Shown: positions 1 through 64,000 of the stretch, piece after piece | Layout: each line of letters begins with the position of its first letter | How positions within the stretch are numbered: the first letter of the stretch is position 1 | NCBI GenBank assembly: GCA_028713125.1 | Contig: JAQTOU010000001.1 | Location: 266,273 to 330,272 of the forward strand | DNA length: 64,000 nucleotides | DNA from: Elusimicrobiales bacterium | GTDB taxonomy: Bacteria; Elusimicrobiota; Elusimicrobia; Elusimicrobiales; UBA9959 | Reading direction: 5' to 3' | Program-made: the position numbers and the translations under genes | Notes under the pieces: model-generated | Told to the model about the DNA's origin: nothing | Databases searched by the model: none | Seen by the model: the letters and a program-made list of their open reading frames with translations, nothing else

Positions 1-302
1 ACCACCGGCTTGCCGGCCGCCGTCTGCCAGCCATTGCGCTTCCAGCCGTGTATCCAGCCGTTGATGCCGTTTATGAGCAGACCGGAATCGGTGTAGAGCT
101 TGACCGGCTCAGGCCGGTGCCGCACGGCGCCGAGCGCCTCTATGGCGCCCAGCATCTCCATGCGGTTATTGGTGGAAGGGCGTTCGCCGCCCCCTAATTC
201 GAGGACGCGGTTCTCGGGGAAGATAATGACAGCCGCCCAGCCGCCCGGCCCGGGATTTCCCGAGCAGGCGCCGTCGCTGTAGATGAAGATAGTCTTATCC
301 AT
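1..302 (-). CDS. rnhA: Ribonuclease HI (partial, C-terminus beyond the window)
   Basis: The first 100 codons of a type 1 RNase H, which cleaves the RNA strand of RNA-DNA hybrids in the cytoplasm. The protein opens [18 protein letters not shown], the classic RNase HI first strand and glycine-rich turn. Three of the four metal-binding acids are visible at the usual spacing: D10 in SDGA, E49 in NNRMEML and D72 in YTDSG. The fourth (around 134 in E. coli) lies outside the window. The ATG at 300-302 is the only sensible start because the conserved first beta strand follows at once. It lies 48 bases downstream of the KTSC-like gene on the same strand and is probably co-transcribed with it. The family call is secure; only truncation by the window edge limits it. 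Confidence 0.95.
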
Positions 303-350
303 CCTGAAAGATGAATTGTGCGGCTCCGCTCTCCCGCAGCCGGGAGTGTA

Positions 351-605
351 TTACCTGATCTTCCTTTCGTAGCCTTCTTTCAGGTTGGCGTCGATGAAAG
401 TTCCCAGACCTTTCCCGGTAATAGCCAGGGCCTTCATCTGGTTCACATTGAGCCGGCCCGCGCTCTGGTTGGAATAGATGTAGACGGAGTGATCGGCAAA
501 CCTGACGGTCACCGAATCTTTTATGATCTTGTAGGAGACGACATTGGATTTGCCGCTGAGATTCTGATATTTTTCCGCCGGTACCTTTAAAGGTTTTTTA
601 GCCAT
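351..605 (-). CDS. Small KTSC-like domain protein
   Basis: An 84-residue cytoplasmic protein with no signal peptide. After a short basic N-terminus (MAKKPLKVP) it has a compact alpha/beta pattern: SNVVSYKII, then VTVRFADHSVYIYSN, then GRLNVNQMKAL and GLGTFIDANL. This order (Ser-Tyr strand, F-x-(D/G)-x-x-x-Y-x-Y hairpin, a helix, then a 'G-x-G-x-x-I' tail) resembles the KTSC fold, whose members are small and of unclear function, some linked to RNA or lysyl-tRNA synthetase contexts. The start at 603-605 is preferred over upstream in-frame codons because an AGAGGA ribosome site sits about 9 bases before it. A -35/-10 pair lies just upstream. It is followed by rnhA. The domain call is by pattern only. 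Confidence 0.6.
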   Translation of the reverse strand: MAKKPLKVPAEKYQNLSGKSNVVSYKIIKDSVTVRFADHSVYIYSNQSAGRLNVNQMKALAITGKGLGTFIDANLKEGYERKIR

Positions 606-624
606 GATTAGTAATCCTCTTGCA

Positions 625-653
625 CTTATAATCTTAAATAGTCCAAGCGTAAA
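625..653 (-). promoter_or_regulatory. Sigma-70-like promoter for the KTSC-rnhA pair
   Basis: Reading the minus strand, TTTACG (648-653) and TATAAG (625-630) are separated by exactly 17 bases and stand 20 bases upstream of the KTSC-like start codon, which has its own AGAGGA ribosome site. Confidence 0.5.
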
Positions 654-750
654 AAGGCGATTAAGGCCTTTTCTCTGCAAAACCCGGCCAGTGAACTTAA
701 GGGAGTTTTGGGCTCGCGACACCTATATCTTAACAAATCCCGCCCGCCCG

Positions 751-782
751 AAAAAATAAAAAACGGCGTTCCCGTCGTGCCG
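751..782 (-). terminator. Intrinsic terminator after the 816-1967 gene
   Basis: On the minus strand a short GC-rich hairpin (CGGC...GCCG, about 764-782) is followed by TTTTTTATTTTTT (751-763). It closes the three-gene exported-protein unit upstream. The stem is short and the loop imperfect. The rest of 606-815 holds only the KTSC promoter. Confidence 0.5.
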
Positions 783-815
783 CCCCCCGCCCGAAAGCGC
801 GGGGAGCGCTCCGGA

Positions 816-1967
816 TTATTCCCCCGCGGGGCCAAGGCCGGCTTCGTATTTATCCAGCGCTTTAAAGATCTCCATGGCCCTCCCCGTAGGGTCCTGGGCC
901 TTGCCGGCCCTGTCCAGCGCTCCGGAGAACCACCCGTGAGCCCACCTGGCGCGCGGATATTTCTCCCATCCGGGCGGGAAGGAGGCCAGCATTTTCCGGA
1001 TGGCCTGCTCTACTTTATCTCCAGTATCTTTGTGCCGGGAGGGGTCGGACGAAAAGCTAAGCGTTGAAATAGTCTTGTTGCACTGCCCGGCCAGGTCCCG
1101 CAGGAACTGCTCCCATTTGGCGTCCTTCGCCGCGCCCGCCACCGGAGCGGAGGCCAGGACCGCGCCGCCAGCCGCCTCGGTCTGCGGCGCGCGCGGGTCG
1201 AATTTGCGCACACGCGCTATTATCTTGTAATAGCGCCGTTTCTCCGCTTCGGTAACCCCGGACATCCCCCCGGCCAGCCGCCCGCCGACGCGCTCCGCCC
1301 AGAGCATGGACCTGTAGTCCGGGATATATTCGCCCCTCTTGTACAATTCCGGAAGAAGTATTTTTACGCGCGCCTCCAGCCCTTCGAGAGGGCGGTCGGA
1401 GCTGTCGACCGTTTCCGCAAGGTAAAAAAGCGGGACGTCTTCTTTTACGAAAGTCTGAGCGCTCTCCAGCACCTTCACCCTTTCTGCCCCGGACGTTCTT
1501 CCAGACTCGCAGGCGTTTATCGCCCGCTGAAAAAAACCAAAATTCTCCAACCACAGGCCGTAGCGGGACATATCGCTCGCCCGCCTGGCCGCCTCGAGCT
1601 CTTCGGCGGACTCTTTTTCTTTCTTCGCCGTCCCCGCAAGCAGCGGGTCGGCTTCTTCGTCGGTGAGTTCGCCGGCCCTGACCTCGGGCCGCTCCAGGTA
1701 TTTTTCCTTCGGTACCGGGCGCGGGTCGGGCCACGGAATTTTTTTAAGCCCGGCCAGCAGCTGGCCGGCTACCACGGGCTCCGCCTCCGGCTGGGCGTCC
1801 CAGTAGCTTTCCATCTCCTGTTCGCGGATCTCCTCCTCTTTAGCTAGATCGGCCTGCATCTTATCGGCCAGGCCCGTAGAGTCGGCGATGACCGCTTCCG
1901 GGGACTTCTTTCCTGAGGACCAGACCGGGGCGGACAGGAACAGGGCTGCGAGCGCGAGGGTCTTCAT
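816..1967 (-). CDS. Exported protein of unknown function (383 aa)
   Basis: I do not recognise a family. The N-terminus MKTLALAALFLSAPVWSSG is a plausible Sec signal peptide. The rest is a highly charged, Lys/Glu/Ala-rich, mostly helical chain; a stretch at about 50-135 is rich in E, K, P and R and likely disordered or coiled. The start codon is one base after the stop of the 1969-3246 gene, with GGAG about 8 bases before it inside that gene, so the two are translationally linked. It is the last gene of a unit of three exported proteins and is followed by a hairpin-plus-T-run terminator. A periplasmic or surface role is inferred only from the signal peptide and the neighbours. Confidence 0.7.
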   Translation of the reverse strand: MKTLALAALFLSAPVWSSGKKSPEAVIADSTGLADKMQADLAKEEEIREQEMESYWDAQPEAEPVVAGQLLAGLKKIPWPDPRPVPKEKYLERPEVRAGELTDEEADPLLAGTAKKEKESAEELEAARRASDMSRYGLWLENFGFFQRAINACESGRTSGAERVKVLESAQTFVKEDVPLFYLAETVDSSDRPLEGLEARVKILLPELYKRGEYIPDYRSMLWAERVGGRLAGGMSGVTEAEKRRYYKIIARVRKFDPRAPQTEAAGGAVLASAPVAGAAKDAKWEQFLRDLAGQCNKTISTLSFSSDPSRHKDTGDKVEQAIRKMLASFPPGWEKYPRARWAHGWFSGALDRAGKAQDPTGRAMEIFKALDKYEAGLGPAGE

Positions 1968-1968
1968 T

Positions 1969-3246
1969 TCAATACTCCATTATGGCGTTAATTTTTTCTT
2001 TCTGCTTCTTCTCTTCGTTCAGCGCCTCTTTATTCTTTTTCTGGCGCTCCGCTTCTTTCTCCCGCGCCTGTATCTCGTCGGGATCTATCTCTTTGATAGT
2101 TTTCATCACTTCGTCGTGATCGGGCGCCATGCGGTCCTTGTAGAAGCCGATATAGGCGTAAAGGTGGAAAGCCGCGCCCTTTCCGAGCTGCGCGAAAAGC
2201 TCCTTATCCGGCCCGCCGGCGGCCGCGCGGGCCCTCTCGGACAGCGTATAGCCGAGGCCCCTGTTGGCGCGCGCTATCCCGGCGGTCTCCGCAAGGTAAG
2301 GCGAGCCGCCGACGCTGTAAGCTATGCGGTAATATTCCTCCGCCTTGGTCATATCCTTAAGGTGAAGGCGGTAGATGTCCCCGAGAATAGCGAAGATCTC
2401 CGGCATATCGCAAGAGTAGGCATAGGGCCAGACTTTGTATTCCGGCTGGGACTTAGGAACCGCCTTTTTCGTATACCCGAAGTGCGCCGCCAGCTCTTCA
2501 AAGAGCGGCTGCGCTTCCGCGTATTTCTTCTTTCCGAAAAGGTCGAAGGCCCTGGCCAGTTTATCCTCGCCGCCGGGCAGGAACTGCTGCAGCCGCCAGT
2601 TCAGCCATTTTCCCTCTATCCAGAGGGGGTAGCTGGTAGGGTCGAAAGGCGACCAGCTGCATTCAGTGGTGCTCCAGGAACTGCCGCCCAGGATCCCGAG
2701 AGAGATGCCCTTGCTGACAGCGCCCGCGAGCCCGCCCAGCACGGCGAAAGGGTTCACGCCTTTTCCGCCCGGGTCTTTGCTGAATTCCCCCGCTTCGCAA
2801 TAAAGCTTGACCGTCCCCGGCTTTTTTGTCAGTTCGAGCGTCGGGAGATAGGAGATATAGCGGACCTCATTCGTGCTCTTGGTATTGGTCTGGGTCTCGG
2901 TCCAGCTTCTCGTGACCTGGTAGACCCCGTCATAGCGGGATTCGTTGTTCGTGGAAGAATGCTGAGTCTGCGTGACGGTCTTAGTGACGCAGAATTTTTC
3001 GAACCGGAAGGACTGGGTCCCTCCTATGGCGCGGTCCGGCTTTGAAAGGGAGGTCTTATCGTAGATCTTGAGGCCGGTAAACCTCTCGAAGAAAGGGTCA
3101 TCAAGGACCTTGTCGAAAGCCGCCAGGAGTTCCTTCTCGGAAAAGGCAGTCTCCAATTTCCCGGCATGCGCCGGCCGGGGGCCCAGGGCGAAGAGCGCTG
3201 AAACCGCGAAGCAAAGCGCCGCGCGGCGCATTAACATTGATGACAT
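1969..3246 (-). CDS. Exported TPR-like protein of unknown function (425 aa)
   Basis: The chosen start (MSSMLMRRAALCF) has a GGGAG site 7 bases upstream and begins a signal peptide ending at AHA-GK. The middle half is a beta-rich segment with many Ser/Thr/Asn-rich runs and a few aromatic residues. From about residue 215 there are helical pairs of TPR/Sel1 type (LARAFDLFGKKKYAEAQPLF, MTKAEEYYRIAYSVGG). The C-terminal 50 residues are almost entirely charged (long E/K/R/Q helix). No catalytic motif is visible. It sits between the DUF4412-like gene and the 816-1967 gene. TPR repeats suggest a scaffolding role in the envelope; this is inference. Confidence 0.7.
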   Translation of the reverse strand: MSSMLMRRAALCFAVSALFALGPRPAHAGKLETAFSEKELLAAFDKVLDDPFFERFTGLKIYDKTSLSKPDRAIGGTQSFRFEKFCVTKTVTQTQHSSTNNESRYDGVYQVTRSWTETQTNTKSTNEVRYISYLPTLELTKKPGTVKLYCEAGEFSKDPGGKGVNPFAVLGGLAGAVSKGISLGILGGSSWSTTECSWSPFDPTSYPLWIEGKWLNWRLQQFLPGGEDKLARAFDLFGKKKYAEAQPLFEELAAHFGYTKKAVPKSQPEYKVWPYAYSCDMPEIFAILGDIYRLHLKDMTKAEEYYRIAYSVGGSPYLAETAGIARANRGLGYTLSERARAAAGGPDKELFAQLGKGAAFHLYAYIGFYKDRMAPDHDEVMKTIKEIDPDEIQAREKEAERQKKNKEALNEEKKQKEKINAIMEY

Positions 3247-3263
3247 GGTCGTCTCCCTAAAAG

Positions 3264-3290
3264 AATCCTCCGGCCAGGGGCCGGAGGATC
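3264..3290 (-). terminator. Hairpin terminator after the DUF4412-like gene
   Basis: ATCCTCCGGCC (265-275 of the 3000s) pairs with GGCCGGAGGAT (3279-3289) around a 3-base loop; on the minus strand the stem runs into TTCTTTTAG. It lies between the 3324-5108 gene and the 1969-3246 gene, so it may attenuate rather than separate them, since no clear second promoter is visible in the short gap. Confidence 0.6.
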
Positions 3291-3323
3291 TTACCGCGCT
3301 ATTCAACTGCCGGCCAAACAGCT

Positions 3324-5108
3324 CTATTTGCGCTTGGCGCCCGCGGGCAGCTCGAAAGCCGCCGCGGGGACGGGGCCCGCGCCCACCAGCTTGAGTTCAT
3401 ACGTGCTGGTCATATCCTGCCGGTCGGAAGTGTTCATGTCGCCGGCGGCTATATGCTTGTCGGCGGAAGCCTGCGCCGCGGCGCCGGTCTGCTGGCCCAT
3501 AGAAGCCATCATCCTCTGCAGGGCCGCGGGGTCCTTCGCCATCGCGGACATATCCATGCCCTTCATCGCCGCCATCTGCGAGGCGCCGGTCTTGCCGATG
3601 TCCCCGGCCATCATCTGCTGGTTCTGCACCATCGCGCCCGAAGTGGGAGCCGCGTTCTTCATGGTATTGACGTGCTTTATGACTATCCCCTGCGCTTTTA
3701 TTTTGGCGACTTCCGCGTCCATCCCGGCGTCCATCCCGGCCATCATGGAGCTCATATCCGGCATCCCGCCGAACGACAGCCCGGAGCGCCCTTCGCCGAC
3801 TTTTTCCCTGAGCTTCGCCTCGAACGCCATTATTTCATCGGCGCCGGCGAACTTTTTAGAAACCCAGTAATCGTCCACTCCGGACAGGCCGCTTACCTGC
3901 CAATGCTCGCAGGCGATCCCGTTGACGGTCTCATTACCGATCTTTTTCGCTTCGGGCTTGCCGCCGCCAACGCTGTCGCCGTACTTGGCGCGCGCCGCGG
4001 CCATCTTGGCGTCGGCTTCCTTCATCTTCCCCTCGTTGGCCTTCATCATCTTCGCTTTTTTCTGGGCGGCCTCTTCTACCCTGCCTTTCAGGTCGTTAAG
4101 CGTCTCTTCCTTATAAGTAACGTCTTCCGGCTTGGGGTCTTTGGCTTTCTTCGGAGGGAAGAGCTCTATAACCTTTCCAGTGTCCAGGCGCACTATCTGG
4201 ACATTGAGCATCATATCGTTCGCCGCGTCGGCGGCGCCCGCCATGCCCTCTTTCATCCGCTTGTCCAGCTCTCCGGACATCTCCCTGTTCTTTTCCCTGG
4301 CCTTGGCGTATTCGGCCTTGTATTCGGAATTTTTCTCGTAGGTTCGCTTAAGCGCCGCGTACTCCGGGCTCTTGTCGTCTGAGATCTTCTGCATCTGCGC
4401 CAGGGTAACGGATTTTTTGGAACCGCCGCCGAACCCGCCCTCTTCCAGGCCCGCCTTCTGCTTGCGCAGTTCCGCGCTCTCGGGGCCGGAGTCCCTTATG
4501 ATCTTGGCCCTGAGCCAGGTATCGTAATCGGCAACCTGCGCGAGGGCCGCCGTCCCCATTCCGCCCGACTGCGCCATTTTATCAGCCGCGGCGTCCTTGG
4601 CTTTCTCGACGAGGCCGAAATCGAATTCCTGGCAGTATTTATAGAGGACGTCCTCCACGGTCTTTTCCTGGGAATCGCCGCCTTTCTTGCTGAAATCTTT
4701 CTTCAGCTGGCCGAACAGGCCGCCTTTCTTTTTGGAGCTCGCGGTCACCTCGTCGATGAGTTTTTTATTCTCGTCGAAAGCCGCCCATTCCTCGAGAGTC
4801 ATTATATGGTCCGGGTAGGCGGGCATCGCGCCGCGGTTGATCTGGTTCATCATGCCCATGTTGACGCCGCCCATCTGCTGCATGGTTTTCATCTGGTCGC
4901 CCATGGCGGCCGCGTCGACTGTCAGTTTTTTCTGGGCGCGGTACTTGTCGCCGCTTATAAGCACCTTGGTCTTCATGCCGGAGCCGCCGCCCATCGGCAT
5001 CCCGCTCTGGCTGGTAATTTCCTCAAAAACAACGTCGGCCGCGGCCTGCCGCGCGAAGAAAGACGCGCACACTGCCAGGGCGATAAAAACGCCTGTGATA
5101 TTTTTCAT
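3324..5108 (-). CDS. Exported methionine-rich DUF4412-like protein (594 aa)
   Basis: The start MKNITGVFIAL is set by a GGGAGG site about 10 bases upstream and begins a signal peptide cleaved near QAAA-DV. The mature N-terminus (VVFEEITSQSG followed by KVLISGDKYR) and a later 'NGIACEHWQVSGL...DYWVSKKF' block match the layout of DUF4412-type exported proteins, which are beta-sandwich envelope proteins of unknown role. Between and after these are long charged coiled segments and two methionine/glycine-rich runs (about 455-480 and 510-560, e.g. MSSMMAGMDAGMD, MKGMDMSAMAK). It is the first gene of a three-gene exported set, all on the minus strand. Met-rich periplasmic segments sometimes bind copper; nothing here proves that. 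Confidence 0.7.
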   Translation of the reverse strand: MKNITGVFIALAVCASFFARQAAADVVFEEITSQSGMPMGGGSGMKTKVLISGDKYRAQKKLTVDAAAMGDQMKTMQQMGGVNMGMMNQINRGAMPAYPDHIMTLEEWAAFDENKKLIDEVTASSKKKGGLFGQLKKDFSKKGGDSQEKTVEDVLYKYCQEFDFGLVEKAKDAAADKMAQSGGMGTAALAQVADYDTWLRAKIIRDSGPESAELRKQKAGLEEGGFGGGSKKSVTLAQMQKISDDKSPEYAALKRTYEKNSEYKAEYAKAREKNREMSGELDKRMKEGMAGAADAANDMMLNVQIVRLDTGKVIELFPPKKAKDPKPEDVTYKEETLNDLKGRVEEAAQKKAKMMKANEGKMKEADAKMAAARAKYGDSVGGGKPEAKKIGNETVNGIACEHWQVSGLSGVDDYWVSKKFAGADEIMAFEAKLREKVGEGRSGLSFGGMPDMSSMMAGMDAGMDAEVAKIKAQGIVIKHVNTMKNAAPTSGAMVQNQQMMAGDIGKTGASQMAAMKGMDMSAMAKDPAALQRMMASMGQQTGAAAQASADKHIAAGDMNTSDRQDMTSTYELKLVGAGPVPAAAFELPAGAKRK

Positions 5109-5242
5109 TAAAAGTGCCTCCCTAAGAGCCCGCATTTTGCCGTAACCGCTATAACTTACAAAATTGTTTTCAGGCGCGCAACAATAAATTGATTTACGTC
5201 GAGTCGACCCGTAAAACAGGCCTTAAATCGCCTCTTTTGCCT

Positions 5243-7279
5243 TTATCGGGGCCCGGCCTCGACAAAAAAGGCTTTAAGGGCCGCCAGGGTGCGTATGCGG
5301 GGGCAGCGGGGGATGGAGCGCAGGAACTTTGAGCCGTAGCGCTTGGTCTGTATCCGGGAATCCAGCACCACTACCGCTCCGAAGTCGGTCCTGCTGCGGA
5401 TAAGCCGGCCGAAGCCCTGGCGGAACTTGACCACGGCTTTCGGGAGGGAATAGTCGTTAAAGACGTTCATGCCCCGGGCCGTCATCCATTCCTGCCGGGC
5501 CTCTTCAAGAGGCGTGTCCGGAGAAGTAAAAGGCAGCCTTGCGATGACGACGCAGGCCAGGGCCTGCCCGGTGACGTCTATCCCCTGCCAGAAAGTGTCC
5601 GTGCCGAACAGGATGCCGTTGCCGGCGCGCTTGAAGTCGGCGATCAGGTGCTGCGGCAGTTTCTCCCCCTGTTTGAACAGCGGGCGGCCCGGCAGCTTAT
5701 CCTGCAGCGCCTTGTAGGTCCGCTCGAGCAGCTGCCAGCTGGTGAAGAGAAAGAACATTCCCCCCTCCACGGCTGAAGGCAGCTTCAGGCATTCTTTGAC
5801 CACCGCCGCTTCGTAAGCCGCGCCGTCCTGCGGGTCGGGGATTTCCGGCGGCAGGAAAAAGACGGCCTGGTTCTCATAGTCGAAAGGCGAATCGAGCAGG
5901 AGCTCGGAGGGGTCGTCCAGCCCCAGCCTGGCTTTGGTCATCGCAAAAGAGCCATCCGCCGCCAGCGTGGCTGAAGTGAGGACTACCGGGTAGCCTTCAT
6001 TAAAAAGCTCCTTCCGCAGAGCGTCGGACACATCGACGGGGGCCCGGTGCAGCGATGCCGCGGGATTTTTCTTCGAATAGGAGACCTCCGCCCAATAGGC
6101 GTGCTCGGCGCTTTTGCACTGCAGGAAAACGTTCACCTGCTCGGCCAGCGCCAGGCACCTCTTTAAATATCCTTTAACCTCCGCCTCTTCGAGGTCGGTC
6201 TGGGCGTAGCCGATGGCCTGCGACAGGAGCACGGTAAGGGCGAGCAGCGGCTCTGCGAGCGTATTGGGGACAAGGGCGGCCCCGCGCAGACGCTTGGTTT
6301 TCGCCGGGGCCTTCCCGTCGATGGTTCCAAAACCAAGCTTCTCCGTTATATCGTGGAAAAGATCCCTGGAAGCGAACTGCACGTCGCCCACGGCCTGGCG
6401 CATCTCGGCCAGCCAGTTGGCCGGCGGGTTCCTGAGCCTTCTTGCCAGCCCCCTGCCGGATTTGGGATTGTAAATATCGTCGATAAGGCGCTTGACCTGC
6501 CTGTCGCTCACGGAGAAGCCCAGGAAGGCGGCGGCGACCTCTTCCAAGTTATGCGCCTCGTCGAAAATTACCGCGTCGAAAGCCGGGAGGGGCAGCCCGG
6601 CGAAGAAAAGGTGCTGGTTAACTACCAGGATATCGGCCTGCCTGGCCAGCGAGATGTCCCGGCGGTAGAGGCAGGCTTCGCGGTGCGGGCACTTCCTGCC
6701 CAGACAGACGTCGGGGTCGCGGCAGACCTCCTCCCAGACCCGCTGAGGGACCTTGAGCGGGATCTCGGAGCGGCAGCCGCTGGCGGCGCCGCTCTTCGCC
6801 CATTCGCGCAGGTCCGCGGCGGAATCCTGCTCCTCGTCGCTGTCGAAAAGATCGCTTTGGTGCGCGCCGGACCGCCCCAGCCGCGAGAGGCACAGGTAAT
6901 TAGCCGACCCCATCAGGAGGAAATATTTAAGCGGCAGGCCCTGCTCGGCCAGCATGGCTTTGACCACGGGCAGGTCCTTTTTTACGAGCTGCTCCTGCAG
7001 GGCTTTCGTGTGCGTGGCGACGATGACTTTTTTCTTGTTGCGGGCGGCCCAAAGGGCAGAGGGCAGGAGGTAGGCGATGGACTTCCCCACCCCTGTACCG
7101 GCCTCCACTATAAGGTGCCTGTTTTCAGTGAGCGCTTTATAGACCCCGGCGGCCATTACGCCCTGCTGGCGGCGGGGCTCGAAATTCCTGACCGTCCGCT
7201 CTACGGGCCCGCCGGGCGCGAAAAAGAGGGCCGGCCCGGAGGCGTCGGCGATCGACTGGCTGTTTTCTTTTGCGGGCAT
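5243..7279 (-). CDS. dinG: ATP-dependent DNA helicase, DinG/YoaA (XPD-like) family
   Basis: A 678-residue superfamily 2 helicase. Walker A is at about 59-67 (EAGTGVGKS, K66), the DEAH box at 240-243 (FDEAH), motif V at GTDTFWQGID and motif VI at FRQGFGRLIRSRTD. Cysteines C130 (ANYLCLSR), C192, C197 and C203 follow the four-cysteine pattern that holds a 4Fe-4S cluster in DinG and XPD, with an extra C186 nearby. The family unwinds 5'-3' on forked DNA, R-loops and damage structures. There is no N-terminal exonuclease domain, so this is the DinG/YoaA type rather than the Gram-positive fusion. The start is 2 bases past the MBL-fold gene stop, so it is probably the last gene of the 8557-5243 unit. 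Confidence 0.92.
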   Translation of the reverse strand: MPAKENSQSIADASGPALFFAPGGPVERTVRNFEPRRQQGVMAAGVYKALTENRHLIVEAGTGVGKSIAYLLPSALWAARNKKKVIVATHTKALQEQLVKKDLPVVKAMLAEQGLPLKYFLLMGSANYLCLSRLGRSGAHQSDLFDSDEEQDSAADLREWAKSGAASGCRSEIPLKVPQRVWEEVCRDPDVCLGRKCPHREACLYRRDISLARQADILVVNQHLFFAGLPLPAFDAVIFDEAHNLEEVAAAFLGFSVSDRQVKRLIDDIYNPKSGRGLARRLRNPPANWLAEMRQAVGDVQFASRDLFHDITEKLGFGTIDGKAPAKTKRLRGAALVPNTLAEPLLALTVLLSQAIGYAQTDLEEAEVKGYLKRCLALAEQVNVFLQCKSAEHAYWAEVSYSKKNPAASLHRAPVDVSDALRKELFNEGYPVVLTSATLAADGSFAMTKARLGLDDPSELLLDSPFDYENQAVFFLPPEIPDPQDGAAYEAAVVKECLKLPSAVEGGMFFLFTSWQLLERTYKALQDKLPGRPLFKQGEKLPQHLIADFKRAGNGILFGTDTFWQGIDVTGQALACVVIARLPFTSPDTPLEEARQEWMTARGMNVFNDYSLPKAVVKFRQGFGRLIRSRTDFGAVVVLDSRIQTKRYGSKFLRSIPRCPRIRTLAALKAFFVEAGPR

Positions 7280-7281
7280 TA

Positions 7282-8058
7282 TTATTTTATCGTAAGCACC
7301 GCGCCGTGCTCATAGCGGGGCGAGACATGCGTCTTGAACTTTACAGGAGTGCTGTTTTTCTTAAAGAAAGACCTGATCTCTTTCTCAGGCAGGTCGGGCG
7401 CATTGCAGTCCTCGCTGAGGTGCCCAAGCACCACGGCCTGGGGCTGCCGCCGGCTGAGCGCGCAGATAGCGTGCAGGAACCTGGCGGTCTCTATATTCGG
7501 AAGGTGGAATTCCGAGCCGGGATGCCCATAGCGCTTTAAAAGCTCCGGGTCGTGGTTGGCCTCGAGGCAGAGCAGGCCGGAATCGGCCGCAAGCGCCGCC
7601 TGCTCTTCGGTGAAGCTGTGAAGGTCGGTAAAGACGGACGCTTTTTGTCCTGGCGCGCCGGTAATGATAAAGGCGGTAGTATAGCAGCGGGGAGAATGGG
7701 CTACCTGGACGAGGCGCACTTTCAGCTCACCGACCGGGATCTCCCCTTCGAACGGGTATATTATCCCGGCGTGGGCGCAGCCGTGCCTTTCTTTTATCTC
7801 CCGCGCTACGGAGGGATGGCACCGCACCTTGAACCCCTCCGCCTGGAGAACCTTGAGGGAATTGCGGTTGATGTGATCGCCGTGGGCGTGGGTGACCAGC
7901 ACGGTGTCCAGGGAGCCGCTGACCATCTTGAGGGCGCGCAGGGCTTCGCAGCAATCGCGCTGGCAGCCGGGCGCGAAATCGATAAGCACGGCGGCCCCGG
8001 CCGTCCACAGCAGGGCGGCGTTCCCGCCGCTGCCGGAACACAGGGATTTATATTTCAT
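7282..8058 (-). CDS. MBL-fold metallo-hydrolase, WalJ/YycJ-like
   Basis: A 258-residue metallo-beta-lactamase-fold enzyme beginning MKYKSLCSGSGGN, the usual YycJ/WalJ opening. The metal ligands are visible: THAHGDH (first motif), HSPRC, FTDLHS and LGHLSED. WalJ-type members are 5'-3' exonuclease or phosphodiesterase-like enzymes linked to DNA metabolism; the exact substrate here is not known. I chose the ATG at 8056-8058 because the conserved first strand begins there; it overlaps the end of the YgjP-like gene by 11 bases and has no strong ribosome site, which suggests translational coupling. The next gene is a DinG helicase, consistent with a DNA-metabolism role. Confidence 0.85.
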   Translation of the reverse strand: MKYKSLCSGSGGNAALLWTAGAAVLIDFAPGCQRDCCEALRALKMVSGSLDTVLVTHAHGDHINRNSLKVLQAEGFKVRCHPSVAREIKERHGCAHAGIIYPFEGEIPVGELKVRLVQVAHSPRCYTTAFIITGAPGQKASVFTDLHSFTEEQAALAADSGLLCLEANHDPELLKRYGHPGSEFHLPNIETARFLHAICALSRRQPQAVVLGHLSEDCNAPDLPEKEIRSFFKKNSTPVKFKTHVSPRYEHGAVLTIK

Positions 8059-8557
8059 CGCAGTTAACGGCTTGGGGGAAAAGAAGGCTCCCCCCTTTCC
8101 TGACCAAGGCGCTGTTGTCGCGCAGCCAGCGGCGGTGGACCTTATAATCGGGGCAGGCCGCCCGCACATGGTCCCAGAATCTTTTTGAGTGGTTCATCTC
8201 CCGGAGGTGGCAGAGCTCATGGATCACCACGTAATCGAGCGCCTCGAGCGGGGCGGCGGCCAGGCGCCAGTTAAAATTAAGGTTCTTCCTGGCGGAGCAG
8301 CTGCCCCAGAGGGTGCGCTGGTCCTTTACGAAGACCCGGCGATACTCCAGGTTCAGGAGTTGGGCCCAGTGCCTGACCCTGGCGAGTATCAGATCCTTGG
8401 CTTCCCTGCGGGCGGCGGTGTCAGCGCCTTTCGGCGGCGTGGCGCGGCGGACAAACCGCGGCCGGCAAACCCGCGGCGGCGGGAAAATATCCGGCAGTTC
8501 GCGCGCGAGCCCGTTAAGGAAAAGCCGCACGTCCTGACAGACGTCTTTTATAGACAT
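8048..8557 (-). CDS. YgjP/SprT-like (DUF45, M48-type) zinc metallopeptidase
   Basis: A 169-residue protein with the zincin motif VIHELCHLREMNHSKRFW: H-E-L-C-H supplies two zinc histidines and the catalytic glutamate, and the downstream NHSKRFW histidine is the third ligand. The upstream LWGSCSARKNLNFNWRL block is the DUF45 signature (WGSC...L.FN..L). The family is cytoplasmic and poorly characterised; it resembles WLM/SprT proteases. The ATG at 8555-8557 (MSIKDVCQDV) is used; a TTG further upstream (8615-8617) is possible but would add a hydrophobic leader. It overlaps the MBL-fold gene and is preceded by the terminator of the P-loop gene. Confidence 0.85.
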   Translation of the reverse strand: MSIKDVCQDVRLFLNGLARELPDIFPPPRVCRPRFVRRATPPKGADTAARREAKDLILARVRHWAQLLNLEYRRVFVKDQRTLWGSCSARKNLNFNWRLAAAPLEALDYVVIHELCHLREMNHSKRFWDHVRAACPDYKVHRRWLRDNSALVRKGGSLLFPQAVNCDEI

Positions 8558-8615
8558 ATAAAGATGGAGGGAAACCTGGGCCGCATACAAAATTATAACA
8601 AATGCCCGGCAGGAC

Positions 8616-8652
8616 AAATAAAAGCGGCCGCCGGGCTAAGGCCGGCGGCCGC
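8616..8652 (-). terminator. Strong intrinsic terminator after the P-loop gene
   Basis: An 11-bp GC stem, GCGGCCGCCGG (8624-8634) with CCGGCGGCCGC (8642-8652), is followed on the minus strand by TTTTATTT. It separates the 8669-9652 gene from the YgjP-like gene. Confidence 0.85.
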
Positions 8653-8668
8653 CTTGTCCCGCACCTTC

Positions 8669-9652
8669 TTACTTTTTTGCTCCGGTCGACATCGAGTACA
8701 GCTTGTCGGTGGCAGCCTTTATTCCGCCGGTAATATCGGCCAGCATCTTGGGGTCCCAGTCCTTCTTCTCCGCGCGCAGGAAAGAGGTCTTGTCCACGCG
8801 GTTGTCGAAGCGGCCGATGGGGATATGGAACTTCTTGCCCTGCGCCGTGACGGTAATGGTCCCGGTCACCTCGGAGTTGTTCTCCAGGTAATCCATGTCG
8901 TCGCAGCCGTAATCATTGAGCATCACTTCCATGGGCACGCCGTGGTGCAGGATGGAGCCGGGGTCGTCCGGGTTGGTGCGGGCGGTATTCTTGCGGCGGC
9001 TTTCCTCGGGCGTCACCCATACGTAGAGGATGACGGCGCGCTTGAGGATCTCGGGGTCGAACTGGCCCAGCGAGTACTGGTAGCCAAGCGGCGACGGGAG
9101 CGGGAAGGTGGATTTATCGGGGCCGCCGCGGGCGGCTTCGATAACGATGGTCTTCCCCTCGAAAGAGGCGGGGTAGGCCGCGTGCTTCTCGTCGAGCATT
9201 GCGCGCGCCTCTTTTTCAAGGGCGGCGGCCACGGTCTTCCAGGTGCCGGCGTCGAGTTTGCCCAGGCGCGGAGAGATGGCGGCCAGCTCGCCGGCTTTAT
9301 CTATCCGGCGCATCAGGAGGTCGGCGGCGGAATCGGTCTTGACCACGTTCTTCTTCATCAGGTCGCGGTAATCCTCGTTAAGAAGATGGATCAGCGTGCC
9401 CCAGTCCCTGGTGTCCTGGAAAGGCCTGTCCCCGGCCTTGAAGAACAGGCGGCCCTTACCGAGCTTCGCCAGTTCGTCGTCGGCGCGGCGCATCATGTGT
9501 ACGTAGGGAAAATCGTCGAGCTGAAGATTGGCGCCGATATGGAAGTCGTTTTTGAGCCGCTCCGGCTCTACGTTGGCCAGGAAGCGCCTGACTTCGGATT
9601 TGCCGGAAGCCGGCAGGGCCAGCAGAAGTACTATGTCAAAGGTTTCGCTCAT
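8669..9652 (-). CDS. P-loop ATP-binding protein of unknown function (327 aa)
   Basis: A cytoplasmic protein with an N-terminal nucleotide-binding loop, LLLALPASGKSEVRRFL, close to the G-x-x-x-x-G-K-S Walker A form but with Ala replacing the first Gly, as in some kinase-like P-loop proteins. Later features are YVHMMRRAD, a lid-like RRKNTARTNPDD stretch and a C-terminal alpha/beta domain. The pattern (short P-loop, basic lid, Asp/Arg-rich centre) suggests a nucleotide or small-molecule kinase, but I do not recognise a named family. The start MSETFDI is supported by GAGGAGG 8 bases before it. It has its own promoter and terminator, so it is monocistronic, divergent from terC. Confidence 0.7.
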   Translation of the reverse strand: MSETFDIVLLLALPASGKSEVRRFLANVEPERLKNDFHIGANLQLDDFPYVHMMRRADDELAKLGKGRLFFKAGDRPFQDTRDWGTLIHLLNEDYRDLMKKNVVKTDSAADLLMRRIDKAGELAAISPRLGKLDAGTWKTVAAALEKEARAMLDEKHAAYPASFEGKTIVIEAARGGPDKSTFPLPSPLGYQYSLGQFDPEILKRAVILYVWVTPEESRRKNTARTNPDDPGSILHHGVPMEVMLNDYGCDDMDYLENNSEVTGTITVTAQGKKFHIPIGRFDNRVDKTSFLRAEKKDWDPKMLADITGGIKAATDKLYSMSTGAKK

Positions 9653-9682
9653 TGTGTCCTCCTCGCGGAATGTGTTATTCAA

Positions 9683-9711
9683 ATTCTAGACAATATCGGC
9701 TAAAAAGTAAA
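9683..9711 (-). promoter_or_regulatory. Promoter for the P-loop gene
   Basis: On the minus strand TTTACT (9706-9711) and TAGAAT (9683-9688) are spaced by 17 bases, about 30 bases before the start codon and its GAGGAGG site. Confidence 0.55.
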
Positions 9712-9744
9712 CATGCGCGCCCGTCCCGGCGCGCGCATTTTATA

Positions 9745-9750
9745 TATAAT
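9745..9750 (+). promoter_or_regulatory. -10 box of terC, probably leaderless
   Basis: TATAAT ends 9 bases before the terC ATG at 9760, so transcription would begin only a few bases before the start codon. No Shine-Dalgarno is present and the -35 region is not consensus. A GC hairpin (about 9713-9738) lies immediately upstream. Confidence 0.5.
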
Positions 9751-9759
9751 TTCCTCTAT

Positions 9760-10701
9760 ATGACCAACATCGAGATCATGTGGATAGTTTTCGTAGCCAC
9801 CGCCACCGCGCTTTTCGTGGCCGACATAAAGCTTTCCGCCGGCCGCGCCCACGAGATAACCCGCAAGGAAGCCACCCTGCTCTGCGCCTTCTGGGTAATT
9901 GTCGCGACGATGTTCGGCTTCCTGACGGGCCGCATGCTCGGCTTCGACAGGATGATAGAGTTCTTCACAGCCTATGTCATAGAGTACTCGCTCTCTATGG
10001 ACAATATGTTCGTGTTCATCATGATCTTCGCCTACTTCGGCATTCCCAAGAAATACCAGGCTAAGATCCTGACCTGGGGCATCCTGGGCGCGGTGTTCAT
10101 GCGCCTTATCCTTATCTTCACCGGCGTAAAGCTTATCCACACCTTCGACTGGCTGATCTATGTTTTCGGCGGCGTGCTTATCCTGACGGCCATAAAGATG
10201 ATGGTGCAGAAAGAGGGCGATATGGACCCCGGCGCGAACCCCGTGCTGAAGCTGCTGGCAAAGATAATCCCGGTGGACAAGGAACCTACCGACGGGGATT
10301 TTTTCGTCAAGCGCCATATCTGGCACGCCACGCCGCTGTTCGCCACGCTGGTGGTGGTGGAGACCTCGGACCTGATCTTCGCCGTGGACTCCATCCCGGC
10401 CGTGCTGGCCGTCTCAACCGACAAATTTATCGTCTATACCTCCAATGTCTTCGCCGTGGTAGGCCTGCGCTCCCTCTACTTCCTGCTGGCCTCGATCATG
10501 GACCTGTTCCGCTACCTCAAAGCCGGCGTTTCCGTAATCCTGTTCTATGTCGGCACGAAGATGATCATCTCCGGCTATTATAAGATCCCGGCCCTCCTAT
10601 CGCTGGGCGTGGTGATGGGCATACTGGCCCTTTCCATCCTTCTTTCGGTAGTTATAAAACACCCTCACGCGGAACTGCCCGAGCCGCATAAAGCCAAATA
10701 A
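9760..10701 (+). CDS. terC: TerC/Alx-family integral membrane protein
   Basis: A 313-residue inner-membrane protein with about nine hydrophobic helices. Both family signatures are present: EYSLSMDNMFVF in the first half and ETSDLIFAVDSIPAVLA in the second, the paired acidic motifs that line the metal pathway. TerC/Alx proteins export manganese or help metallate exported proteins. The ATG at 9760 is chosen because the first membrane helix follows directly; upstream codons read through promoter sequence. E. coli alx is controlled by a manganese riboswitch, but the leader here would be only a few bases long, so no riboswitch can be present. The gene is convergent with the FKBP gene across a shared terminator. 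Confidence 0.9.
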   Translation: MTNIEIMWIVFVATATALFVADIKLSAGRAHEITRKEATLLCAFWVIVATMFGFLTGRMLGFDRMIEFFTAYVIEYSLSMDNMFVFIMIFAYFGIPKKYQAKILTWGILGAVFMRLILIFTGVKLIHTFDWLIYVFGGVLILTAIKMMVQKEGDMDPGANPVLKLLAKIIPVDKEPTDGDFFVKRHIWHATPLFATLVVVETSDLIFAVDSIPAVLAVSTDKFIVYTSNVFAVVGLRSLYFLLASIMDLFRYLKAGVSVILFYVGTKMIISGYYKIPALLSLGVVMGILALSILLSVVIKHPHAELPEPHKAK

Positions 10702-10723
10702 ACGGCGAGCCCCGCGCGCAAAT

Positions 10724-10752
10724 AAAAAGCCCCGGTTTTGCCGGGGCTTTTT
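10724..10752. terminator. Bidirectional terminator between terC and the FKBP gene
   Basis: AAAAAGCCCCGG (10724-10735) and CCGGGGCTTTTTT (10741-10752) form a 12-bp stem with a 5-base loop; A and T runs flank both sides, so it can end transcription from either direction. Confidence 0.9.
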
Positions 10753-10769
10753 TTAGCAGCGCTGTAAGT

Positions 10770-11570
10770 CTATTTTTTAACCGCGGCTTTAGCGGGCTCG
10801 GTCGCCGGTTTCACTTCGGCGGCGGGCTTCTCTTCGGTGACGGCCGGCGCGGATTCTTTCATGATCTCGAGCAGCTCGACGTCGAAAACCAGCGTCGCGC
10901 CGCCGGGGATGGCGCCGCCCGCGCCCTGGTCGCCGTAAGCGGTATCGGAGGGACAGACCAGCTTGGCCTTGCCGCCCACTTTAATTTTCTGCACGCCCTC
11001 GGTCCAGCAGGGAATAACTCCGGAGAGAGGGAATTCTGCGGGGGTGCCGCGCTCTACGGAGGAGTCGAAGACCTTGCCGTCGGGGAAAGTCCCGTGGTAA
11101 TGGACTTTTACCATGTCGGTGGCTTTGGGCATTACGCCCGTCCCCTCTTTAACGGGGATATAAATGACGCCGGAGGGCAGCTTCTCGGCCCCTTTCTCTT
11201 TCGCCATCTTGTCGAGGAAGGGCTTAGCGGCGCCTTTCTGCTTGGCTACTATGGCCTCCTGCTTCTTGGCCAGGAAAGCGTTAAGCTTCATGCCGTAGGT
11301 TTCGTCGGCCTTGCTTTTCTGCCCCGCGAGGGATTCGGAGAAGCCCTGGATGATGTACTTGGCCTCTTCCTTGGTGAATTCGAACTGCTTGATCTTGGAG
11401 CTGACCGCCTGGCCGAGGAAATAAAGTGTCTTCTGGTCTTCGGTCAGGCCGCCCTGGGCGGCGGGAGCGGCGACCTGGGCTTTAGGGGCGGCTGCGGGCT
11501 TGGGCGCGTCCGCGGCCGCGGCGGCTCCGGTTATAAAACAGGCAAAAACAGCGATAAGAAGCTTTTTCAT
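10770..11570 (-). CDS. Periplasmic FKBP-type peptidyl-prolyl isomerase, FkpA/Mip-like
   Basis: A 266-residue exported isomerase that speeds cis-trans proline isomerisation during folding of envelope proteins. The signal peptide (MKKLLIAVFACFITGAAAAA) is followed by an Ala/Pro linker, then a helical dimerisation domain of FkpA type (about 45-125, with LTEDQKTLYFLGQAV and YGMKLNAFLAKKQ), then the FKBP domain (about 135-232). FKBP landmarks are VKVHYHGTFPDGKVFDSS, GVIPCWTEGVQ and TAYGDQGAGGAIPGGATLVFDVELL. The last 35 residues are a low-complexity Ala/Pro/Lys tail. GGAGG lies 5 bases before the ATG. It is single-gene, ending at the shared terminator with terC. Confidence 0.93.
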   Translation of the reverse strand: MKKLLIAVFACFITGAAAAADAPKPAAAPKAQVAAPAAQGGLTEDQKTLYFLGQAVSSKIKQFEFTKEEAKYIIQGFSESLAGQKSKADETYGMKLNAFLAKKQEAIVAKQKGAAKPFLDKMAKEKGAEKLPSGVIYIPVKEGTGVMPKATDMVKVHYHGTFPDGKVFDSSVERGTPAEFPLSGVIPCWTEGVQKIKVGGKAKLVCPSDTAYGDQGAGGAIPGGATLVFDVELLEIMKESAPAVTEEKPAAEVKPATEPAKAAVKK

Positions 11571-11626
11571 TTTTCCTCCTGAAACTATTTATGTTCTAAA
11601 TAATACTAAAAAATCGCGCGCCAGCG

Positions 11627-12760
11627 CTAAAGCGAGACCGGGTATTCGGCCCGGAAAGTAGTACCGTCAGGTCCCGTGGTAAAGGAAACTTTTCCCTTAA
11701 GATATTTTTCCGTCAACAGCCTGATGCTGTACGTGCCAAGCCCCCGCCCCGCTCCTTTGGTGGAGAAGGAGCGCTGAAAAACCTGCAGGCGGGAATCCTC
11801 CGGCATGCGGCCGGGGTTATGGACGGTAAAGGCCGCTCCGCCAGCGGTTTTCTCGCAGGAAAGCGTAATTTTTGCCCCTGGAGATTCCGCTTCAAGCGCG
11901 TTCTTCAGAAGATTGCCGATCACGCGCGAAAGCATGATCTTATCGGTGTTTATATGCGCGTCATAACAGGTGCCCGAAACTTCTATTTCCTTGTTCTTGG
12001 CGACCTCGTGGGCCTTAAAAAGGTCAGCGATATCTACGAGAAGATCCGCCGCGCCGACTTCGGAGAGCCTGAGCTGCAGGTCTCCCCGCTCGGCCGAGGC
12101 CAGGTCCCGCTGGGAGAGTATCTGGTCAACCATCCGTTCGGAGGCTTTAACCGCCGCCGGCACATAAGCGCCTATCTCCGGGAGTTCGGATTCGGCCATG
12201 AGGCCGACCAGCCCCTGCACGCCGCCGGCTGTATTAAGGATATCGTGAAAAAAAAGCCGCTCCAGCACTTCGCGGCGCTTTTGGGAGCTTATATCCATAA
12301 GGGACATAAGTATAAATTCCTCGCCGCCCAAGCTGAACGGCTTGACGCTGATGCGGAGGTCCAGGTCTTCACCCAGCTTTTTCGACATTATCCGGCATTC
12401 AGTGTCGGCCTCATTGCCGTTCAGCGCCTGCTCCAGGGCGATGGCCGAGCCGCAGCGGCGGCAGGATTCCGTAGTTCCGCAGCCGCCGGGCGTTTCAGTG
12501 GAATGCGCGCAGCCGGCAAGATTGCCGGGGCGCTGGCCCAGCAGCTCGGTAACGCCGTGCGCCTCAAGGAAAGCCGAGAAGGACTTGTTGACGAAAACCG
12601 CCTGACGCTGGCGGTTAAGTATCAGGCTGAAATTCAGCATCCCGTCCAGCAAGGAGACAAGCCCCGGCGCCCCGGCCAGCAGTTTGCTCTGGCGCTCTAT
12701 CTCGGTAGGGGCGGCCTTTTCGGCGGGCAGGAATTTGGTAGGCAATTTCTCCTGGGGCAT
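11627..12760 (-). CDS. Soluble PAS histidine kinase with a four-cysteine PAS insert
   Basis: A 377-residue cytoplasmic kinase without membrane helices. An N-terminal PAS domain (about 35-160) carries C84, C94, C100 and C103 (C-x9-C-x5-C-x2-C) in its helical middle. The phosphoacceptor region contains LFFHDILNTAGG (H172). The ATPase domain follows, with the N box (VIGNLLKNALEA), a degraded G1 region (VHNPGRMP) and the G2 loop (FSTKGAGRGLGTYS). The start is 2 bases from the stop of the PilB-receiver gene, so the two are co-transcribed; the obvious partner is the receiver domain of that neighbour. The signal sensed is unknown; the cysteines could hold a metal or act as a redox switch (inference). 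Confidence 0.85.
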   Translation of the reverse strand: MPQEKLPTKFLPAEKAAPTEIERQSKLLAGAPGLVSLLDGMLNFSLILNRQRQAVFVNKSFSAFLEAHGVTELLGQRPGNLAGCAHSTETPGGCGTTESCRRCGSAIALEQALNGNEADTECRIMSKKLGEDLDLRISVKPFSLGGEEFILMSLMDISSQKRREVLERLFFHDILNTAGGVQGLVGLMAESELPEIGAYVPAAVKASERMVDQILSQRDLASAERGDLQLRLSEVGAADLLVDIADLFKAHEVAKNKEIEVSGTCYDAHINTDKIMLSRVIGNLLKNALEAESPGAKITLSCEKTAGGAAFTVHNPGRMPEDSRLQVFQRSFSTKGAGRGLGTYSIRLLTEKYLKGKVSFTTGPDGTTFRAEYPVSL

Positions 12761-12762
12761 GT

Positions 12763-14949
12763 TTATCTTATTTTCCCGGCACGGCGCAGTGCGGCCGTTA
12801 TCCTGGCGATAACGATGTTCCCTTTGAACGGCTTTATGATGTAATCGTCGGCCCCGAGCTTGAAAGCCATTTCCTGGCTCTTATCGGAGTTCTCGGTAGT
12901 GAGCATTATGATCGGGAGGTCCAGCAGGCCGAGAGTCTCCCGTATGCCTTTTACCAGGTCCATCCCGTTAAGGCGCGGCATATTGATGTCGGTGAGCAGC
13001 ATGTCGGGCACGACGCCGGAAGCTATGGAGGTAAGGGCCTCCTCCCCGTCCACGGCTTCGCGTACGAGGTAACCCGCGCCCTCTATGAACTTCTTCAGCA
13101 GCATGCGCATTATAGGATCGTCGTCCGCGACCATTATAACCGGTTTCTTCCCGTCCGCCAATCTCGGCTGTGCTCCCACGGGGGAGGCGGCCGTTTGCGG
13201 TTCTCCGGCAACCGGCTCCGCTGCGGGGGCCGGCACAGGAGCGCTTTTCTTTATATCCAGGTAGGTCTCGACCTCCGCGAGGTCGGTCTGTCCGGTCGAA
13301 AGATGCCAAAGCGCGTCGTGGGTGAGGGTGCGCAGGCATTTGGCGTCAAGCGCGGCCGCTTTGACATCGTCCGAGACGGCGCCGGCATTAATAAGTTCCT
13401 TAACCTTCACGTCCGGCATAAGAAGTTCCACGATAGAAGTGCGCCCGACATAGCCGCTGCCCTCGCAGTTCTTGCAGCCGACGCCGCGGTAATAAACCGC
13501 CTCGAAGCCGTGGTCAGCGAGGGCTTCCATGATCGCCGGGTCCCGGTCGGACTCTTCCACCGCCTCGGCGCAGAGCGGACAGAGTTTCCTGACCAGGCGC
13601 TGGGCTGTTATGGCCAGCAGGCCCGGGGAGACCTTAAAGCGGTCGACGCCCATATCCATCAGGCGCCCGATGGTAGAGATGGTATCGTTGGTATGCAGCG
13701 TGGACAGAACCAGGTGCCCGGTCATAGCGGCCTGGAAAGCGATATCGGCCGTTTCATGGTCGCGGATCTCGCCGACCATGATTATATCCGGGTCCTGGCG
13801 CAGCACGGAGCGCAGCACGCCGGCGAAAGTAAGGCCCTGTTTTTCGTTTACCTGCACCTGGTTTATGCCGGGCAGCTTGTACTCTATCGGGTCTTCCGCT
13901 GTCACTATATTGGTTTTCTCCTGTTTGACCTTGTTCAGGATGGAATAAAGCGTGGTGGTCTTCCCGGAGCCGGTGGGGCCGGTAACCAGGAGTATGCCCT
14001 GGGTGGAGGCCATGCACTTATCCAGGCCCGCGGAAACTTCGGGCGCGAAGCCAAGCTTTTCGAAAGGAACTTCCGCCGCGCGCTGGTCCAGGATGCGCAT
14101 AACGACTTTTTCACCAAAGGAGGTGGGCAGAATAGATACGCGCAGGCCCACTTCGGCCCCGGCGATGCGGATCTTGGTGCGGCCGTCCTGAGGGCGCATA
14201 TGGATCGACACGTCAAGGTCCGACATTATCTTTATGCGTGAGACTACAGGGCCCATAGCTATATGCCGTGGGAGCTTCATTATGTTCTTGAGCTCGCCGT
14301 CCACCCTTATACGGACATGGCTGGCGGCTTCTTCATGCTCGATATGTATGTCCGAGGAGCGTTTTCTGTAGGCCTGGGAGATTATGGAATTGACCAGCTT
14401 TATCACAGGGGAGGTTACAGCGGAATCCTGGCTTTCATCCGCGTTCGCTTCCCCCACCACCATTATGTCCTCCGGGGCTTCTACGCGGCTCAGCAGGTCA
14501 TAGATCACAGTGTCCGCGCTGAAGAGCTGGTCAAGGCAGGAGTCTATTTCCCGCGGCAGGCTGAAAAAGGGCAGGAGACGGCGGCCGGTGAGGGCTTCAA
14601 CGTCGGATTGCGCGTTGAAGTCCGAGGTGTTGGACATCGCCACCTTGATCTCGCTTTCACTGACGGAAAAAGGGACGATCTCGTATTTGCGGCAGATCTT
14701 CTCCGGAACCATCGAGAAAGCGAACTTGTCCACTTTCTCCGGGGTGAGCGGAAAGTGCCTGACCTTGAAAGCCGTTTCCACCGTCTTTATGACCTGCTCG
14801 GAGGTAAGAGTCCCCAAGTCTATAAGCGCGTGCGAGAAATATTTTTTCTTTTCATCGCGGAATTGCTGAACTATCTGCGGAGTAATGCCAGCCGCCCCCG
14901 CGAAAGCCCTGATAAGCCACTCGTCACGAAAACGCCATGAATCTGTCAT
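12763..14949 (-). CDS. PilB/GspE-type secretion ATPase fused to a response-regulator receiver domain
   Basis: A 728-residue hexameric ATPase of the type II secretion/type IV pilus assembly class. The N-terminal GspE/PilB domain spans about 15-145. The core has Walker A GPTGSGKTTT (K330), the Asp box with DPDIIMVGEIRD, the His box (TGHLVLSTLHTND) and a zinc-type four-cysteine site (CPLC...CKNC, about 450-490). After a Pro/Ala linker (about 575-600) comes a complete CheY-like receiver (about 605-725): the acidic pocket VADDD, the phosphorylatable Asp in LLTDINMP, the MLTTE threonine and the IKPF lysine are all intact. The family powers pilus or pseudopilus extension; here assembly is probably gated by phosphorylation from the adjacent kinase. 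It is transcribed divergently from the outer-membrane gene at 15001. Confidence 0.93.
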   Translation of the reverse strand: MTDSWRFRDEWLIRAFAGAAGITPQIVQQFRDEKKKYFSHALIDLGTLTSEQVIKTVETAFKVRHFPLTPEKVDKFAFSMVPEKICRKYEIVPFSVSESEIKVAMSNTSDFNAQSDVEALTGRRLLPFFSLPREIDSCLDQLFSADTVIYDLLSRVEAPEDIMVVGEANADESQDSAVTSPVIKLVNSIISQAYRKRSSDIHIEHEEAASHVRIRVDGELKNIMKLPRHIAMGPVVSRIKIMSDLDVSIHMRPQDGRTKIRIAGAEVGLRVSILPTSFGEKVVMRILDQRAAEVPFEKLGFAPEVSAGLDKCMASTQGILLVTGPTGSGKTTTLYSILNKVKQEKTNIVTAEDPIEYKLPGINQVQVNEKQGLTFAGVLRSVLRQDPDIIMVGEIRDHETADIAFQAAMTGHLVLSTLHTNDTISTIGRLMDMGVDRFKVSPGLLAITAQRLVRKLCPLCAEAVEESDRDPAIMEALADHGFEAVYYRGVGCKNCEGSGYVGRTSIVELLMPDVKVKELINAGAVSDDVKAAALDAKCLRTLTHDALWHLSTGQTDLAEVETYLDIKKSAPVPAPAAEPVAGEPQTAASPVGAQPRLADGKKPVIMVADDDPIMRMLLKKFIEGAGYLVREAVDGEEALTSIASGVVPDMLLTDINMPRLNGMDLVKGIRETLGLLDLPIIMLTTENSDKSQEMAFKLGADDYIIKPFKGNIVIARITAALRRAGKIR

Positions 14950-15000
14950 ACGTTTATTTTATATTATTTATATACCGCTCAAAAGGGCGAAAACGACAAT
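14950..15000. promoter_or_regulatory. AT-rich divergent promoter region
   Basis: This 51-base gap between the PilB-receiver gene (minus) and the 15001 gene (plus) is strongly AT-rich (TTTATTTTATATTATTTATATA, 14953-14974 region) in an otherwise GC-rich sequence, with several -10-like hexamers on both strands. I cannot choose exact start sites. An AAAAGGG weak ribosome site precedes the plus-strand gene. Confidence 0.4.
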
Positions 15001-16080
15001 ATGATGAGAAGAGTGACCACCTGCGTTTCTATCTGCCTCTCCCTGGCAGCGGTTCTCCTTTGCGCCCTGACCCCGCCCGCCGCCGCGCGCTACTACTACA
15101 GCTGGGAGGAAAAGCCGAAGAAGGCTTTCTTCATAAAGACCAAAGTCCGGCGCTGGCAGGCCGAGACTTCGGGGCAGACCAGGTCCTCGCTGGTCACGCC
15201 CACCTACTGGTGGTCCCCGCCGTCCGACAATATCAGCATAGGGAACACCAACGATTTTAAAGTTATGGACGCTCCGCTCTACCTTTATTCGGCGGAGATA
15301 CAGCCGGTAAGAGGCTTCTCCCTTGAGTTCGAGACCGGGGACAACCGCTTTTCAGGCGGCAAGTATTTCGAGCATGACTGGCTGCACGCCACCAATAAAA
15401 CCGTTTACCTGCTTAACGGCGTAACCTGGGACAGCCCGCAGCACCGGGACTACGCGAAGAAGACGGCCGAGACAGCCGGCACCGCCCGCCAGTACTCCGC
15501 CGCGGCCTACCTCAACGTTTACAAAACGGACGCCCTGGCGCAGGACGAGGAATACGAAATAGCCCACTCGATGGATTTTTTTGCAGGCTACAGCTGGTAC
15601 GAAACGAAGGTCCGCATTTTCAACGGCTATAAGATAATGTCCACGGACTTTTTCCTCCCTACCGCGCCCGTCGGCCCCATGACGGGGCTGAACTCGCGCG
15701 CCAGCATGCGCTGGTCCGGCTGGCGTTTCGGCTTCAGGGAGCAGGCGAACCTGGGAAAGAATTTTTTCGCCGAAGGAAAGCTCGCCTTCGGCCCCTTCAT
15801 GAAATACAACGGGACTAATTACTGGAACCTGGACACCAACCTGAAGAATCCCGGCATCCGCAGCACGGCGACCGGGAATCTGGTGGAATTTTCACTCTCC
15901 GCGTCCTACAGGTTCTGGCGGCATTTAGAATTCGAGGGCGGCTGGATGGCCTGGTCCTACAAAGCCGCCTCAGGCGATGAAACCTTCTACTACACCGACG
16001 GTTCCACCTGGGAGGGCAAGCTGAATAAGGTGAAAGCCACCCGCAAAGGAACCTTCCTCGGCCTCTCCTGGAGATACTAG
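15001..16080 (+). CDS. Putative outer-membrane beta-barrel protein (359 aa)
   Basis: An exported protein with a signal peptide (MMRRVTTCVSICLSLAAVLLCAL...AAA). The mature part is rich in Tyr, Trp, Phe and Gly with alternating hydrophobic/polar stretches, such as HSMDFFAGYSWYETKVRIF and LEFEGGWMAWSYKA, and it ends GLSWRY with an aromatic last residue, the usual C-terminal signal of outer-membrane beta barrels. Size fits a barrel of about 14-16 strands. I recognise no specific family. Either of the two adjacent ATGs could start it. It stands alone, divergent from the PilB-like gene and followed by a hairpin terminator. Confidence 0.65.
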   Translation: MMRRVTTCVSICLSLAAVLLCALTPPAAARYYYSWEEKPKKAFFIKTKVRRWQAETSGQTRSSLVTPTYWWSPPSDNISIGNTNDFKVMDAPLYLYSAEIQPVRGFSLEFETGDNRFSGGKYFEHDWLHATNKTVYLLNGVTWDSPQHRDYAKKTAETAGTARQYSAAAYLNVYKTDALAQDEEYEIAHSMDFFAGYSWYETKVRIFNGYKIMSTDFFLPTAPVGPMTGLNSRASMRWSGWRFGFREQANLGKNFFAEGKLAFGPFMKYNGTNYWNLDTNLKNPGIRSTATGNLVEFSLSASYRFWRHLEFEGGWMAWSYKAASGDETFYYTDGSTWEGKLNKVKATRKGTFLGLSWRY

Positions 16081-16102
16081 CCTCCCACTTCCCTTCAAAA
16101 GC

Positions 16103-16133
16103 AAAAGCCCCCGAAACTTGTTCGGAGGCTTTT
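16103..16133 (+). terminator. Terminator of the outer-membrane gene
   Basis: AAAAGCC-CCGAA (16103-16115) pairs with TTCGG-GGCTTTT (16121-16133) with one C/A mismatch and a 5-base loop, ending in TTTT. Confidence 0.65.
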
Positions 16134-16301
16134 GGTTGTGAGGTCCGGCTTTAGAGCGAAGCATAATTATGCTTCGCGTCCGGACCGCAAGGCCGCAGGC
16201 AATTTTTTACGCAGCAAAATTGCCGAGGCGGGGTCGCGGAAAGCCGCTATGCGGCTTATCCGTGACGGGGCTCGCTATGTCCCGCTCCCACGCAACCAAA
16301 A
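16130..16301. repeat. Multi-hairpin intergenic element A
   Basis: A 172-base non-coding block bounded by a 9-bp inverted repeat, TTTTGGTTG (16130-16138) and CAACCAAAA (16293-16301). Inside are three good hairpins in a row: GTCCGG/CCGGAC (16143-16185) enclosing the palindrome GCGAAGCATAATTATGCTTCGC at 16156-16177, GGCAATTTT/AAAATTGCC (16198-16224), and AAGCCGC/GCGGCTT nested in GTCgCGGA/TCCGtGAC (16233-16265). A cloverleaf-like fold with a closing stem is possible as DNA cruciform or RNA. No ORF of note. Similar nested layouts occur at 39160-39479. Confidence 0.6.
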
Positions 16302-16409
<108 letters not shown>

Positions 16410-16452
16410 GGATTAGTATAGCACAATGCGGGCGGGTAAAGCAAACAAACCT

Positions 16453-17628
16453 TTATTTCTGTATTTCCAGCGTATCGACCTGCTCACCGGCTTTGTTGTA
16501 GACGGCCATCTTGAGGTTCTTCTCGTTCACGCTGAAGACGGCGAAGTGGTAGACGGGCAGGAACTTCGCGGACCAGTCCTCGTTGCGGCGCTGGATATAG
16601 AGCTGGTTCCCCCCGCCGCCCAGGGTGATATAAATTATGCCGCCCGTCTCGTCCGGCAGCCCTTCTTTGACAGGCAGGGTGCGCTCATAGTCGTGGTCAT
16701 GACCCTGCAGGACAAGGTCCACCTTGTATTTAAGGAAAAGCGGCTCCAGCGCCTTAACAACCTCTTCTTCAGGAGGATGCGCACCGGTAGAATAAAGGGG
16801 CTGGTGGATCATTACGAACTTCCAGGTCTTGTCGTTCGCCTTGGAAAGGTAATGCTCCAGCCACTTGTATTGCTTTGAGCCCGGGGCTAGGTCCGGGGCG
16901 AACTGCGCGCCGGTAAAGCCGTTGGCGTCAAGCACGAAGAAGCGGGCGTTAGCGTCGTCGAAGAAATAGTAATGCGGCGGCAGGCCGGTGAGCGGCACGC
17001 TGTGGAAGGGCGTGAAGTTCGCCTTGAGGAATCCCTTGCCCGCCGCGGTCTTGAGGTCGCGGCCGTAGTCGTGGTTGCCGAGCGCCAGGAAGAACGGGGC
17101 ACGGGAAAGCAGGTTCGCGTAGGGCTTGTAATACTGGTCGTCGGCGTCGGCGTCCAGGCCGTCGGACAGCACGTCGCCGGTATGCATTACGAAATCGGGG
17201 AGGAACTTCTCCATCTGGGCGGCCAGCTCGAGCTGCTCTTCGGAGCCGGAGCCGGAATCGCCGAAGGCCAGGAAAGAGAAGAACGGCTTGGTCTCGTCCC
17301 TGAAGGTGGTAAAATTCCCCTCGAAAGCCTTATAGACTCCGGTGCTCTGATCGGCGGGCAGATAAATGCGGTAGCAGTGGGTTGTGTCCGGCAGCAGGCC
17401 GAAGAGCTGGACCTTGTGTTCCCTTACCGCCGCCACCGGCGTAAGGAAGCGCTCGCAGTCCGGCGCCTGGCCGTAGGAAAGCCAGGCCGGGGAGTCGGCG
17501 TCCACCCTGAACCTTACCGTGACCATATCCCTGGACATGTTTTCGAGGTAGGGCCCGCGCTCGAACCTGGCCGCGCGAGCGGGCGCGCAAGCCAGGACCA
17601 AGAGAACGGCGGCGAGGAACTTCTTCAT
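16453..17628 (-). CDS. Exported purple-acid-phosphatase-like metallophosphoesterase
   Basis: A 391-residue exported hydrolase. After the signal peptide (MKKFLAAVLLVLACAPARA) comes a fibronectin-like N-terminal domain (about 22-110, with RGPYLENMSRDMVTVRFR), as in purple acid phosphatases, then the calcineurin-like fold. All metal motifs are present: FGDSG, HTGDVLSDG, LGNHDYG, MIHQPLYS and LQGHDHDYER. Substrates in the family are phosphate esters; the natural substrate here is unknown, and a periplasmic or surface phosphate-scavenging role is inferred. Its ATG overlaps the adenine deaminase stop (ATGA), so it is translationally coupled to ade. Confidence 0.88.
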   Translation of the reverse strand: MKKFLAAVLLVLACAPARAARFERGPYLENMSRDMVTVRFRVDADSPAWLSYGQAPDCERFLTPVAAVREHKVQLFGLLPDTTHCYRIYLPADQSTGVYKAFEGNFTTFRDETKPFFSFLAFGDSGSGSEEQLELAAQMEKFLPDFVMHTGDVLSDGLDADADDQYYKPYANLLSRAPFFLALGNHDYGRDLKTAAGKGFLKANFTPFHSVPLTGLPPHYYFFDDANARFFVLDANGFTGAQFAPDLAPGSKQYKWLEHYLSKANDKTWKFVMIHQPLYSTGAHPPEEEVVKALEPLFLKYKVDLVLQGHDHDYERTLPVKEGLPDETGGIIYITLGGGGNQLYIQRRNEDWSAKFLPVYHFAVFSVNEKNLKMAVYNKAGEQVDTLEIQK

Positions 17629-19397
17629 TTTCCGCCGGGCCCGCAGAAAAGCGGGGTCACTTTGAACTTGACCGCGTCGATAAGGCCCCGGTCGGTGATC
17701 CTTATCTCCGGTATGGGCGGAAGAGTGAGGAAAGACATTGCCATGAATGGGTCCGAGAGCTTCGAGCCGAGCATTTTAGCGATCTCGTTCAGGCGCTTCT
17801 GCTTCTCACGCACGAAGTCGGCGCTGCGGTCGGACATAAGGCCGGCCACCGGCAGCGGCAGGGCTTCCAGGACCTGGCCGTTGAGCGCGGCCACTATCCC
17901 CCCCTGCATTTTCACCACCTGTACGGCGGCTGTGTACATATCCCCGTCGTGGGTGCCTACGACGACTATATTGTGGGAATCGTGGGAGACGGAGGAAGCG
18001 ATCGCGCCTTTCTTAAGGCCGAAGCCCTTGACGAGGGCGAGCGCAACGCGGCCGCTGGCCATGTGCCGCTCGATCACTGCGATCTTCAGGATGTCCTTCT
18101 CGGTGTCGGATGAAACGTAGCCGCCGTCCTCTTTCACTTTCTCGATGCTGCACTTTGTAACGATCTGGTCCGGGATGACGTTCATCACGCGGGCGTACTT
18201 CCCCAGCGCCTTGAGGGCGAAATCCTCGTGCTCGATCCAGCGCACGTTTATGGTGCCGCGGGTCTTCCCCTTGTATTCCTTGATAACGCCGGGCTCTATC
18301 TCGCCCGACCTGGAGACCAGGCGGCCGCTCTTGAAGACTTTGGAGATCTTCACCTTCTTCAGGTCTTCGAAGACCACCAGGTCCGCGGCGTAACCGGGGG
18401 CGATGGCGCCCAGGTTCTTTATGCCGAAATATTCGGCCGTGTTGATAGTGGCCATCTGGATGGCGCGGATCGGGTCCACGCCCAGGCGGATCGCGGTGCG
18501 CACAAGGTAATCTATATGACCTTCGCGGGCTATATCCTCGAGGTGGCGGTCGTCGGTCACGAAAATGAACTTGCGGGAATTCTCGGAGTTGACCAGCGGG
18601 AGGAGGTTCTTGAGGTTCTTGGCGGCGGTGCCCTCGCGGATCATGATGTACATGCCGGCGCGCAGCTTCTCGCGGGCCTCAGCGACGTCGGTGCACTCGT
18701 GGTCGGAGCGGATCCCGGCGGAGACGTAGGAATAAAGCTGCTTGCCCTTGAGCATCGGGGCGTGGCCGTCGATGACCTTGTTCCTGGCTATGGCAATCTT
18801 GCGCATCACCTCTTCGTTGCGGTTGATGACGCCGGGATAGTCCATCATCTCGCCTATGCCGAGCACGCGCTCGTCGTTAAGCAGCAGGCCCAGGTCGTGC
18901 GCGGTAAGTTCGGCGCCGGCGGTCTCGAGGTGCGTGGCGGGCACGCAGGAAGGCAGCATCAAATAAACGCTGAGCGGGCTGTCCTCGCTGGAGGCCAGCA
19001 TATATTTTATCCCGTCGAGCCCCAGCACGTTGGCGATCTCGTGCGGGTCGATGACCGCTGAGGTGGTCCCGTGCGGCAGCACGACGCGGGCGAACTCGGG
19101 GATCTTTACCATAGAACTTTCTATGTGAACGTGGCCGTCGATAAAGCCGGGCGAGAGGTAGGCGCCCTTGAGGTCCATGACCTGCGCGGCCTTGTAGTCG
19201 CCGAAGCCGACCACGCGCCCGCGGTGCACGGCCACATGGGTGCGGTGGATATCCCCGGAGAAGGTGTTTATCACCCGCGCGTTCTTAAGCAGCAGGTCCA
19301 CGCGCTTTCCGCCGCCGGAGATCTCTATCGTGTTCTTTATCTTTTCCAGGCTTGAATCCATGTCCATCATATTAGCCACCGCCTTATAATTTGTCAT
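17625..19397 (-). CDS. ade: Adenine deaminase
   Basis: A 590-residue amidohydrolase converting adenine to hypoxanthine and ammonia in purine salvage. Amidohydrolase landmarks: GFIDGHVHIESS (metal-binding HxH), the VIDPHEIANVLG block, IDGHAPMLKG, GIRSDHECTD and the C-terminal SSVSHDSHNIVVVG histidines typical of the Ade family. Length fits the family. The start is uncertain between M1 (19397) and the two methionines at residues 10-11. M1 is preferred because TTGTGA and TGTAAA spaced by 17 bases lie immediately before it, implying a leaderless message. It is coupled to the metallophosphatase gene by a 4-base overlap. Confidence 0.93.
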   Translation of the reverse strand: MTNYKAVANMMDMDSSLEKIKNTIEISGGGKRVDLLLKNARVINTFSGDIHRTHVAVHRGRVVGFGDYKAAQVMDLKGAYLSPGFIDGHVHIESSMVKIPEFARVVLPHGTTSAVIDPHEIANVLGLDGIKYMLASSEDSPLSVYLMLPSCVPATHLETAGAELTAHDLGLLLNDERVLGIGEMMDYPGVINRNEEVMRKIAIARNKVIDGHAPMLKGKQLYSYVSAGIRSDHECTDVAEAREKLRAGMYIMIREGTAAKNLKNLLPLVNSENSRKFIFVTDDRHLEDIAREGHIDYLVRTAIRLGVDPIRAIQMATINTAEYFGIKNLGAIAPGYAADLVVFEDLKKVKISKVFKSGRLVSRSGEIEPGVIKEYKGKTRGTINVRWIEHEDFALKALGKYARVMNVIPDQIVTKCSIEKVKEDGGYVSSDTEKDILKIAVIERHMASGRVALALVKGFGLKKGAIASSVSHDSHNIVVVGTHDGDMYTAAVQVVKMQGGIVAALNGQVLEALPLPVAGLMSDRSADFVREKQKRLNEIAKMLGSKLSDPFMAMSFLTLPPIPEIRITDRGLIDAVKFKVTPLFCGPGGK

Positions 19398-19402
19398 TTA
19401 AT

Positions 19403-19431
19403 TTTACAATACTTTGCCGCGCGCATCACAA
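19403..19431 (-). promoter_or_regulatory. Promoter of ade (leaderless type)
   Basis: Minus strand: TTGTGA (19426-19431), 17-base spacer, TGTAAA (19403-19408), then only 5 bases to the ATG at 19395-19397. A CCGCCCGC/GCGGGCGG inverted repeat lies beyond it at about 19441-19477, between the divergent ade and kinase genes. Confidence 0.5.
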
Positions 19432-19515
19432 GATAAACCCGCCCGCGTTTTTTTGTATCATAGGTTCTGCGGGCGGACCTGCGGAAGCCTGGACAGCCGC
19501 CGGTGGGATAATTTC

Positions 19516-22500
19516 ATGAAATTAAACTCTAATTTAAGCGCGCTGAGCGGCGGATTGCTCCTGATACTCATGCTGTTCATGGGCGGGCTGCTGTACAATA
19601 ATATGTCCCAGTGGAGGGCGGCCGACCTCAGGCTAAAGCATACGCAGGCCTCCATGAGCAGCATAGAAGAGATAAGCTCCCTCGTTCTCCAGGCCGAATC
19701 CGCGGTACGCACCTATGCTGTCACTGGCAACTCCGGGGCGCTGGTGTCTTACGACAGAGCTTCCTCGGCGCTGGAAAGACAGGAGGGCCGGCTGGCCGGT
19801 CTCGAGAGGGACCATAAAGAGCAGTACCAGAATCTCAGGGCCCTCACGGACCTGGTAAAAAAGCGACAGGCCCGGTTCAATGAAACAATACTCTTCCGGA
19901 GAACCAGGGGATTTGACGCCGCCAGGCTCCAGAAGGCCATAGAGGCAGGGAACAGCACGAGCACGGAACTGCTGGCGGCGGCCGAAAAGATGCAGAAAGC
20001 GGAGCGGCGGGACATGCGGGCCTGGGAACTTCAGTCCACCGCGGGGTCCATCCAGCAGCGCAGGCTGCTCACGAGCAGCTTTCTTGTCATCTTCCTTATA
20101 GTACTGGGAGCTTTCGCCGCCGTACTGCATGGCATAAGGCACCGCATCAGGACCGAGGACGAACTTGGAGACGCCAATGCCAGGCTGCAAAGCGTCCTGG
20201 AAGCCGCCAGCCAGGTCTCTATAATTGCGACGGACCTCGTGGGGACGATAACGCTTTTCAACTCCGGAGCGGAAAAGATGCTGGGCTACCGCGCGGAAGA
20301 GCTGGTCGGGCTCCAGACGCCGGCGAAGATCCACCTTCTCAGGGAGATCGAGCAGCGCGGCCGCGAACTGACGGAGAAACTCGGGCGGCCGGTACAGGGC
20401 TTCGACGTTTTTGTGGAAATGGCCCGGCAGGGCGGCTTTGAGAACCGCGAGTGGACCTATGTCCGCAAGGACGGGACGGCTTTCCCTGTAGAGCTGATCG
20501 TTACCGGCGTCAAGGGCCACAACGGGAAACTGACCGGCTTCCTCGGCCTGGCCACGGATATAAGCGCGCGCAAGCGCGCGGAGCTGGAGATGAGGAAGCT
20601 CTCCACCGCGGTCAAGTCCAGCCCCACTTCCATAATAATAACCGACCGGGAGGGCCTGATAGAATACGCGAATCCCAAGTTCATGGAGCTCACGGGTTAT
20701 TCCGCTAAGGAGCTGCTGGGGCAGAACCCCAAGCTCATAAATTCCGGCAAGATCCCTAAAAGCACCATCAAAGAACTCTGGGACACCATCCTGGACGGCC
20801 GCGAATGGAACGGGGAGCTGCTGAACCGCAAGAAGAGCGGCGAGCTGTTCTGGGAGCACGCCGCTATTTCCCCGGTAAAAGACCCGCGGGGAAATATAAC
20901 TAACTTTATAGCGGTGAAAGTGGACATCACCGACCGTAAGGTCGCGCAGCGCGAGATAGAGAAAGCGCGCGACGCCGCGATGGAGCTGGCGCGGATGAAG
21001 TCCGAGTTCCTGGCAAACATGAGCCATGAGATAAGGACGCCGATGAACGCCATCATAGGGATGACCGGGCTCCTGCTGGACACGCAGTTGAACGAGCAGC
21101 AGCGGGATTACGTAAAAACGGTCAACGGCGCCGGAGAAGCCCTGCTCGGGATCATAAACGACATCCTGGATTTCTCCAAGATAGAATCCGGGAAACTGAC
21201 GATAGAGAAACTGGATTTCGACCTCCTGGAGACCGTGGAGAGCACGACGGAGCTCCTGGCGCCGCGCGCCCAGGAAAAGGGCGTGGAGCTGGCCCACTTC
21301 GTAGAGAAAGACGTCCCGGCCGGGCTGCGCGGGGACCAGGGGCGCCTGCGCCAGGTGCTCCTGAACCTGCTCGGGAACGCCCTGAAGTTCACCGAAGCCG
21401 GCGAAGTAGTGCTGAAGGTTTCCATCCAGAAGGAGACCGCGTCGGGGCCGATGCTGCGCTTCTCCGTAAAGGATACTGGCATCGGCATTCCCGCCGAGGC
21501 GCAGAAAAACCTCTTCCAGGTCTTTACGCAGGCGGACGCCTCCACCACCCGCAAATACGGCGGGACGGGGCTGGGACTGTCTATCTCGAAAAAGCTGGTG
21601 GAAATAATGGGCGGCGAGATCGGGCTGGAGAGCGAGCCGGGCAAAGGCTCCACTTTCTGGTTCACCCTCCCCTTTGAAAGGCAGAGCGGGGAGCAGCCGC
21701 CGGCTCCGGAAAAGACCCATCTAACGGGAATCAAGGCGCTGATAGTGGACGACAATGCGGCTAACCGGGAAATAGTCAGCCGCTACCTGGAAGCCTGGGA
21801 GATGAGGTTCGAGGCCGTCGCCTCCGGGAAAGAGGCCCTCCAGGCCTTAAAACGGGAAGCCGCCGGGAAAGACCCTTTCAGACTGGTCCTGCTGGACATG
21901 CATATGACCGGTATGGACGGGCTGATGCTTGCCCGCGCCATACAGGAAGACGCCGGCATCCCCCTCGTAAGAAAAGTGATGATGACCTCCCTGGGCCAAA
22001 GCCTCAAAGCTGAAGAGCTTAAGGCAGCCGGGATATCGATCTGCCTTACAAAGCCGGTCCGCCCCGCGTCTCTGCTTAAAGCCCTGGACTCGGCCCTCGC
22101 GGAGCCCGCCCGCGGAGGAGATAAAGCCCCTCCGCCGGTACCCGCCCGCATTGCGGAACGGGCTCTGAACAAATATTTCCGCGTCCTGGTCGCCGAGGAC
22201 AATATTGTCAACCAGAAAGTGGCCATGAAGCAACTGGAGAAACTCGGCTACGAGTCGGACGTAGCGGCTAACGGACTCGAAGTCCTTGAAGCTATGAAGC
22301 GGCGGCCGTACGAGCTGGTGCTGATGGACTGCCAGATGCCGGAAATGGACGGCTTCCAGGCGACGGCGGAGATCCGCAAGCTGGAAGAAGACCAGCGGCA
22401 TACGCCTATAGTCGCGATGACCGCCAACGCCCTGCAGGGGGACCGGGAAAAATGCCTGGCGTCTGGTATGGACGGCTATCTATCTAAACCGGTAAGGTTG

Positions 22501-22896
22501 GAAAAACTTGCGGAGGTAATGGAGAAATGGGATACCCCGCTGGACGCGGCGGCCGTCAAGGAGCTGATGGCGCTGGCCGGAAAGGAGAACCCGGCCTTCA
22601 TGGACGAACTGGTAACAGCCTATATGAAAGATGTCCCCTCGCGCATTGAAGCCATCCGCGCCGGTATCCGCGCCGGCGACGCCGAAGCGCTGCGGCTGGC
22701 GGCCCACGCTCTGAAGGGCAGCAGCGGGAACGCGGGGGCTCAACGGATCCAGAGGATCTGCCGCCTCCTGGAATTGATCGGAATTTCAGGGTCCGTCGAA
22801 GGCGCGGGCGAGCACCTTGAAGCCCTGGAAAAAGAAATGGCCGGCACAAGCGCGGCCATGGAAGGACTGCGCATGGGCCCGGCCAGGCCGCAGTAA
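19516..22896 (+). CDS. Membrane hybrid histidine kinase: CHASE3-PAS-PAS-HisKA-HATPase-REC-REC-HPt
   Basis: A 1126-residue multistep phosphorelay sensor. Order: TM1 (about 8-26), CHASE3-like periplasmic helices, TM2 (about 187-207), PAS (about 225-345), PAS (about 350-470), HisKA with FLANMSHEIRTPMNAIIG, HATPase with LLNLLGNALKFT, DTGIGIP and GGTGLGLSISKKL. Two receivers follow: the first (ALIVDDN, LLDMHMTGMDG, LTKPVR) and the second (VLVAEDN, LMDCQMPEMDG, VAMTANA, LSKPVR), each with its Asp and Lys. A C-terminal HPt domain has AAHALKGSSGNAG. Start set at the ATG before KLNSNLSALSGG, which opens TM1 and follows GGTGGG; longer starts add unlikely residues. No separate response regulator adjoins, so the output partner is elsewhere. 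Confidence 0.93.
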   Translation: MKLNSNLSALSGGLLLILMLFMGGLLYNNMSQWRAADLRLKHTQASMSSIEEISSLVLQAESAVRTYAVTGNSGALVSYDRASSALERQEGRLAGLERDHKEQYQNLRALTDLVKKRQARFNETILFRRTRGFDAARLQKAIEAGNSTSTELLAAAEKMQKAERRDMRAWELQSTAGSIQQRRLLTSSFLVIFLIVLGAFAAVLHGIRHRIRTEDELGDANARLQSVLEAASQVSIIATDLVGTITLFNSGAEKMLGYRAEELVGLQTPAKIHLLREIEQRGRELTEKLGRPVQGFDVFVEMARQGGFENREWTYVRKDGTAFPVELIVTGVKGHNGKLTGFLGLATDISARKRAELEMRKLSTAVKSSPTSIIITDREGLIEYANPKFMELTGYSAKELLGQNPKLINSGKIPKSTIKELWDTILDGREWNGELLNRKKSGELFWEHAAISPVKDPRGNITNFIAVKVDITDRKVAQREIEKARDAAMELARMKSEFLANMSHEIRTPMNAIIGMTGLLLDTQLNEQQRDYVKTVNGAGEALLGIINDILDFSKIESGKLTIEKLDFDLLETVESTTELLAPRAQEKGVELAHFVEKDVPAGLRGDQGRLRQVLLNLLGNALKFTEAGEVVLKVSIQKETASGPMLRFSVKDTGIGIPAEAQKNLFQVFTQADASTTRKYGGTGLGLSISKKLVEIMGGEIGLESEPGKGSTFWFTLPFERQSGEQPPAPEKTHLTGIKALIVDDNAANREIVSRYLEAWEMRFEAVASGKEALQALKREAAGKDPFRLVLLDMHMTGMDGLMLARAIQEDAGIPLVRKVMMTSLGQSLKAEELKAAGISICLTKPVRPASLLKALDSALAEPARGGDKAPPPVPARIAERALNKYFRVLVAEDNIVNQKVAMKQLEKLGYESDVAANGLEVLEAMKRRPYELVLMDCQMPEMDGFQATAEIRKLEEDQRHTPIVAMTANALQGDREKCLASGMDGYLSKPVRLEKLAEVMEKWDTPLDAAAVKELMALAGKENPAFMDELVTAYMKDVPSRIEAIRAGIRAGDAEALRLAAHALKGSSGNAGAQRIQRICRLLELIGISGSVEGAGEHLEALEKEMAGTSAAMEGLRMGPARPQ

Positions 22897-22930
22897 AAAC
22901 CGGTTAAAGCAGCCGGCCGAGCCGAACTGT

Positions 22931-22936
22931 TATAAT
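22931..22936 (+). promoter_or_regulatory. -10 box directly before tauE-like gene
   Basis: TATAAT ends 3 bases before the ATG at 22940. Transcription would start at or inside the first codons (two adjacent ATGs, 22940 and 22943), so the message is probably leaderless. Confidence 0.45.
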
Positions 22937-22939
22937 TTC

Positions 22940-23716
22940 ATGATGGATCTACTTCACCCGGCCCAGCCTTACCTTCCTCTCGCGCTCCTGGTCTTCCTCG
23001 CCGGCTTCGTGGATTCCATCGCCGGCGGGGGCGGGCTGATAACCCTGCCGGCCTACCTGGCTTTCGGACTGAGCCCCGCGGTCCTGCTCGGCACGAATAA
23101 ACTCTCCTCTTCCCTTGGAACGACGGTAGCAGCCGCGAAGTTCATCAAAGAAACGCGGTTCGGCGCGGATTTCCTTTTTATACTCGTGGTCCTGGGCGCT
23201 GGCGGCGCTTTCCTGGGCGCCAGGGCCATTTCTATGATCCCGCCGGAAGCGATACGCTATCTCCTGATAGTGCTGCTGCCGCCGGTCGCCATCTTCCTGG
23301 CCGCTAAAAAAAGTTTCGGGCTGGTAGATACCAGCAAGGCGCACTCGGAAGCCTCGCTGCTGCGGCGCTCCGGCTCGCTCTCTTTATTTATAGGTTTTTA
23401 CGACGGGCTGCTCGGGCCGGGAACGGGCACCTTCCTGGCGGTCGGCTTCGCCCGGCTTTGCGGCTTCGACCTGCTGCGCTCCACGGCGCTGGCCAAGCTG
23501 CTTAATCTGGTTTCAAACCTCGGGGCGCTGGCGACTTTTCTCTACCTGGGCAGGGTCGATGTAAAACTGGGGCTCGCGATGGGCGTAGCGGGCATGGCCG
23601 GGAATTACGCCGGCTCCCACCTGGCGCTTAAGAAGGGGACCTGGATCATACGACCGATGCTTTTTACCGTCTCGACCGCGCTGCTGGTCAAAATAGCCTG
23701 GGACATGCTTAAATAA
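22940..23716 (+). CDS. TauE/SafE-family (TSUP) membrane transporter
   Basis: A 258-residue polytopic protein with about eight hydrophobic helices. The TSUP signature is clear: LAGFVDSIAGGGGLITLPAYL near the start, LGTNKLSSSLGT, and in the second repeat FYDGLLGPGTGTFLAVGF and STALAKLLNLVSNLGAL. The family moves small organosulfur or sulfite-like anions, often outward; the substrate here is unknown. Either of two tandem ATGs may be the start; there is no Shine-Dalgarno and a TATAAT box is directly upstream. It follows the hybrid kinase by 43 bases and is convergent with the PgeF gene, only 9 bases away. Confidence 0.9.
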   Translation: MMDLLHPAQPYLPLALLVFLAGFVDSIAGGGGLITLPAYLAFGLSPAVLLGTNKLSSSLGTTVAAAKFIKETRFGADFLFILVVLGAGGAFLGARAISMIPPEAIRYLLIVLLPPVAIFLAAKKSFGLVDTSKAHSEASLLRRSGSLSLFIGFYDGLLGPGTGTFLAVGFARLCGFDLLRSTALAKLLNLVSNLGALATFLYLGRVDVKLGLAMGVAGMAGNYAGSHLALKKGTWIIRPMLFTVSTALLVKIAWDMLK

Positions 23717-23725
23717 AGCGCGGCT

Positions 23726-24511
23726 TCACTCCTTCAGCATCGCCATCAGGCCGAAACGGCCCGTTTTCTCGCCGTCCCTCCGCCACGAATAGAACATCTC
23801 TTTCTCGGAGTAAGTGCACAGGTGCATGAACTCGTGCTTCCGGACCCCCAGCGCCTCCAGGCGCAGCCGCAGGAGTTCGCGCAGATTGAAGAAATGCCGC
23901 CCTTCTTTCAGGGTGAGGAATCTCTTATCGGCGCCGCCGGGGTAAAAAGCCTTCAGCTTTTCCATAAAATCCTCCCGGACCGGGTAATTTGCGGCGGAGA
24001 TCATGGGCGAAACGCCCGCAAGGATATCTCCGGGTTCGCTGCCGAACTGCATCTTCATCACCGCCAGGGTCGCGCCGTAAATATCCAGGAAAGCCCCCCT
24101 CCAGCCGCTGTGTATGACGGCGAGGACCTTGCGGGCGGGATCGTAAAAAGCGGTAAGCGCGCAGTCGGCCGAAAGGGCCAGCAGCGGGATGCCGGGCACG
24201 GCCGTAAGGAGCGCGTCGGTATTCTCGGGCGGGACGCCGCCGCCCGCCGTCATTACGGCTACATTGGCGGTATGCCGCTGGCGCATCCGCTCCAGGCGGG
24301 CGGGCTCCGCCCCGAGGGCGGCGCAGAAGAGGCCGAGGTTCTCCTCCACATTCTCTATCTTGTCGCCCGTGCCGCTGCCGAGGTTAAGGCCCGCGTAAGG
24401 CCCGGTGCTTACTCCGCTCTGGCGCGTTGAAACGGCGCATTCAAGGCCCGGAAGCTCTTTAAAACTGTCGAACCGCAGCAGTTTCAGTCCGTTTTTCTCC
24501 TCGGTATTCAT
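23726..24511 (-). CDS. pgeF: PgeF/YfiH-type purine nucleoside phosphorylase (laccase-domain protein)
   Basis: A 261-residue cytoplasmic Cu-oxidase_4 (DUF152) protein. The metal/active-site residues are in RMRQRHTANV, LSADCALTAFYD and VIHSGWRGAFLDIYG. Older annotation calls these polyphenol oxidases, but YfiH and relatives are known to be purine nucleoside phosphorylases or adenosine deaminases, and PgeF in E. coli edits peptidoglycan precursors. With adenine deaminase in the same region, a purine-salvage role is plausible. GGGGG lies about 8 bases before the ATG, and a TATAAT element shared with the divergent GNAT gene lies about 40 bases upstream. Confidence 0.9.
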   Translation of the reverse strand: MNTEEKNGLKLLRFDSFKELPGLECAVSTRQSGVSTGPYAGLNLGSGTGDKIENVEENLGLFCAALGAEPARLERMRQRHTANVAVMTAGGGVPPENTDALLTAVPGIPLLALSADCALTAFYDPARKVLAVIHSGWRGAFLDIYGATLAVMKMQFGSEPGDILAGVSPMISAANYPVREDFMEKLKAFYPGGADKRFLTLKEGRHFFNLRELLRLRLEALGVRKHEFMHLCTYSEKEMFYSWRRDGEKTGRFGLMAMLKE

Positions 24512-24550
24512 TGTGTGCCCCCCTTCAGTAGCGTTCCCTGGCTTTAAGTT

Positions 24551-24560
24551 TATATTATAA
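24551..24560. promoter_or_regulatory. Shared divergent -10 region, pgeF and GNAT
   Basis: TATATTATAA gives TATTAT on the plus strand (24553-24558), 6 bases before the GNAT ATG, and TATAAT on the minus strand (24554-24559) about 43 bases before pgeF. The pgeF message would have a leader with a ribosome site; the GNAT message would be leaderless. Confidence 0.45.
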
Positions 24561-24564
24561 CCTT

Positions 24565-24993
24565 ATGCCTGCCCGAGCAAGAGTAAAATTCATCGAAGCC
24601 CCGGACGCCGCTACCCTGAGGGGAATTATAACAATTTACCGCGCCCACGGCTGGTGGAAGCCCGGCGATAAACCCGCGCTGCTTAAAAAGATAATTAAAG
24701 GCAGCCACTGCTTCGCTGTCGCTGAAACCGCCGACCGCATCATCGGCATGGGGAGGGCAATAAGCGACGGGGTCAGCGACGCTTATATCCAGGATATGGC
24801 CGTGCTTGATACCGAGCGCGGCTCCGGGGCCGGGAGCGCCCTCCTGAAAGCCATTATGAAGCGGCTGAAAAAAGACGGGGTAAAATGGGTCGGGCTGATA
24901 GCCCAGGACAATTCGGAGTATTTTTACAGGAAAGCCGGCTTTAAAACCCTCGCGAAGGCCCACCCCATGCTTTCAAAAGAGAGCTATGTTTAA
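24565..24993 (+). CDS. GNAT-family N-acetyltransferase
   Basis: A 142-residue acetyl-CoA-dependent transferase. The acetyl-CoA loop is DTERGSGAGSALLKAIM, preceded by the beta strand DAYIQDMAVL and followed by the QDNSEYFYRKAGFKTL motif near the end, the usual GNAT C-terminal hallmark. The acceptor substrate cannot be told. It overlaps the DUF2156 gene by 8 bases, so the two are made together; DUF2156 also has a GNAT-like fold, so this pair may act in the same modification step (inference). Confidence 0.88.
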   Translation: MPARARVKFIEAPDAATLRGIITIYRAHGWWKPGDKPALLKKIIKGSHCFAVAETADRIIGMGRAISDGVSDAYIQDMAVLDTERGSGAGSALLKAIMKRLKKDGVKWVGLIAQDNSEYFYRKAGFKTLAKAHPMLSKESYV

Positions 24994-25891
24994 CCGCCTT
25001 AAGCCGGAAGATTATCCGGCACTTAAGAAGTATTTCGAAAAGCACCGCTACCCCCTCTGCGAGTATTCGCTGGCCTCCATCATCGTCTGGAACCGCTGCC
25101 TTTACGAGGTAAGCTGGAAGCTGGACGGGGACCTTCTATTGATAGCCGAAACCGATATAGAGCCCCCCGCCGCAAAGCGCCTGCTGATGCCGGTGCCCTG
25201 CCCCTTCCGCGATATCCCCCCGGCGGAACTCGCGGATATCGCGAAGCGCAGCCGCCACACGCGCTACTATTACGTCCCGCAGGACTACTTCGAGAAGAAC
25301 AAAGCCGGCCTCGAGGATTTTTTTACCGCCGCCGAGCAGCCCGGCTATATGGACTATCTTTACAACACCGGAGACCTGGCGGGGCTTCCCGGGCATAAGT
25401 ACGCTAAGAAGCGCAATTTGGTCGCCCAGTTCTGCAAGCAGACCGCGGCTGTCAGGAAAGTGGAAGTGGAAGCGCTTAAGCCGGCGAACAACGCCGCCTG
25501 CCTTGCCCTGCTGGACCGCTGGGCGCATGACCCGGAGGCCGGGGCGCAGCTGGACATGCTCAACTGCGAGCGCAAGGCCATAATGAACGGCCTGAAGCAT
25601 TTCGACCTGTTGGAGCTTAACGGCGTGCTTGTGAAGGTGGACGGCGAGATCGCCGGCTTCGCTTTCGGCTCCCGGCTTTCCGAAGGAGTTTTTGTGCTGA
25701 ACTTCGAAAAAGCGCTGGACAGCTATAAGGGGATCTACCAGTTCCTGGATAAAGAGCTGGCGCTCAGCCTGCCCCACCGGTATTCCTTCATCAACAAGGA
25801 AAGCGACCTCTGCAAGCCCGGCCTGGCCAAGACCAAGGAATCCTATTATCCGGCTTTTAAAACCAAGTCCTATACCCTTACGCTCAAATAA
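24986..25891 (+). CDS. DUF2156 protein (LPG-synthase C-terminal-like acyl/aminoacyl transferase fold)
   Basis: A 301-residue soluble protein beginning MFNRLKPEDYPALKKYFEK. The pattern CEYSLASIIVWNRCLYEVSW, the YNTGDLAGLPGHKYAKKRNLV block and the ending HRYSFINKESDLCKPGLAKTKESYYPA are typical of DUF2156, related to the catalytic domain of lysylphosphatidylglycerol synthase (a double GNAT fold). Members lack membrane helices, as here. Substrate unknown: aminoacyl-tRNA-dependent lipid or peptide modification is the family-level guess. The start overlaps the GNAT stop (ATGTTTAA). Confidence 0.85.
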   Translation: MFNRLKPEDYPALKKYFEKHRYPLCEYSLASIIVWNRCLYEVSWKLDGDLLLIAETDIEPPAAKRLLMPVPCPFRDIPPAELADIAKRSRHTRYYYVPQDYFEKNKAGLEDFFTAAEQPGYMDYLYNTGDLAGLPGHKYAKKRNLVAQFCKQTAAVRKVEVEALKPANNAACLALLDRWAHDPEAGAQLDMLNCERKAIMNGLKHFDLLELNGVLVKVDGEIAGFAFGSRLSEGVFVLNFEKALDSYKGIYQFLDKELALSLPHRYSFINKESDLCKPGLAKTKESYYPAFKTKSYTLTLK

Positions 25892-25910
25892 AGGCCGGAG
25901 GCCGCAAAAA

Positions 25911-25936
25911 AAGAAGCCCGGTAAGCCGGGCTTCTT
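25911..25936. terminator. Bidirectional terminator between DUF2156 and M14 genes
   Basis: AAGAAGCCCGG (25911-25921) pairs with CCGGGCTTCTT (25926-25936) around TAAG, with an A-run before and TTTT after, serving both convergent genes. Confidence 0.85.
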
Positions 25937-25955
25937 TTATTTCTGGTTAAGCTTT

Positions 25956-27248
25956 CTAGATCGCTTTATACGGATTGTCGGTGACGCTAAGCAGGTAAAC
26001 GGCGGCTTTGATATTTTTGTTTACGGTGGAAGTTATTATGGCGGCGCCGGGGTAAAAGCCCCTGCCGTCGAGCTCGAAGGTAAAGGCGAAGATCCCGCCC
26101 GAAGCGTAAGCCCAATCGCAGCTGTCGCCGGTGGCTATATACATCTCGCTTGATTTATGGGAGAGATAGCCGGTCAGCTTGCCCATCTCCGCGCCGACTT
26201 TTTCAAAGATAGCTTTATCTTTGGCCGGGACGTCCGCGTCGCTGCCGCCCCAGGGGTAGAGGATCTCGCTGGCGTAGGTGTGGTAGCTGATATGGGTCTT
26301 CAGGTTCCTGCGGGCCTCGATGAATCTCTTAACGGCCTGGCTCTCCGGTTCGGAGAAAGCCTTGGGGCCGCAGTAAGTGTCGGAGCCGGGGTAGGTGGAA
26401 GCGCCCGCTTCGCACCACCAGGAATCATAGTTCCGGTTAAGGTCCACGCCGCGGGACTTGTCCGAGTTAGTGCTCATGTTCTTCCGGTGGTACTGGTAGC
26501 TGCCGGTCTTTATGTCGAACTCCGCGCCGTCCGGGTTGAGCATCGGTATGATATAGATATCGAGGGTATTTATATATTTCTTTATGTCGGCGTCGTTCTT
26601 GTGGTCGAACAGCCAGGCGGCGAACAGGAGCGGAACCTCGTTGGAAAGGTGCTCGCGGGCATGGTGGTTCCCGATATAAAGAGAGCCGGGCTTGGAGCTG
26701 GGGGTTTCGCCCTTCGCGCTGGAATTTATCCGCAGGCACCAGATGTCGCGGCCCTCCACCGTCTTGCCGATGGAGAATAAAGAAGCTATGTCGGAATTCG
26801 CGGCGGCCATCTGTTTCAGCAGGTCTGTGGTTTCCTTGAAGTTATGATAAGCGGAGTCGGCGGCCGGGAAATCCTTGCCCTGGGACGCGGCGTATTCCGC
26901 TATGGTCATCCTGTTCGTAACGATGAAAGCCTTGGAGGAAAGGATATCCATGGTATGCGGGCCGGCGAAGCCTGAAGAGTTCTCCCCGTTTATTTCCACG
27001 ATATCCATCCCGGCCTCCAGCAGGCGGGTGCGCGCGCGGGCGTCGGAGGCTTTTACCGTGACCCAAAAGCGGCCATCGGCGTTCTGGGCTAAACTTTTAT
27101 CGATGGAAGGCTCCGGAACCGCCAGGGCTTCGGGAGAGACCGTGGTAATATGTTTCAGGAGCTGGTTGAAAGAGGTATTTCCTTCTTCGGCGCCGGCGCG
27201 GAGAGAGAGGAAGCTTAGCAAAGCGAGGGAAAGTATAAGTTGCTTCAT
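25956..27248 (-). CDS. Exported M14 zinc carboxypeptidase
   Basis: A 430-residue exported metallocarboxypeptidase. The signal peptide (MKQLILSLALLSFLSLRAGA) is followed by a propeptide-like domain (about 40-130) and the catalytic domain (about 140-420). Zinc ligands: H and E of NHHAREH, and the histidine in ISYHTYASEILYPW. The substrate-binding Arg/Asn region is NRNYDSWWCEAG and the catalytic glutamate is in FTFELDGRGFYPG. This is the typical metazoan/T-type layout that removes C-terminal residues from peptides outside the cell. AAGGAA lies about 9 bases before the ATG. Confidence 0.92.
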   Translation of the reverse strand: MKQLILSLALLSFLSLRAGAEEGNTSFNQLLKHITTVSPEALAVPEPSIDKSLAQNADGRFWVTVKASDARARTRLLEAGMDIVEINGENSSGFAGPHTMDILSSKAFIVTNRMTIAEYAASQGKDFPAADSAYHNFKETTDLLKQMAAANSDIASLFSIGKTVEGRDIWCLRINSSAKGETPSSKPGSLYIGNHHAREHLSNEVPLLFAAWLFDHKNDADIKKYINTLDIYIIPMLNPDGAEFDIKTGSYQYHRKNMSTNSDKSRGVDLNRNYDSWWCEAGASTYPGSDTYCGPKAFSEPESQAVKRFIEARRNLKTHISYHTYASEILYPWGGSDADVPAKDKAIFEKVGAEMGKLTGYLSHKSSEMYIATGDSCDWAYASGGIFAFTFELDGRGFYPGAAIITSTVNKNIKAAVYLLSVTDNPYKAI

Positions 27249-27375
27249 TGATGATTTCCTTGTTGACTATAATCAATCCATATTAAGTATAGGTCTGAAA
27301 AGCAGGAAACAACAAGGCCAAAAGGCCTATACCTGCCTAGGCCCTAGGGCCTATGACTAATGTCAAACAATAGAA
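27249..27375. other. Intergenic region with a perfect 16-bp palindrome
   Basis: Between the M14 gene and the UreH-like gene (both minus). It contains the M14 leader and a 16-bp perfect palindrome, TAGGCCCTAGGGCCTA (27338-27353), embedded in several AGGCC repeats. No convincing -35/-10 pair could be picked; TATAGT occurs about 20 bases before the M14 start. Confidence 0.4.
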
Positions 27376-27993
27376 TTATTTAAGGAGCCCTGTCAATCCC
27401 AATACCGCATACCAAAGCCCGGTTAGCAGCAGGGTCAGGCGGCCGATCTCATTAACGCGCCCCCCCAGCCAGGGGGTTCCGAGCAGTACAGGCGAGATGA
27501 ACAGTGAAGTCGCGCTGAAAAAGCCTCCGAAATAGACGAAACCCTTCGCTATATCGGCCATCTCCAGGAGGCGTATGAAGCCGGCGGCGAAAGGCGGGCA
27601 TATACTGATACCGGTCGCGAAACCGAGGGCCAGCGGCAGACGCTTGAAGAAAGGGTTCATGTCCTTATTGAGCAGGCAGTGTCCCGGCCCGCCTGAAACC
27701 CTGCCTGCCGCCAGGGCGACCATGATCAGGCCGCAGACCGCCATGGAGGCCGGAAGCAGCCAGGCCGGGAGGGAGTACTGCCCGGCTTTGCCGGCCAGGG
27801 AAGCCAGGAGCGCGAAGAGCATATAGGCGGCGAAGCGCCCGCCCAGGAATTGCATAAAAATATAGAAGTTGAATTTCCAGACGGCTTTCCCCTCCGCCAG
27901 GAGGTAAGGGGCCAGCAGGGGCAGGCAGGCGGAGAGGCAGTAGAAGCCGGTGGAAAGGCCCAGGAGGAAACCTTCCGAGAAGATAGCCGGCAC
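27376..27993 (-). CDS. UreH/DsbD-like six-helix membrane protein
   Basis: A 205-residue membrane protein with about six hydrophobic segments and the fold features of the UreH/TauE-like or DsbD transmembrane class: FYCLSACLPLLAPYLL in the first helix pair and GFATGISICPPFAAGF in the mirrored second half, each with a Cys-x-Pro or Cys-Leu-Pro site inside the membrane. Such proteins move reductant or metal/sulfur compounds across the inner membrane. It begins 1 base from the end of the zinc-ribbon gene and forms a trio with it and the ferredoxin-type membrane protein. Confidence 0.75.
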   Translation of the reverse strand: MPAIFSEGFLLGLSTGFYCLSACLPLLAPYLLAEGKAVWKFNFYIFMQFLGGRFAAYMLFALLASLAGKAGQYSLPAWLLPASMAVCGLIMVALAAGRVSGGPGHCLLNKDMNPFFKRLPLALGFATGISICPPFAAGFIRLLEMADIAKGFVYFGGFFSATSLFISPVLLGTPWLGGRVNEIGRLTLLLTGLWYAVLGLTGLLK

Positions 27994-27994
27994 T

Positions 27995-28189
27995 TTAAAT
28001 ATCTACGGCGCGGTTGCAGCGCTTGCACCACCCGGCGCTCCTGCCGGAATTATTCTTGCGGTTAAGCGAGACTGAGTCTTTGCAGCCGGGACATTTCACG
28101 TCCAGCCCTGACAGGTCCATCTTGGAGTAATCTTTTTCAAAGATCTCCTTGTTCGTATAGCGCGGGGCGAGCCATCTTCCTTCTTTCAT
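27995..28189 (-). CDS. 64-residue zinc-ribbon protein
   Basis: A very small cytoplasmic protein with two CxxC knuckles, C33/C36 (VKCPGCKD) and C55/C58 (WCKRCNR), 18 residues apart: a zinc ribbon. The N-terminus MKEGRWLAPRYTNKEIF is basic and lacks a signal. No named family recognised. It lies 10 bases after the NapH-like gene and 1 base before the UreH-like gene, so it belongs to that unit and may assist metal delivery or regulation. Confidence 0.7.
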   Translation of the reverse strand: MKEGRWLAPRYTNKEIFEKDYSKMDLSGLDVKCPGCKDSVSLNRKNNSGRSAGWCKRCNRAVDI

Positions 28190-28199
28190 AGTTCCTCCA

Positions 28200-29339
28200 T
28201 CAATGCGTACCGAATATCTTTACAAGGTCGCGCAGCGCGGCAGGGGCCCAGAGCGAAGAGAAGGCGGATCCCAGGAGCAGCGCCGAAAAAACAAAAATAT
28301 GCTCGGCCGAGACAAGGCGGCCCAGCGCGCCCTCTACAGCCGGCAGCTTCAGGCCGAAAGCCGTGTATGTATGGAGGCGGGCGGGGCAAGCCCCGAGGCA
28401 TTGGCCGCACAGATTGCAGTAGGGCAGGATCTCCGCTTTGCCACCCGGCGCGCAGCTTATGGCCAGCGTCGGGCAGACCGCTACGCATCTGCGGCAGCCG
28501 GTGCACTTCCCCTCTTCGATAGAGATCCGGAAAGGGTTAAGGCGGCCCCAGAAAGCCTGCCAGGCGGCGAAGGGGCACAGGAAGGAGCAGAAGATCCTTT
28601 TTTTAGTAAGCAGCGGGGCGAGGACCAGGGCGGCGAGGGCGAAGAACATCAGGGCGTATTGAAGCCCTCTCAGGTAGCCCTGCTGGTCGAGGAAACTTCC
28701 GGTAAGCTTGAAAGGGCAGAGCCAAAGGCAGTAAACGGGCAGCATCGTGGCCAGCGAAGCAAGCATCGCGAAGATCAGCAGCGCGGCAGGCAGGTCCCTG
28801 GCCTTAAGCGCCCAGCGGCCGGTTTTCAGGAGCGGTCGGCCTGGCAGCGCGCTTAGCCCGTCGTCTATGCCGCCGTAGAAGCAGGCCCAGGAGCACCAGC
28901 CGCGCCCCAGGCCAATGGTCACGAAGAGCCAGGCCGCGCCGAGCGTGATCGGGCCCCAGAGCTTCCAGCCCCCGCTCATCAGCGCGAGGTATTGCTGGTA
29001 AAGGTAGTTGAGGAAATAGGGCGCCATGGCGATATGGCAGAAAGGGGTGTCCTTAAAACAGGAAGGGTCGAAAGCTTTGCCGAAGAGGCTGAGCTTGAAG
29101 TGGAGCAAAAAAGCCAGCGCCGAAACGGAGAAAAATATCCTGCGGTAGAATGAAACCCTGCCGGTGTAGGAGATGGCATAAGCGGTGCCCGCCGCGAAGA
29201 AGGCCCAGGCCAGGCCGTAGAGGCGGCTTATCTCGCGGCCGGCTATCATGGTAGAAAAAAGCAGCGCCGGTATAAAAACCAGGGCGGCGAAGACGCCGGC
29301 GGCGGCCGCTTTCTTCCGCGCTGAAGGATTTGGTCCCAT
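28200..29339 (-). CDS. NapH/CcoG-like membrane ferredoxin (two 4Fe-4S sites)
   Basis: A 379-residue inner-membrane protein with about seven helices and redox motifs. Two membrane-edge pairs, GWCSWACFYGG and FCSFLCPFAAWQ, are the CxxxC and CxxxCP motifs of the NapH/NosR/CcoG group. A ferredoxin domain near residue 280-330 has CTGCRRCVAVCP and CNLCGQCLGACP, enough for two 4Fe-4S clusters. The family passes electrons between quinone or ferredoxin pools and periplasmic reductases or copper/heme maturation. The ATG is near -10-like sequence of the divergent 29359 gene. It leads the trio with the zinc-ribbon and UreH-like genes. Confidence 0.85.
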   Translation of the reverse strand: MGPNPSARKKAAAAGVFAALVFIPALLFSTMIAGREISRLYGLAWAFFAAGTAYAISYTGRVSFYRRIFFSVSALAFLLHFKLSLFGKAFDPSCFKDTPFCHIAMAPYFLNYLYQQYLALMSGGWKLWGPITLGAAWLFVTIGLGRGWCSWACFYGGIDDGLSALPGRPLLKTGRWALKARDLPAALLIFAMLASLATMLPVYCLWLCPFKLTGSFLDQQGYLRGLQYALMFFALAALVLAPLLTKKRIFCSFLCPFAAWQAFWGRLNPFRISIEEGKCTGCRRCVAVCPTLAISCAPGGKAEILPYCNLCGQCLGACPARLHTYTAFGLKLPAVEGALGRLVSAEHIFVFSALLLGSAFSSLWAPAALRDLVKIFGTH

Positions 29340-29358
29340 TTAGTACAATAATATCAAA

Positions 29359-31434
29359 ATGGGGATGTTCCTGTTATTCGGATTTTATTCTCTGCTTGTC
29401 CAGGCGCTGCTGCTCAGGGAAATAGCGCAGGTCTTCACGGCGCATGAGCTCTCCCTGGCCGCGGCCCTTGCCTGCTGGCTTTTGTGGACCGCCGCCGGCG
29501 TGCGCCTTGGAGCCAGGGCCGCCGGCCCCGGGGTTTTCCTCCGGGGCTGCCTTATTTTTTCTGTGGCCGCGCCTTTGAATTTGCTCCTTGCGCGGACGGC
29601 CCCGGCCCTGCTTCCCGGCATGTCACAGCCTGGACTTTTCACAATACTTGCGGGCTCCGCCCTTCTCTGCCTGCCGGCCGGCCTGGCCAACGGCTATGCC
29701 GCCGGCGCCGCCCTGCGCGGCGCCCCGGCTTTTTTTTACGCGGCCGAAGCCGCAGGCGCGGCGGCCGCCGGGCTTTTCACTCTTTTGTATTACCGGAGCT
29801 TCCCCTCACTCGAGGCGGCGGCGGTCCTGGCCGTACCTGGCCTGGCCCTTTGCACGGCTTTCGCGTTTAGTCCCTTTTCATACCGGCGGCTCGCGGCGGG
29901 ACTGGCCGCCGCGGTCGCGCTGGGCGCCGCAAACTTCGCGGCGCCCCGAAGCTGGACGCTGAAACCGCCCGCGCCCAGCCCGGAGCTCGTTATCCAGACC
30001 GAAAGCGGGCGCCTGGCCTTAACCGGGCGGGAGGGTCTTTCTTATTACGAGGACGGGCGCCTTCTTTACGCTCCGGAGGAAACAGCTCCGGAGGAACTGG
30101 TGCATCCGGCCCTGCTGGCCCTGAAGAAGCCTGGAAAAATCCTGCTGCACGGCGGAGGTGCCTTCTTCGCCCTCCCCGAGGTCCTGAAACATAAGCCGGC
30201 GGCCGTCGAGATCGCGGAGCCGGACCGGTTCAAAGCGGAAGCCCTGGCGGAGCTTACCCGGGCGGACGCCGGAACTTTCGCTCTGCTTCACGCCGATCCG
30301 CGCGTGCTGAATGACAGGGAAGGCTATTACAACGCTATACTCCAGGCGGGCGTCTCTCCGGAGAACGCCGCCCAGAACAGGTTCTTCACGCTGGAGTATT
30401 TCAGGACGGCCGCCGCGATGCTGAAGCCCGGAGGGGTCCTGGTTTTCCAGCTCCCTTTCGCCGAGAATTATGTCCCCCCGCCCGCGGCTTACGCCGCGGC
30501 CTGCGTGCTTGCTTCGGCCCGCGCGGTCTTCCCCCGCCTGGAGCTGATCCCCGGCGCCAGGCTCACGGTTCTGGCCTCCGCCGGACCGCTGGACCTCGAC
30601 CCCGCGTCCCTGGCCGCCGCCTACACAAAGCGCGGGCTCAAAACTAAAACAGTAGTTCCGTCCGCCTTCACTTTCCTGCTTGATCCCTACAGGCGCGCCT
30701 GGGCCGCGGGCGAAATCGAAAAGGTCAGGCGCCCGCCGCTAAACACCGACCTGAATCCGCTGGCCTATTTCAGGTTCTGGCGGGCCTGGCTTTCTATGGT
30801 CATGTCGCCCGCCTCCCTCCTGGGCCTTGCCGGGCTGTCGGCGGCCGGGCTCTTCGCGGCTTGGCGGCTGAAAAGCGCGCTTAAATTTATCCCTGAAGAG
30901 CGCACCGGTGAAGCTTTTTTTATTGGATTCTGGGGCCTGGCCTTCGAGACGTCGGTCCTCCTGGCTTTCCAGGCGAAGACCGGCAGGCTGAGCCCGGAGT
31001 TGGGCGCGATGTTCGCCCTGTTCATGGCCGGCGCCGCCTGCGGCGCCTGGGCCGCTAAGAACAGCCCGCCTAAATTCATACTCCTGTTCGAGGCGGCGGC
31101 CGCGGCGCTTGCGCTGTTCTGCGCTTTGCGCCCCGAGCTGGCGCAGGGCGCCGGCTCGGCCAGAACACTGATCCTTTGCGGCGGGCTCCTGTCGGGGGCA
31201 TTTTTTGCGGCGGCGGCTTTAAAGACCGCGGGAGAGGTTTACGCCTGGGACCTGGTCGGCGGGGCCGCCGGCGGGCTGGCTACCGCGGCTTTCGCGGCAC
31301 CTATGGCCGGGATAGCGGGAGCGCTGTATTTAGCCGGCCTGGCCGCGCTTGCGGCGCTGGGCGGAGGGTTGGTGGTCCGGAAGAGGGAATTTCGACGGGC
31401 TTATTCCTTGAAAGAGTCCACGGTGAAAGAGTAG
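29359..31434 (+). CDS. Polytopic protein with a degenerate spermidine-synthase-like domain
   Basis: A 691-residue membrane protein. The N-terminal half has about six helices, starting LLFGFYSLLVQALLLREIAQVF, the hallmark of membrane spermidine-synthase-like proteins. A central soluble domain (about 215-425) shows the Rossmann spermidine synthase layout (LVHPALLAL, KPGKILLHGGGAFF, AAVEIAEPDRF, AQNRFFTLEYF), and more helices follow. The glycine loop lacks the usual Asp-Gly after GGG and the Asp that activates the amine substrate is not obvious, so aminopropyl transfer is doubtful. The last 34 bases overlap the convergent AmmeMemoRadiSam gene. A TACAAT box 9 bases before the ATG and no Shine-Dalgarno suggest a leaderless message. 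Confidence 0.8.
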   Translation: MGMFLLFGFYSLLVQALLLREIAQVFTAHELSLAAALACWLLWTAAGVRLGARAAGPGVFLRGCLIFSVAAPLNLLLARTAPALLPGMSQPGLFTILAGSALLCLPAGLANGYAAGAALRGAPAFFYAAEAAGAAAAGLFTLLYYRSFPSLEAAAVLAVPGLALCTAFAFSPFSYRRLAAGLAAAVALGAANFAAPRSWTLKPPAPSPELVIQTESGRLALTGREGLSYYEDGRLLYAPEETAPEELVHPALLALKKPGKILLHGGGAFFALPEVLKHKPAAVEIAEPDRFKAEALAELTRADAGTFALLHADPRVLNDREGYYNAILQAGVSPENAAQNRFFTLEYFRTAAAMLKPGGVLVFQLPFAENYVPPPAAYAAACVLASARAVFPRLELIPGARLTVLASAGPLDLDPASLAAAYTKRGLKTKTVVPSAFTFLLDPYRRAWAAGEIEKVRRPPLNTDLNPLAYFRFWRAWLSMVMSPASLLGLAGLSAAGLFAAWRLKSALKFIPEERTGEAFFIGFWGLAFETSVLLAFQAKTGRLSPELGAMFALFMAGAACGAWAAKNSPPKFILLFEAAAAALALFCALRPELAQGAGSARTLILCGGLLSGAFFAAAALKTAGEVYAWDLVGGAAGGLATAAFAAPMAGIAGALYLAGLAALAALGGGLVVRKREFRRAYSLKESTVKE

Positions 31435-32858
31435 ATCCGCGTCTTCTGGTCTTTCCAGCAATCGCGGGGCAGCCCCGCTTTCTGTTCGCACAATTCCCCC
31501 ATAAAATCCTCCTTGCCGGGGATCTGTTCCCAGACCTGCGGAAGGAAGAGGCCGGATTTCCCGTCCTTTACAACGACGGCGCCGTGCAAGCCCGGCTTTA
31601 TTTCCTCTGCGGCCGCTGGCTTCAATGGCGAAAGCACCGAGACTTCGAACTTAATTTCGGGGAGTTCATCTTTCTTCAGCGGCTGGAACCGCCCGTCGCG
31701 GAAAGCGGCGCTGAAAGCTCCATAGCGCACCGCGTCCATCAGCGTCATGGCCGGCTCGACGGTTCCGACGCAGCCTCTTAATTGTCCGCCCTTTGTAAGC
31801 GTCACGAAAACCGCCCCCGGGAGGTTGAACCTCGGGTCGGCCTCCATGCCGCCCGGAAGTTCCTTCCCCGCGAAATGTTTTTCCAGGGTAAGCCGGGCCT
31901 CTTTGAGCAGCAGCCCGCCCTGGTCCTTTGAAAGCTTAAGGTCCGAAGGCTTACCCGACTTTAGAAAAAGCCCGGAGATATAGCCGACCACCCGGCCGGG
32001 CCCGGGGCGCGGACTTTCGGAGGAGGAGTCGGAGACCTTCAGGGTCTGAAAAGAACGGGCGCCAAGCAAGTGCGCGGCCTCCATGCCGGCCTCTAAAGCG
32101 GCTTCGCCGCAGGCGCAGGTGTCCAGGCCGGGTATTTTTTTCCTTAACAGGAAAAAAGAAGTTTCCCGGACGAGCTCCGGGGCCATGCTTTCAATAGCCA
32201 GGCGCATCGCGCCGTCGGCGGCGGCCGCGTCGGCTTTGCCGGGGTAATGGGAAAAATCCGTGGAGATCACGATCAGGACTTTTTTGCCTTTGACCGCGGT
32301 GGCCAGCGCGGCGCCTATTGTTTTCAGTGATTTGAGATCTTCGGTGTTCAGAACGGCCGCAAGGAGCTTGAAAGGCTTTTTCAGCTTGCGCTGCAGGAAA
32401 GGCAGCTGCACTTCCACGGCGTGCTCGCGAGCGTGGGCGGAAGGCCTGTCCTCGAAGAGCGGGCTGGCTTTCATCAGGGCCGCGGCCAGCTCGCGGTCCG
32501 GCAGGACCTTCCCCAGCGGCGTCCGGTAGAAATCGGAGGCGAGCAAAGCCGCGCCCCTGACGCTTTCCGTATGCCCCGTAGCCAGGATGATGACCGTGTC
32601 ATAGCTGTCTGAAAGAAAGCTATAGGCCTGGCCGGCCATCTTCCCCGAGAACTCATACCCGGCGTGCGGCGCCAGCACGGCGACTATTTCCCCTCCCGGC
32701 TTCTTTTCTTTGCCCGGCACGAGGCTGGCGTCTACGAAAGCTGAAAGTCCGGCTTTATCGGCCGGGTAGAACTGGCCTGCCACCGCCATTTCCCGGGCAT
32801 GGACGGCCTGGACCAAGGCCAGGCAAAGTACGCACAGCGCGGTTAAGTTATGTGTCAC
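31401..32858 (-). CDS. Exported AmmeMemoRadiSam B-A fusion (Memo-like + AMMECR1-like)
   Basis: A 485-residue fusion. The GTG at 32856-32858 overlaps the radical SAM stop (GTGA) and opens a signal peptide, MTHNLTALCVLCLALVQAVHA. Residues about 22-290 are the Memo-like (protein B) domain with VAGQFYPAD, LAPHAGYEFSGK, ATGHTE, ISTDFSHYP and DTCACGEAAL, giving the His/Asp/Cys site of that family. Residues about 310-485 are the AMMECR1-like (protein A) domain with PGAVFVTLTKGGQLRGCVGT and the YGAFSAAFRDGRFQPL block. The A and B proteins are usually separate and cytoplasmic; fusion and a signal peptide are both notable. With the adjacent radical SAM enzyme this completes the AmmeMemoRadiSam set, whose substrate is unknown. 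Confidence 0.9.
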   Translation of the reverse strand: MTHNLTALCVLCLALVQAVHAREMAVAGQFYPADKAGLSAFVDASLVPGKEKKPGGEIVAVLAPHAGYEFSGKMAGQAYSFLSDSYDTVIILATGHTESVRGAALLASDFYRTPLGKVLPDRELAAALMKASPLFEDRPSAHAREHAVEVQLPFLQRKLKKPFKLLAAVLNTEDLKSLKTIGAALATAVKGKKVLIVISTDFSHYPGKADAAAADGAMRLAIESMAPELVRETSFFLLRKKIPGLDTCACGEAALEAGMEAAHLLGARSFQTLKVSDSSSESPRPGPGRVVGYISGLFLKSGKPSDLKLSKDQGGLLLKEARLTLEKHFAGKELPGGMEADPRFNLPGAVFVTLTKGGQLRGCVGTVEPAMTLMDAVRYGAFSAAFRDGRFQPLKKDELPEIKFEVSVLSPLKPAAAEEIKPGLHGAVVVKDGKSGLFLPQVWEQIPGKEDFMGELCEQKAGLPRDCWKDQKTRIYSFTVDSFKE

Positions 32859-34084
32859 CAGATCCCCGGTATTTTCGTTCCGTCCCAGGGGCAGCGGCCC
32901 TTGGTATAAGTAAGGTGGTCTTCCAGCACGGCGAAACCGTAGCGGCGTATCAGGACTTTCCCGCACTTGGGACAATACGTGTTTTCTCCCGCGCTTCCGG
33001 GCACGTTCCCGGCGTAGACGAATTTAAGGCCGTTCTTCATGGCTATGGCCCTGGCTTTTTCGAGCGTCGAGACCGGCGTGGGCGGGATGTCGGTTATAAG
33101 GTAATTAGGTGTGAAACGTGAAAAAAAAAGCGGCGTCTCGGCCCCGAGGTTCTCCCTGACCCAGGAGGAGAGGGCCGACAGGTCGGACTCCGAATCGTTC
33201 AGGCCGGGAACCACAAGATTAACAACCTCGGTCAGGACGCCTTTTTTTTTTAATTCAATAAGGGTGCGCTTTACCGGTTCGAGGCTGCCGCCCGTATAAT
33301 CCCGGTAGAATTTTTCATTGAAGCCCTTGAGGTCTATCTTTACCACGTCCATCAGCGGCAGCAATTCCGCCAGCGGCTCCGGGTTTATGTAGCCGGCGCT
33401 CACCATCACGTTCTTAAGGCCGGCCTTCCTGGCCAGGCAGGCGGTATCGTACATGTATTCGTAAAAAATGGAAGGTTCGGAATAGGTGTAAGCTACCGCC
33501 TTCGAGCGGGTAGCCAGGGCGTATTTTACGATGTCCTCCGGCGGCAGGTCCGAGGCTTCTGTCGTGCGGAGCTCGCCGTAAACCCGGCCGGCTGGAAGCC
33601 TCTTTACTTCCAGGCCCGAAGGCACGGGCAGGGTGCGGGGCGCCTGCTCGGGATACATCTGGGAGATCTCCCAGTTCTGGCAGCCTTTGCAGGAGAGGTT
33701 GCAGCCCGGCGCCGCCACGGAGTAGATCAGGCTGCCCGGGTACATATGGTAGACCGGCTTCTTCTCGATCGGGTCCACGTGCACGGCGGCGGCCTGGGAA
33801 TAGATAAGAGTTTTCACCTTGCCGCCGTAGTTGACCCGCACTTTGCAGATGCCGCGGGCGCCCTCCGGCAGGAAGCAGTCGTAAGGACAAAGCCTGCACT
33901 GCACGCCGTTGCAGACGGGCCGGGTGAAGCGGCCGTCCCGGATATGCGGGCTTTGCGGAGGATAAAGAGTCGCGAAGGTGGAGGGCGGAGGATAAAAAGC
34001 TAAAAGGGCGGCTGCCGCGGCGGCCAGCGCGACGGCCGAAGCCGTCCACAAGATCGCCGCGGCAGCCCGCCCTTTAGGGCTCAT
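32855..34084 (-). CDS. AmmeMemoRadiSam-type radical SAM enzyme with an N-terminal membrane helix
   Basis: A 409-residue radical SAM protein. C128, C132 and C135 in GCNLSCKGCQNW form the 4Fe-4S CxxxCxxC site; an upstream cysteine group at 58-70 (CNGVQCRLCPYDC) and a C-terminal zinc-ribbon-like YCPKCGKVL are typical of the AmrS family. The SAM-binding beta strands are present (YTYSEPSIFYEYMY, VSAGYINPEPL, VVKIDLKGF). Unusually, residues about 10-30 form a hydrophobic helix preceded by Lys/Arg, predicting a membrane anchor or uncleaved signal. Start overlaps the LOG stop by one base (TAATG). It heads the radical SAM-B-A pair. Confidence 0.92.
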   Translation of the reverse strand: MSPKGRAAAAILWTASAVALAAAAAALLAFYPPPSTFATLYPPQSPHIRDGRFTRPVCNGVQCRLCPYDCFLPEGARGICKVRVNYGGKVKTLIYSQAAAVHVDPIEKKPVYHMYPGSLIYSVAAPGCNLSCKGCQNWEISQMYPEQAPRTLPVPSGLEVKRLPAGRVYGELRTTEASDLPPEDIVKYALATRSKAVAYTYSEPSIFYEYMYDTACLARKAGLKNVMVSAGYINPEPLAELLPLMDVVKIDLKGFNEKFYRDYTGGSLEPVKRTLIELKKKGVLTEVVNLVVPGLNDSESDLSALSSWVRENLGAETPLFFSRFTPNYLITDIPPTPVSTLEKARAIAMKNGLKFVYAGNVPGSAGENTYCPKCGKVLIRRYGFAVLEDHLTYTKGRCPWDGTKIPGIW

Positions 34085-34944
34085 TATTTATGGTTCCCGT
34101 TTAGCGGGTTCTTCTTATAGAACTCCGCTATCTGGTCGACTATCTGCCGGCCGGTCTCGGCGAAGGTGAAGAGCTTCAGGTCTTCCGTGGAGATATAACC
34201 CCACTTGGCCATGTTCTGGAAGTTCATCACGTCCGTCCAGTAGTCCTCGCCGACGAGGATTATGGGCAGGCGGCTCTTCTTGCCGGTCTGGACCAGCGTC
34301 ATCACTTCGAACATCTCGTCCATGGTGCCGAAGCCGCCGGGGAACACTACCAGCGCGCGCGCCCGCATGACGAAGTGCATCTTGCGGATGGCGAAATAGT
34401 GGAAGCGGAAGCAGAACTCGGGGGAGACATAGGGATTGGGCCCCTGCTCCATCTCGAGCGTGATATTGAGACCGATGCTCTTTTCGCCGGCCTCGTGCGC
34501 GCCGCGGTTGGCCGCCTCCATGATGCCCGGCCCGCCGCCGGTTACCACGACCAGCTTGCGGTCCTTGATCTGGGTCTTGGAGATCAGCTTGCCGAAGTCG
34601 CGGGCCACTTCGTAATACCTGGCGGAGGCCTCCAGTCTTTTCGCCGAGCCCAGCTTGTTCTTTATCACGGAATCCTTGGGATTCTTCTTCAGGAGGGCGC
34701 CCATCTCGGCCACGCGGGCGGAGGACTGCTTCTTGTCCAGGATGCGGGCGCTGCCGAAACACACCACGGTGGATTTAACTCCGTACTCGGCCAGCGTCAT
34801 CTCGGGCTTGAGCAGCTCGAGCTGCAGGCGCACGGGGCGCAGTTCATCACAGGTGAGGAATTCGGGATCCAGGTACGCTTTCCGGTACGCCTTGGACCTG
34901 CGCAGCGCTAAAACCTCTTTGCTGATCTTGGGTTGTTTTTTCAC
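34084..34944 (-). CDS. LOG-family (lysine decarboxylase-like) phosphoribohydrolase
   Basis: A 286-residue Rossmann protein of the TIGR00730/LOG family. GGGPGIMEAANRGAHEAG and PGGFGTMDEMFEVM are the two family signatures; the second carries the PGGxGTxxE nucleotide site. LOG enzymes remove ribose 5-phosphate from nucleotide monophosphates (cytokinin type or AMP). The start is a GTG (34942-34944) with AAGGAG about 9 bases before it. It forms a unit with the radical SAM and B-A fusion genes and follows a TATACT box on the minus strand (34971-34976). Confidence 0.9.
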   Translation of the reverse strand: MKKQPKISKEVLALRRSKAYRKAYLDPEFLTCDELRPVRLQLELLKPEMTLAEYGVKSTVVCFGSARILDKKQSSARVAEMGALLKKNPKDSVIKNKLGSAKRLEASARYYEVARDFGKLISKTQIKDRKLVVVTGGGPGIMEAANRGAHEAGEKSIGLNITLEMEQGPNPYVSPEFCFRFHYFAIRKMHFVMRARALVVFPGGFGTMDEMFEVMTLVQTGKKSRLPIILVGEDYWTDVMNFQNMAKWGYISTEDLKLFTFAETGRQIVDQIAEFYKKNPLNGNHK

Positions 34945-34970
34945 GATAGTGCTCCTTGATTTGCCTAACC

Positions 34971-34976
34971 AGTATA
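34971..34976 (-). promoter_or_regulatory. -10 box of the LOG-AmmeMemoRadiSam unit
   Basis: TATACT on the minus strand, about 26 bases before the GTG start, in the short gap after the dxs stop. The -35 falls inside dxs and is not consensus. Confidence 0.4.
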
Positions 34977-34983
34977 CAAAACC

Positions 34984-36870
34984 TTAAATCGATTTTGACT
35001 GCGCGAGCCTCGCCAGCCAGTCCGCCGCCGAGGCGGCCATCTTTTCGGGGGTAAGCCCGACCTCGGAATAAAGCTCCTCGGGCCTCCCCTGCTCAACATA
35101 GGAGTCGGGGATGCCGAGGCGCAATATCCTGGCGTCCGCCCCGGAATAATTCAGGTATTCCAAGACGGCGGAGCCGAAACCGCCGGCCAGGGAATTGTCC
35201 TCGACGGTAATGACCGGGCCCGCCTTCGCCAGCGCTTCGATCAGCTCCGTATCCAGAGGCTTCACGAAACGCATGTCGGCCACGCCGGCGTCTATGCCGA
35301 GGCCCTTGAGCAGCTGGGCGGCTTTTACCGCCGGGTGCACGCGGTTGCCTATGGCCAGGAAATTAACGTCCCTGCCGCGGGAAAGCAGGCGGCCTTTGCC
35401 CAGCGGGAGCGCAAGGGGCCCGGGATCCATGGGAACGCCGAAACCTCTCCCCCGCGGGTAGCGGACCAGCGCCGGCAGGCCGCAGGCGAAAGCGGTGGCG
35501 AGCATATGCTGCAGCTCGTTCTCGTCGGCGGGGGCCATCACCGTAACGTCCGGGATCATGCGGAAAAGGGAAATATCGAAGACTCCGTGGTGGGTCGGGC
35601 CGTCCTCGCCGACGAGGCCGGCGCGGTCCATGGCGATGACCACCGGCAGTTTCTGCAGGGAGACGTCGTGCTGGACCTGGTCGAAAGAGCGCTGCATGAA
35701 AGAGGAATAGACCGCTACGACCGGCTTCATGCCTTCGGCGGCCAGGCCGGCCGCGAAGGTGACGGCGTGCTCCTCGGCTATCCCGACGTCGTAGTAGCGC
35801 CCGGGAAAAGCGTCCCGGAAAAGGTCCAGGCCGGTCCCCTCGGGCATCGCGGCGGTTATGGCGCAGATCCGCGCGTCTTTTTTCGCCAGCTCTACGAGCG
35901 TCCTGCCGAACACGGCGGTGAAGGTGGGCGGCATTTTCCCGGACTGCGCGCCGGCGCTGGGCTCGCCGGTCTCTATGTCGAACTTAGGCGTGCCGTGGAA
36001 CTGGACAGGCGAGTCTTCGGCCGGCTCGTAGCCGCGGCCCTTGGTGGTTACCACGTGCAGCAGGACCGGCCCCTTCACGTCCTTGATATACCCCATCACG
36101 TCCACGAGCTCCCGCAGATTATGACCGTCGACGGGCCCGAAGTAGGAGAAACCCATCTCTTCGAAAACCATGCCCGGGAAGAAAAGCACGCGCGCGCGCT
36201 TGATGATCCTGCGTATCCTTCTGCCCCAGTGCGGGAACCGGCCGAGAAAGATCTCCGTTCTTCTCACCGTTCTCTGCACCGAACCCATGGTGAGCATTTT
36301 GGTCAGGATATGGCCGAGGCGGCCCACCCGCTCGGAGATGAACATCTGGTTGTCGTTGAGGACCACGAGCAGGTCCGTGCCCAGGTGCCCGACGTTCTGC
36401 ATGGCCTCCCAGGACATTCCGCCGGTCATGGCGCCGTCCGCCACTACGGCGACTACCCGGTGATGGGCGCCGGCCTGGTCGCGCGCGGCCGCCATGCCGG
36501 CCGCCGCTGAAAGCGCGGTGGAGGCGTGGCCCGCCCCGAAGGCGTCGTATTCAGACTCGTAGCGCTTCAGGAAGCCGGACAGCCCCCCGTGCGTGCGGAT
36601 GGTGTGGAACTTGTCGGCGCGGCCGGTAAGGATCTTGTGCGCGTAAGCCTGGTGGCCGGTGTCGAAGACGATGCGGTCGCGCGGGGTGTCGAAAACATAG
36701 TGGAGCGCGAGTATCAGGTCGGTGGCGCCCAGGCTGGAGGCCAGATGCCCCCCCGTCCTGCTTATCCCGTCGACCAGAAGCTTCCGTACTTCCGCGGCCA
36801 GCGCGGGGAGTTCGCCGATGGCGAGCTTCTTTACGTCTTCCGAACCTTTGATCTTTGAAAGCAGTCCCAT
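34984..36870 (-). CDS. dxs: 1-deoxy-D-xylulose-5-phosphate synthase
   Basis: A 628-residue thiamine-diphosphate enzyme joining pyruvate and glyceraldehyde 3-phosphate, the first step of the MEP isoprenoid pathway. Landmarks: FDTGHQAYAHKILTGR, VADGAMTGGMSWEAMQN (ThDP site), and the transketolase-like second half with FAAGLAAEGMKPVVAVYSSFMQRSFDQVQHDV, RAGLVGEDGPTHHGVFD and VEDNSLAGGFGSAV. It starts 1 base from the stop of the polyprenyl synthase gene, so both isoprenoid genes are one unit. Confidence 0.96.
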   Translation of the reverse strand: MGLLSKIKGSEDVKKLAIGELPALAAEVRKLLVDGISRTGGHLASSLGATDLILALHYVFDTPRDRIVFDTGHQAYAHKILTGRADKFHTIRTHGGLSGFLKRYESEYDAFGAGHASTALSAAAGMAAARDQAGAHHRVVAVVADGAMTGGMSWEAMQNVGHLGTDLLVVLNDNQMFISERVGRLGHILTKMLTMGSVQRTVRRTEIFLGRFPHWGRRIRRIIKRARVLFFPGMVFEEMGFSYFGPVDGHNLRELVDVMGYIKDVKGPVLLHVVTTKGRGYEPAEDSPVQFHGTPKFDIETGEPSAGAQSGKMPPTFTAVFGRTLVELAKKDARICAITAAMPEGTGLDLFRDAFPGRYYDVGIAEEHAVTFAAGLAAEGMKPVVAVYSSFMQRSFDQVQHDVSLQKLPVVIAMDRAGLVGEDGPTHHGVFDISLFRMIPDVTVMAPADENELQHMLATAFACGLPALVRYPRGRGFGVPMDPGPLALPLGKGRLLSRGRDVNFLAIGNRVHPAVKAAQLLKGLGIDAGVADMRFVKPLDTELIEALAKAGPVITVEDNSLAGGFGSAVLEYLNYSGADARILRLGIPDSYVEQGRPEELYSEVGLTPEKMAASAADWLARLAQSKSI

Positions 36871-36871
36871 G

Positions 36872-37804
36872 TCAGTTTTCCCGCCCGTAGATGAACCGGG
36901 AGATCCCCGCCAAGGCTTCTTTGGCGGGCGGCGCCCCGCTCACGCTGTCCAGGCTGGAGAGGGCCTTGTTCAGGAGGATCTCGGCGGTGCGCCGCGCCTT
37001 GTCGACGCCCAGGAGGGACACGTAGGTAAGCTTGTTATTGCGGGCGTCGCTGCCGCTCTTGCCCAGTTTTTTCTTGTCGCCCTCCACGTCCAGGATGTCG
37101 TCCGCGATCTGGAAGCAGAGACCGATATCCCGGCCGAATGCCGAGAGGGTATTGAAATCCTTTTTAGGCGCCCAGGCCAGGGCCGCGCCCATCTCTACGG
37201 CGGCGGTGATCAGGTCGGCGGTCTTATGAAGGTGTATGTAGGAAAGCAGGGAGAGCCCGGCTTTTGTCCGCGCCGGGGAAACCTTGCCCTTCCCGCGAAG
37301 GAAACTCGCGGCTTCGAGGTCGGCGGCCTGGCCCGAAGCCATGCCGCAGGCGCCGGCTCTCCTGGACAGGATCGCCGCCGCTGAAAGCAGGGCTTCCGCC
37401 TCGGGCTGGCGCGGGTATTTGGAGGAAAGCAGGACGGTAAAAGCGTCGGTGAGCAGCGCGTCTCCGGAGAGGATGGCCAGCGCTTCGCCGTAAACCTTGT
37501 GGCTCGTGGGCCGGCCGCGGCGCAGGTCGTCGTTATCCATGGCCGGCAGGTCATCATGGACGAGAGAATAGGTATGGACCATCTCCAGCGCGCAGGCCGC
37601 CGGAAGGATATCGGATGCCTTGCCGCCAAAGATCTCGTAGGCCGCCCCCATCAGGGCGGGCCGCAGCCGCTTGCCGCCCGCGGACAGGGAATAAAGCATT
37701 GCTTCGGAAAGGCGGGGCTGTGAATTTTTAAGGCGGGAGACGAAGACCGGCAGGGCTTTGTTTACGGCGGCGGCCCTCTCGGTCATGTATCTTTCGATAT
37801 CCAT
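36872..37804 (-). CDS. ispA: Polyprenyl diphosphate synthase (farnesyl/geranylgeranyl type)
   Basis: A 310-residue trans-prenyltransferase extending C5 units to FPP or GGPP. The first aspartate-rich motif is VHDDLPAMDNDDLRRGRP (DDxxxxD form), the second CFQIADDILD. Residues upstream of the first motif (EMVHTYSLV) include Tyr, compatible with FPP or GGPP product length, which I cannot fix. The gene leads dxs by 1 base. Its start codon is 8 bases after a TATAAT box, with no Shine-Dalgarno. Three 11-bp repeats at 22-bp spacing lie just upstream. Confidence 0.9.
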   Translation of the reverse strand: MDIERYMTERAAAVNKALPVFVSRLKNSQPRLSEAMLYSLSAGGKRLRPALMGAAYEIFGGKASDILPAACALEMVHTYSLVHDDLPAMDNDDLRRGRPTSHKVYGEALAILSGDALLTDAFTVLLSSKYPRQPEAEALLSAAAILSRRAGACGMASGQAADLEAASFLRGKGKVSPARTKAGLSLLSYIHLHKTADLITAAVEMGAALAWAPKKDFNTLSAFGRDIGLCFQIADDILDVEGDKKKLGKSGSDARNNKLTYVSLLGVDKARRTAEILLNKALSSLDSVSGAPPAKEALAGISRFIYGREN

Positions 37805-37811
37805 TAGGTTA

Positions 37812-37885
37812 ATTATACAAAACTATGTTTGTGCCGTATTAGCCCTCTGGTCATGCCGTATCAGGATTATGTGCATGCCTTATCA
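37812..37885 (-). promoter_or_regulatory. ispA-dxs promoter with three 22-bp-spaced direct repeats
   Basis: Minus-strand TATAAT (37812-37817) lies 7 bases before the ispA ATG. Upstream on the plus strand, GTGCCGTATTA (37831), ATGCCGTATCA (37853) and ATGCCTTATCA (37875) are spaced exactly 22 bp. AGCCCT (37841-37846) and AGGGCT (37886-37891) flank the last two. The array covers the -35 region, as expected for an operator. Confidence 0.5.
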
Positions 37886-37910
37886 AGGGCTATGCCCATC
37901 AGACGGCCAG

Positions 37911-37935
37911 AAAAGCGCCCGCCGGTTCGGCGGGC
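37911..37935 (-). terminator. Terminator of the PorV-like gene
   Basis: GCCCGCCG (37917-37924) and CGGCGGGC (37928-37935) form a tight stem; minus-strand reading continues GCTTTTC. Confidence 0.7.
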
Positions 37936-37966
37936 CTGGTCTGAAGCGGCGGCGGTTTTTGCGGGA

Positions 37967-39004
37967 CTACCAGATGAACTGGACGCCCAGGCGGTTGGTG
38001 CTTCCCAGAGGGCCGTAATCGATATAGGAATAATCGACGCGCGCGCCGTGCAGGAAGCTGTTCTTGTCCGCCATCCGGTCGAAATTCAGGCCGAAGCCGC
38101 CGGAGACGCGGGAGCCGGTGTCCTTCTGCGTCTTGTAGCCCAGGCGCAGCTGGAACATCTTCATGACGTCCACCTGCAGCCCGGTGGCCGACAGGTATTC
38201 GCGGTCGGAGTACTTCACCATGTCGGAGGCGACGGTGAACACCATGATATCGTTTACGGTATGGAAGTCCTTGGCCAGGCCGAAGCGCAGCGAGGACGGG
38301 AGCTTATAGCCCTCCTGCAGGAATTTCTCCTCCCCCCCGAAGTTAAGCGCCGAAATACCGATATGGAAATGGTGCGGGAGGATAAGGGCGATCCCGGAGT
38401 CGAAAGCGTAGGAGGAGGCGGAATCCCTGTCCAGCTTCTCGCTGATCTTCTTGACGCTGGCCCCGACGGAAATACGGTAGGCCTTCGGGCGGTAATCGGC
38501 CACGGGCTCTATGCGGGTCCAGGGCGGGGTTATCAGCATGGGGTCCAGCTTGCCGGCGTCTTTTTTAAAGTGGGGCCAGCTCTGGGCGTAGGAAACCATC
38601 GTCATCGTATGGCCCGTAGAGACTTTGCCGATGGCCATGTCGTTCTCGTCGTAGGCCTCGATGTCGCCGCTGGAGAGAGTGGTGAAGGCGGCCCCGACGG
38701 TGCCGAAAGGAAAGCGCCAGGCCAGCGCGAGATATTCCTGCTTTATACCGTCGATATACTGGTTATGCGCGCCGGAGAAAGCGGAATAGCTAAGGAGGCC
38801 CAGCCCGGCGGGGTTATAAAGTATGGAGTCCGGGCCCACCATGGCGGTATAGGCTTCGCCCATGGCCGTGGGAATGGCCGCCACGGGGATCTTGAGGAAA
38901 TTGGCGGAGGTCGTGCCGGCGCCGCCGGCGCGCGCGGGCGGACAGGGCCATGCGGCCAGTAAAGCCGCGGCGGCGAGTAGACTTAAATATGCCCGCGTTT
39001 TCAT
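37967..39004 (-). CDS. PorV/PorQ-family outer-membrane protein
   Basis: A 345-residue outer-membrane beta-barrel. After the signal peptide (ending ARA-GG) comes the family opening GTTSANFLKIPVAAIPTAMGEAYTAM...SILYNPAGLG, the PorV/UPF0164 signature. The rest has alternating strands and ends QFIW. PorV shuttles or anchors type IX-secreted proteins in Bacteroidota; in other phyla PorV-like proteins are common but less well known. A second member is at 61963-62889. A good promoter lies just upstream. Confidence 0.88.
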   Translation of the reverse strand: MKTRAYLSLLAAAALLAAWPCPPARAGGAGTTSANFLKIPVAAIPTAMGEAYTAMVGPDSILYNPAGLGLLSYSAFSGAHNQYIDGIKQEYLALAWRFPFGTVGAAFTTLSSGDIEAYDENDMAIGKVSTGHTMTMVSYAQSWPHFKKDAGKLDPMLITPPWTRIEPVADYRPKAYRISVGASVKKISEKLDRDSASSYAFDSGIALILPHHFHIGISALNFGGEEKFLQEGYKLPSSLRFGLAKDFHTVNDIMVFTVASDMVKYSDREYLSATGLQVDVMKMFQLRLGYKTQKDTGSRVSGGFGLNFDRMADKNSFLHGARVDYSYIDYGPLGSTNRLGVQFIW

Positions 39005-39054
39005 AGGTTAAACAGCCGGACCGGGCCCGTAAAAGCCCGTTCCGCCGATAGTAT

Positions 39055-39082
39055 AGTATACACTACTGTAAATTAAATTCAA
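39055..39082 (-). promoter_or_regulatory. Promoter of the PorV-like gene
   Basis: Minus strand: TTGAAT (39077-39082), 16-base spacer, TATACT (39055-39060), about 50 bases before the ATG; the leader can form a small GGGC/GCCC hairpin. Confidence 0.55.
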
Positions 39083-39159
39083 TGTCCGAATTGTTACAGC
39101 GGGTCTGTAAATATAAGTACAAAGCAAGTACTTGGACTCCAACTGCAAGCTAAAGTCCG

Positions 39160-39299
39160 CTGGGCGGCCTACCGTGCGGGCAGGAACGCAAAACGCGTTC
39201 GGGCACACCGTGCCCTCACTCCGTGTTCGCCCGCCGGGCTATGCAACCGGCGGGCTCTCCGAGGGTTTTGCTAACCCTGCCCGCACGGTCTCCGCCCAG
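39160..39299. repeat. Nested palindromic element B
   Basis: A 140-base non-coding block closed by long arms: CTGGGCGG (39160-39167) with CCGCCCAG (39292-39299), and the perfect 14-bp ACCGTGCGGGCAGG (39171-39184) with its complement at 39276-39289. Inside are four hairpins: GAACGC/GCGTTC (39184-39200), GGGCAC/GTGCCC (39201-39215), GCCCGCCGG/CCGGCGGGC (39229-39255) and AGGGTT/AACCCT (39262-39278). It would extrude as a multi-arm cruciform or fold as a multibranch RNA. No coding potential seen. Confidence 0.75.
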
Positions 39300-39345
39300 A
39301 TTACTCAACCCATCAAAAAGCGTCCAGACTTATTAATTGAACGGA

Positions 39346-39479
39346 GGGGTGGCAAGGGTATGGGTTCGGAGCGACCTCTCGGAGGCCCGAGCTTGCATAA
39401 GCGCGAGGGCCGAGAGAGGAGGCGCGGCCACGGTGTGGCCGACGCCGTGAGCGACGGGCCCATACCCTTGCCAGGCCCC
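39346..39479. repeat. Nested palindromic element C
   Basis: A 134-base block, 46 bases after element B, closed by GGCAAGGGTATGGG (39351-39364) and its perfect complement (39459-39472), extended by a T-A pair and GGGG/CCCC across a 2-base bulge. Internal arms: CCTCTC..GGCCC (39375-39388) with GGGCC..GAGAGG (39407-39419) capped by GCTT-GCAT-AAGC, and GGCG/CGCC with GGCCAC-ggt-GTGGCC (39421-39446). Architecture parallels B though the sequence differs. Confidence 0.75.
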
Positions 39480-39513
39480 CGACTTCGCATCTCGCGGTCT
39501 TTCTCCCCCTCTC

Positions 39514-39549
39514 AAAAAAAGAAGGGCGGGGCTTTTGGCCCCGCCCTTC
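39514..39549 (-). terminator. Terminator of the C11 peptidase gene
   Basis: GAAGGGCGGGGC (39521-39532) pairs with GCCCCGCCCTTC (39538-39549); on the minus strand seven Ts follow (39514-39520). Confidence 0.92.
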
Positions 39550-39566
39550 CGCAACTTTTCAGTTAT

Positions 39567-40820
39567 TTATTTTATCCACTTGGTGAAGTCGTCCCAGTTG
39601 GAGTCTTTCGCCCATTCGAGCGCGTCGTAGGCCGTCGTGTAGGAGGTCGGGATGTAGATCGCGAGCCCCAGCGCGTTGGCATACTTGGAGCCGGTGGCGC
39701 GGTTGTGGTAGATGACCGAGCCGGACAGGAAGTTCAGGAGCTCGGCGCCCCTGGCTTTCACGTCCGCGTTCTGCGTCCCGTCGTTCACCAGTTTAACGAA
39801 GTGCGGAAGCGACTTGTTGCTGGAGTAATAGAAGGCCTGCGCCTTGGTGCGGGCGTTCTTTGCGTTGGCGACCTCGCCGGAAGCCATCACGGCGGAAACC
39901 CAGCCGTTCATCAGCTGGCCCAGCTTGTAGAGGTTCTCCGTCTTTACGGATGATTGCGTCGCGCCCTGGCCGATAGACTGGTAGTGGTCCGTGTAGGAAT
40001 CCACCATGGTCTTGGACAGCTCGGCCTGCGTCATGGACGGATTGGCGGCCAGCGGGCCCAGCCAGGTGTGGTAGGTGTAGCCGTCGCCGGGCTCGGTCTC
40101 TTCCGAAGCCACGATATAATCCGCGCCGGTGCGGACTTCGTAGGCCACTTCCATCATCTGCATCAGGCATGCGTCCATGGAGAGGATCTCCACTTTGCCG
40201 GTTTCGGCGAGGGCCTGCTTGAGCTGCTGGGTGGTGATGTGGTTGCCGGATTCGTCGTCGTAGGAGATGCCCTTGCCTGATTCTACGGCGAGGTTCTTGT
40301 TCCAGCCGGAGCCGTGGTTCCAGACCACGAGGACGTAGCGCTGGGCCGGGTACTTGGACTGCGACCATTTCACGAACTCGACCAGGTTTTTCCAGTTGCC
40401 CATGTCGGACTTCGGGATCTCCATCACTATCGGCGAGGTGATCTTGGTGGTGTCCGCGTCCTTCTGAATAAGGTAGCGGCGCGAGCCGGTCCAGTCGCCG
40501 TCGTCGCTGGAATAGCCGCTGATGCGGCCGAGCTCCGCCACGATGTTCAGGTCGGGGGTGGAGCCGACCTGCTCCATTTCGTTCACGTCGCCGAGGCCGT
40601 AGGACTCTAGATTGTTCTTGGCGTTCACGTAGACCATGACGGTCCATTTGGCCGTGGCTTTCGGGTTGCCGGGAAGCGGGACTACCCGGGAGTCCTGGTT
40701 GGCGTTCTTCAACTGCGTCACTATCTTTGAAACGCTGCCCTGCTGGTCGAAGGTCACGCCGGCGAAAGCGCCGGAAACCATGACGAGGCAGAGAAGCGCG
40801 CCGAATAACTTGTTTTTCAT
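39567..40820 (-). CDS. Exported clostripain-like (C11) cysteine peptidase
   Basis: A 417-residue exported protease. A signal peptide (MKNKLFGALLCLVMVSGAFA) is followed by the C11 fold (about 55-280): WTVMVYVNAKNNLESYG, the catalytic His in VVWNHGSGWN and the catalytic Cys in SMDACLMQMMEVAYE, then YIVASEETEPGDGY. C11 enzymes cleave after Arg or Lys and mature by self-processing; a full-length member usually has a heavy and light chain, and this one has a helical C-terminal third that may be the second chain. GGAGGAG lies about 5 bases before the ATG. Confidence 0.93.
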   Translation of the reverse strand: MKNKLFGALLCLVMVSGAFAGVTFDQQGSVSKIVTQLKNANQDSRVVPLPGNPKATAKWTVMVYVNAKNNLESYGLGDVNEMEQVGSTPDLNIVAELGRISGYSSDDGDWTGSRRYLIQKDADTTKITSPIVMEIPKSDMGNWKNLVEFVKWSQSKYPAQRYVLVVWNHGSGWNKNLAVESGKGISYDDESGNHITTQQLKQALAETGKVEILSMDACLMQMMEVAYEVRTGADYIVASEETEPGDGYTYHTWLGPLAANPSMTQAELSKTMVDSYTDHYQSIGQGATQSSVKTENLYKLGQLMNGWVSAVMASGEVANAKNARTKAQAFYYSSNKSLPHFVKLVNDGTQNADVKARGAELLNFLSGSVIYHNRATGSKYANALGLAIYIPTSYTTAYDALEWAKDSNWDDFTKWIK

Positions 40821-40906
40821 TACTCCTCCTGTGCGCGTTTGTGTGCTAAACGCAATATTAGTAATAACGGCTGACGGAAGTCAATGATAAGCAAGAGGGT
40901 CCCGGG

Positions 40907-40937
40907 TTGTTATTGCGCCGCCCGCCTTTGCTATAAT
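40907..40937 (+). promoter_or_regulatory. Promoter of the motor operon
   Basis: TTGTTA (40907-40912), a 19-base spacer and TATAAT (40932-40937) stand about 43 bases before the ATG at 40980, which has a GGGG ribosome site about 5 bases upstream. Confidence 0.55.
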
Positions 40938-40979
40938 ATCCTGATTATAAGCTTAACCGCCTGAGCGTTTGGGGATAAA

Positions 40980-42485
40980 ATGATCAGATATATATTAATG
41001 GTTTCCATATTGGCCGTACAGGCCGCCGCAGCCCCGCTGCTGAGCGCGCAGACGGCCAGCCGGTCTTCCCTCGAGGGCAAGCTGGCCCTGGAAAGCTCCC
41101 TGGAAAAAAGAGTCAGGATGGTCCTTTCCGAAGCCCTGGGGACCGAGGACATAATAGTCATCATCTCCGCCGAGCTGCAGGAGCAGGACAAAAAGTCCGC
41201 CGAGATCATGCCCGGCGTCCCCCAGAAAGAAAAGATGGGCGAGCCCTCCCTTTCCAGCAGCCTCACGATGGTCAAGAAGATCTCGGCCAGCCTGATCCTG
41301 GACAAAGCCCTGTCCGAGCCCGACACGGAACTGGCGAGAAAGCTGGCCCTGGGCCTGCTCGGCCTCCCGCCGGACAGGCAGGACCTGGTCACGATCGAGA
41401 AGATGGATTTCAGGAAGACCAAGCCCTTGACGATGGCTACGCTCTTCGCCCCCCCCAACCTCTGGAGCCTGATCTGGATCCTGGTCGTGGGGGTACTGGC
41501 GATGGTCACGGTTACCGTTTTCCTCTCTCCGCTTTCGAAGAGCGCGCGCGCCTTCGTGGAAGCTTTCAGCGCGAACAGCGCCGCCGCGGCCGCCGGAGGG
41601 GACCGCCCCGACAGACCGGAAGCAGAAGCCGCCCGCCCCGAAGCCGCGGCCGCCGCCGAAGCAGCCGCCAAGGATATAGAAGGCAGGAAGCCGCCTTTCT
41701 GGTTCCTGAACGCGGGCCATCTCGGCAGCCTCGCCTTCATAATGAAGAACCGTCCCGTAGAGGACCTGACCATAGTCCTCAGCTACGCGCCCGGAGACTT
41801 CGCCGCCAAACTGGCCGAAGCCCTCTATCCCCGGAGCGCGGAAGCGATGGCGGCCCTCCCTAAAGTAACCCTTATGCCGGAAGCCCGCATACGCGCCCTC
41901 GAAGCGGAAATACTTTCCTCGCTCGATTACGTGGTCGGCGGCGAAGAGAAAGCCATCACGGTAATAAGCGGGCTGGACGAGGCGGTGCAGGATAAAGCCC
42001 TGGCCGCCTTAAGCAAGGTCGACCCTGCCATGTCGAGGAAGCTCGGCGCCCTTATCATACGCCTTTCCCATATCCAGAACATCGAGTCCTCCCAGGCCCA
42101 GGCGCTCGCCCGCCGGGTATCCATGCGGGTGCTGGCCGCCGCGCTGAAAGGCTCCGCCTACGCCAAGCCTTTTACCGCCAAGCTGGCCGGCGGCATGCAG
42201 GAGCGCTTCCAGCAGGAACTGGACCTGACCAGGGACCTGCCGGCCGAGGCCTACAAGGCCGACCGCGCCAAAGTGGTCGAGGCTATGAGGCAGATGCTCA
42301 AGGAAGGCCTCCTCACGCTCAAGCCTCACGGAGCCCCTTCCCTGCTCCCCGCCGGAGCCAAGCCCGGCGCGGCGCCCGCGGCGGGCAAGCACCCGGCGGG
42401 CGCGGCCCCCTCGCCGGCCGCGGCCGCCAAACCCGCTGCGGCGGCGCCCGGAGCGAAAGCGCCGCTCCCCGCAGCCAAACCCTAA
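40980..42485 (+). CDS. FliF C-terminal/FliG-like fusion (rotor protein)
   Basis: A 501-residue fusion. Residues 1-23 are a signal-like hydrophobic start; about 40-150 match the periplasmic C-terminal part of FliF (LEKRVRMVLSEALGTEDIIVIISAEL, then VKKISASLILDK and DLVTIEKMDF). A single membrane helix spans about 161-183. An Ala/Pro linker leads to a cytoplasmic FliG-like part: FliG middle domain at about 240-365 (VEDLTIVLSYAPGDFAAKLAEAL, then EEKAITVISGLD...KVDPAMSRKLGALI) and C-terminal domain at about 370-460 with LAAALKGS, the torque-helix-like GGMQERFQQELD and KVVEAMRQMLKEGLLTL. The tail is Ala/Pro-rich. FliF's ring-building N-terminal domains are absent. It leads an operon with MotA and two MotB genes. 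Confidence 0.78.
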   Translation: MIRYILMVSILAVQAAAAPLLSAQTASRSSLEGKLALESSLEKRVRMVLSEALGTEDIIVIISAELQEQDKKSAEIMPGVPQKEKMGEPSLSSSLTMVKKISASLILDKALSEPDTELARKLALGLLGLPPDRQDLVTIEKMDFRKTKPLTMATLFAPPNLWSLIWILVVGVLAMVTVTVFLSPLSKSARAFVEAFSANSAAAAAGGDRPDRPEAEAARPEAAAAAEAAAKDIEGRKPPFWFLNAGHLGSLAFIMKNRPVEDLTIVLSYAPGDFAAKLAEALYPRSAEAMAALPKVTLMPEARIRALEAEILSSLDYVVGGEEKAITVISGLDEAVQDKALAALSKVDPAMSRKLGALIIRLSHIQNIESSQAQALARRVSMRVLAAALKGSAYAKPFTAKLAGGMQERFQQELDLTRDLPAEAYKADRAKVVEAMRQMLKEGLLTLKPHGAPSLLPAGAKPGAAPAAGKHPAGAAPSPAAAAKPAAAAPGAKAPLPAAKP

Positions 42486-42508
42486 GCCATTAAAAGAGGT
42501 AAACCACA

Positions 42509-43285
42509 ATGGACCTGATGACATTTTTCGGCGGCATCCTCGGCATAGGCGTTATCGTATTCGTCCTGTCCGCCGGCGGCATGCTGCGGTTCCTGCTTAA
42601 CTGGGAAGCCATCGTCCTCATCTTCGGCGGAACCCTGGGCTCCGTGATGATAGCCTACCCCTGGGCGGCGCTGCAGTGGACGAAGTCCTCCTTCGTCATG
42701 GTCCTTTTCCCGCCGAAGCGCCCGCCTATCTCGGAGCTTGTCAGGTCCCTGGTCAGCCTCGCTGAAATAGGCAAAAAGAACGGCCTGGAGGCCATCTCCG
42801 CCGAGCTGCGCAGGCTGCCCCATCCCTTCATGACGGACGCCTGCCAGATGATGGTGGACGGCGTGGACATCCACATCCTGCGCGAGCGCATGGAGAACGA
42901 TATCAATACCACCCGGCTGCGCCACCAGCAGCAGACCAATGTCTTCAACTCCGCCGGGACCTTCGCCCCCATCTTCGGCCTGCTGGGCACGCTGATCGGC
43001 GTCGTGCAGGTGCTCCGGAACATCCAGAACCCGCAGATGATGGGTTCCTCCATGGCCATCGCCATGACCGCGTCCTTCTACGGCATCTTCTCCGCCAACT
43101 TCATCTTCCTGCCCATCGCCAGCAAGCTCGGCTACCACTCCGACGAGGATATCCTCAGCCGCGAGATCATCGCCAAGGGCGTGCTCTCCATCTACGAGGG
43201 CGACGTGCCCTGGCTGGTCTCAAAGAAGCTCGAGGGCTACCTTTCGCTCGCCCTCCGGCGCAAGGCGAAAGCGATAGCAAAATGA
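42509..43285 (+). CDS. motA: MotA-type stator channel protein
   Basis: A 258-residue four-helix inner-membrane protein that conducts ions with MotB to turn a rotor. It begins with a helix pair (DLMTFFGGILGIGVIVFVL and WEAIVLIFGGTLGSVMIA), has a cytoplasmic loop with charged residues (PKRPPISELVRSLVSLAE), and two C-terminal helices carrying the conserved prolines: GTFAPIFGLLGTLIGVVQVL and SFYGIFSANFIFLPIASKLG. This matches true MotA/PomA, longer than TolQ/ExbB, which lack the large cytoplasmic loop. AAGAGG is 9 bases before the ATG. It overlaps the first MotB gene by 4 bases. Confidence 0.9.
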   Translation: MDLMTFFGGILGIGVIVFVLSAGGMLRFLLNWEAIVLIFGGTLGSVMIAYPWAALQWTKSSFVMVLFPPKRPPISELVRSLVSLAEIGKKNGLEAISAELRRLPHPFMTDACQMMVDGVDIHILRERMENDINTTRLRHQQQTNVFNSAGTFAPIFGLLGTLIGVVQVLRNIQNPQMMGSSMAIAMTASFYGIFSANFIFLPIASKLGYHSDEDILSREIIAKGVLSIYEGDVPWLVSKKLEGYLSLALRRKAKAIAK

Positions 43286-43956
43286 AATTCTTCATAGAGC
43301 GCTACTCCAAGCGTAAGGTGGAGGAGAACCCCCTCTGGCTGGTCGTGCTGTCGGACATCATGACCAACCTGATGCTCTTCTTCCTCATCCTTTACGTCTT
43401 CAGCATCCACCCGGAGAGCGAGGCGAAGGCCGTTTTCATAGACGGCTTCGACAAGGAGAACGCCCAGAAGCAGAAGGAAAAGAAAGCCGAGGAGATAATA
43501 AAGAAATTTACGGAAGAGGACATCGCTAAAAAGCTGGCCGAGGAGCTGTATAAAGCCGGCATGAAGGATATGGCCGAGGTGCAGATCACCGACAAGCAGA
43601 TAAAGATAAATATCGCCGCCCCGGTGCTCTTCGCCTCGGGCAAGGCGAAGCTGGGCAGCGCGGCTTCCGGTGTGCTCGCGCCGGTGGCGCAGGTCCTCAA
43701 CAAGCTCCCGAACGATATTATCGTCGAGGGGCATACCGACAGCGTTCCTATCAAGTCGGGCGACTACGCCACCAACTGGGAGCTGTCCGCTGCGCGCGCC
43801 GACGCGGTGGTGGAGCTGCTGGCGACCAAATACGCCGTGCCGCAGGAGCGGCTGATAGCCGCCGCCTACGGCGAGAACCGCCCGGCCGCCTCTAACGACA
43901 CGGCCGGCGGCCGCGCGCTGAACCGCAGGATAGAGATAATAGTTTCACGCAAATGA
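43282..43956 (+). CDS. motB: MotB-type stator protein, first copy
   Basis: A 224-residue MotB. One N-terminal helix, WLVVLSDIMTNLMLFFLILYVFS, contains D25 at the place of the essential ion-binding Asp of MotB. A coiled, Lys/Glu-rich stretch (about 50-95) follows, then an OmpA-like peptidoglycan-binding domain (about 100-224) with APVLFASGKAKL, VEGHTDSVPI, NWELSAARADAVV, YGENRPAASND and LNRRIEIIVS. It is coupled on both sides by ATGA overlaps, to MotA and to the second MotB. Confidence 0.9.
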   Translation: MKFFIERYSKRKVEENPLWLVVLSDIMTNLMLFFLILYVFSIHPESEAKAVFIDGFDKENAQKQKEKKAEEIIKKFTEEDIAKKLAEELYKAGMKDMAEVQITDKQIKINIAAPVLFASGKAKLGSAASGVLAPVAQVLNKLPNDIIVEGHTDSVPIKSGDYATNWELSAARADAVVELLATKYAVPQERLIAAAYGENRPAASNDTAGGRALNRRIEIIVSRK

Positions 43957-44603
43957 GCGGAAAAAAAGACACTTCACAGCTCTGGATGGTGCCCTTCGCG
44001 GACCTGATGTCCTGCCTGGTCATCCTTTTCCTCGCCCTTTACGTCTTTTCTTTCAACCAGAAGAAGCCGGAATACGAGGCCGCCATAGCCAATCTGCAGA
44101 AAGAGCTCGGAGTGAAATCGGCCGTGAAAAAAGTCAAGGAGATAGAAGCGGCCAAGAAGGTGGAGGAGGAGCTGAAGAAGGAGATCGAGGAGGGCAGCCT
44201 GGGGATGGAAGTGACCACCTCGCGGATAAAGCTGACTTTTTCCTCGCCGATACTTTTCGACTCGGGCTCCGCCGACCTGAAGGACACCGCCCGGAGCGTG
44301 CTGGACCCGGTGGCCGCCAGCCTGCTGAAAATGGACAACAAGGTCATTGTAGAAGGCCATACCGATTCCGCCAGGATGCTGGGCAAGAAATTCGCCTCTA
44401 ACAGGGAGCTCTCAATCATGAGGGCTTTCTCCGTCATAAACTACCTGGTTAAAAGAGGCGTGCCGCCGGTAAGGCTGACCGCCTTCGGCTACGGCGAATT
44501 CCGCCCGGCCGCCCCGAACGACAGCGACGCCAACCGCCTGAGGAACCGCAGGATAGAGATAATAATAATGCGCCAGGCGGAGATACAGGAAGGAAAAACA
44601 TGA
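43953..44603 (+). CDS. MotB-type stator protein, second copy
   Basis: A 216-residue paralogue of the preceding gene product. The helix WMVPFADLMSCLVILFLALYVFS has D17 at the ion-binding position and a typical MotB FADLM sequence, closer to standard MotB than the first copy. A charged linker and an OmpA-like domain follow (SPILFDSGSADL, VEGHTDSARM, NRELSIMRAFSVI, YGEFRPAAPND, LRNRRIEIII). Sequences of the two copies differ widely. ATGA overlaps join it to both neighbours, so equimolar production and a mixed dimer are plausible, though not shown. Confidence 0.9.
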   Translation: MSGKKDTSQLWMVPFADLMSCLVILFLALYVFSFNQKKPEYEAAIANLQKELGVKSAVKKVKEIEAAKKVEEELKKEIEEGSLGMEVTTSRIKLTFSSPILFDSGSADLKDTARSVLDPVAASLLKMDNKVIVEGHTDSARMLGKKFASNRELSIMRAFSVINYLVKRGVPPVRLTAFGYGEFRPAAPNDSDANRLRNRRIEIIIMRQAEIQEGKT

Positions 44604-45487
44604 GAACTTACGCCCTAATTTGCGCTCTGCTCGCCTGCTGCGCCCCCGCCGTCAGCGCGCAGACCGCCACGCCCACCGAAAGCGCCGAGGTCAGGGAATA
44701 TTACGACAAAGCCTTCGGCTACTATGTCGCCGGGGACTACCCCAAAGCGATAGAGCACTGGAGCATGGTGCTGCGGGCCGATCCCAAACAGACCACCGCC
44801 AAGAACATGATAGAGGACGCCCGCAAAAAAATGGCCGGCTCTTCCGCGGACCTGAAAGGCGCGCTGAACAAGCTGCTGGAAAAAGGCCGCTACTCGGACG
44901 CCCTGATGAAACTCGAGGAGCTGCTTGCCACGGACCAGACGAACCCGTTTTACATAAAGCTGCAGGGCCGGCTCGGGAAGATATCCGCCCTGGTCCCGGC
45001 CAGGCCTTCGTCCTCGAAAGCCTGGAACGCGGCCTCGGAAGGGATCTCCGCCTGGCTGGGAGAGAAAGAGGACCTTCCCTTCGCCTATGACGCCCTGCGC
45101 TACGCTTCGGAACTGGCTCCCTCTGAAAAAGTTTTCATCCGGCTAACGGCCACGCTGGAGGAAGAGGCCCCCCAACTCAAGCTTAACGATACCAAGCCCG
45201 AGAACGCCGGCGTGCTGGAGCACAAAAAAGAGATGGCGCTGCACCAGATCTACGATTCCAAGTTCTACCTCGCGGTGAAGGAGCTGGAAGGGGTGCTCAG
45301 GCTGGAGCCGGGCGACATCACAGCTCTCAAGCGGGCCGGCTCGGCCTACCTGCAGCTCAAGGATTACAAGCAGGCCAGGCGCGCCTGGCAGAAAGCCCTC
45401 GGCCTCTCCCCCGACGACGAGCAGCTAAAAGAGTACCTGGACGCCCTGGAAAAAGCCGCCCCCTCTAAACCCTCCGCTAAAAATTAA
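44600..45487 (+). CDS. Exported TPR protein of the motor operon
   Basis: A 295-residue protein with a signal peptide (MRTYALICALLACCAPAVSA-QT). Helical TPR-type repeats are clear at both ends: EYYDKAFGYYVAGDYPKAIEHW and SDALMKLEELLATDQ, then FYLAVKELEGVLRLEPGD and LKDYKQARRAWQKALGLSPDD. The middle is helical without clear repeats. It overlaps the second MotB by 4 bases and ends the operon. A periplasmic TPR protein would suit stator anchoring or rotor assembly; this is inferred from position. Confidence 0.85.
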   Translation: MRTYALICALLACCAPAVSAQTATPTESAEVREYYDKAFGYYVAGDYPKAIEHWSMVLRADPKQTTAKNMIEDARKKMAGSSADLKGALNKLLEKGRYSDALMKLEELLATDQTNPFYIKLQGRLGKISALVPARPSSSKAWNAASEGISAWLGEKEDLPFAYDALRYASELAPSEKVFIRLTATLEEEAPQLKLNDTKPENAGVLEHKKEMALHQIYDSKFYLAVKELEGVLRLEPGDITALKRAGSAYLQLKDYKQARRAWQKALGLSPDDEQLKEYLDALEKAAPSKPSAKN

Positions 45488-45488
45488 G

Positions 45489-45537
45489 AAAAGGGACAGG
45501 CTGCTTTATTCTCGAATAAAGCAGCCTGTCCCCTTTT
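45489..45537. terminator. Long inverted repeat and terminator after the motor operon
   Basis: A 22-bp arm (45489-45510) pairs with 45515-45537 with one bulged C and a 4-base loop, and ends in CCCCTTTT. It contains GGGACAGGCTGCTTTATT and its complement. The stem is far longer than needed for termination, and the motif resembles REP-like palindromes; it lies between convergent genes. Confidence 0.7.
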
Positions 45538-45542
45538 CTCCT

Positions 45543-47456
45543 CTAGAACGAGTAATTGTATCTCGTCATCATATTAACCTCGCTCGAGTCGTTGCCGGGG
45601 TTAATATTGTCCTTCCTGGAAAGCCCGCCCACGCCGAAAGTGAACCTGGAATTCTGATTCTTCAGCCAGACCGTTTCAACATTGACCGAAAGAGAGCTTG
45701 AATCCGCGGGCGAGAAGAGCGAGTCGTTCTTCGCCGAGGACATTGTCGTCCAGCATTGCACGGCCATCCCCCTGCGCGGCATCGAATAAGAGACATTGCC
45801 GGTAATGCTGGTATTCTTCCCGGTCGTGGAATCTATTTTGTCCTTGCTGGTGGAATTTACCATGCCGGTGGACAGCGAAAGTTTCCTGGTAAGTTTAAAG
45901 GACCCGTTTAGAGAGATAAGGGAGCTGTCGAGGTCGTGGGAAAGGCGCGTATTGTCCTTAAAGGAGCTGGTCTGGAAGCCGGCGCTGAGCGTATGCGCGG
46001 CCACCGGCTGGGTGACGGAGAAATTCAGCGTGGTCGTCTGGTTGTCCTGGACGCCCTCCGGCTTGCCCTTGGCGGCGTTCGTCATGATGGAGGTATTTAC
46101 CACCGTCTTGTTAAGCCGCAGCATATTGGCCAGCGTGGTCTGGGTCTGCTCGGTGGTGGTCTTGGCCGGATCGGCGGCGAGATTATCGGAGTACTTGTTA
46201 ATGGCCAGCGAGAACGTGGTCCAATCCGCCGGGAAAATACCCAATTCGCCGTCTATGATCTGGCGGTCGGAGATCACCGAAGGGCTGGCGAAGGAGTAAA
46301 ATTCAGGTTCTATCCGAGACAGGGCGCCCCGCGCCGTGAACATCGCGGCGCGGTACTTCAGCTCCTGCTTCCAGGCCGACCCCCCCACCGCCGGCCCGGC
46401 GGCGTTCATGTCCGGATTGTAGGAGCTCATCTGGAAGTCGCTGTTAAGCGAGAAGCCGTTCAGGAATTTCCATTCCGCGTTGAGCCCGTAAACCGCGGTC
46501 TGCTGCGGCTTGAGGGTGATGGCGGTGGTGGTGATATTTATGGAGTGCTCGTCGTCGCGGCTTATCACCGCGTCGACCGCGATCCTGAGGTTAGGCCTGA
46601 ACTGCCACCCGGCCTTGAACCCGCCAGAATACCTGGCGAAGCGTCCGCCGCTGTTGGGGCCTGGCTCCTCGGGCGCCACGATGCGGCCGATGAGGGCTAT
46701 GAGAGATAGCTTGCCCCTGGCCCGCTCAAGGGAGACGCCGCGCATGCCCTGTCCGTCCAGCGAAAGCGGCGTCAGGGACGGGGAGATATCGCCCACGCTT
46801 AGATTTCCCCACGGGGCGTAGTAATTTAGCAGGACTATCGTGGGCGTGATCGGCCTGTGATAGGTGCTCACGATATAGGTATTGAACAGAAAAGAGGATT
46901 TGCGTATCTTGCCGACGAAGTTGGCGGCGGTTATAGCCTGGTGATTATCCCAGCCGTCGCGGCTGGCGTTCCTGTAAGTGAAAGATACGTCGCCTCCTAT
47001 TTTGAAGTCCTCCGGCATCGGGGGGCGCAGCTCTTTCTCGATGATCTGGAAGCCTTTATAGTCGGTCTCTAGTATCCGCTTCCCGCCTTTGATGAGGAAG
47101 ACGCGGTAGAGCAGGCGGCGGCCCTGCAAATTATCCGGGACCACGAACGGAAGCTGGATCCCCTGCGCGGCGCCCGGCGGCACGTCCTCGGCGGGAGAGA
47201 CGGACTCCGTCTGCGTAATGAATTTTTTATCCTCGCCGTCGAGGGCGTAGATCTCGCCTATCCAGTAGTAAGTGCCCTGGGTCCAGGTGGTGTCGCCGGT
47301 ATTGACTACCAGGGTCTGCAGCTTGACTTCCTCGCCGGCCATCACAGGGTCGGGCGCCGCTACTGTAAATTGGAGGCTCGCATTGTCCATAGCCAGGGCG
47401 GGGGCCGAGAGACAAACAGCGAGCAGCAGGGAGGCGAATACATTGTTCAATTTCAT
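45543..47456 (-). CDS. Outer-membrane beta-barrel with an N-terminal Ig-like domain (637 aa)
   Basis: The start MKLNNVFASLLLAVCLSAPALA gives a signal peptide; a longer start would place the -10 box inside the gene. Residues about 25-140 form a beta-sandwich of CARDB type (LQFTVAAPDPVMAGEEVKLQTLVVNTGDTTW). From about 150 to the end there are many alternating amphipathic strands with a last segment MMTRYNYSF ending in Phe, as expected of a large outer-membrane barrel. No named family. It follows the Kelch/Ig gene on the same strand and may be its partner in the outer membrane. Confidence 0.7.
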   Translation of the reverse strand: MKLNNVFASLLLAVCLSAPALAMDNASLQFTVAAPDPVMAGEEVKLQTLVVNTGDTTWTQGTYYWIGEIYALDGEDKKFITQTESVSPAEDVPPGAAQGIQLPFVVPDNLQGRRLLYRVFLIKGGKRILETDYKGFQIIEKELRPPMPEDFKIGGDVSFTYRNASRDGWDNHQAITAANFVGKIRKSSFLFNTYIVSTYHRPITPTIVLLNYYAPWGNLSVGDISPSLTPLSLDGQGMRGVSLERARGKLSLIALIGRIVAPEEPGPNSGGRFARYSGGFKAGWQFRPNLRIAVDAVISRDDEHSINITTTAITLKPQQTAVYGLNAEWKFLNGFSLNSDFQMSSYNPDMNAAGPAVGGSAWKQELKYRAAMFTARGALSRIEPEFYSFASPSVISDRQIIDGELGIFPADWTTFSLAINKYSDNLAADPAKTTTEQTQTTLANMLRLNKTVVNTSIMTNAAKGKPEGVQDNQTTTLNFSVTQPVAAHTLSAGFQTSSFKDNTRLSHDLDSSLISLNGSFKLTRKLSLSTGMVNSTSKDKIDSTTGKNTSITGNVSYSMPRRGMAVQCWTTMSSAKNDSLFSPADSSSLSVNVETVWLKNQNSRFTFGVGGLSRKDNINPGNDSSEVNMMTRYNYSF

Positions 47457-47468
47457 GTTGAATTTTAA

Positions 47469-47474
47469 ATTATA
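47469..47474 (-). promoter_or_regulatory. -10 box of the beta-barrel gene
   Basis: TATAAT on the minus strand, 12 bases before the chosen ATG; no Shine-Dalgarno follows. It lies in the 41-base gap after the Kelch/Ig gene stop. Confidence 0.4.
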
Positions 47475-47497
47475 ACTAATTTGAGCCATGCCTTAGT

Positions 47498-50400
47498 TTA
47501 CCGTATCACCGCGAATTTCTTGACGACTTTCTCCGTCTCTCCGGTAGCGCTTTTCTTTACCCGCAATATGTAAAGGTAGACTCCGGAAGCGATACTTTCA
47601 TGGGACATATCCCAGTAGATCTTCTTGCTGTTGACTCCGGGCACTACGGCGCTATCATCGGACACGTTCGCAAGCTTCTTTACCAGGCGCCCGGCAATAT
47701 CGAAGATCTCGACCTCGGCCTCTGTCGCGTCTGAAGTGAAGTGGAAATTCACCGCAGTATTGGCCGGGTTGGGATAGGCGTAAACGCCGGCCTTGTTGAG
47801 CAGGTCCCACTTAGGCGTGAACACAAGGTTCTGGCCGGGGCGCAGCGTGACGGTCTCCATTTTGCTGAAGTCCGAGCCGTTATAAACACGGAGGCCGTAG
47901 GTGCCGGGCAAGAGGTTGGGAACGGAGAAAGCGCCGGAGGAATCGGTGAAAGCCGCGCCTATGCGACGGCCGCGGCTGTAGATCTCCACGAAAGGCTCTG
48001 AGCCGGAGGAAGGGCGGACCTCGCGCGTGGTATAGCGGGCCCCGGCGGGGCGGGAAGCGGCCTGGCGCGGCATGAAGTTGGACGGGATAAAGCCCGAGAT
48101 AGTGGCCAGCTGGTAAGTTACGCTCAGCGTGAAGTTGACTCCGGTGGAGCCGTTGGGGATGCCGTCCTTGGAGACGGAGCTTTCCAGGTCCTGCGCCGTC
48201 CAGACCGCCCTTATTGTTAAGTACAACGAATTCAGGGCCGGTATTGAATAATTGCCGAAGATGTCCGTATAATCGTTCCCCTCCACGGCTCCGGAAGGGC
48301 CGATGGCCTCTACCAGCACGCCCGTGACGGGCTGCGTAGAGGCGTCCGTCACCCTGCCGGTAAGCGCCCCGGTATCCGGCGCGCCGGACATAGCGGCCGC
48401 CTCGTTGGACGCGAGCGACCAGTTCTGCGCGTCGTCCGCCGTCCAGAGCGCGAAGTAGAAGGTGGTGGAAGCGTTAAAACCCGACAGGACTTTATACTGG
48501 GTCGTCCCGGCCGTAAGGGTGGCAGTAGCTATCGTAACCTGCGCGGAAGTTGTGGAGAGGTCCGCCCCTGAATAGGTGGAATAGGCTATTTTAAAGCTCC
48601 CGGACAACAAGTAGCCGTTAGCAGCATTATCTCCGGCCGCGCGCCAGCGGAGATTCACGGCGCCGCTGACGCTTCCAGGAGAGGCGGTAAGGACGGAGGC
48701 CGGCGGGGGTGTCGCGTCATAGTAGGTGAACGTCGAGCCCTGAGCGTAGAACGCGCCGGTATTGACCGGGGACGAGGCGTCGGCGGCCCTTACGCTGGCA
48801 TAGTAGGAAGCGCCGTTTACCAGCGAATCGCGCAGGTAGTTCTGGAAGTTCCAGGTCCAGTAAGGCGTAGTTCCTGCCAAGAGAGCTTCGGGAGCGCCAG
48901 TGCTCTCCCACAAAGACTGGCTGTTCTTCCACCATTTGCCATCGGACAGCCTGCGCAGCACTACGTCGACGGAGCTTATCCCTGAAACGGGGTCGTCGGC
49001 CGTACCGCTTATCCCCGTGGCCGAGGCGGCGGACGAGCCGTCCTCCGGGTAAACTATCCGCGCGGAAGGCGGGGCCGCGTCGAAGGTGAAGGTGCGCGTA
49101 GCGAAAAGCTGGGAATAGTCACCGGCGGAGTCCGAGGACCGCGCCACAACCTGGTACATGCGCCCGCTGATAAGAGGAAGGTTGTTAAAGGTCAGCGTGA
49201 ACGTACTGGCCTGGTCCTCGGCGTCCTGCCAGGCGCGTGAGCCGGAAAGGAAGTCCCCAGCGTTATAGTAGAGGCCGTTGGACATGTCGCGGATGGAAAT
49301 TTCCGTGCCCTTCACGGCATGGGAATTAGTCTCGCTGGTATTGCCCGAGACCCACGTAAAGGTGGAAAGGTAGGCCAGCGACGGGGTGGAGATATTGACC
49401 GTGGGCCCGCTGATATTCTTCGCTATGCCGAAAGCGTCGGCGTAAGTGCGCGTCGACCCGGCCACGTCGATAGCGCGGAAGCTGAAATAATTGGAAGTCG
49501 CGTTCGCCAGCTGGTTGAAGTTGTAGGGCAGGGGCGCCGGCTGGTACCAGGTGTCGCCCGGAGTGAGCCCGGGGATGTCCGTCCAGGGAATGACGTTGCC
49601 GTCGGCGAAGAGCTTCCCGGTGCTGGCGCTGTACTGGACCTTCGCCAGGCCGGAGAGCGTATCGTCGAAGCGCAGGCCTGTTATATCGCCCGGATAATCG
49701 GTCAGCCAGGCCGTCGGAGGCGCGAAGTTCACGCTTATAGCCGGCGGAGTACTGTCCTTCAGGACGCTGAACAGGTCGGACTGCTCGGCATAGTTCCCGG
49801 AATTGTCATAAGCCCGGACCGAGACATAATTAGATGCGCCTTCAAGCATTCCTTCCCAGATGTTCTGCGGTATCGCCCAGTTGGCCGTATAGGAAGGCTG
49901 ATTGATCCCCGTGACGGCGTCCGCCCAGGGATAAATTACGCTGGCTGGATCGCCTAAAGCGGTTGAAATCTGCAGGCGGAACTTACTGATCCCGGAGGCG
50001 CCATTGTCCGTAAAATTAACGTCGCAGAGGAAAGTGTTGGTCCCTTTCCAGTCGGTGAAATCCGACTGGGCGTCGGTAATGGTCGGGCTGTCCACGTCCA
50101 GCGCCGGGTCGAAACTGGTCCGAAACGGCGGGAACTCAATGAACCGGGAAGCCCGGCCATAAGTATTATTAACCTTGATCTTGGCGTAATAGGTCGTACT
50201 CTGAAGCAGGGCGCCGATAGTCGCGGACGTACCGGAATTCAAGATCGCTCCCGGAGGATTGTAATCAGGGGAGCTGGAATAAAGCACCAGATAATTGTAC
50301 CCGGGCTGGTTCCCGTTAGCCAGCCAGTTGACCGTGACAGAATCCACGCCGATATTCGTCCAGGCGGCAGTGCCGGGTATCGCCGCGTAAGTAATAGTGG

Positions 50401-52093
50401 AGCCTACCGGGGAATAAGCCGTCTCGATCCCTGTCCAGTTCCTGGCCTTGGCCCTGAAGTAATAGGTCGAGCTCGGCTGCAGGGCGTAGAAAATGGCCTC
50501 CGGGCTGCTGGCCCAGTTGGAAGTTATAAGTCCGTTCGTAAAGATATTGTCAGCGGCTATCTGGACCTGGTATTCAGTTCCGCGCAGGACGGAGGCAAAG
50601 ACCAGATTGGAGGCGGCGGAGCCGCTTGAGCCGCCTAAGAGCTGGAGCCTAGAACCGACTATTTCCCCCGCCGCGAACTGGAGCGGCGCAGTCAAAGGCG
50701 CGCCTGACTCCCAATGGGCGATACCGGCGGCCGGCACAGTAGTAAGGAAAACCTGGGCCTGCGCATTGGAGCCGTTATTGCCTCCTATAATATAAAGCCG
50801 GTTAGCCGCCGACAGGGCCGTATGTCCGTAGCGGGGAGCCGGGAGTGAAGTGTAAGCGGAACAGGCCCCGGGGAAAGCTCCTGCGTCGAGAGCGCAGCTC
50901 CAGACTTCGCTCCGGGCCGAGGACCCGTCCTTGCCGCCGGCTATAAGGAGCCTGCCGGGGAGCAAAGTCATGGAGTGGGCGTAGAGAGGGTTCGGCAGGG
51001 TTCCGGCGCTGCTCCAGGTCCCGAGGGTTCCGTCGTCGCCCACCTCGGCATAGTAAATTCCCGCCAGAACGCCTGAGCCGCTCTTGTAGCCGCCGGAGAT
51101 ATAGATCCTGGTCCCGGCCAGGGCCGCGGCGTGGAAGTAGGCGCGGTCCGGCAAGGGCTTTTCAGTCTCCCACTTGCCGATTTCCCCTGCAGGGGAAATA
51201 TCGGCGGACCAGACTTCAGACCGGGAGCCGTTGGACGCGTAACCGCCAAGTATATACAGCCTGCCGCGAGCTGCCACCGCCTGGTGCCCGTAGAGACCGG
51301 CCGGCATGAACCCGGCTGTTTCCCAAAGGGCGACACTGCCGTCCACTGAAAGAATTCCGCGTAGCACCGCACTCGAAAAAGAAACTCCGTCGAAGCCGCC
51401 GGTGAGAAAAACGTTACCCCCGTAGACCGCCGAAGCCTGCCCATAGCGCGCCGCCGGCAGGGCAGGGGCCTGCGGAACCCAGTTCATGACGGGGACGGGC
51501 GGAGTATTCTCGAAGCCGGCAAAAGAAAGGTCAAGAGTATTATGTCCGGCATCGGCGAGAGTGAAGGCGCCGGAAGACGGCGCTACGGCGAGCGTAACCG
51601 CCGTGGTGGACGAGAAAGCGGAATAATCCCCCTCCATATAATTCGCCATGACAAAATTGTAGTAACTAGTATTAGAGTAGAGGCTCTCGACCGGGCGGCC
51701 CGTGGCGTCCGTAGTGAAATACACCATATAAGGGTCGGCCATAGCCCAGGTGGAGACGTAAACATCGTAGGTAGTTCCGGCCGGGTTCGCCTGGACCAGG
51801 GACAAAGTATAGCTGCTGATATTCGCTGCCGAGTAGCCCGCGGCGGCGCTGCTGACCAGGCGTGAATAGAAGCCGGATTCGAGTTCGGACGACCCCGCAA
51901 CCGAAATGCCGTAGGCCGCGCCTCCCAATGCGCCGTCGAGGGCAAAAGCCCCCCCGCCCTGGCCCAGCGCGCCGGAAGAAAATTCCGAAGCGTCGCCCAG
52001 GACGGTTATATTCCCCGCTTTTTTTTCAGCCGACGCCGCCAGTGAGAGGAACAGGCAGACCGCCGCGATGGCTGTACGACTCAACGTCTTCAT
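47498..52093 (-). CDS. 1531-residue exported Kelch/FN3/Ig protein with type IX-like C-terminal domain
   Basis: The signal peptide (MKTLSRTAIAAVCLFLSLAASA) is followed by an N-terminal beta domain, then six Kelch-like repeats (about 200-495) of the form RYGQASAVYGGNVFLTGG, GHQAVAARGRLYILGG and AHSMTLLPGRLLIAGG. Fibronectin-like and Ig-like modules follow (about 500-1230), then two carboxypeptidase-regulatory-like domains (GALTGRVTDASTQPVTGVLVEA; RRIGAAFTDSSGAFSVPNLLPG). The last 85 residues (YAYPNPANTAVNFHF, VEIFDIAGRLVKKL, IASGVYLYILRV, VVKKFAVIR) have the layout of a type IX secretion sorting domain. This suggests a surface-displayed adhesin or carbohydrate-binding protein. Confidence 0.85.
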   Translation of the reverse strand: MKTLSRTAIAAVCLFLSLAASAEKKAGNITVLGDASEFSSGALGQGGGAFALDGALGGAAYGISVAGSSELESGFYSRLVSSAAAGYSAANISSYTLSLVQANPAGTTYDVYVSTWAMADPYMVYFTTDATGRPVESLYSNTSYYNFVMANYMEGDYSAFSSTTAVTLAVAPSSGAFTLADAGHNTLDLSFAGFENTPPVPVMNWVPQAPALPAARYGQASAVYGGNVFLTGGFDGVSFSSAVLRGILSVDGSVALWETAGFMPAGLYGHQAVAARGRLYILGGYASNGSRSEVWSADISPAGEIGKWETEKPLPDRAYFHAAALAGTRIYISGGYKSGSGVLAGIYYAEVGDDGTLGTWSSAGTLPNPLYAHSMTLLPGRLLIAGGKDGSSARSEVWSCALDAGAFPGACSAYTSLPAPRYGHTALSAANRLYIIGGNNGSNAQAQVFLTTVPAAGIAHWESGAPLTAPLQFAAGEIVGSRLQLLGGSSGSAASNLVFASVLRGTEYQVQIAADNIFTNGLITSNWASSPEAIFYALQPSSTYYFRAKARNWTGIETAYSPVGSTITYAAIPGTAAWTNIGVDSVTVNWLANGNQPGYNYLVLYSSSPDYNPPGAILNSGTSATIGALLQSTTYYAKIKVNNTYGRASRFIEFPPFRTSFDPALDVDSPTITDAQSDFTDWKGTNTFLCDVNFTDNGASGISKFRLQISTALGDPASVIYPWADAVTGINQPSYTANWAIPQNIWEGMLEGASNYVSVRAYDNSGNYAEQSDLFSVLKDSTPPAISVNFAPPTAWLTDYPGDITGLRFDDTLSGLAKVQYSASTGKLFADGNVIPWTDIPGLTPGDTWYQPAPLPYNFNQLANATSNYFSFRAIDVAGSTRTYADAFGIAKNISGPTVNISTPSLAYLSTFTWVSGNTSETNSHAVKGTEISIRDMSNGLYYNAGDFLSGSRAWQDAEDQASTFTLTFNNLPLISGRMYQVVARSSDSAGDYSQLFATRTFTFDAAPPSARIVYPEDGSSAASATGISGTADDPVSGISSVDVVLRRLSDGKWWKNSQSLWESTGAPEALLAGTTPYWTWNFQNYLRDSLVNGASYYASVRAADASSPVNTGAFYAQGSTFTYYDATPPPASVLTASPGSVSGAVNLRWRAAGDNAANGYLLSGSFKIAYSTYSGADLSTTSAQVTIATATLTAGTTQYKVLSGFNASTTFYFALWTADDAQNWSLASNEAAAMSGAPDTGALTGRVTDASTQPVTGVLVEAIGPSGAVEGNDYTDIFGNYSIPALNSLYLTIRAVWTAQDLESSVSKDGIPNGSTGVNFTLSVTYQLATISGFIPSNFMPRQAASRPAGARYTTREVRPSSGSEPFVEIYSRGRRIGAAFTDSSGAFSVPNLLPGTYGLRVYNGSDFSKMETVTLRPGQNLVFTPKWDLLNKAGVYAYPNPANTAVNFHFTSDATEAEVEIFDIAGRLVKKLANVSDDSAVVPGVNSKKIYWDMSHESIASGVYLYILRVKKSATGETEKVVKKFAVIR

Positions 52094-52134
52094 TTTAAAA
52101 ACCGATCCGCGCCGCAGAACCCGGAACCTCCCGC

Positions 52135-55100
52135 TTACTTCAGGAGCAGCCTTGCCTTACCTGGGGATATACTGCCGCAATTGGTCAAAAATATTCCCAC
52201 GCTTGCGCCGGCCGGAGGAGTCACGTTCGCGTAAACCATACCGGAGGTAGTAGAGGTCATCGCATGCTGCCCGACCGCACCGCCCGTGCAATTAGCTGTA
52301 ACTACCCCGGCAACGGCCACTTTTCCCCAACTGCTCGCGCCGACGTTATCAAGCGCGACGCCTATTACGGCCGTATTATCCTGCACGGCCGTCTTGTCGA
52401 ACTGTCTATCGCCGGGACCCGCTACCACGACATCTCCAGCAGTAACACCTCCCCCTAATGGGTTCGCCTGAAGCCAGATCACTACGGGCTGGTTGGAGTC
52501 GGTGCCGGGAGCGCCGAGTCCGAGGTCACCGTTGACCTCGAGGCGCGAGGAGGGGCTGGTAGTTCCTATCCCTACGTTCCCGTTGCTCTGCAGGGACATA
52601 GCCGTCATATCCGTAGTGAGGATCGTGTCCGCAACCGATTTCAACCTGAAATCGAGGCGCGTGTAAGGCATATTCTGGTCCGCCACCGTATATTTTCCGA
52701 CGGCGAAGGACGCGGCCTGGGGATAAGTCGCCCCGCCGGAGTAGCCCTTGGTAAGCTGTAAAATATCTTCCGACGCGAGAATATTCGCGGCATCGGTCCC
52801 TTTTACTTCAAGTTTAACCCCGGGGACGGTCGTCCCTATGCCCACCCTGCCGCTGCTGTCGATCCTCAGCTTCTCGGTAAACTCGGTGTCGCTGTTCGTA
52901 TGGAACGCTATACCGCCCTTCCGGCCTCCGGCAGACCAGGTCGGATCCTCGAGCACCCCGTAGATACCGGCATAATTAGTATGGTTCGCCGCGCCGTCCC
53001 ACATCCTGAAAGCCAGGCCGGCCTTACTGTACTGTACCGCCGTGGGCAGGTTCAGCGTAAGAATGGTCGAAGTATCGCTCTGAACCTCTAATTTTGTCAC
53101 CGGGGTTAATGTCCCTATGCCGGCATTGCCTGCCGTTTGATCTGTGACAAGCGCGTACTTACTCGCGACGCTCGCCGCATTAATAGGGGAATTTATATAC
53201 AGGCCATACCAGTTAGTAACGGCGTTATTATTAGCATTGCCGCCCAGCTGCATAGCCGTCAGGTTGGCGAACCCGGCGTTCAAGACCGGGTAAACTTTAA
53301 CTTGTCCGTTAAAATACCCGGCCCATTCCGCGCTGCCGGCGTCCCTGTAACCCAAAGCGCCCCAGGTGGCGGGGCTCCCCGTGGTCCCCTGGTCCGCGGC
53401 CCCGAAAACGCCTGCCGAATCGGTCTGGCTGCTGCCGTTCAAATACCCGGCTACGCCGAGCACCTTAGTTACTGCTCCGTTGGAGTCGGCAAGGCCCACG
53501 ATAGCGGATTTTAAGTAAGCGACTCCGAATCCTGTTGACGGAAGGGCGCCTCCCGGGTAAATTCTTGAATAGATACCGTGCTGGGCGATCGCGGTATTGG
53601 AATCAAGCACCTGGAGCTTATGCCCGGTCGGAATAATTCCGATACCGACATTATCGGTCAGCGTGCCTGGGTAGATAGTCCCGGCCCCGGTGGTCCAGCC
53701 GCCGCCGGAAACGTCGAAATTCACCCAGTCAGTGCCGTTATTACCCTGGAAATGATTCCCTGAGGCGATATTGAAGCGGATAGTTCCGGTGCTGCTGACC
53801 CCGGTATCCCCTAACTTAACCGCCCCGGCAACGTTCAGTTTCTGATCTTCCGTGCCGACGGCGGAACCGACGATCAGATTCCCCGACGTGTTCATATTTA
53901 TCTGTCCGTCGTTCCGCACGGAAAGAAGGCTGCTTCCCGCTGAATTTGTAGCCAGAAGCGCGACCTTTGAAGAATCGGCGGTCTCGCCTTTGACTTCCAG
54001 CCTGGCGCCAGGCGCTGTAACGCCTATACCTATATGGCCGGAGGAGTCGATCCTCATTCTTTCCAGGTTGGTGGTAAGGAAGTACATGGGGTTGGCTGTT
54101 ACCGCCCTCAGCATCAGAGCGCCTCCCTGTGCGCCGGCGGAGAGACTTGAAAGGTTGGCGAGGCTGATGCCGTCGATGCTACCCGAGGCTGTGGAACCGT
54201 ACTTTACCAGTTCAAGGACATCAAGAGCGCCGCCAGGCGTTTTAAGCAGCAGAGTGGAATTCTCGGTAGTCAGACTTTTTTGCACCATCAGGCTCCCGGA
54301 AGCCGTTATTGTGTTTATCGCGAGATGTCCAGTAGAGGTCATCGAGGATAGAACCGCCCCGGTAGAGTCGCGCCAGATCTGCGCGTACGTGTTGGCGGCC
54401 GCGCCGGCCGAAACTACGTCGAGGGCAGCCTGCGGCGAGCCTGTGGAAATACCGAGCAAGCCTCCGCCTGTTATTACTACGCCCCTGTTAACGGCTGCTG
54501 AAATAACGGAGTTTGTCGAACCGCTGACCAGGAATCCCCCTCTGGCCTTGAACCGAACCTGGTCCGGGCTGCTATTATCAAGCAGTGCGCCCTCGCTGTC
54601 GGACCAGGTAAAAGTGCCATTAGCGGTAGAGCTGGACTTGCTCCCGGCGGCAAAGGAGTAATCGCCCTTGGCCGTGTTATTGTTGCCGCCTATTACCGCC
54701 GAGTACTGGCCCACCGCGGAAGCGTTGGCGCCGCCGGCGACAGTTGCCCCGTAACCGTTCGCGCTGTTGAAAAGACCTCCGCCGACCGTAGTATAGTTGG
54801 CCGGCGCGGAATTGTAATAGCCGCCTCCGACGAAAGCATACTGACCGGAAGCCGTGTTAAAGTTGCCTCCGGAGATAGTGGCAAAAGAGTTGCCCGCATT
54901 ATTGTCAGAGCCTCCCCCGATAGTTGAAGCCATGGCGCCGGAATAATTATTACTGCCTCCGGCGACCGTGGCGTAAGCGTCGCGCGCAGTGTTGTGCCTG
55001 CCGCCTCCCACAGAGGACCACAAATTCTCGGTCCTGTTATTCTCGCCGCCCGCTATCACGGAGGAGGTTCCTATTACGGTATTATAACCGCCGCCGCCTA

Positions 55101-58100
55101 TGACCGAGTTCGAGCCGGTTACAACGTTATACAGGCCGCCTCCTACCGCGGAATATTCCCAGGTTGCCTGATTGGCGAATCCGCCGGCTATGGTCGATAG
55201 CATGCCGCTGGCCGTGTTGCCGTTGCCCCCGCCCACTACCGCACCGGTAAGGCTGGCCGTATTGGAAGTACCCCCGCCTACTACGGCGCCCCATGAGGCG
55301 GTATTATTTTGTCCGCCTGACACCGTAGCGTAATCGGAATAGGCCTTGTTGTTCCGCCCGCCGCTTATCGTACTCCAGACGCCCGAGGCGACCTGGAGGG
55401 CGGCAGAGCGGGAGGTCTGCAGTTCCACCGCCCCGTTGCCGCGCGCATTGCCGGCGACAGTTCCGTTGCCGATCCCGGTCGCCTGTATAGCGCCGCCGGT
55501 GGAGATAGCGATGCCGTTCGTCTCGAGATCTTTGGTGAAAGCCGAGGTATCGCTGTAAATTCCGAGACTTCCGGACATGATATCTCCGGCACGCAGCACG
55601 GCGTTGGAAGCCGACACGTTCGTAAGACCGGAGCCGTCGCCGCTCAGCCTGCCGGTGGCGGTCATCGAAGCTACGACCGTGCCTCCGGAATCGCGCCAGA
55701 TCTGGGCGTATGCGTTCACGGCCGCGCCGGTGGAAACGACATCCAAAGCGGCCTGCGGGTCCATTGTGCCGATCCCGACCGCCCCGAAGCTGGAAATGCG
55801 CACGCGCTCCGCTATACCGCTGCCGCTGGCTTTTGTAAAGAAAGACAGGTAGCCCATATCCGAAGTATTTCCGATGCCGGACTCAATCTTCGTGTTCAAA
55901 CCTAACGATAGCCTTGCCGTAACCGCGTTCGCGACGCTTTGCCCGGTAAGGGCTATTACGGACGGCCCCGTAAGGGCCTGGACCTCGAGATTGCTTCCGG
56001 GATTTGTAGTTCCGATGCCGACATTCCCGTTCGCCTTCACCACAAAACTGCCGCCGCCCACGTCGAAGAGGCCCTGCGGGATGCGGGTTGAGATGCCGAT
56101 GGTCCCGGCCGCCAGGTTTCCGTATAGCACTCCGCCTATGTTAAGTTCGTTAGCTGCAGTCGAATTGGTGCCGGGACCGGACGCTAACTGGTTCGCGCCG
56201 ATGATTATGTTATTGGCGCCGCTCCTGATGTTATAGCCGGCATTGTAGCCGATAAGTGTGTTTCCATCGCCTCCGGTTCCCAGGTAGTAGCCGGCATTAG
56301 CGCCCATTATTGTAGAACTTGAAACATTACCGGCGGTCCCGTACGCAGCATTAGCCCCCAATACGGCATTATTATTTCCGCTTGCATTTATAACACCGGC
56401 GGAATACCCGACATAGGTATTATTTAAACCAGCGCCATTATAGTAACCTGCCATGGACCCCACGAAAATATTATGGCTGCCCGGGGTCGTAAGCACTGTG
56501 CTGCCATATATCTGGTAGCTCGCCGCGGTTATGTTGCCGGTAGCGGTAATGGTACTGACGGCATATAAATTCTTGCCGCCCATATTCAGATCGCCGGTCA
56601 TGGTTCCGCCGGCGAGCGGAAGTTTGGAGTTATCCGTAACACCGGCAAGGCCGGAGCCGTCACCGTAATATTTCAGCGCGTGAGCGCCGTCGCCTGCCAC
56701 CCAGAAAATATTAGATGTGCCTGTGGATACCGCCATGACGGTCCCGGTCTCGCCCGCGCCGCTTGAGACGTGCAGGCGGTAGGAAGGCACCGTAGTCCCT
56801 ATGCCGACATTGCCTTCCTGCTTAATTACTAGGCGTGCGCCTATATGCCCCGCAGTATTTTCCAGAATACCGAAAGAACTGTTCAGATAATCACCCCTGC
56901 CGCTGCCGCCTACATTTATGAGCCAGTCTATATCGGTGGCATTAGACAATCTTAAAACTGCCGAATAACCCACATTGGCCTGATTATTGATCTTGATCGT
57001 AGTGTCTTCATTAACCGTCGCGTTATAGAGTTCCAAACGTGTTGCCGGAGTCGCTGTCCCGATCCCGACATTGCCGTTGGCCGAGTAAATGGAGCCGGCC
57101 AGGGAGACATTGGATGACACCTCCAGGCCATACGCGCCGCCGCCATTGCCTGTTATCGTGACCGATGAGATATTGGTCAGCTGCCCGGACATAATGCCGC
57201 CTGTCAAAGGCAGCTTGGTAATGTCGGCGGCCGCTACGCCGGTAAGCCCGGAACCGTTGCCGGTAAACCTAAGCGCGTTCACGCCGAAGCCGTCTACCGT
57301 AAAAACATTGACTCCGCCGGTTGAAACGGCCATGAGGGTCGAGGTTTCGCCCGCGCCTGAAGATATGTGGAACATGTAAGAGGGCGCGCTCCAGTTAGAA
57401 ACTCCGACCTTGCCGTCGGCGGTAATGCGCATTCTTTCTATGCCGTTGGAATGAAGAGCCACAAAGTCGTTGGTATCCGAGCCTACATAAGTCCCCCCAT
57501 TGCTGCCGGAGGTGGCGATGCGCCCCTGATGGCCGCCGGACTTCAGCAACAACTGGGGAGTTCCGGAAGCGGTGCTTTCCACCATCAGATTCGGATTCCA
57601 GCCGGAAGCGTCGCCGGAGCTGATATGCAGGGCGTGGGCGGGAGATGTCGTGCCGATACCGACCATTCCTGCGAAATAATTCCTTCCTGCGCCGCTGGAA
57701 ATTATCACTCCGGTCTGGCTGATATTGCCGGCCACGGTCAGCTTCTGGTCCGGGAGCGCCACTCCGATGCCGGTATTGCTTCCGAGATAATTGTATGATG
57801 CGCCGCCCTGATTTATACCGTACGATGTCTGTGAGTTCGAGACACAGCCGGCCGAGGTCCCTATAGCCAGCGCGTTGCGGCAATCCTTTCCTATAGCGGG
57901 CTGATCGAGCTGAAGGGTATTCACCCCTATCGCGTAATTCGCACCGACCTGTATCGGCGAGGCCACATAAAGGCCGGTAGCCCCGTTCGCATAGCCGGCG
58001 GTAAGGTCCACAGTGGGCCGTACTATCGCGCCGAACATGAAAGCCTGGTTTGTGGCCGTGGCCGTCATTGTACCCTCGACTACCAGCAAGCCCATGGGCC

Positions 58101-61100
58101 ATGCCGTACCGCCGGAACGCTGCGTTATATTTCCTCCGACAAATAAAGCCCCGGCGCCGTTGTTCTGACCATAGTAATAGCCGTTCAGCGGGTTCCCGTT
58201 AACGCCTACCATACCGTTATTGACAATTAACCTCGCTCCGTCGGCCGAGAAGGCGTTGCCGGTAACGGTAAGCGTGGATCCAGCCAAAGTCAACTGCCCG
58301 GACATCGTATCTCCGGCTTTGAGAAGCCTTCCGTCAGTGTTAGCCGTAAAAGAGCTGATAAAAGCTGAAACAGCGTCAAATCTGGCCGTAACCGTGGATA
58401 GGCTTATCAGGGCCGGAGAAATTGCTCCGGTCAGATTAGCGCCAGGGATAGAGGTGATATTGGTACCTATAACGGCCGGAGTGGCCGTCCAGCTGGGCGC
58501 GCCCAGGGTATTTCCCTGTAAGACCTGGCCATTGATGCCGGCCGCGAGCATGACGGTGGTATTAAGGCCGGACTGATACGGGATCTCGCCTAGCGCTCCC
58601 CCGGCCAGGTTCGCCGCGGTGCCGGCGGCGGCCACGTTGCCTAAGCCGGTAAGCCCCGAACCGTCGCCGACGAATTTAGCGGCCATCATCACTCCGGTGG
58701 CGGAAACTGAGGATTTAATAACCCCGCCAAGATCGCGCCATATCTGCGCCATATCTGCCTGGGACGAGCCGGTCGCAACTACGTCTAAGGCTGCCTGTGG
58801 GTTGCGTGTGGAGATACCTATGGTTTTCGCTGTGAGGCTTCCGAAAAGCACGTTTCCGATACTAAGCTCGCTGGTAGCCCCGGGGCCGGACAAACTGGCG
58901 CTGGGTCCGATAGCTATATTTCCGCTTCCACCGGTATTACCGGAGGCCGCGTCGTAACCGACGAACAAATTATCGCTGCCGGTGTCATTGGCGGTGCCCG
59001 CCCACATGCCGAGAAAAGTGTTCCTCAGGCCGCCGGAGTTAAGGTCACCCGACTGATAACCCAGGAAAGTATTGTTATAGCCGGAAATATTGGACCTGCC
59101 CGCGGAAGCACCGATAAATGTATTGTTCTTAGCGAAAGCGTCGGAACTCGTTTTACCCGCGGAATCACCGACGAAAGTATTATTGTCCGCTATACTGACG
59201 GTTCCGGCGTTAAGACCTATGCCCAAACTCGCGGTTCCGGGCAGTAGCGCCAGCACTGTGCTGCCGCCTATCTGGTAATGCGCGCCGTTGATGTTCCCGG
59301 CTACGTCAAGCTTTGCAATGGGATTAAGGGTCCCCACACCTACGTTACCAGCCGGTAAAATAACAATTCTCGGGCTGCCGGAGGCATCGGTAGCATTCGT
59401 AAATTCCAGGGCGCCGGCCGCGGCGGTGCGGGTGTTCTCTATCCGCCAGGCCTTGCTGCCGGTATTATCAATATGAATGGAGGCTATTCCCGTCCCGGCC
59501 ACCCCCGCGGTCGGATTGGCTCCCTGCGTGTCTATATTGCCCCACTGGTCAATAGTCGTACTGGACTGTGAGCCGGTGAAAGTCACTATATTACCTGTAC
59601 CGGCCGGTCTTGAGACATCGAGGAGAGTCGTAGGGTTTGTAGTGCCGACGCCAACATTCCCGCTCGTCGAGACATAGAGGTGGCTGGCAATAGTACCTGT
59701 GCCCGCGGCGAAAGAGTAAGGAACGGACTGGTCGGCACGAACGCGCAAAGTAGCGCCAAAAACGTCGAGAGAACCGATCATCGTATCCCCGTTGCGGTTG
59801 ACCTTGGGGTTGAGCATAGCGCCGTCATAAACGGAATTCACTGAGAGGGAAGACGCGATAACCGTGTTAAGCAGGCTGCCTGCGACTATCGACCCAGCGG
59901 GAATCCCTGTTATTTGAGCGCCGGAGATGGTGGGCGCATTTGTCCACATGGGGGCAGCCGAGCCGCTGCCCTGCAGCAGATAATTGAGCGAGCCGGCCGC
60001 AAGCATGGCGGTATTGCCGGCAGAAGTCTGATACGGAATCGCGCCGATCGCCCCCCCCGCCAGGTTCGTGGCGGTCCCGGCCGCGCCCGCGGTCAAGCCG
60101 GTGAGCCCTGAGCCGTCGCCGATAAATTTACCTGACATCATCACTCCGGTAGCGCTGACAGATGAAATTATTGCCCCCGCCGAGTTGCGCCAGATCTGTG
60201 CGAACTCGGACCCCGTATTCCCGGCCGCAAGTACGTCCAGAGCGGCCCCCGGGGTACCGTTGGAAATACCCACAAGCCCGTTTCCGCTGATGAAAACTCC
60301 ACGGTCAACAGTTCCCGTCATGGCCGTTTGCGTCGACCCTGTAACGATAAAGCCGCCCTTGGTCTTGAATACGGCCCTATCGCTGACGGAGTTGTCGAGG
60401 GTTACGTTGCCGGAGTCTGCCCAGGTAAAGGAGTTACCGGCCGACGACGTAGCAGACTGGCCGGCGGCGAAGGAATTGACCCCCGTGGCCCAGTTGCCGG
60501 TACCGCCGGGGACGGTTGCGTAGTTCCCCCCGGCATTATTATTTGAACCGCCTGATATTGAGGCATGCATGCCGCTGGCCGTATTGTGCTCTCCGCCGGA
60601 AATAACGGCCGAGGTTCCGCTGGCAATATTGTATGCGCCGCCGGAGGTTACCGAGTTGGACCCGGAAGCCACATTGTATAAACCGCCGCCGACTGCGGAT
60701 TTATCAGCGGCGGCTGTATTATACTGGCCGCCGCTTATAACGGAATAGCCGCCGCCGGCCAGGTTGAAATGACCGCCGCCAACAGTGGCGGCGCCTCCAT
60801 AGGCTCCATTATCCTGACCGCCGCCTACAGAGGAAGCAGCGGAATTTGCGATATTGTTTACGCCGCCGCTTACCGCGGAATAATCGCCGACCGCACTGAC
60901 CCCAAAACCGCCGGCCAGTGCGGCGAACTTGCCGGAGGCGGTATTATTGGCTCCGCCTCCGATAAAAGAGTAATCTCCTGAAGCCACAGCGGTAGCTGCG
61001 TTCCTGGCAGTTTGCAAGTCCACCGCACCTTTCCCGCGGGCATTGGGAGCCCAAGTCCCGTTGCCCGTCCCCATGGTCAATATAGAGCCCGCCGTGGAGA

Positions 61101-61857
61101 TATACACCCCATTGGTCATCAGTGCGTACGGCTGCGTCGCCGTGTCTGCGTTAATCGTAATGGATGAAGCGGAGAGATTGAGCCCCCCGGTCATTGTGTC
61201 TCCGGTCTTAAGCACTTTAGTGCTGTCCGTGCCGCTGGCCGCGGCTACGTTAATAAGCCCGGAGCCGTCGCCATAGAATTTGGCTCCGGCAGGCAGATAC
61301 ACATGGGTAGATACAGAGATGCCGCCGTAGGCGCCGGCGGCTGCTGAGGAAATAGCCACATTATCGGCAAAAGTATTTACCGCAGACCACAACCCTTGTG
61401 CGCCGGTTACGGTTAGCGAAGAACCGGAAAGCGTGAGCTGGCCGGTCATGGTATCGCCGGTCTTCTGCACGGCGGCGGGGCTGTAGCCGGCAGTGGCGGA
61501 ATAAACGGAATACGGCACCGCGGTAAGGCGCTCGCGCGGCGTCAGGATCTGTATGCCGGGAATATTGACGCCAACCGATACCTGTAGAAACCACTGCCCC
61601 TGGGAAAGGTCTGACGTGGGGACCGCGAAGGTGGATTTGAAGAGGCCGTTCTGCACCGTGAAAGACTGGAATCCGGAAGGAGTGGTATAGCAATTACCGA
61701 GTGTTCCGGCGTCGCAGAATTCAAAAATGAAAATGCGGTTGGCGCTGACAGGGATGTTCGACTCTTTGAGCCGTCCCTGGTAGGTCATAACCTCCGCCGA
61801 CAGCGGGGCTGTCCAGCCTAGTATAAAAAGAGAAAGGGCAAGTATGGTTTTTTTCAT
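52135..61857 (-). CDS. 3240-residue exported repeat protein (YadA-head-like/GIGTT repeats)
   Basis: The ATG at 61855-61857 has GGAG about 9 bases before it and starts a signal peptide (MKKTILALSLFILGWTAPLSA). The mature protein opens EVMTYQGRL, a motif common in such proteins. The body is modular: 'TGDTMTGQLTLSGSSLTVTG', 'GDGSGLTGL' and 'GNVGIGTTNP..LDV' units recur dozens of times, interrupted by four blocks of short repeats. Two blocks resemble YadA/hep_Hag heads, two are NNTFxGxxAG repeats. These modules form beta-solenoid or trimeric stalk folds in tail fibres and trimeric adhesins. It lacks a YadA membrane anchor, an S74 chaperone or a type IX-like end; it closes with a Gly/Ala-rich beta domain. 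Intact over 9.7 kb. Confidence 0.8.
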   Translation of the reverse strand: MKKTILALSLFILGWTAPLSAEVMTYQGRLKESNIPVSANRIFIFEFCDAGTLGNCYTTPSGFQSFTVQNGLFKSTFAVPTSDLSQGQWFLQVSVGVNIPGIQILTPRERLTAVPYSVYSATAGYSPAAVQKTGDTMTGQLTLSGSSLTVTGAQGLWSAVNTFADNVAISSAAAGAYGGISVSTHVYLPAGAKFYGDGSGLINVAAASGTDSTKVLKTGDTMTGGLNLSASSITINADTATQPYALMTNGVYISTAGSILTMGTGNGTWAPNARGKGAVDLQTARNAATAVASGDYSFIGGGANNTASGKFAALAGGFGVSAVGDYSAVSGGVNNIANSAASSVGGGQDNGAYGGAATVGGGHFNLAGGGYSVISGGQYNTAAADKSAVGGGLYNVASGSNSVTSGGAYNIASGTSAVISGGEHNTASGMHASISGGSNNNAGGNYATVPGGTGNWATGVNSFAAGQSATSSAGNSFTWADSGNVTLDNSVSDRAVFKTKGGFIVTGSTQTAMTGTVDRGVFISGNGLVGISNGTPGAALDVLAAGNTGSEFAQIWRNSAGAIISSVSATGVMMSGKFIGDGSGLTGLTAGAAGTATNLAGGAIGAIPYQTSAGNTAMLAAGSLNYLLQGSGSAAPMWTNAPTISGAQITGIPAGSIVAGSLLNTVIASSLSVNSVYDGAMLNPKVNRNGDTMIGSLDVFGATLRVRADQSVPYSFAAGTGTIASHLYVSTSGNVGVGTTNPTTLLDVSRPAGTGNIVTFTGSQSSTTIDQWGNIDTQGANPTAGVAGTGIASIHIDNTGSKAWRIENTRTAAAGALEFTNATDASGSPRIVILPAGNVGVGTLNPIAKLDVAGNINGAHYQIGGSTVLALLPGTASLGIGLNAGTVSIADNNTFVGDSAGKTSSDAFAKNNTFIGASAGRSNISGYNNTFLGYQSGDLNSGGLRNTFLGMWAGTANDTGSDNLFVGYDAASGNTGGSGNIAIGPSASLSGPGATSELSIGNVLFGSLTAKTIGISTRNPQAALDVVATGSSQADMAQIWRDLGGVIKSSVSATGVMMAAKFVGDGSGLTGLGNVAAAGTAANLAGGALGEIPYQSGLNTTVMLAAGINGQVLQGNTLGAPSWTATPAVIGTNITSIPGANLTGAISPALISLSTVTARFDAVSAFISSFTANTDGRLLKAGDTMSGQLTLAGSTLTVTGNAFSADGARLIVNNGMVGVNGNPLNGYYYGQNNGAGALFVGGNITQRSGGTAWPMGLLVVEGTMTATATNQAFMFGAIVRPTVDLTAGYANGATGLYVASPIQVGANYAIGVNTLQLDQPAIGKDCRNALAIGTSAGCVSNSQTSYGINQGGASYNYLGSNTGIGVALPDQKLTVAGNISQTGVIISSGAGRNYFAGMVGIGTTSPAHALHISSGDASGWNPNLMVESTASGTPQLLLKSGGHQGRIATSGSNGGTYVGSDTNDFVALHSNGIERMRITADGKVGVSNWSAPSYMFHISSGAGETSTLMAVSTGGVNVFTVDGFGVNALRFTGNGSGLTGVAAADITKLPLTGGIMSGQLTNISSVTITGNGGGAYGLEVSSNVSLAGSIYSANGNVGIGTATPATRLELYNATVNEDTTIKINNQANVGYSAVLRLSNATDIDWLINVGGSGRGDYLNSSFGILENTAGHIGARLVIKQEGNVGIGTTVPSYRLHVSSGAGETGTVMAVSTGTSNIFWVAGDGAHALKYYGDGSGLAGVTDNSKLPLAGGTMTGDLNMGGKNLYAVSTITATGNITAASYQIYGSTVLTTPGSHNIFVGSMAGYYNGAGLNNTYVGYSAGVINASGNNNAVLGANAAYGTAGNVSSSTIMGANAGYYLGTGGDGNTLIGYNAGYNIRSGANNIIIGANQLASGPGTNSTAANELNIGGVLYGNLAAGTIGISTRIPQGLFDVGGGSFVVKANGNVGIGTTNPGSNLEVQALTGPSVIALTGQSVANAVTARLSLGLNTKIESGIGNTSDMGYLSFFTKASGSGIAERVRISSFGAVGIGTMDPQAALDVVSTGAAVNAYAQIWRDSGGTVVASMTATGRLSGDGSGLTNVSASNAVLRAGDIMSGSLGIYSDTSAFTKDLETNGIAISTGGAIQATGIGNGTVAGNARGNGAVELQTSRSAALQVASGVWSTISGGRNNKAYSDYATVSGGQNNTASWGAVVGGGTSNTASLTGAVVGGGNGNTASGMLSTIAGGFANQATWEYSAVGGGLYNVVTGSNSVIGGGGYNTVIGTSSVIAGGENNRTENLWSSVGGGRHNTARDAYATVAGGSNNYSGAMASTIGGGSDNNAGNSFATISGGNFNTASGQYAFVGGGYYNSAPANYTTVGGGLFNSANGYGATVAGGANASAVGQYSAVIGGNNNTAKGDYSFAAGSKSSSTANGTFTWSDSEGALLDNSSPDQVRFKARGGFLVSGSTNSVISAAVNRGVVITGGGLLGISTGSPQAALDVVSAGAAANTYAQIWRDSTGAVLSSMTSTGHLAINTITASGSLMVQKSLTTENSTLLLKTPGGALDVLELVKYGSTASGSIDGISLANLSSLSAGAQGGALMLRAVTANPMYFLTTNLERMRIDSSGHIGIGVTAPGARLEVKGETADSSKVALLATNSAGSSLLSVRNDGQINMNTSGNLIVGSAVGTEDQKLNVAGAVKLGDTGVSSTGTIRFNIASGNHFQGNNGTDWVNFDVSGGGWTTGAGTIYPGTLTDNVGIGIIPTGHKLQVLDSNTAIAQHGIYSRIYPGGALPSTGFGVAYLKSAIVGLADSNGAVTKVLGVAGYLNGSSQTDSAGVFGAADQGTTGSPATWGALGYRDAGSAEWAGYFNGQVKVYPVLNAGFANLTAMQLGGNANNNAVTNWYGLYINSPINAASVASKYALVTDQTAGNAGIGTLTPVTKLEVQSDTSTILTLNLPTAVQYSKAGLAFRMWDGAANHTNYAGIYGVLEDPTWSAGGRKGGIAFHTNSDTEFTEKLRIDSSGRVGIGTTVPGVKLEVKGTDAANILASEDILQLTKGYSGGATYPQAASFAVGKYTVADQNMPYTRLDFRLKSVADTILTTDMTAMSLQSNGNVGIGTTSPSSRLEVNGDLGLGAPGTDSNQPVVIWLQANPLGGGVTAGDVVVAGPGDRQFDKTAVQDNTAVIGVALDNVGASSWGKVAVAGVVTANCTGGAVGQHAMTSTTSGMVYANVTPPAGASVGIFLTNCGSISPGKARLLLK
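54590..55395 (-). repeat. YadA-head-like repeat block, C-proximal
   Basis: About 18 tandem 14-17-residue units of the form NTASGxYATVxGGxxN (e.g. YATVSGGQNNTAS, VVGGGTSNTAS, TIAGGFANQAT), ending in SFAAGSKSSSTANGTFTWSD. Coding repeat within the giant gene. Confidence 0.85.
56175..56485 (-). repeat. NNTFxGxxAG-type repeat block, second
   Basis: Tandem units of about 20 residues (NIFVGSMAGYYN, NTYVGYSAGVIN, NTLIGYNAGYNI, NIIIGANQ) ending GPGTNSTAANELNIG. Confidence 0.75.
58885..59205 (-). repeat. NNTFxGxxAG-type repeat block, first
   Basis: Units such as NNTFVGDSAGK, NNTFIGASAGRS, NNTFLGYQSGDL, NTFLGMWAG, DNLFVGYDA, NIAIGPSA; ends GPGATSELSIGNVLFG, like the second block. Confidence 0.75.
60405..60985 (-). 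repeat. YadA-head-like repeat block, N-proximal
   Basis: About 12 units (YSFIGGGANNTASG, AAVSGGVNN-type, AVGGGLYNVASGSNSV) ending in NSFAAGQSATSSAGNSFTWADSG. The block and the segment after it are repeated in altered form at 54590-55395. Confidence 0.85.
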
Positions 61858-61962
61858 AAGACTGTCTCCGTCCGAATATAACTCCAAAGTTCAGGTAACC
61901 GCGGGTGCGCGCCTGACGGCGACTCCCGCGCTTAACTTAACCCTGGCAAACGCTGCCCCCCG

Positions 61963-62889
61963 CTAGAACTTCATCCCGACCGAGAACCTGTGCGCCGTCC
62001 CGAGCTCGCCGTATGGCAGCAGCGCGTAGTCGAGGGTGAAGGCGGAATAAACCAGGCCCGCGCCGGCGAAAAAGCCGTACATACCAGCTACGCCTGAAAC
62101 TGAATCTCCGAAGCCGCGCCCCAGAATGGCGTCCCGCTGCCCGGAGGTGGTGGTCCTGTAGCCGAGGCGCAGGGCTATGCCGTCGAGGCCCCGGTACTCG
62201 GCCCCGAACCTTACGGCGGCCGGCCCGTCGTTAGGGAATTCGGCGTCCAAAGCCAGCAGCATATGCGCCGCTGCCATCTTCGCCGCCACCCCGGCCTTGA
62301 ATTTCATCGGCAGAGGGAAGCTTTCCTCCTCGAACTTCACCTTCGTCCCGAAGTTGACCAGCGAGACTCCCGCGGAATAAGGCGTTCCCTTGAACCTGTA
62401 AAGCAGCCCGAAGTCGCCGGCGAAAGAAGTGGCGCCGCTGGATTTTATCTTCTGACTTATGATCTTGCCTGAAATCCCGGCGTCCAAAGGCCCGAGCTTG
62501 AACCCGCGGGAAACCTGCACCGCGACGTCGCGGGCCGTGAAATTGCCGGTCAGCGCGGCCGAGGCGTCCCTTCCCTCCATCTCGCCTGCTGAAAAATAGG
62601 TTATAGCCGCGGCGTAGGGGCGGCGCATAAAACCGACCTGGGAGACGGCCGTGTCCTGGATATGGAAGGCGTGGGAGAAGGACAGCTCCCTGCCCTCCGG
62701 GCCGGCCGCCAGTCCGGCGGGGTTATAGTAAACGCAGGAGATATCGTCCGCCACAGCGGTATAGGCCTCGCCCATGCCCAGGGCCCTGGCCCCGAAGCCG
62801 AGGTTCAGGAATTGGGCGGCGGAGCTTTGCGCGGCGTAAAGCCGCGGCCCCTGCCCTAATAAAATAGCCGCCAATAAAAGTGCTCTCAT
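61963..62889 (-). CDS. PorV/PorQ-family outer-membrane protein, second copy
   Basis: A 308-residue barrel with signal peptide (MRALLLAAILLGQGPRLYA) and the family opening AQFLNLGFGARALGMGEAYTAVADDISCVYYNPAGLA. It ends RFSVGMKF with a terminal Phe. The start is set by GGAGGAAG directly before it. It lies just upstream of the giant repeat protein and downstream of the FecR-domain gene on the same strand, so it may handle export or anchoring of the surface proteins that follow (inference from PorV biology). Confidence 0.9.
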   Translation of the reverse strand: MRALLLAAILLGQGPRLYAAQSSAAQFLNLGFGARALGMGEAYTAVADDISCVYYNPAGLAAGPEGRELSFSHAFHIQDTAVSQVGFMRRPYAAAITYFSAGEMEGRDASAALTGNFTARDVAVQVSRGFKLGPLDAGISGKIISQKIKSSGATSFAGDFGLLYRFKGTPYSAGVSLVNFGTKVKFEEESFPLPMKFKAGVAAKMAAAHMLLALDAEFPNDGPAAVRFGAEYRGLDGIALRLGYRTTTSGQRDAILGRGFGDSVSGVAGMYGFFAGAGLVYSAFTLDYALLPYGELGTAHRFSVGMKF

Positions 62890-62927
62890 ACTTCCTCCGG
62901 GCGGAGAATCTCTCATCCGCCTCATCC

Positions 62928-62960
62928 AGCGCTGCGGGCGCAGACTTCCGCCGCAGCGCT
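62928..62960 (-). terminator. Hairpin between FecR-domain and PorV-like genes
   Basis: AGCGCTGCGG (62928-62937) and CCGCAGCGCT (62951-62960) form a 10-bp stem with a 13-base loop; no T-run follows, so it may be an attenuator or processing site. Confidence 0.5.
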
Positions 62961-62987
62961 TGCCTTCAGCCGGCCACCCGGCCTCTC

Positions 62988-63716
62988 TTATTTCTTCTTC
63001 AGGCCGCCCTCGATCTGCTTGACCGAGCCGTCCGGCATCTTCACGGAAGTCTTAAGGCTCTTCCCTGAAGAGGCGCTTTCTTTAAGCAGGTTTACGAATT
63101 TGTCGTAATCTCCGACCTTTATTTCTTCGTGCCATTTACCTATGTCCGACCCGGACATCTTCTTGGCGGCCTCGGGCGCGGCGTTGGCGCCGGAAACAGT
63201 TGTCATCTGGCCCGCCCGCAGTGACTGTTTGCCCACGGAGTTCTGCACGTCGACGTGCCCCTCGTAAACTTTGACCGTCAGGAGGGCCCGCTGCTCGATG
63301 TCGGCTTCGGTGCCGCGTACGGCGCAAACGGCGGAAGGCGTCCGCACGTTTATCTTGGCCATTTTGTGGAGCATCCTGGTCCAGAGATTTCCCACCGACA
63401 GGTTGATAAGCTCGCGGAGCTTGCCCTGCGGGGAGATCTCGAAGTTGGAATTCTCGTTCAGCCGCACCTCGGCGCCGCCTTTGGTGACCAGGCTGGTCCG
63501 GCTCGAGGGGCCGGTCTTGATGTTATCGCCCGCGTAAAGCAGGTCATTCACATTCAGTTCTGCGTAGGCGGCTTCCCCGACGCGCTTTACCTGCACGTCC
63601 CCCATCGCGTAAACCGCCACCGCCACCACCTTGGGCGCGCAAAAAGCCGCCGGCACGGCGGCTGAGAAAGCCGCCAGCAATACTGCTCCCGCCGCCATCA
63701 GTTTTCCAAGTTTCAT
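62988..63716 (-). CDS. Exported FecR-domain protein
   Basis: A 242-residue periplasmic protein. After the signal peptide (MKLGKLMAAGAVLLAAFSAAVPAAFC) comes a FecR domain (about 35-160): GDVQVKR, LLYAGDNIKTGPSSRTSLV, GGAEVRLNENSNFEIS, GNLWTRM and TPSAVCAVRGTEADIE. The C-terminus is a Lys/Ser-rich helix with DGSVKQIEGGLKKK. There is no sigma factor or TonB receptor nearby, so it is not the classical iron-signalling FecR; such stand-alone FecR proteins are thought to bind envelope partners. GGAGGAAGG precedes the ATG. It follows a partial gene on the same strand. Confidence 0.9.
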   Translation of the reverse strand: MKLGKLMAAGAVLLAAFSAAVPAAFCAPKVVAVAVYAMGDVQVKRVGEAAYAELNVNDLLYAGDNIKTGPSSRTSLVTKGGAEVRLNENSNFEISPQGKLRELINLSVGNLWTRMLHKMAKINVRTPSAVCAVRGTEADIEQRALLTVKVYEGHVDVQNSVGKQSLRAGQMTTVSGANAAPEAAKKMSGSDIGKWHEEIKVGDYDKFVNLLKESASSGKSLKTSVKMPDGSVKQIEGGLKKK

Positions 63717-63797
63717 ATTCCTTCCTCCATTTTCTTCTTTCTTCGATCTGTTCATCGTTCACAAAATACCCGCGTGCGGCCGGCCGCTTCCCGGCCG

Positions 63798-64000
63798 CTA
63801 TTTTTTCACGTCCAGGCGCGTGAAAGAGACCTTCTCTTCGGAACGCTCGTACACACGGAAGATGTAAGCCGCCATCGGCGGGACTACTCCGGCCGGGGCT
63901 TCTATCTGGTAATAGTCGAAGGCCACTCCTTCATCGGTCTTGCGCTTGCCCAGGAGGCGGACGGTCTCTGCCTTATCGTCCGAGCCGGAAATGACGCCGA
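63798..64000 (-). CDS. C-terminal end of an unidentified protein (partial)
   Basis: An open frame enters from the right edge and ends at TAG (63798-63800). The last 67 residues include GVISGSDDKAETVRLLGK, DYYQIEAPAGVVPPMAAYIF and the ending VYERSEEKVSFTRLDVKK. No family is recognised. It is on the same strand as the FecR gene, 81 bases upstream of it; a GC hairpin (about 63777-63799) in the gap may partly terminate. Confidence 0.75.
   Translation of the reverse strand, partial: GVISGSDDKAETVRLLGKRKTDEGVAFDYYQIEAPAGVVPPMAAYIFRVYERSEEKVSFTRLDVKK

Follow-up and report, generated by a model that had tools for sequence, protein, structure and literature searches.

A predicted outward-facing AmmeMemoRadiSam system with putative membrane supply partners in an Elusimicrobiales bacterium

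Radical SAM chemistry is regarded as cytoplasmic, since SAM and low-potential electrons are found there. The locus studied here lies in a 64,000-nucleotide stretch of DNA from an Elusimicrobiales bacterium (the window), and it raises the question of how an AmmeMemoRadiSam set that seems to be exported could work. A preliminary description, made from the sequence alone, had claimed that a fused Memo-like and AMMECR1-like protein starts with a signal peptide and that the partner radical SAM enzyme (rSAM) has an N-terminal helix with a positive-inside pattern placing its catalytic domain outside; it left open whether the enzyme faces inward and supplies the exported fusion or all components act outside. 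We consider the unit to comprise five genes (27376-34084), encoding a DsbD_2-like relay, a NapH-like ferredoxin, a 14-helix MFS protein, the fusion and the rSAM. We regard an outward-facing AmmeMemoRadiSam system with a cross-membrane supply of electrons and perhaps of SAM as the most likely reading, although both the supply and the substrate are inferred. The features are as follows.

27376..27993, minus strand: DsbD_2/CcdA-like transmembrane thiol-electron relay (PF13386, 40.9 bits; cut-off, 24.9)
28200..29339, minus strand: NapH-like polytopic 4Fe-4S protein (profile matches)
29359..31434, plus strand: 14-helix MFS-fold membrane protein with an inserted spermidine-synthase-like domain (PF01564, 26.6 bits; AF2 pLDDT, 93.2)
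29950..30807, plus strand: spermidine-synthase-like domain, residues 198-483, predicted extracytoplasmic (charge-based topology)
31401..32858, minus strand: Memo-AMMECR1 fusion, 485 aa, GTG start
31410..31910, minus strand: AMMECR1 domain with LRGC core, fusion residues 317-483 (TIGR04335, 170.8 bits; cut-off, 99)
31968..32795, minus strand: Memo domain, fusion residues 22-297 (TIGR04336, 202.6 bits; cut-off, 26)
32796..32858, minus strand: predicted fusion signal peptide, residues 1-21, weakly charged n-region (from its sequence and the signal peptides of relatives)
32855..34084, minus strand: rSAM of the AmmeMemoRadiSam type, 409 aa (TIGR04337, 334.7 bits; cut-off, 220)
33992..34057, minus strand: rSAM N-terminal hydrophobic helix, approximately residues 10-31, predicted uncleaved anchor, no SPase-like site, ending AFY-PPP

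The genes and their catalytic residues are shown by computation. As in the known AmmeMemoRadiSam system, all three components (TIGR04337, TIGR04336 and TIGR04335) exceed their curated cut-offs, here in adjoining genes, and the motifs are retained; in the window, however, Memo and AMMECR1 are fused and signalled, the rSAM is anchored, and membrane partners lie alongside. The rSAM gene runs from an ATG at 34084, which overlaps the stop codon of an upstream LOG-like gene by one base, to a stop codon at 32855-32857. The GTG start of the fusion at 32858 overlaps that stop (GTGA) and is the sensible start; the TTG at 32975 given in the ORF list was set aside. The rSAM retains the CxxxCxxC, TYSEP and N-terminal Cys motifs, and the cluster residues C128, C132 and C135 are invariant in the rSAM alignment (A1). 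The AF2 model of the fusion (pLDDT, 96.6; pTM, 0.93) matches MEMO1 and AMMECR1 structures, and the AMMECR1 domain has both the AMMECR1 fold and the LRGC core (structure match; alignment A3). Residues H45, H76 and C230 (trimmed window fusion numbering) are invariant in the 50 rows of alignment A3 and appear equivalent to H49, H81 and C244, the ligands for iron and copper in human MEMO1 (PMC11081632), an equivalence that relies on where the motifs lie and on the common fold rather than on superposition. The window Memo domain thus resembles human MEMO1 in fold (7l5c, 7kq8) and in these residues but differs in being fused to AMMECR1 and exported.

Both claims about export held, the second by prediction only, as the topology has not been measured. 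The fusion was found with a signal peptide whose hydrophobic core is good and which ends in V-x-A; its n-region lacks K and R, which are mostly present in the signal peptides of relatives. The rSAM begins MSPKGR, continues as a hydrophobic helix to approximately residue 31 and is followed by PPPSTF; since the helix lacks an SPase-like site, it is predicted to be a Sec-type anchor in an N-in/C-out orientation, on a simple reading of charge and motifs without a dedicated predictor. Tat export of the window enzyme was excluded, because its N-terminus (MSPKGRAAAAILW) has no RR and so no twin-arginine motif; the Tat type occurs only in relatives. TatC is present in this genome. Within the enzyme's long class in the phylum, 23 of 24 rows, not counting the window protein, are signalled (the exception is L039), and since this is so although the sequence of the helix varies, retention of the signal is more than chance. 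When the n-region was compared with the 20 residues that follow the helix in the 23 scorable long-class rows, it was the more positive of the two in 17 rows and the less positive in 2, with 4 ties. The second TIGR04337 copy of the same genome (L035) is unsignalled.

The export signals extend well beyond this class. From 212 unique rSAM ORFs, two ambiguous ones (L221 and L222) were set aside, leaving 210; ORFs that were broken or lacked the searched Cys and PIEK motifs (e.g., L047, L062, L125, L128 and L141) had been excluded. Three rows (L061, L244 and L212) were relabelled by eye as signalled, and seven (L041, L044, L049, L142, L143, L170 and L243) were moved from Tat to SP/TM. On these labels, 116 of the 210 classifiable TIGR04337-like proteins carry an export signal (45 Tat and 71 Sec type) and 94 do not. 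Homologues with a Tat signal, a cleavable Sec signal or an anchor are found in many phyla; outside the long class, most signalled proteins have one of the first two, and archaeal proteins (L225 and L232, the latter with a TIGR01409 match) belong to the Tat-bearing set. TatC was present in 15 of 16 genomes tested. In control families, the signal caller flagged 4 of 22 Dxs proteins and 0 of 24 LOG proteins. The preliminary description did not notice the neighbouring partner genes, the second copy without a signal or the occurrence outside this phylum, the recurrence in many phyla and some archaea being wider than it envisaged.

One objection is that the start codons were wrongly assigned and that both proteins in fact remain in the cytosol. 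The n-region of the window fusion, without K or R, and the several possible starts in homologues speak for this; however, a helix, Tat motif or signal peptide is correctly placed across phyla and no such segment is present at the N-termini of the unsignalled rows, and we regard this explanation as very unlikely.

A second objection is that the rSAM, though anchored in the membrane, points into the cytoplasm, with its supply of SAM and ferredoxin, and that it modifies Memo-AMMECR1 there before export. Co-export of the partners, which is shown by computation, bears on this point. Memo signals were set as present by eye in L037, L042, L045, L054, L171, L186, L187, L206, L216, L218 and L226, and L153, L196 and L200 were omitted from the scoring. 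Near a signalled rSAM, Memo was signalled in all 56 scorable cases; the two states agreed in 64 of 68 scored pairs, with no signalled rSAM beside an unsignalled Memo. The inward-facing enzyme is favored by the four loci (L096, L100, L206 and L226) where Memo has a signal and the adjacent rSAM has none, and by the modest charge bias of the window class, with its ties and reversals; the genomes of L096 and L100 additionally hold a signalled rSAM. Against it, most signalled homologues that do not belong to the long class have Tat or cleavable Sec signals, which would free the enzyme outside; CxxCH motifs lie behind Tat signals; and the SpeE-like domain of the neighbouring MFS protein is predicted to face outward. 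The CxxCH motif, c-heme-like by inference from its sequence, precedes the enzyme in 7 of 116 signalled and 0 of 94 unsignalled proteins, with three more in a second sample; all ten relatives bear Tat signals with the motif just behind, and the window rSAM lacks it. As for heme attachment, CcsB exceeded its cut-off in three of seven genomes, with weaker matches in all seven. An inward-facing enzyme is thus unlikely. Between the two options of the preliminary description, the evidence favors the whole set outside, because the three signal types occur in many phyla, every scorable Memo near a signalled rSAM is itself signalled, CxxCH follows Tat signals and the SpeE-like domain is predicted outside. 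The outside location is well supported by prediction in the absence of localisation data; that the enzyme actually resides there and carries out radical SAM chemistry is inference only.

It could also be argued that the exported rSAM is a periplasmic metal- or redox-binding protein that has lost its radical chemistry and merely retains its Cys clusters. The unexplained supply of SAM outside supports this view, and the CxxCH and DsbD_2 links suggest redox work. However, CxxxCxxC is kept in 113 and the TYxEP-type motif in 115 of the 116 signalled proteins, close to the 94 of 94 for each in unsignalled proteins, which makes such a loss improbable.

The concern that SAM and low-potential electrons are scarce outside was right, and the neighbours seem to answer the question of supply. 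The product of 29359..31434, whose gene is convergent with that of the fusion, is one which we take to be a membrane-fused spermidine synthase-like (MFS/SpeE) protein. It shares with that family the MFS fold (SLC37A4, Z 25.8 over 319 residues; also NorA, SotB and NarK, as fold matches only) and the spermidine-synthase fold, a SpeE match of the inserted domain also being obtained by structure comparison; it differs in lacking the usual aminopropyl-transfer Asp, in keeping acidic positions and in having the domain predicted outside. The predicted side is itself a computed result: K+R was 17.8 on the opposite side vs 3.5 on the domain's own side, and outside was predicted in 52 of 52 rows. A true spermidine synthase was ruled out, as position 330, which we take to be the aminopropyl-transfer position, is D in only 7 of 52 rows and A in the window; E287 and D313, taken to be adenosine-binding, are retained as acidic in 44 and 50 of 52 rows.

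The conservation of the neighbours is likewise shown. MFS-SpeE lies near 63 of 116 signalled vs 6 of 94 unsignalled rSAMs, near 44 of 66 vs 4 of 59 where both flanks are at least 5 kb, and near 11 of 19 vs 0 of 46 in the second sample. That sample omits 5 of 70 loci, includes two proteins (L296 and L308) assigned to Tat by inspection and has flanks of only approximately 1.5 kb at its first 30 loci. In family f1, SpeE-like proteins (E ≤ 1e-100) occur in 24 of 24 genomes having the long-class rSAM and in 0 of 10 having only an unsignalled copy or none. MFS-SpeE is not exclusive to the exported system: 53 of the 116 signalled rSAMs, some of them located at contig ends, have none within 6 kb, four unsignalled rSAMs (L159, L176, L198 and L204) adjoin MFS-SpeE and an FMN_bind/Fer4_5 gene, and in family f12 MFS-SpeE occurs without any TIGR04337-type gene nearby, which broke a phylum-wide phylogenetic profile. 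Two further rSAMs beside MFS-SpeE were rejected, one belonging to another rSAM group (L258; 22 bits to TIGR04337) and the other being MoaA (L257).

The remaining partners resemble the NosR/NapH and DsbD/CcdA transmembrane electron carriers in their Pfam domains (FMN_bind, Fer4_5 and DsbD_2) but lie here beside an exported rSAM, and at three loci (L156, L161 and L165) all three domains form a single protein beside a signalled rSAM. A NapH-like gene lies within 9 kb of the rSAM in 19 of 24 long-class rows, and a DsbD_2-like gene is present in 18 of 21 loci holding the NapH-like gene. The paired cysteines of the DsbD_2-like protein are conserved (CxxxC in 55 of 55 rows, the later Cys in 54). This gene was found near 42 of 116 signalled vs 1 of 94 unsignalled rSAMs, and all 42 were of the Sec type (42 of 71, vs 0 of 45 Tat), a sensible link if an enzyme exported unfolded would need its cysteines kept reduced outside.

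These associations are not independent draws, because the signal state changes only approximately six times on the tree of 209 rows, and the 80 named loci were those scoring highest among 587 with an export-rich query. With two to three usable pairs, independent-pair tests had no power: that for MFS-SpeE leaned the opposite way (same, 0.5; opposite, 1.4), and that for the Memo signal leaned in the expected direction (1.4 vs 0). It is therefore possible to argue that the MFS-SpeE, NapH-like and DsbD_2-like genes have envelope roles unrelated to this system and are found in the region only by common descent. The LOG, dxs and polyprenyl synthase neighbours resemble such family-local synteny: they lie beside the long-class genes in 18 to 19 of 24 rows, at none of the phylum's 106 other loci and at 2 of 80 named loci, one again from Elusimicrobiota. 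An isoprenoid or cytokinin link was dropped as part of the system and kept as a lead. Against a neighbourhood-only explanation, signalled rSAMs of other phyla also have MFS-SpeE and DsbD_2-like genes next to them, differently ordered and oriented, the MFS-SpeE association was repeated in the second sample, and DsbD_2 divides by signal type; we consider this explanation unlikely.

In the outward-facing system that we favor, the N-terminal helix would hold the rSAM at the outer face of the cytoplasmic membrane, where it would act on, or jointly with, the exported Memo-AMMECR1 protein. Electrons would come from inside via the DsbD_2-like thiol relay and the NapH-like Fe-S protein, a path that is only inferred. 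The outer spermidine-synthase-fold domain of the MFS protein may bind SAM or a breakdown product (5'-deoxyadenosine or methionine), and the transporter part would carry that adenosyl compound or breakdown product across; this handling is also inferred only, and SAM is not known to be available outside the cytoplasm. It is possible, as a guess, that the rSAM activates or modifies Memo-AMMECR1, which would then act on an envelope compound via the Memo metal site, the substrate being again an inference. The nearest solved relative of the rSAM is pyruvate formate-lyase activating enzyme; the glycyl-radical activases are the only solved relatives that sequence comparison gave (8fo0, 3c8f), but the rSAM scores well under the curated thresholds for them. 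These activases, that of pyruvate formate-lyase included, are cytoplasmic. A bolder reading, which we hold to be less likely than not, is of an rSAM truly working outside the cytoplasm with its own supply lines across the membrane: the MFS protein, with its SAM-fold domain on the outside, would provide the adenosyl cofactor, and electrons would arrive through relays of the DsbD, FMN and Fe-S types or, in Tat-exported forms, through an attached c-type heme.

No exported AmmeMemoRadiSam system or periplasmic radical SAM enzyme was found in the literature searched (including PMC10924467, PMC11081632, PMC7159879, PMC12724379 and PMC9062700), within which the exported form and its partners are apparently unreported; Burroughs et al. 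2019 (J Biol Chem), reportedly the principal previous survey of the genes around Memo, may already mention some neighbours. If the outward-facing reading is true, a large exported branch, spanning many phyla and archaea, would move AmmeMemoRadiSam, a system of unknown function, to the cell surface. As the preliminary description also proposed, the substrate would then be narrowed to envelope or exported molecules, provided that the exported branch is real, and how SAM leaves the cell would become a testable question. Such a branch would also provide cleaner access to what MEMO and AMMECR1 do, there being no consensus on the molecular function of their human relatives.

The window's AmmeMemoRadiSam genes, a TIGR04337-like radical SAM enzyme (rSAM) and a Memo-AMMECR1 fusion, lie on the minus strand in the order LOG-like gene, rSAM, fusion, with the following features:

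Upstream of rSAM, minus strand: LOG-like gene
32855-34084, minus strand: rSAM
31401-32858, minus strand: Memo-AMMECR1 fusion
29359-31434, plus strand: large MFS-SpeE membrane protein, facing the rSAM and fusion genes
28200-29339, minus strand: NapH-like protein
27376-27993, minus strand: DsbD_2-like protein

The rSAM and fusion genes overlap as GTGA; coupled translation is therefore suggested. By our reading of the sequence, the N-terminal helix of the rSAM starts with a slight positive charge and lacks a cleavage site, and the fusion carries a signal peptide whose start bears little charge. The rSAM group that includes the window protein (the long class; insert near profile position 100) has ~28 inserted residues following the CxxxCxxC loop (columns ~160-188 of rSAM alignment A1). 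The C-terminal Cys motif of the window rSAM (32855-34084) has lost one Cys (CPWDG). The LOG-like gene, dxs and a polyprenyl synthase gene (window 34084-37804), upstream of rSAM, are kept in 18 to 19 of 24 long-class rows and hardly elsewhere.

In the same phylum, TIGR04337 matched 114 of 247 genomes, 82 of them above the cut-off. This search and a scan of named genomes yielded 212 unique rSAM open reading frames (ORFs); from the latter, only the best 80 of 587 loci were kept, and because exported forms were abundant in the query alignment this sample is biased. Among the named relatives, L162, L169, L176 and L201 are Elusimicrobia. After 2 ORFs were set aside, 116 rSAMs were signalled (71 SP or TM and 45 Tat) and 94 were unsignalled. 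In a second sample (the phylum of Aminicenantes genome G254), matches above the cut-off occurred in 99 of 149 genomes, and 19 of the 65 loci scored (the 30 best and 35 of 40 sampled down the ranking) were signalled. The family thus contains both signalled and unsignalled rSAMs, of which the latter provide a natural control. Signals were called by a simple hydrophobicity and motif rule, which flagged 4 of 46 control ORFs, and by eye. Typical Tat cores, for example RRDFLK and RREFIK, were found in Aminicenantes, Acidobacteria, Planctomycetes, Scalindua, Latescibacterota, Caldithrix, Deltaproteobacteria, Omnitrophota and two archaeal MAGs; TatC was present in 15/16 genomes and in the window's own genome.

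Within the long class, 23 of 24 rows were labelled signalled; in the exception, L039, neither rSAM nor fusion has a signal. The window's genome encodes a second, unsignalled rSAM (L035:7680-8702, minus strand; 296.7 bits to TIGR04337), the internal counterpart to its exported one, and no Memo gene was found in its 17-kb locus. Locus L146 has tandem rSAM copies (6056-7162 and 7113-8246), of which just one bears a signal peptide.

Enzyme and partner protein go together. Where a Memo gene lies nearby, it is fused to AMMECR1 at 66 of 71 loci, and the Memo and rSAM signal states agree in 64 of 68 scored pairs; in the other four, Memo is signalled and rSAM is not, and the reverse was never seen. Fusion residues matching the metal ligands of human MEMO1 (PMC11081632) are kept in 50/50 aligned rows; the AMMECR1 core LRGC[VI]G is invariant at L, R, C and G. 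The structure model of the fusion (pLDDT 96.6) matches MEMO1 and AMMECR1 structures.

Seven signalled rSAMs (L157, L182, L190, L197, L203, L220 and L229) carry CxxCH between the Tat signal and the enzyme, and the second sample adds three (L307, L310 and L313); the motif was absent from all 94 unsignalled rows. Attachment of c-type heme takes place on the outer side of the cytoplasmic membrane, so CxxCH, provided that it binds heme, would support export independently. As for heme machinery, CcsB exceeded the cut-off in three of seven genomes, with weaker matches in all seven.

MFS-SpeE has 14 helices (the model's last long helix being taken as two), and its membrane part adopts the MFS fold, matching SLC37A4 with Z 25.8 across 319 residues; a spermidine-synthase-like domain is inserted between helices 7 and 8. 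Mean K+R is 17.8 on the N-terminal side versus 3.5 on the domain side, in the same direction in 52/52 rows; averaged over the rows, the bias holds for each half. MFS proteins usually lie N-in; with this charge bias, the domain is therefore placed outside. E287 (44/52 rows) and D313 (50/52), which correspond in position to the adenosine-binding acids of spermidine synthases, are kept, but the aminopropyl-transfer Asp of those enzymes is not.

An MFS-SpeE gene lies within 6 kb of 63/116 signalled versus 6/94 unsignalled rSAMs (Fisher p 1.5e-14, with non-independent rows) and near 11/19 versus 0/46 in the second sample; the contrast is weak when only the named set is counted (30/63 versus 4/15, p 0.16). 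In family f1 of the window's phylum, MFS-SpeE at E<=1e-100 occurs in 24/24 genomes with a long-class rSAM (two in pieces) and in 0/10 without one; G030 and G175, with another signalled rSAM class, have a more distant MFS-SpeE. The protein is not exclusive to AmmeMemoRadiSam, as family f12 has it without that system. At f12 loci L252-L256 and L268, AmmeMemoRadiSam genes are absent nearby. At L258:2830-3822 (minus strand), a different, PFL-activase-like rSAM adjoins MFS-SpeE; the genome concerned encodes a signalled AmmeMemoRadiSam rSAM as well.

Putative electron relays also accompany the signalled enzymes. A NapH-like gene lies <=9 kb away in 19 of 24 long-class rows, and a DsbD_2-like gene (CxxxC invariant, a later Cys near-invariant) lies within 8 kb of 42/116 signalled versus 1/94 unsignalled rSAMs. 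By signal type, the DsbD_2-like gene accompanies 42/71 SP/TM versus 0/45 Tat enzymes, and CxxCH occurs in 0/71 versus 7/45; the second sample, in which the signalled rSAMs are Tat-type, yielded no DsbD_2-like gene. One possible reading of the DsbD_2-like split lies in folding: a Sec-exported rSAM, unfolded in transit, would need Cys reduction and cluster building outside, whereas a Tat-exported one would travel folded, its clusters already in place. Three ORFs adjoining signalled rSAMs (L156:5907-7832, L161:1735-3432 and L165:5576-7249) unite DsbD_2, FMN_bind and Fer4_5 and may be one-protein electron conduits across the membrane. NosR-like genes with FMN_bind plus Fer4_5 (L159:6200-8056, L176:419-2026, L198:6374-7729 and L204:6404-7795) directly adjoin unsignalled rSAMs, with MFS-SpeE also nearby; these four enzymes could be cytoplasmic variants or could use another export route.

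The association tables rest on few events, because the export state of rSAM changes only ~6 times on the tree. Independent-pair tests, with too few changes of state to carry weight, leaned against expectation for MFS-SpeE and with it for the Memo signal.

The preliminary description had raised two problems for an external enzyme, the supply of SAM and of electrons outside the cytoplasm, and the partner genes suit both. SAM handling by the MFS protein, like the substrate, remains a guess, possible but only inferred; electron supply by neighbouring genes is a plausible inference. These genes represent a real, conserved form of the known AmmeMemoRadiSam system, and its outward-facing location, though predicted and not measured, is in our view likely.
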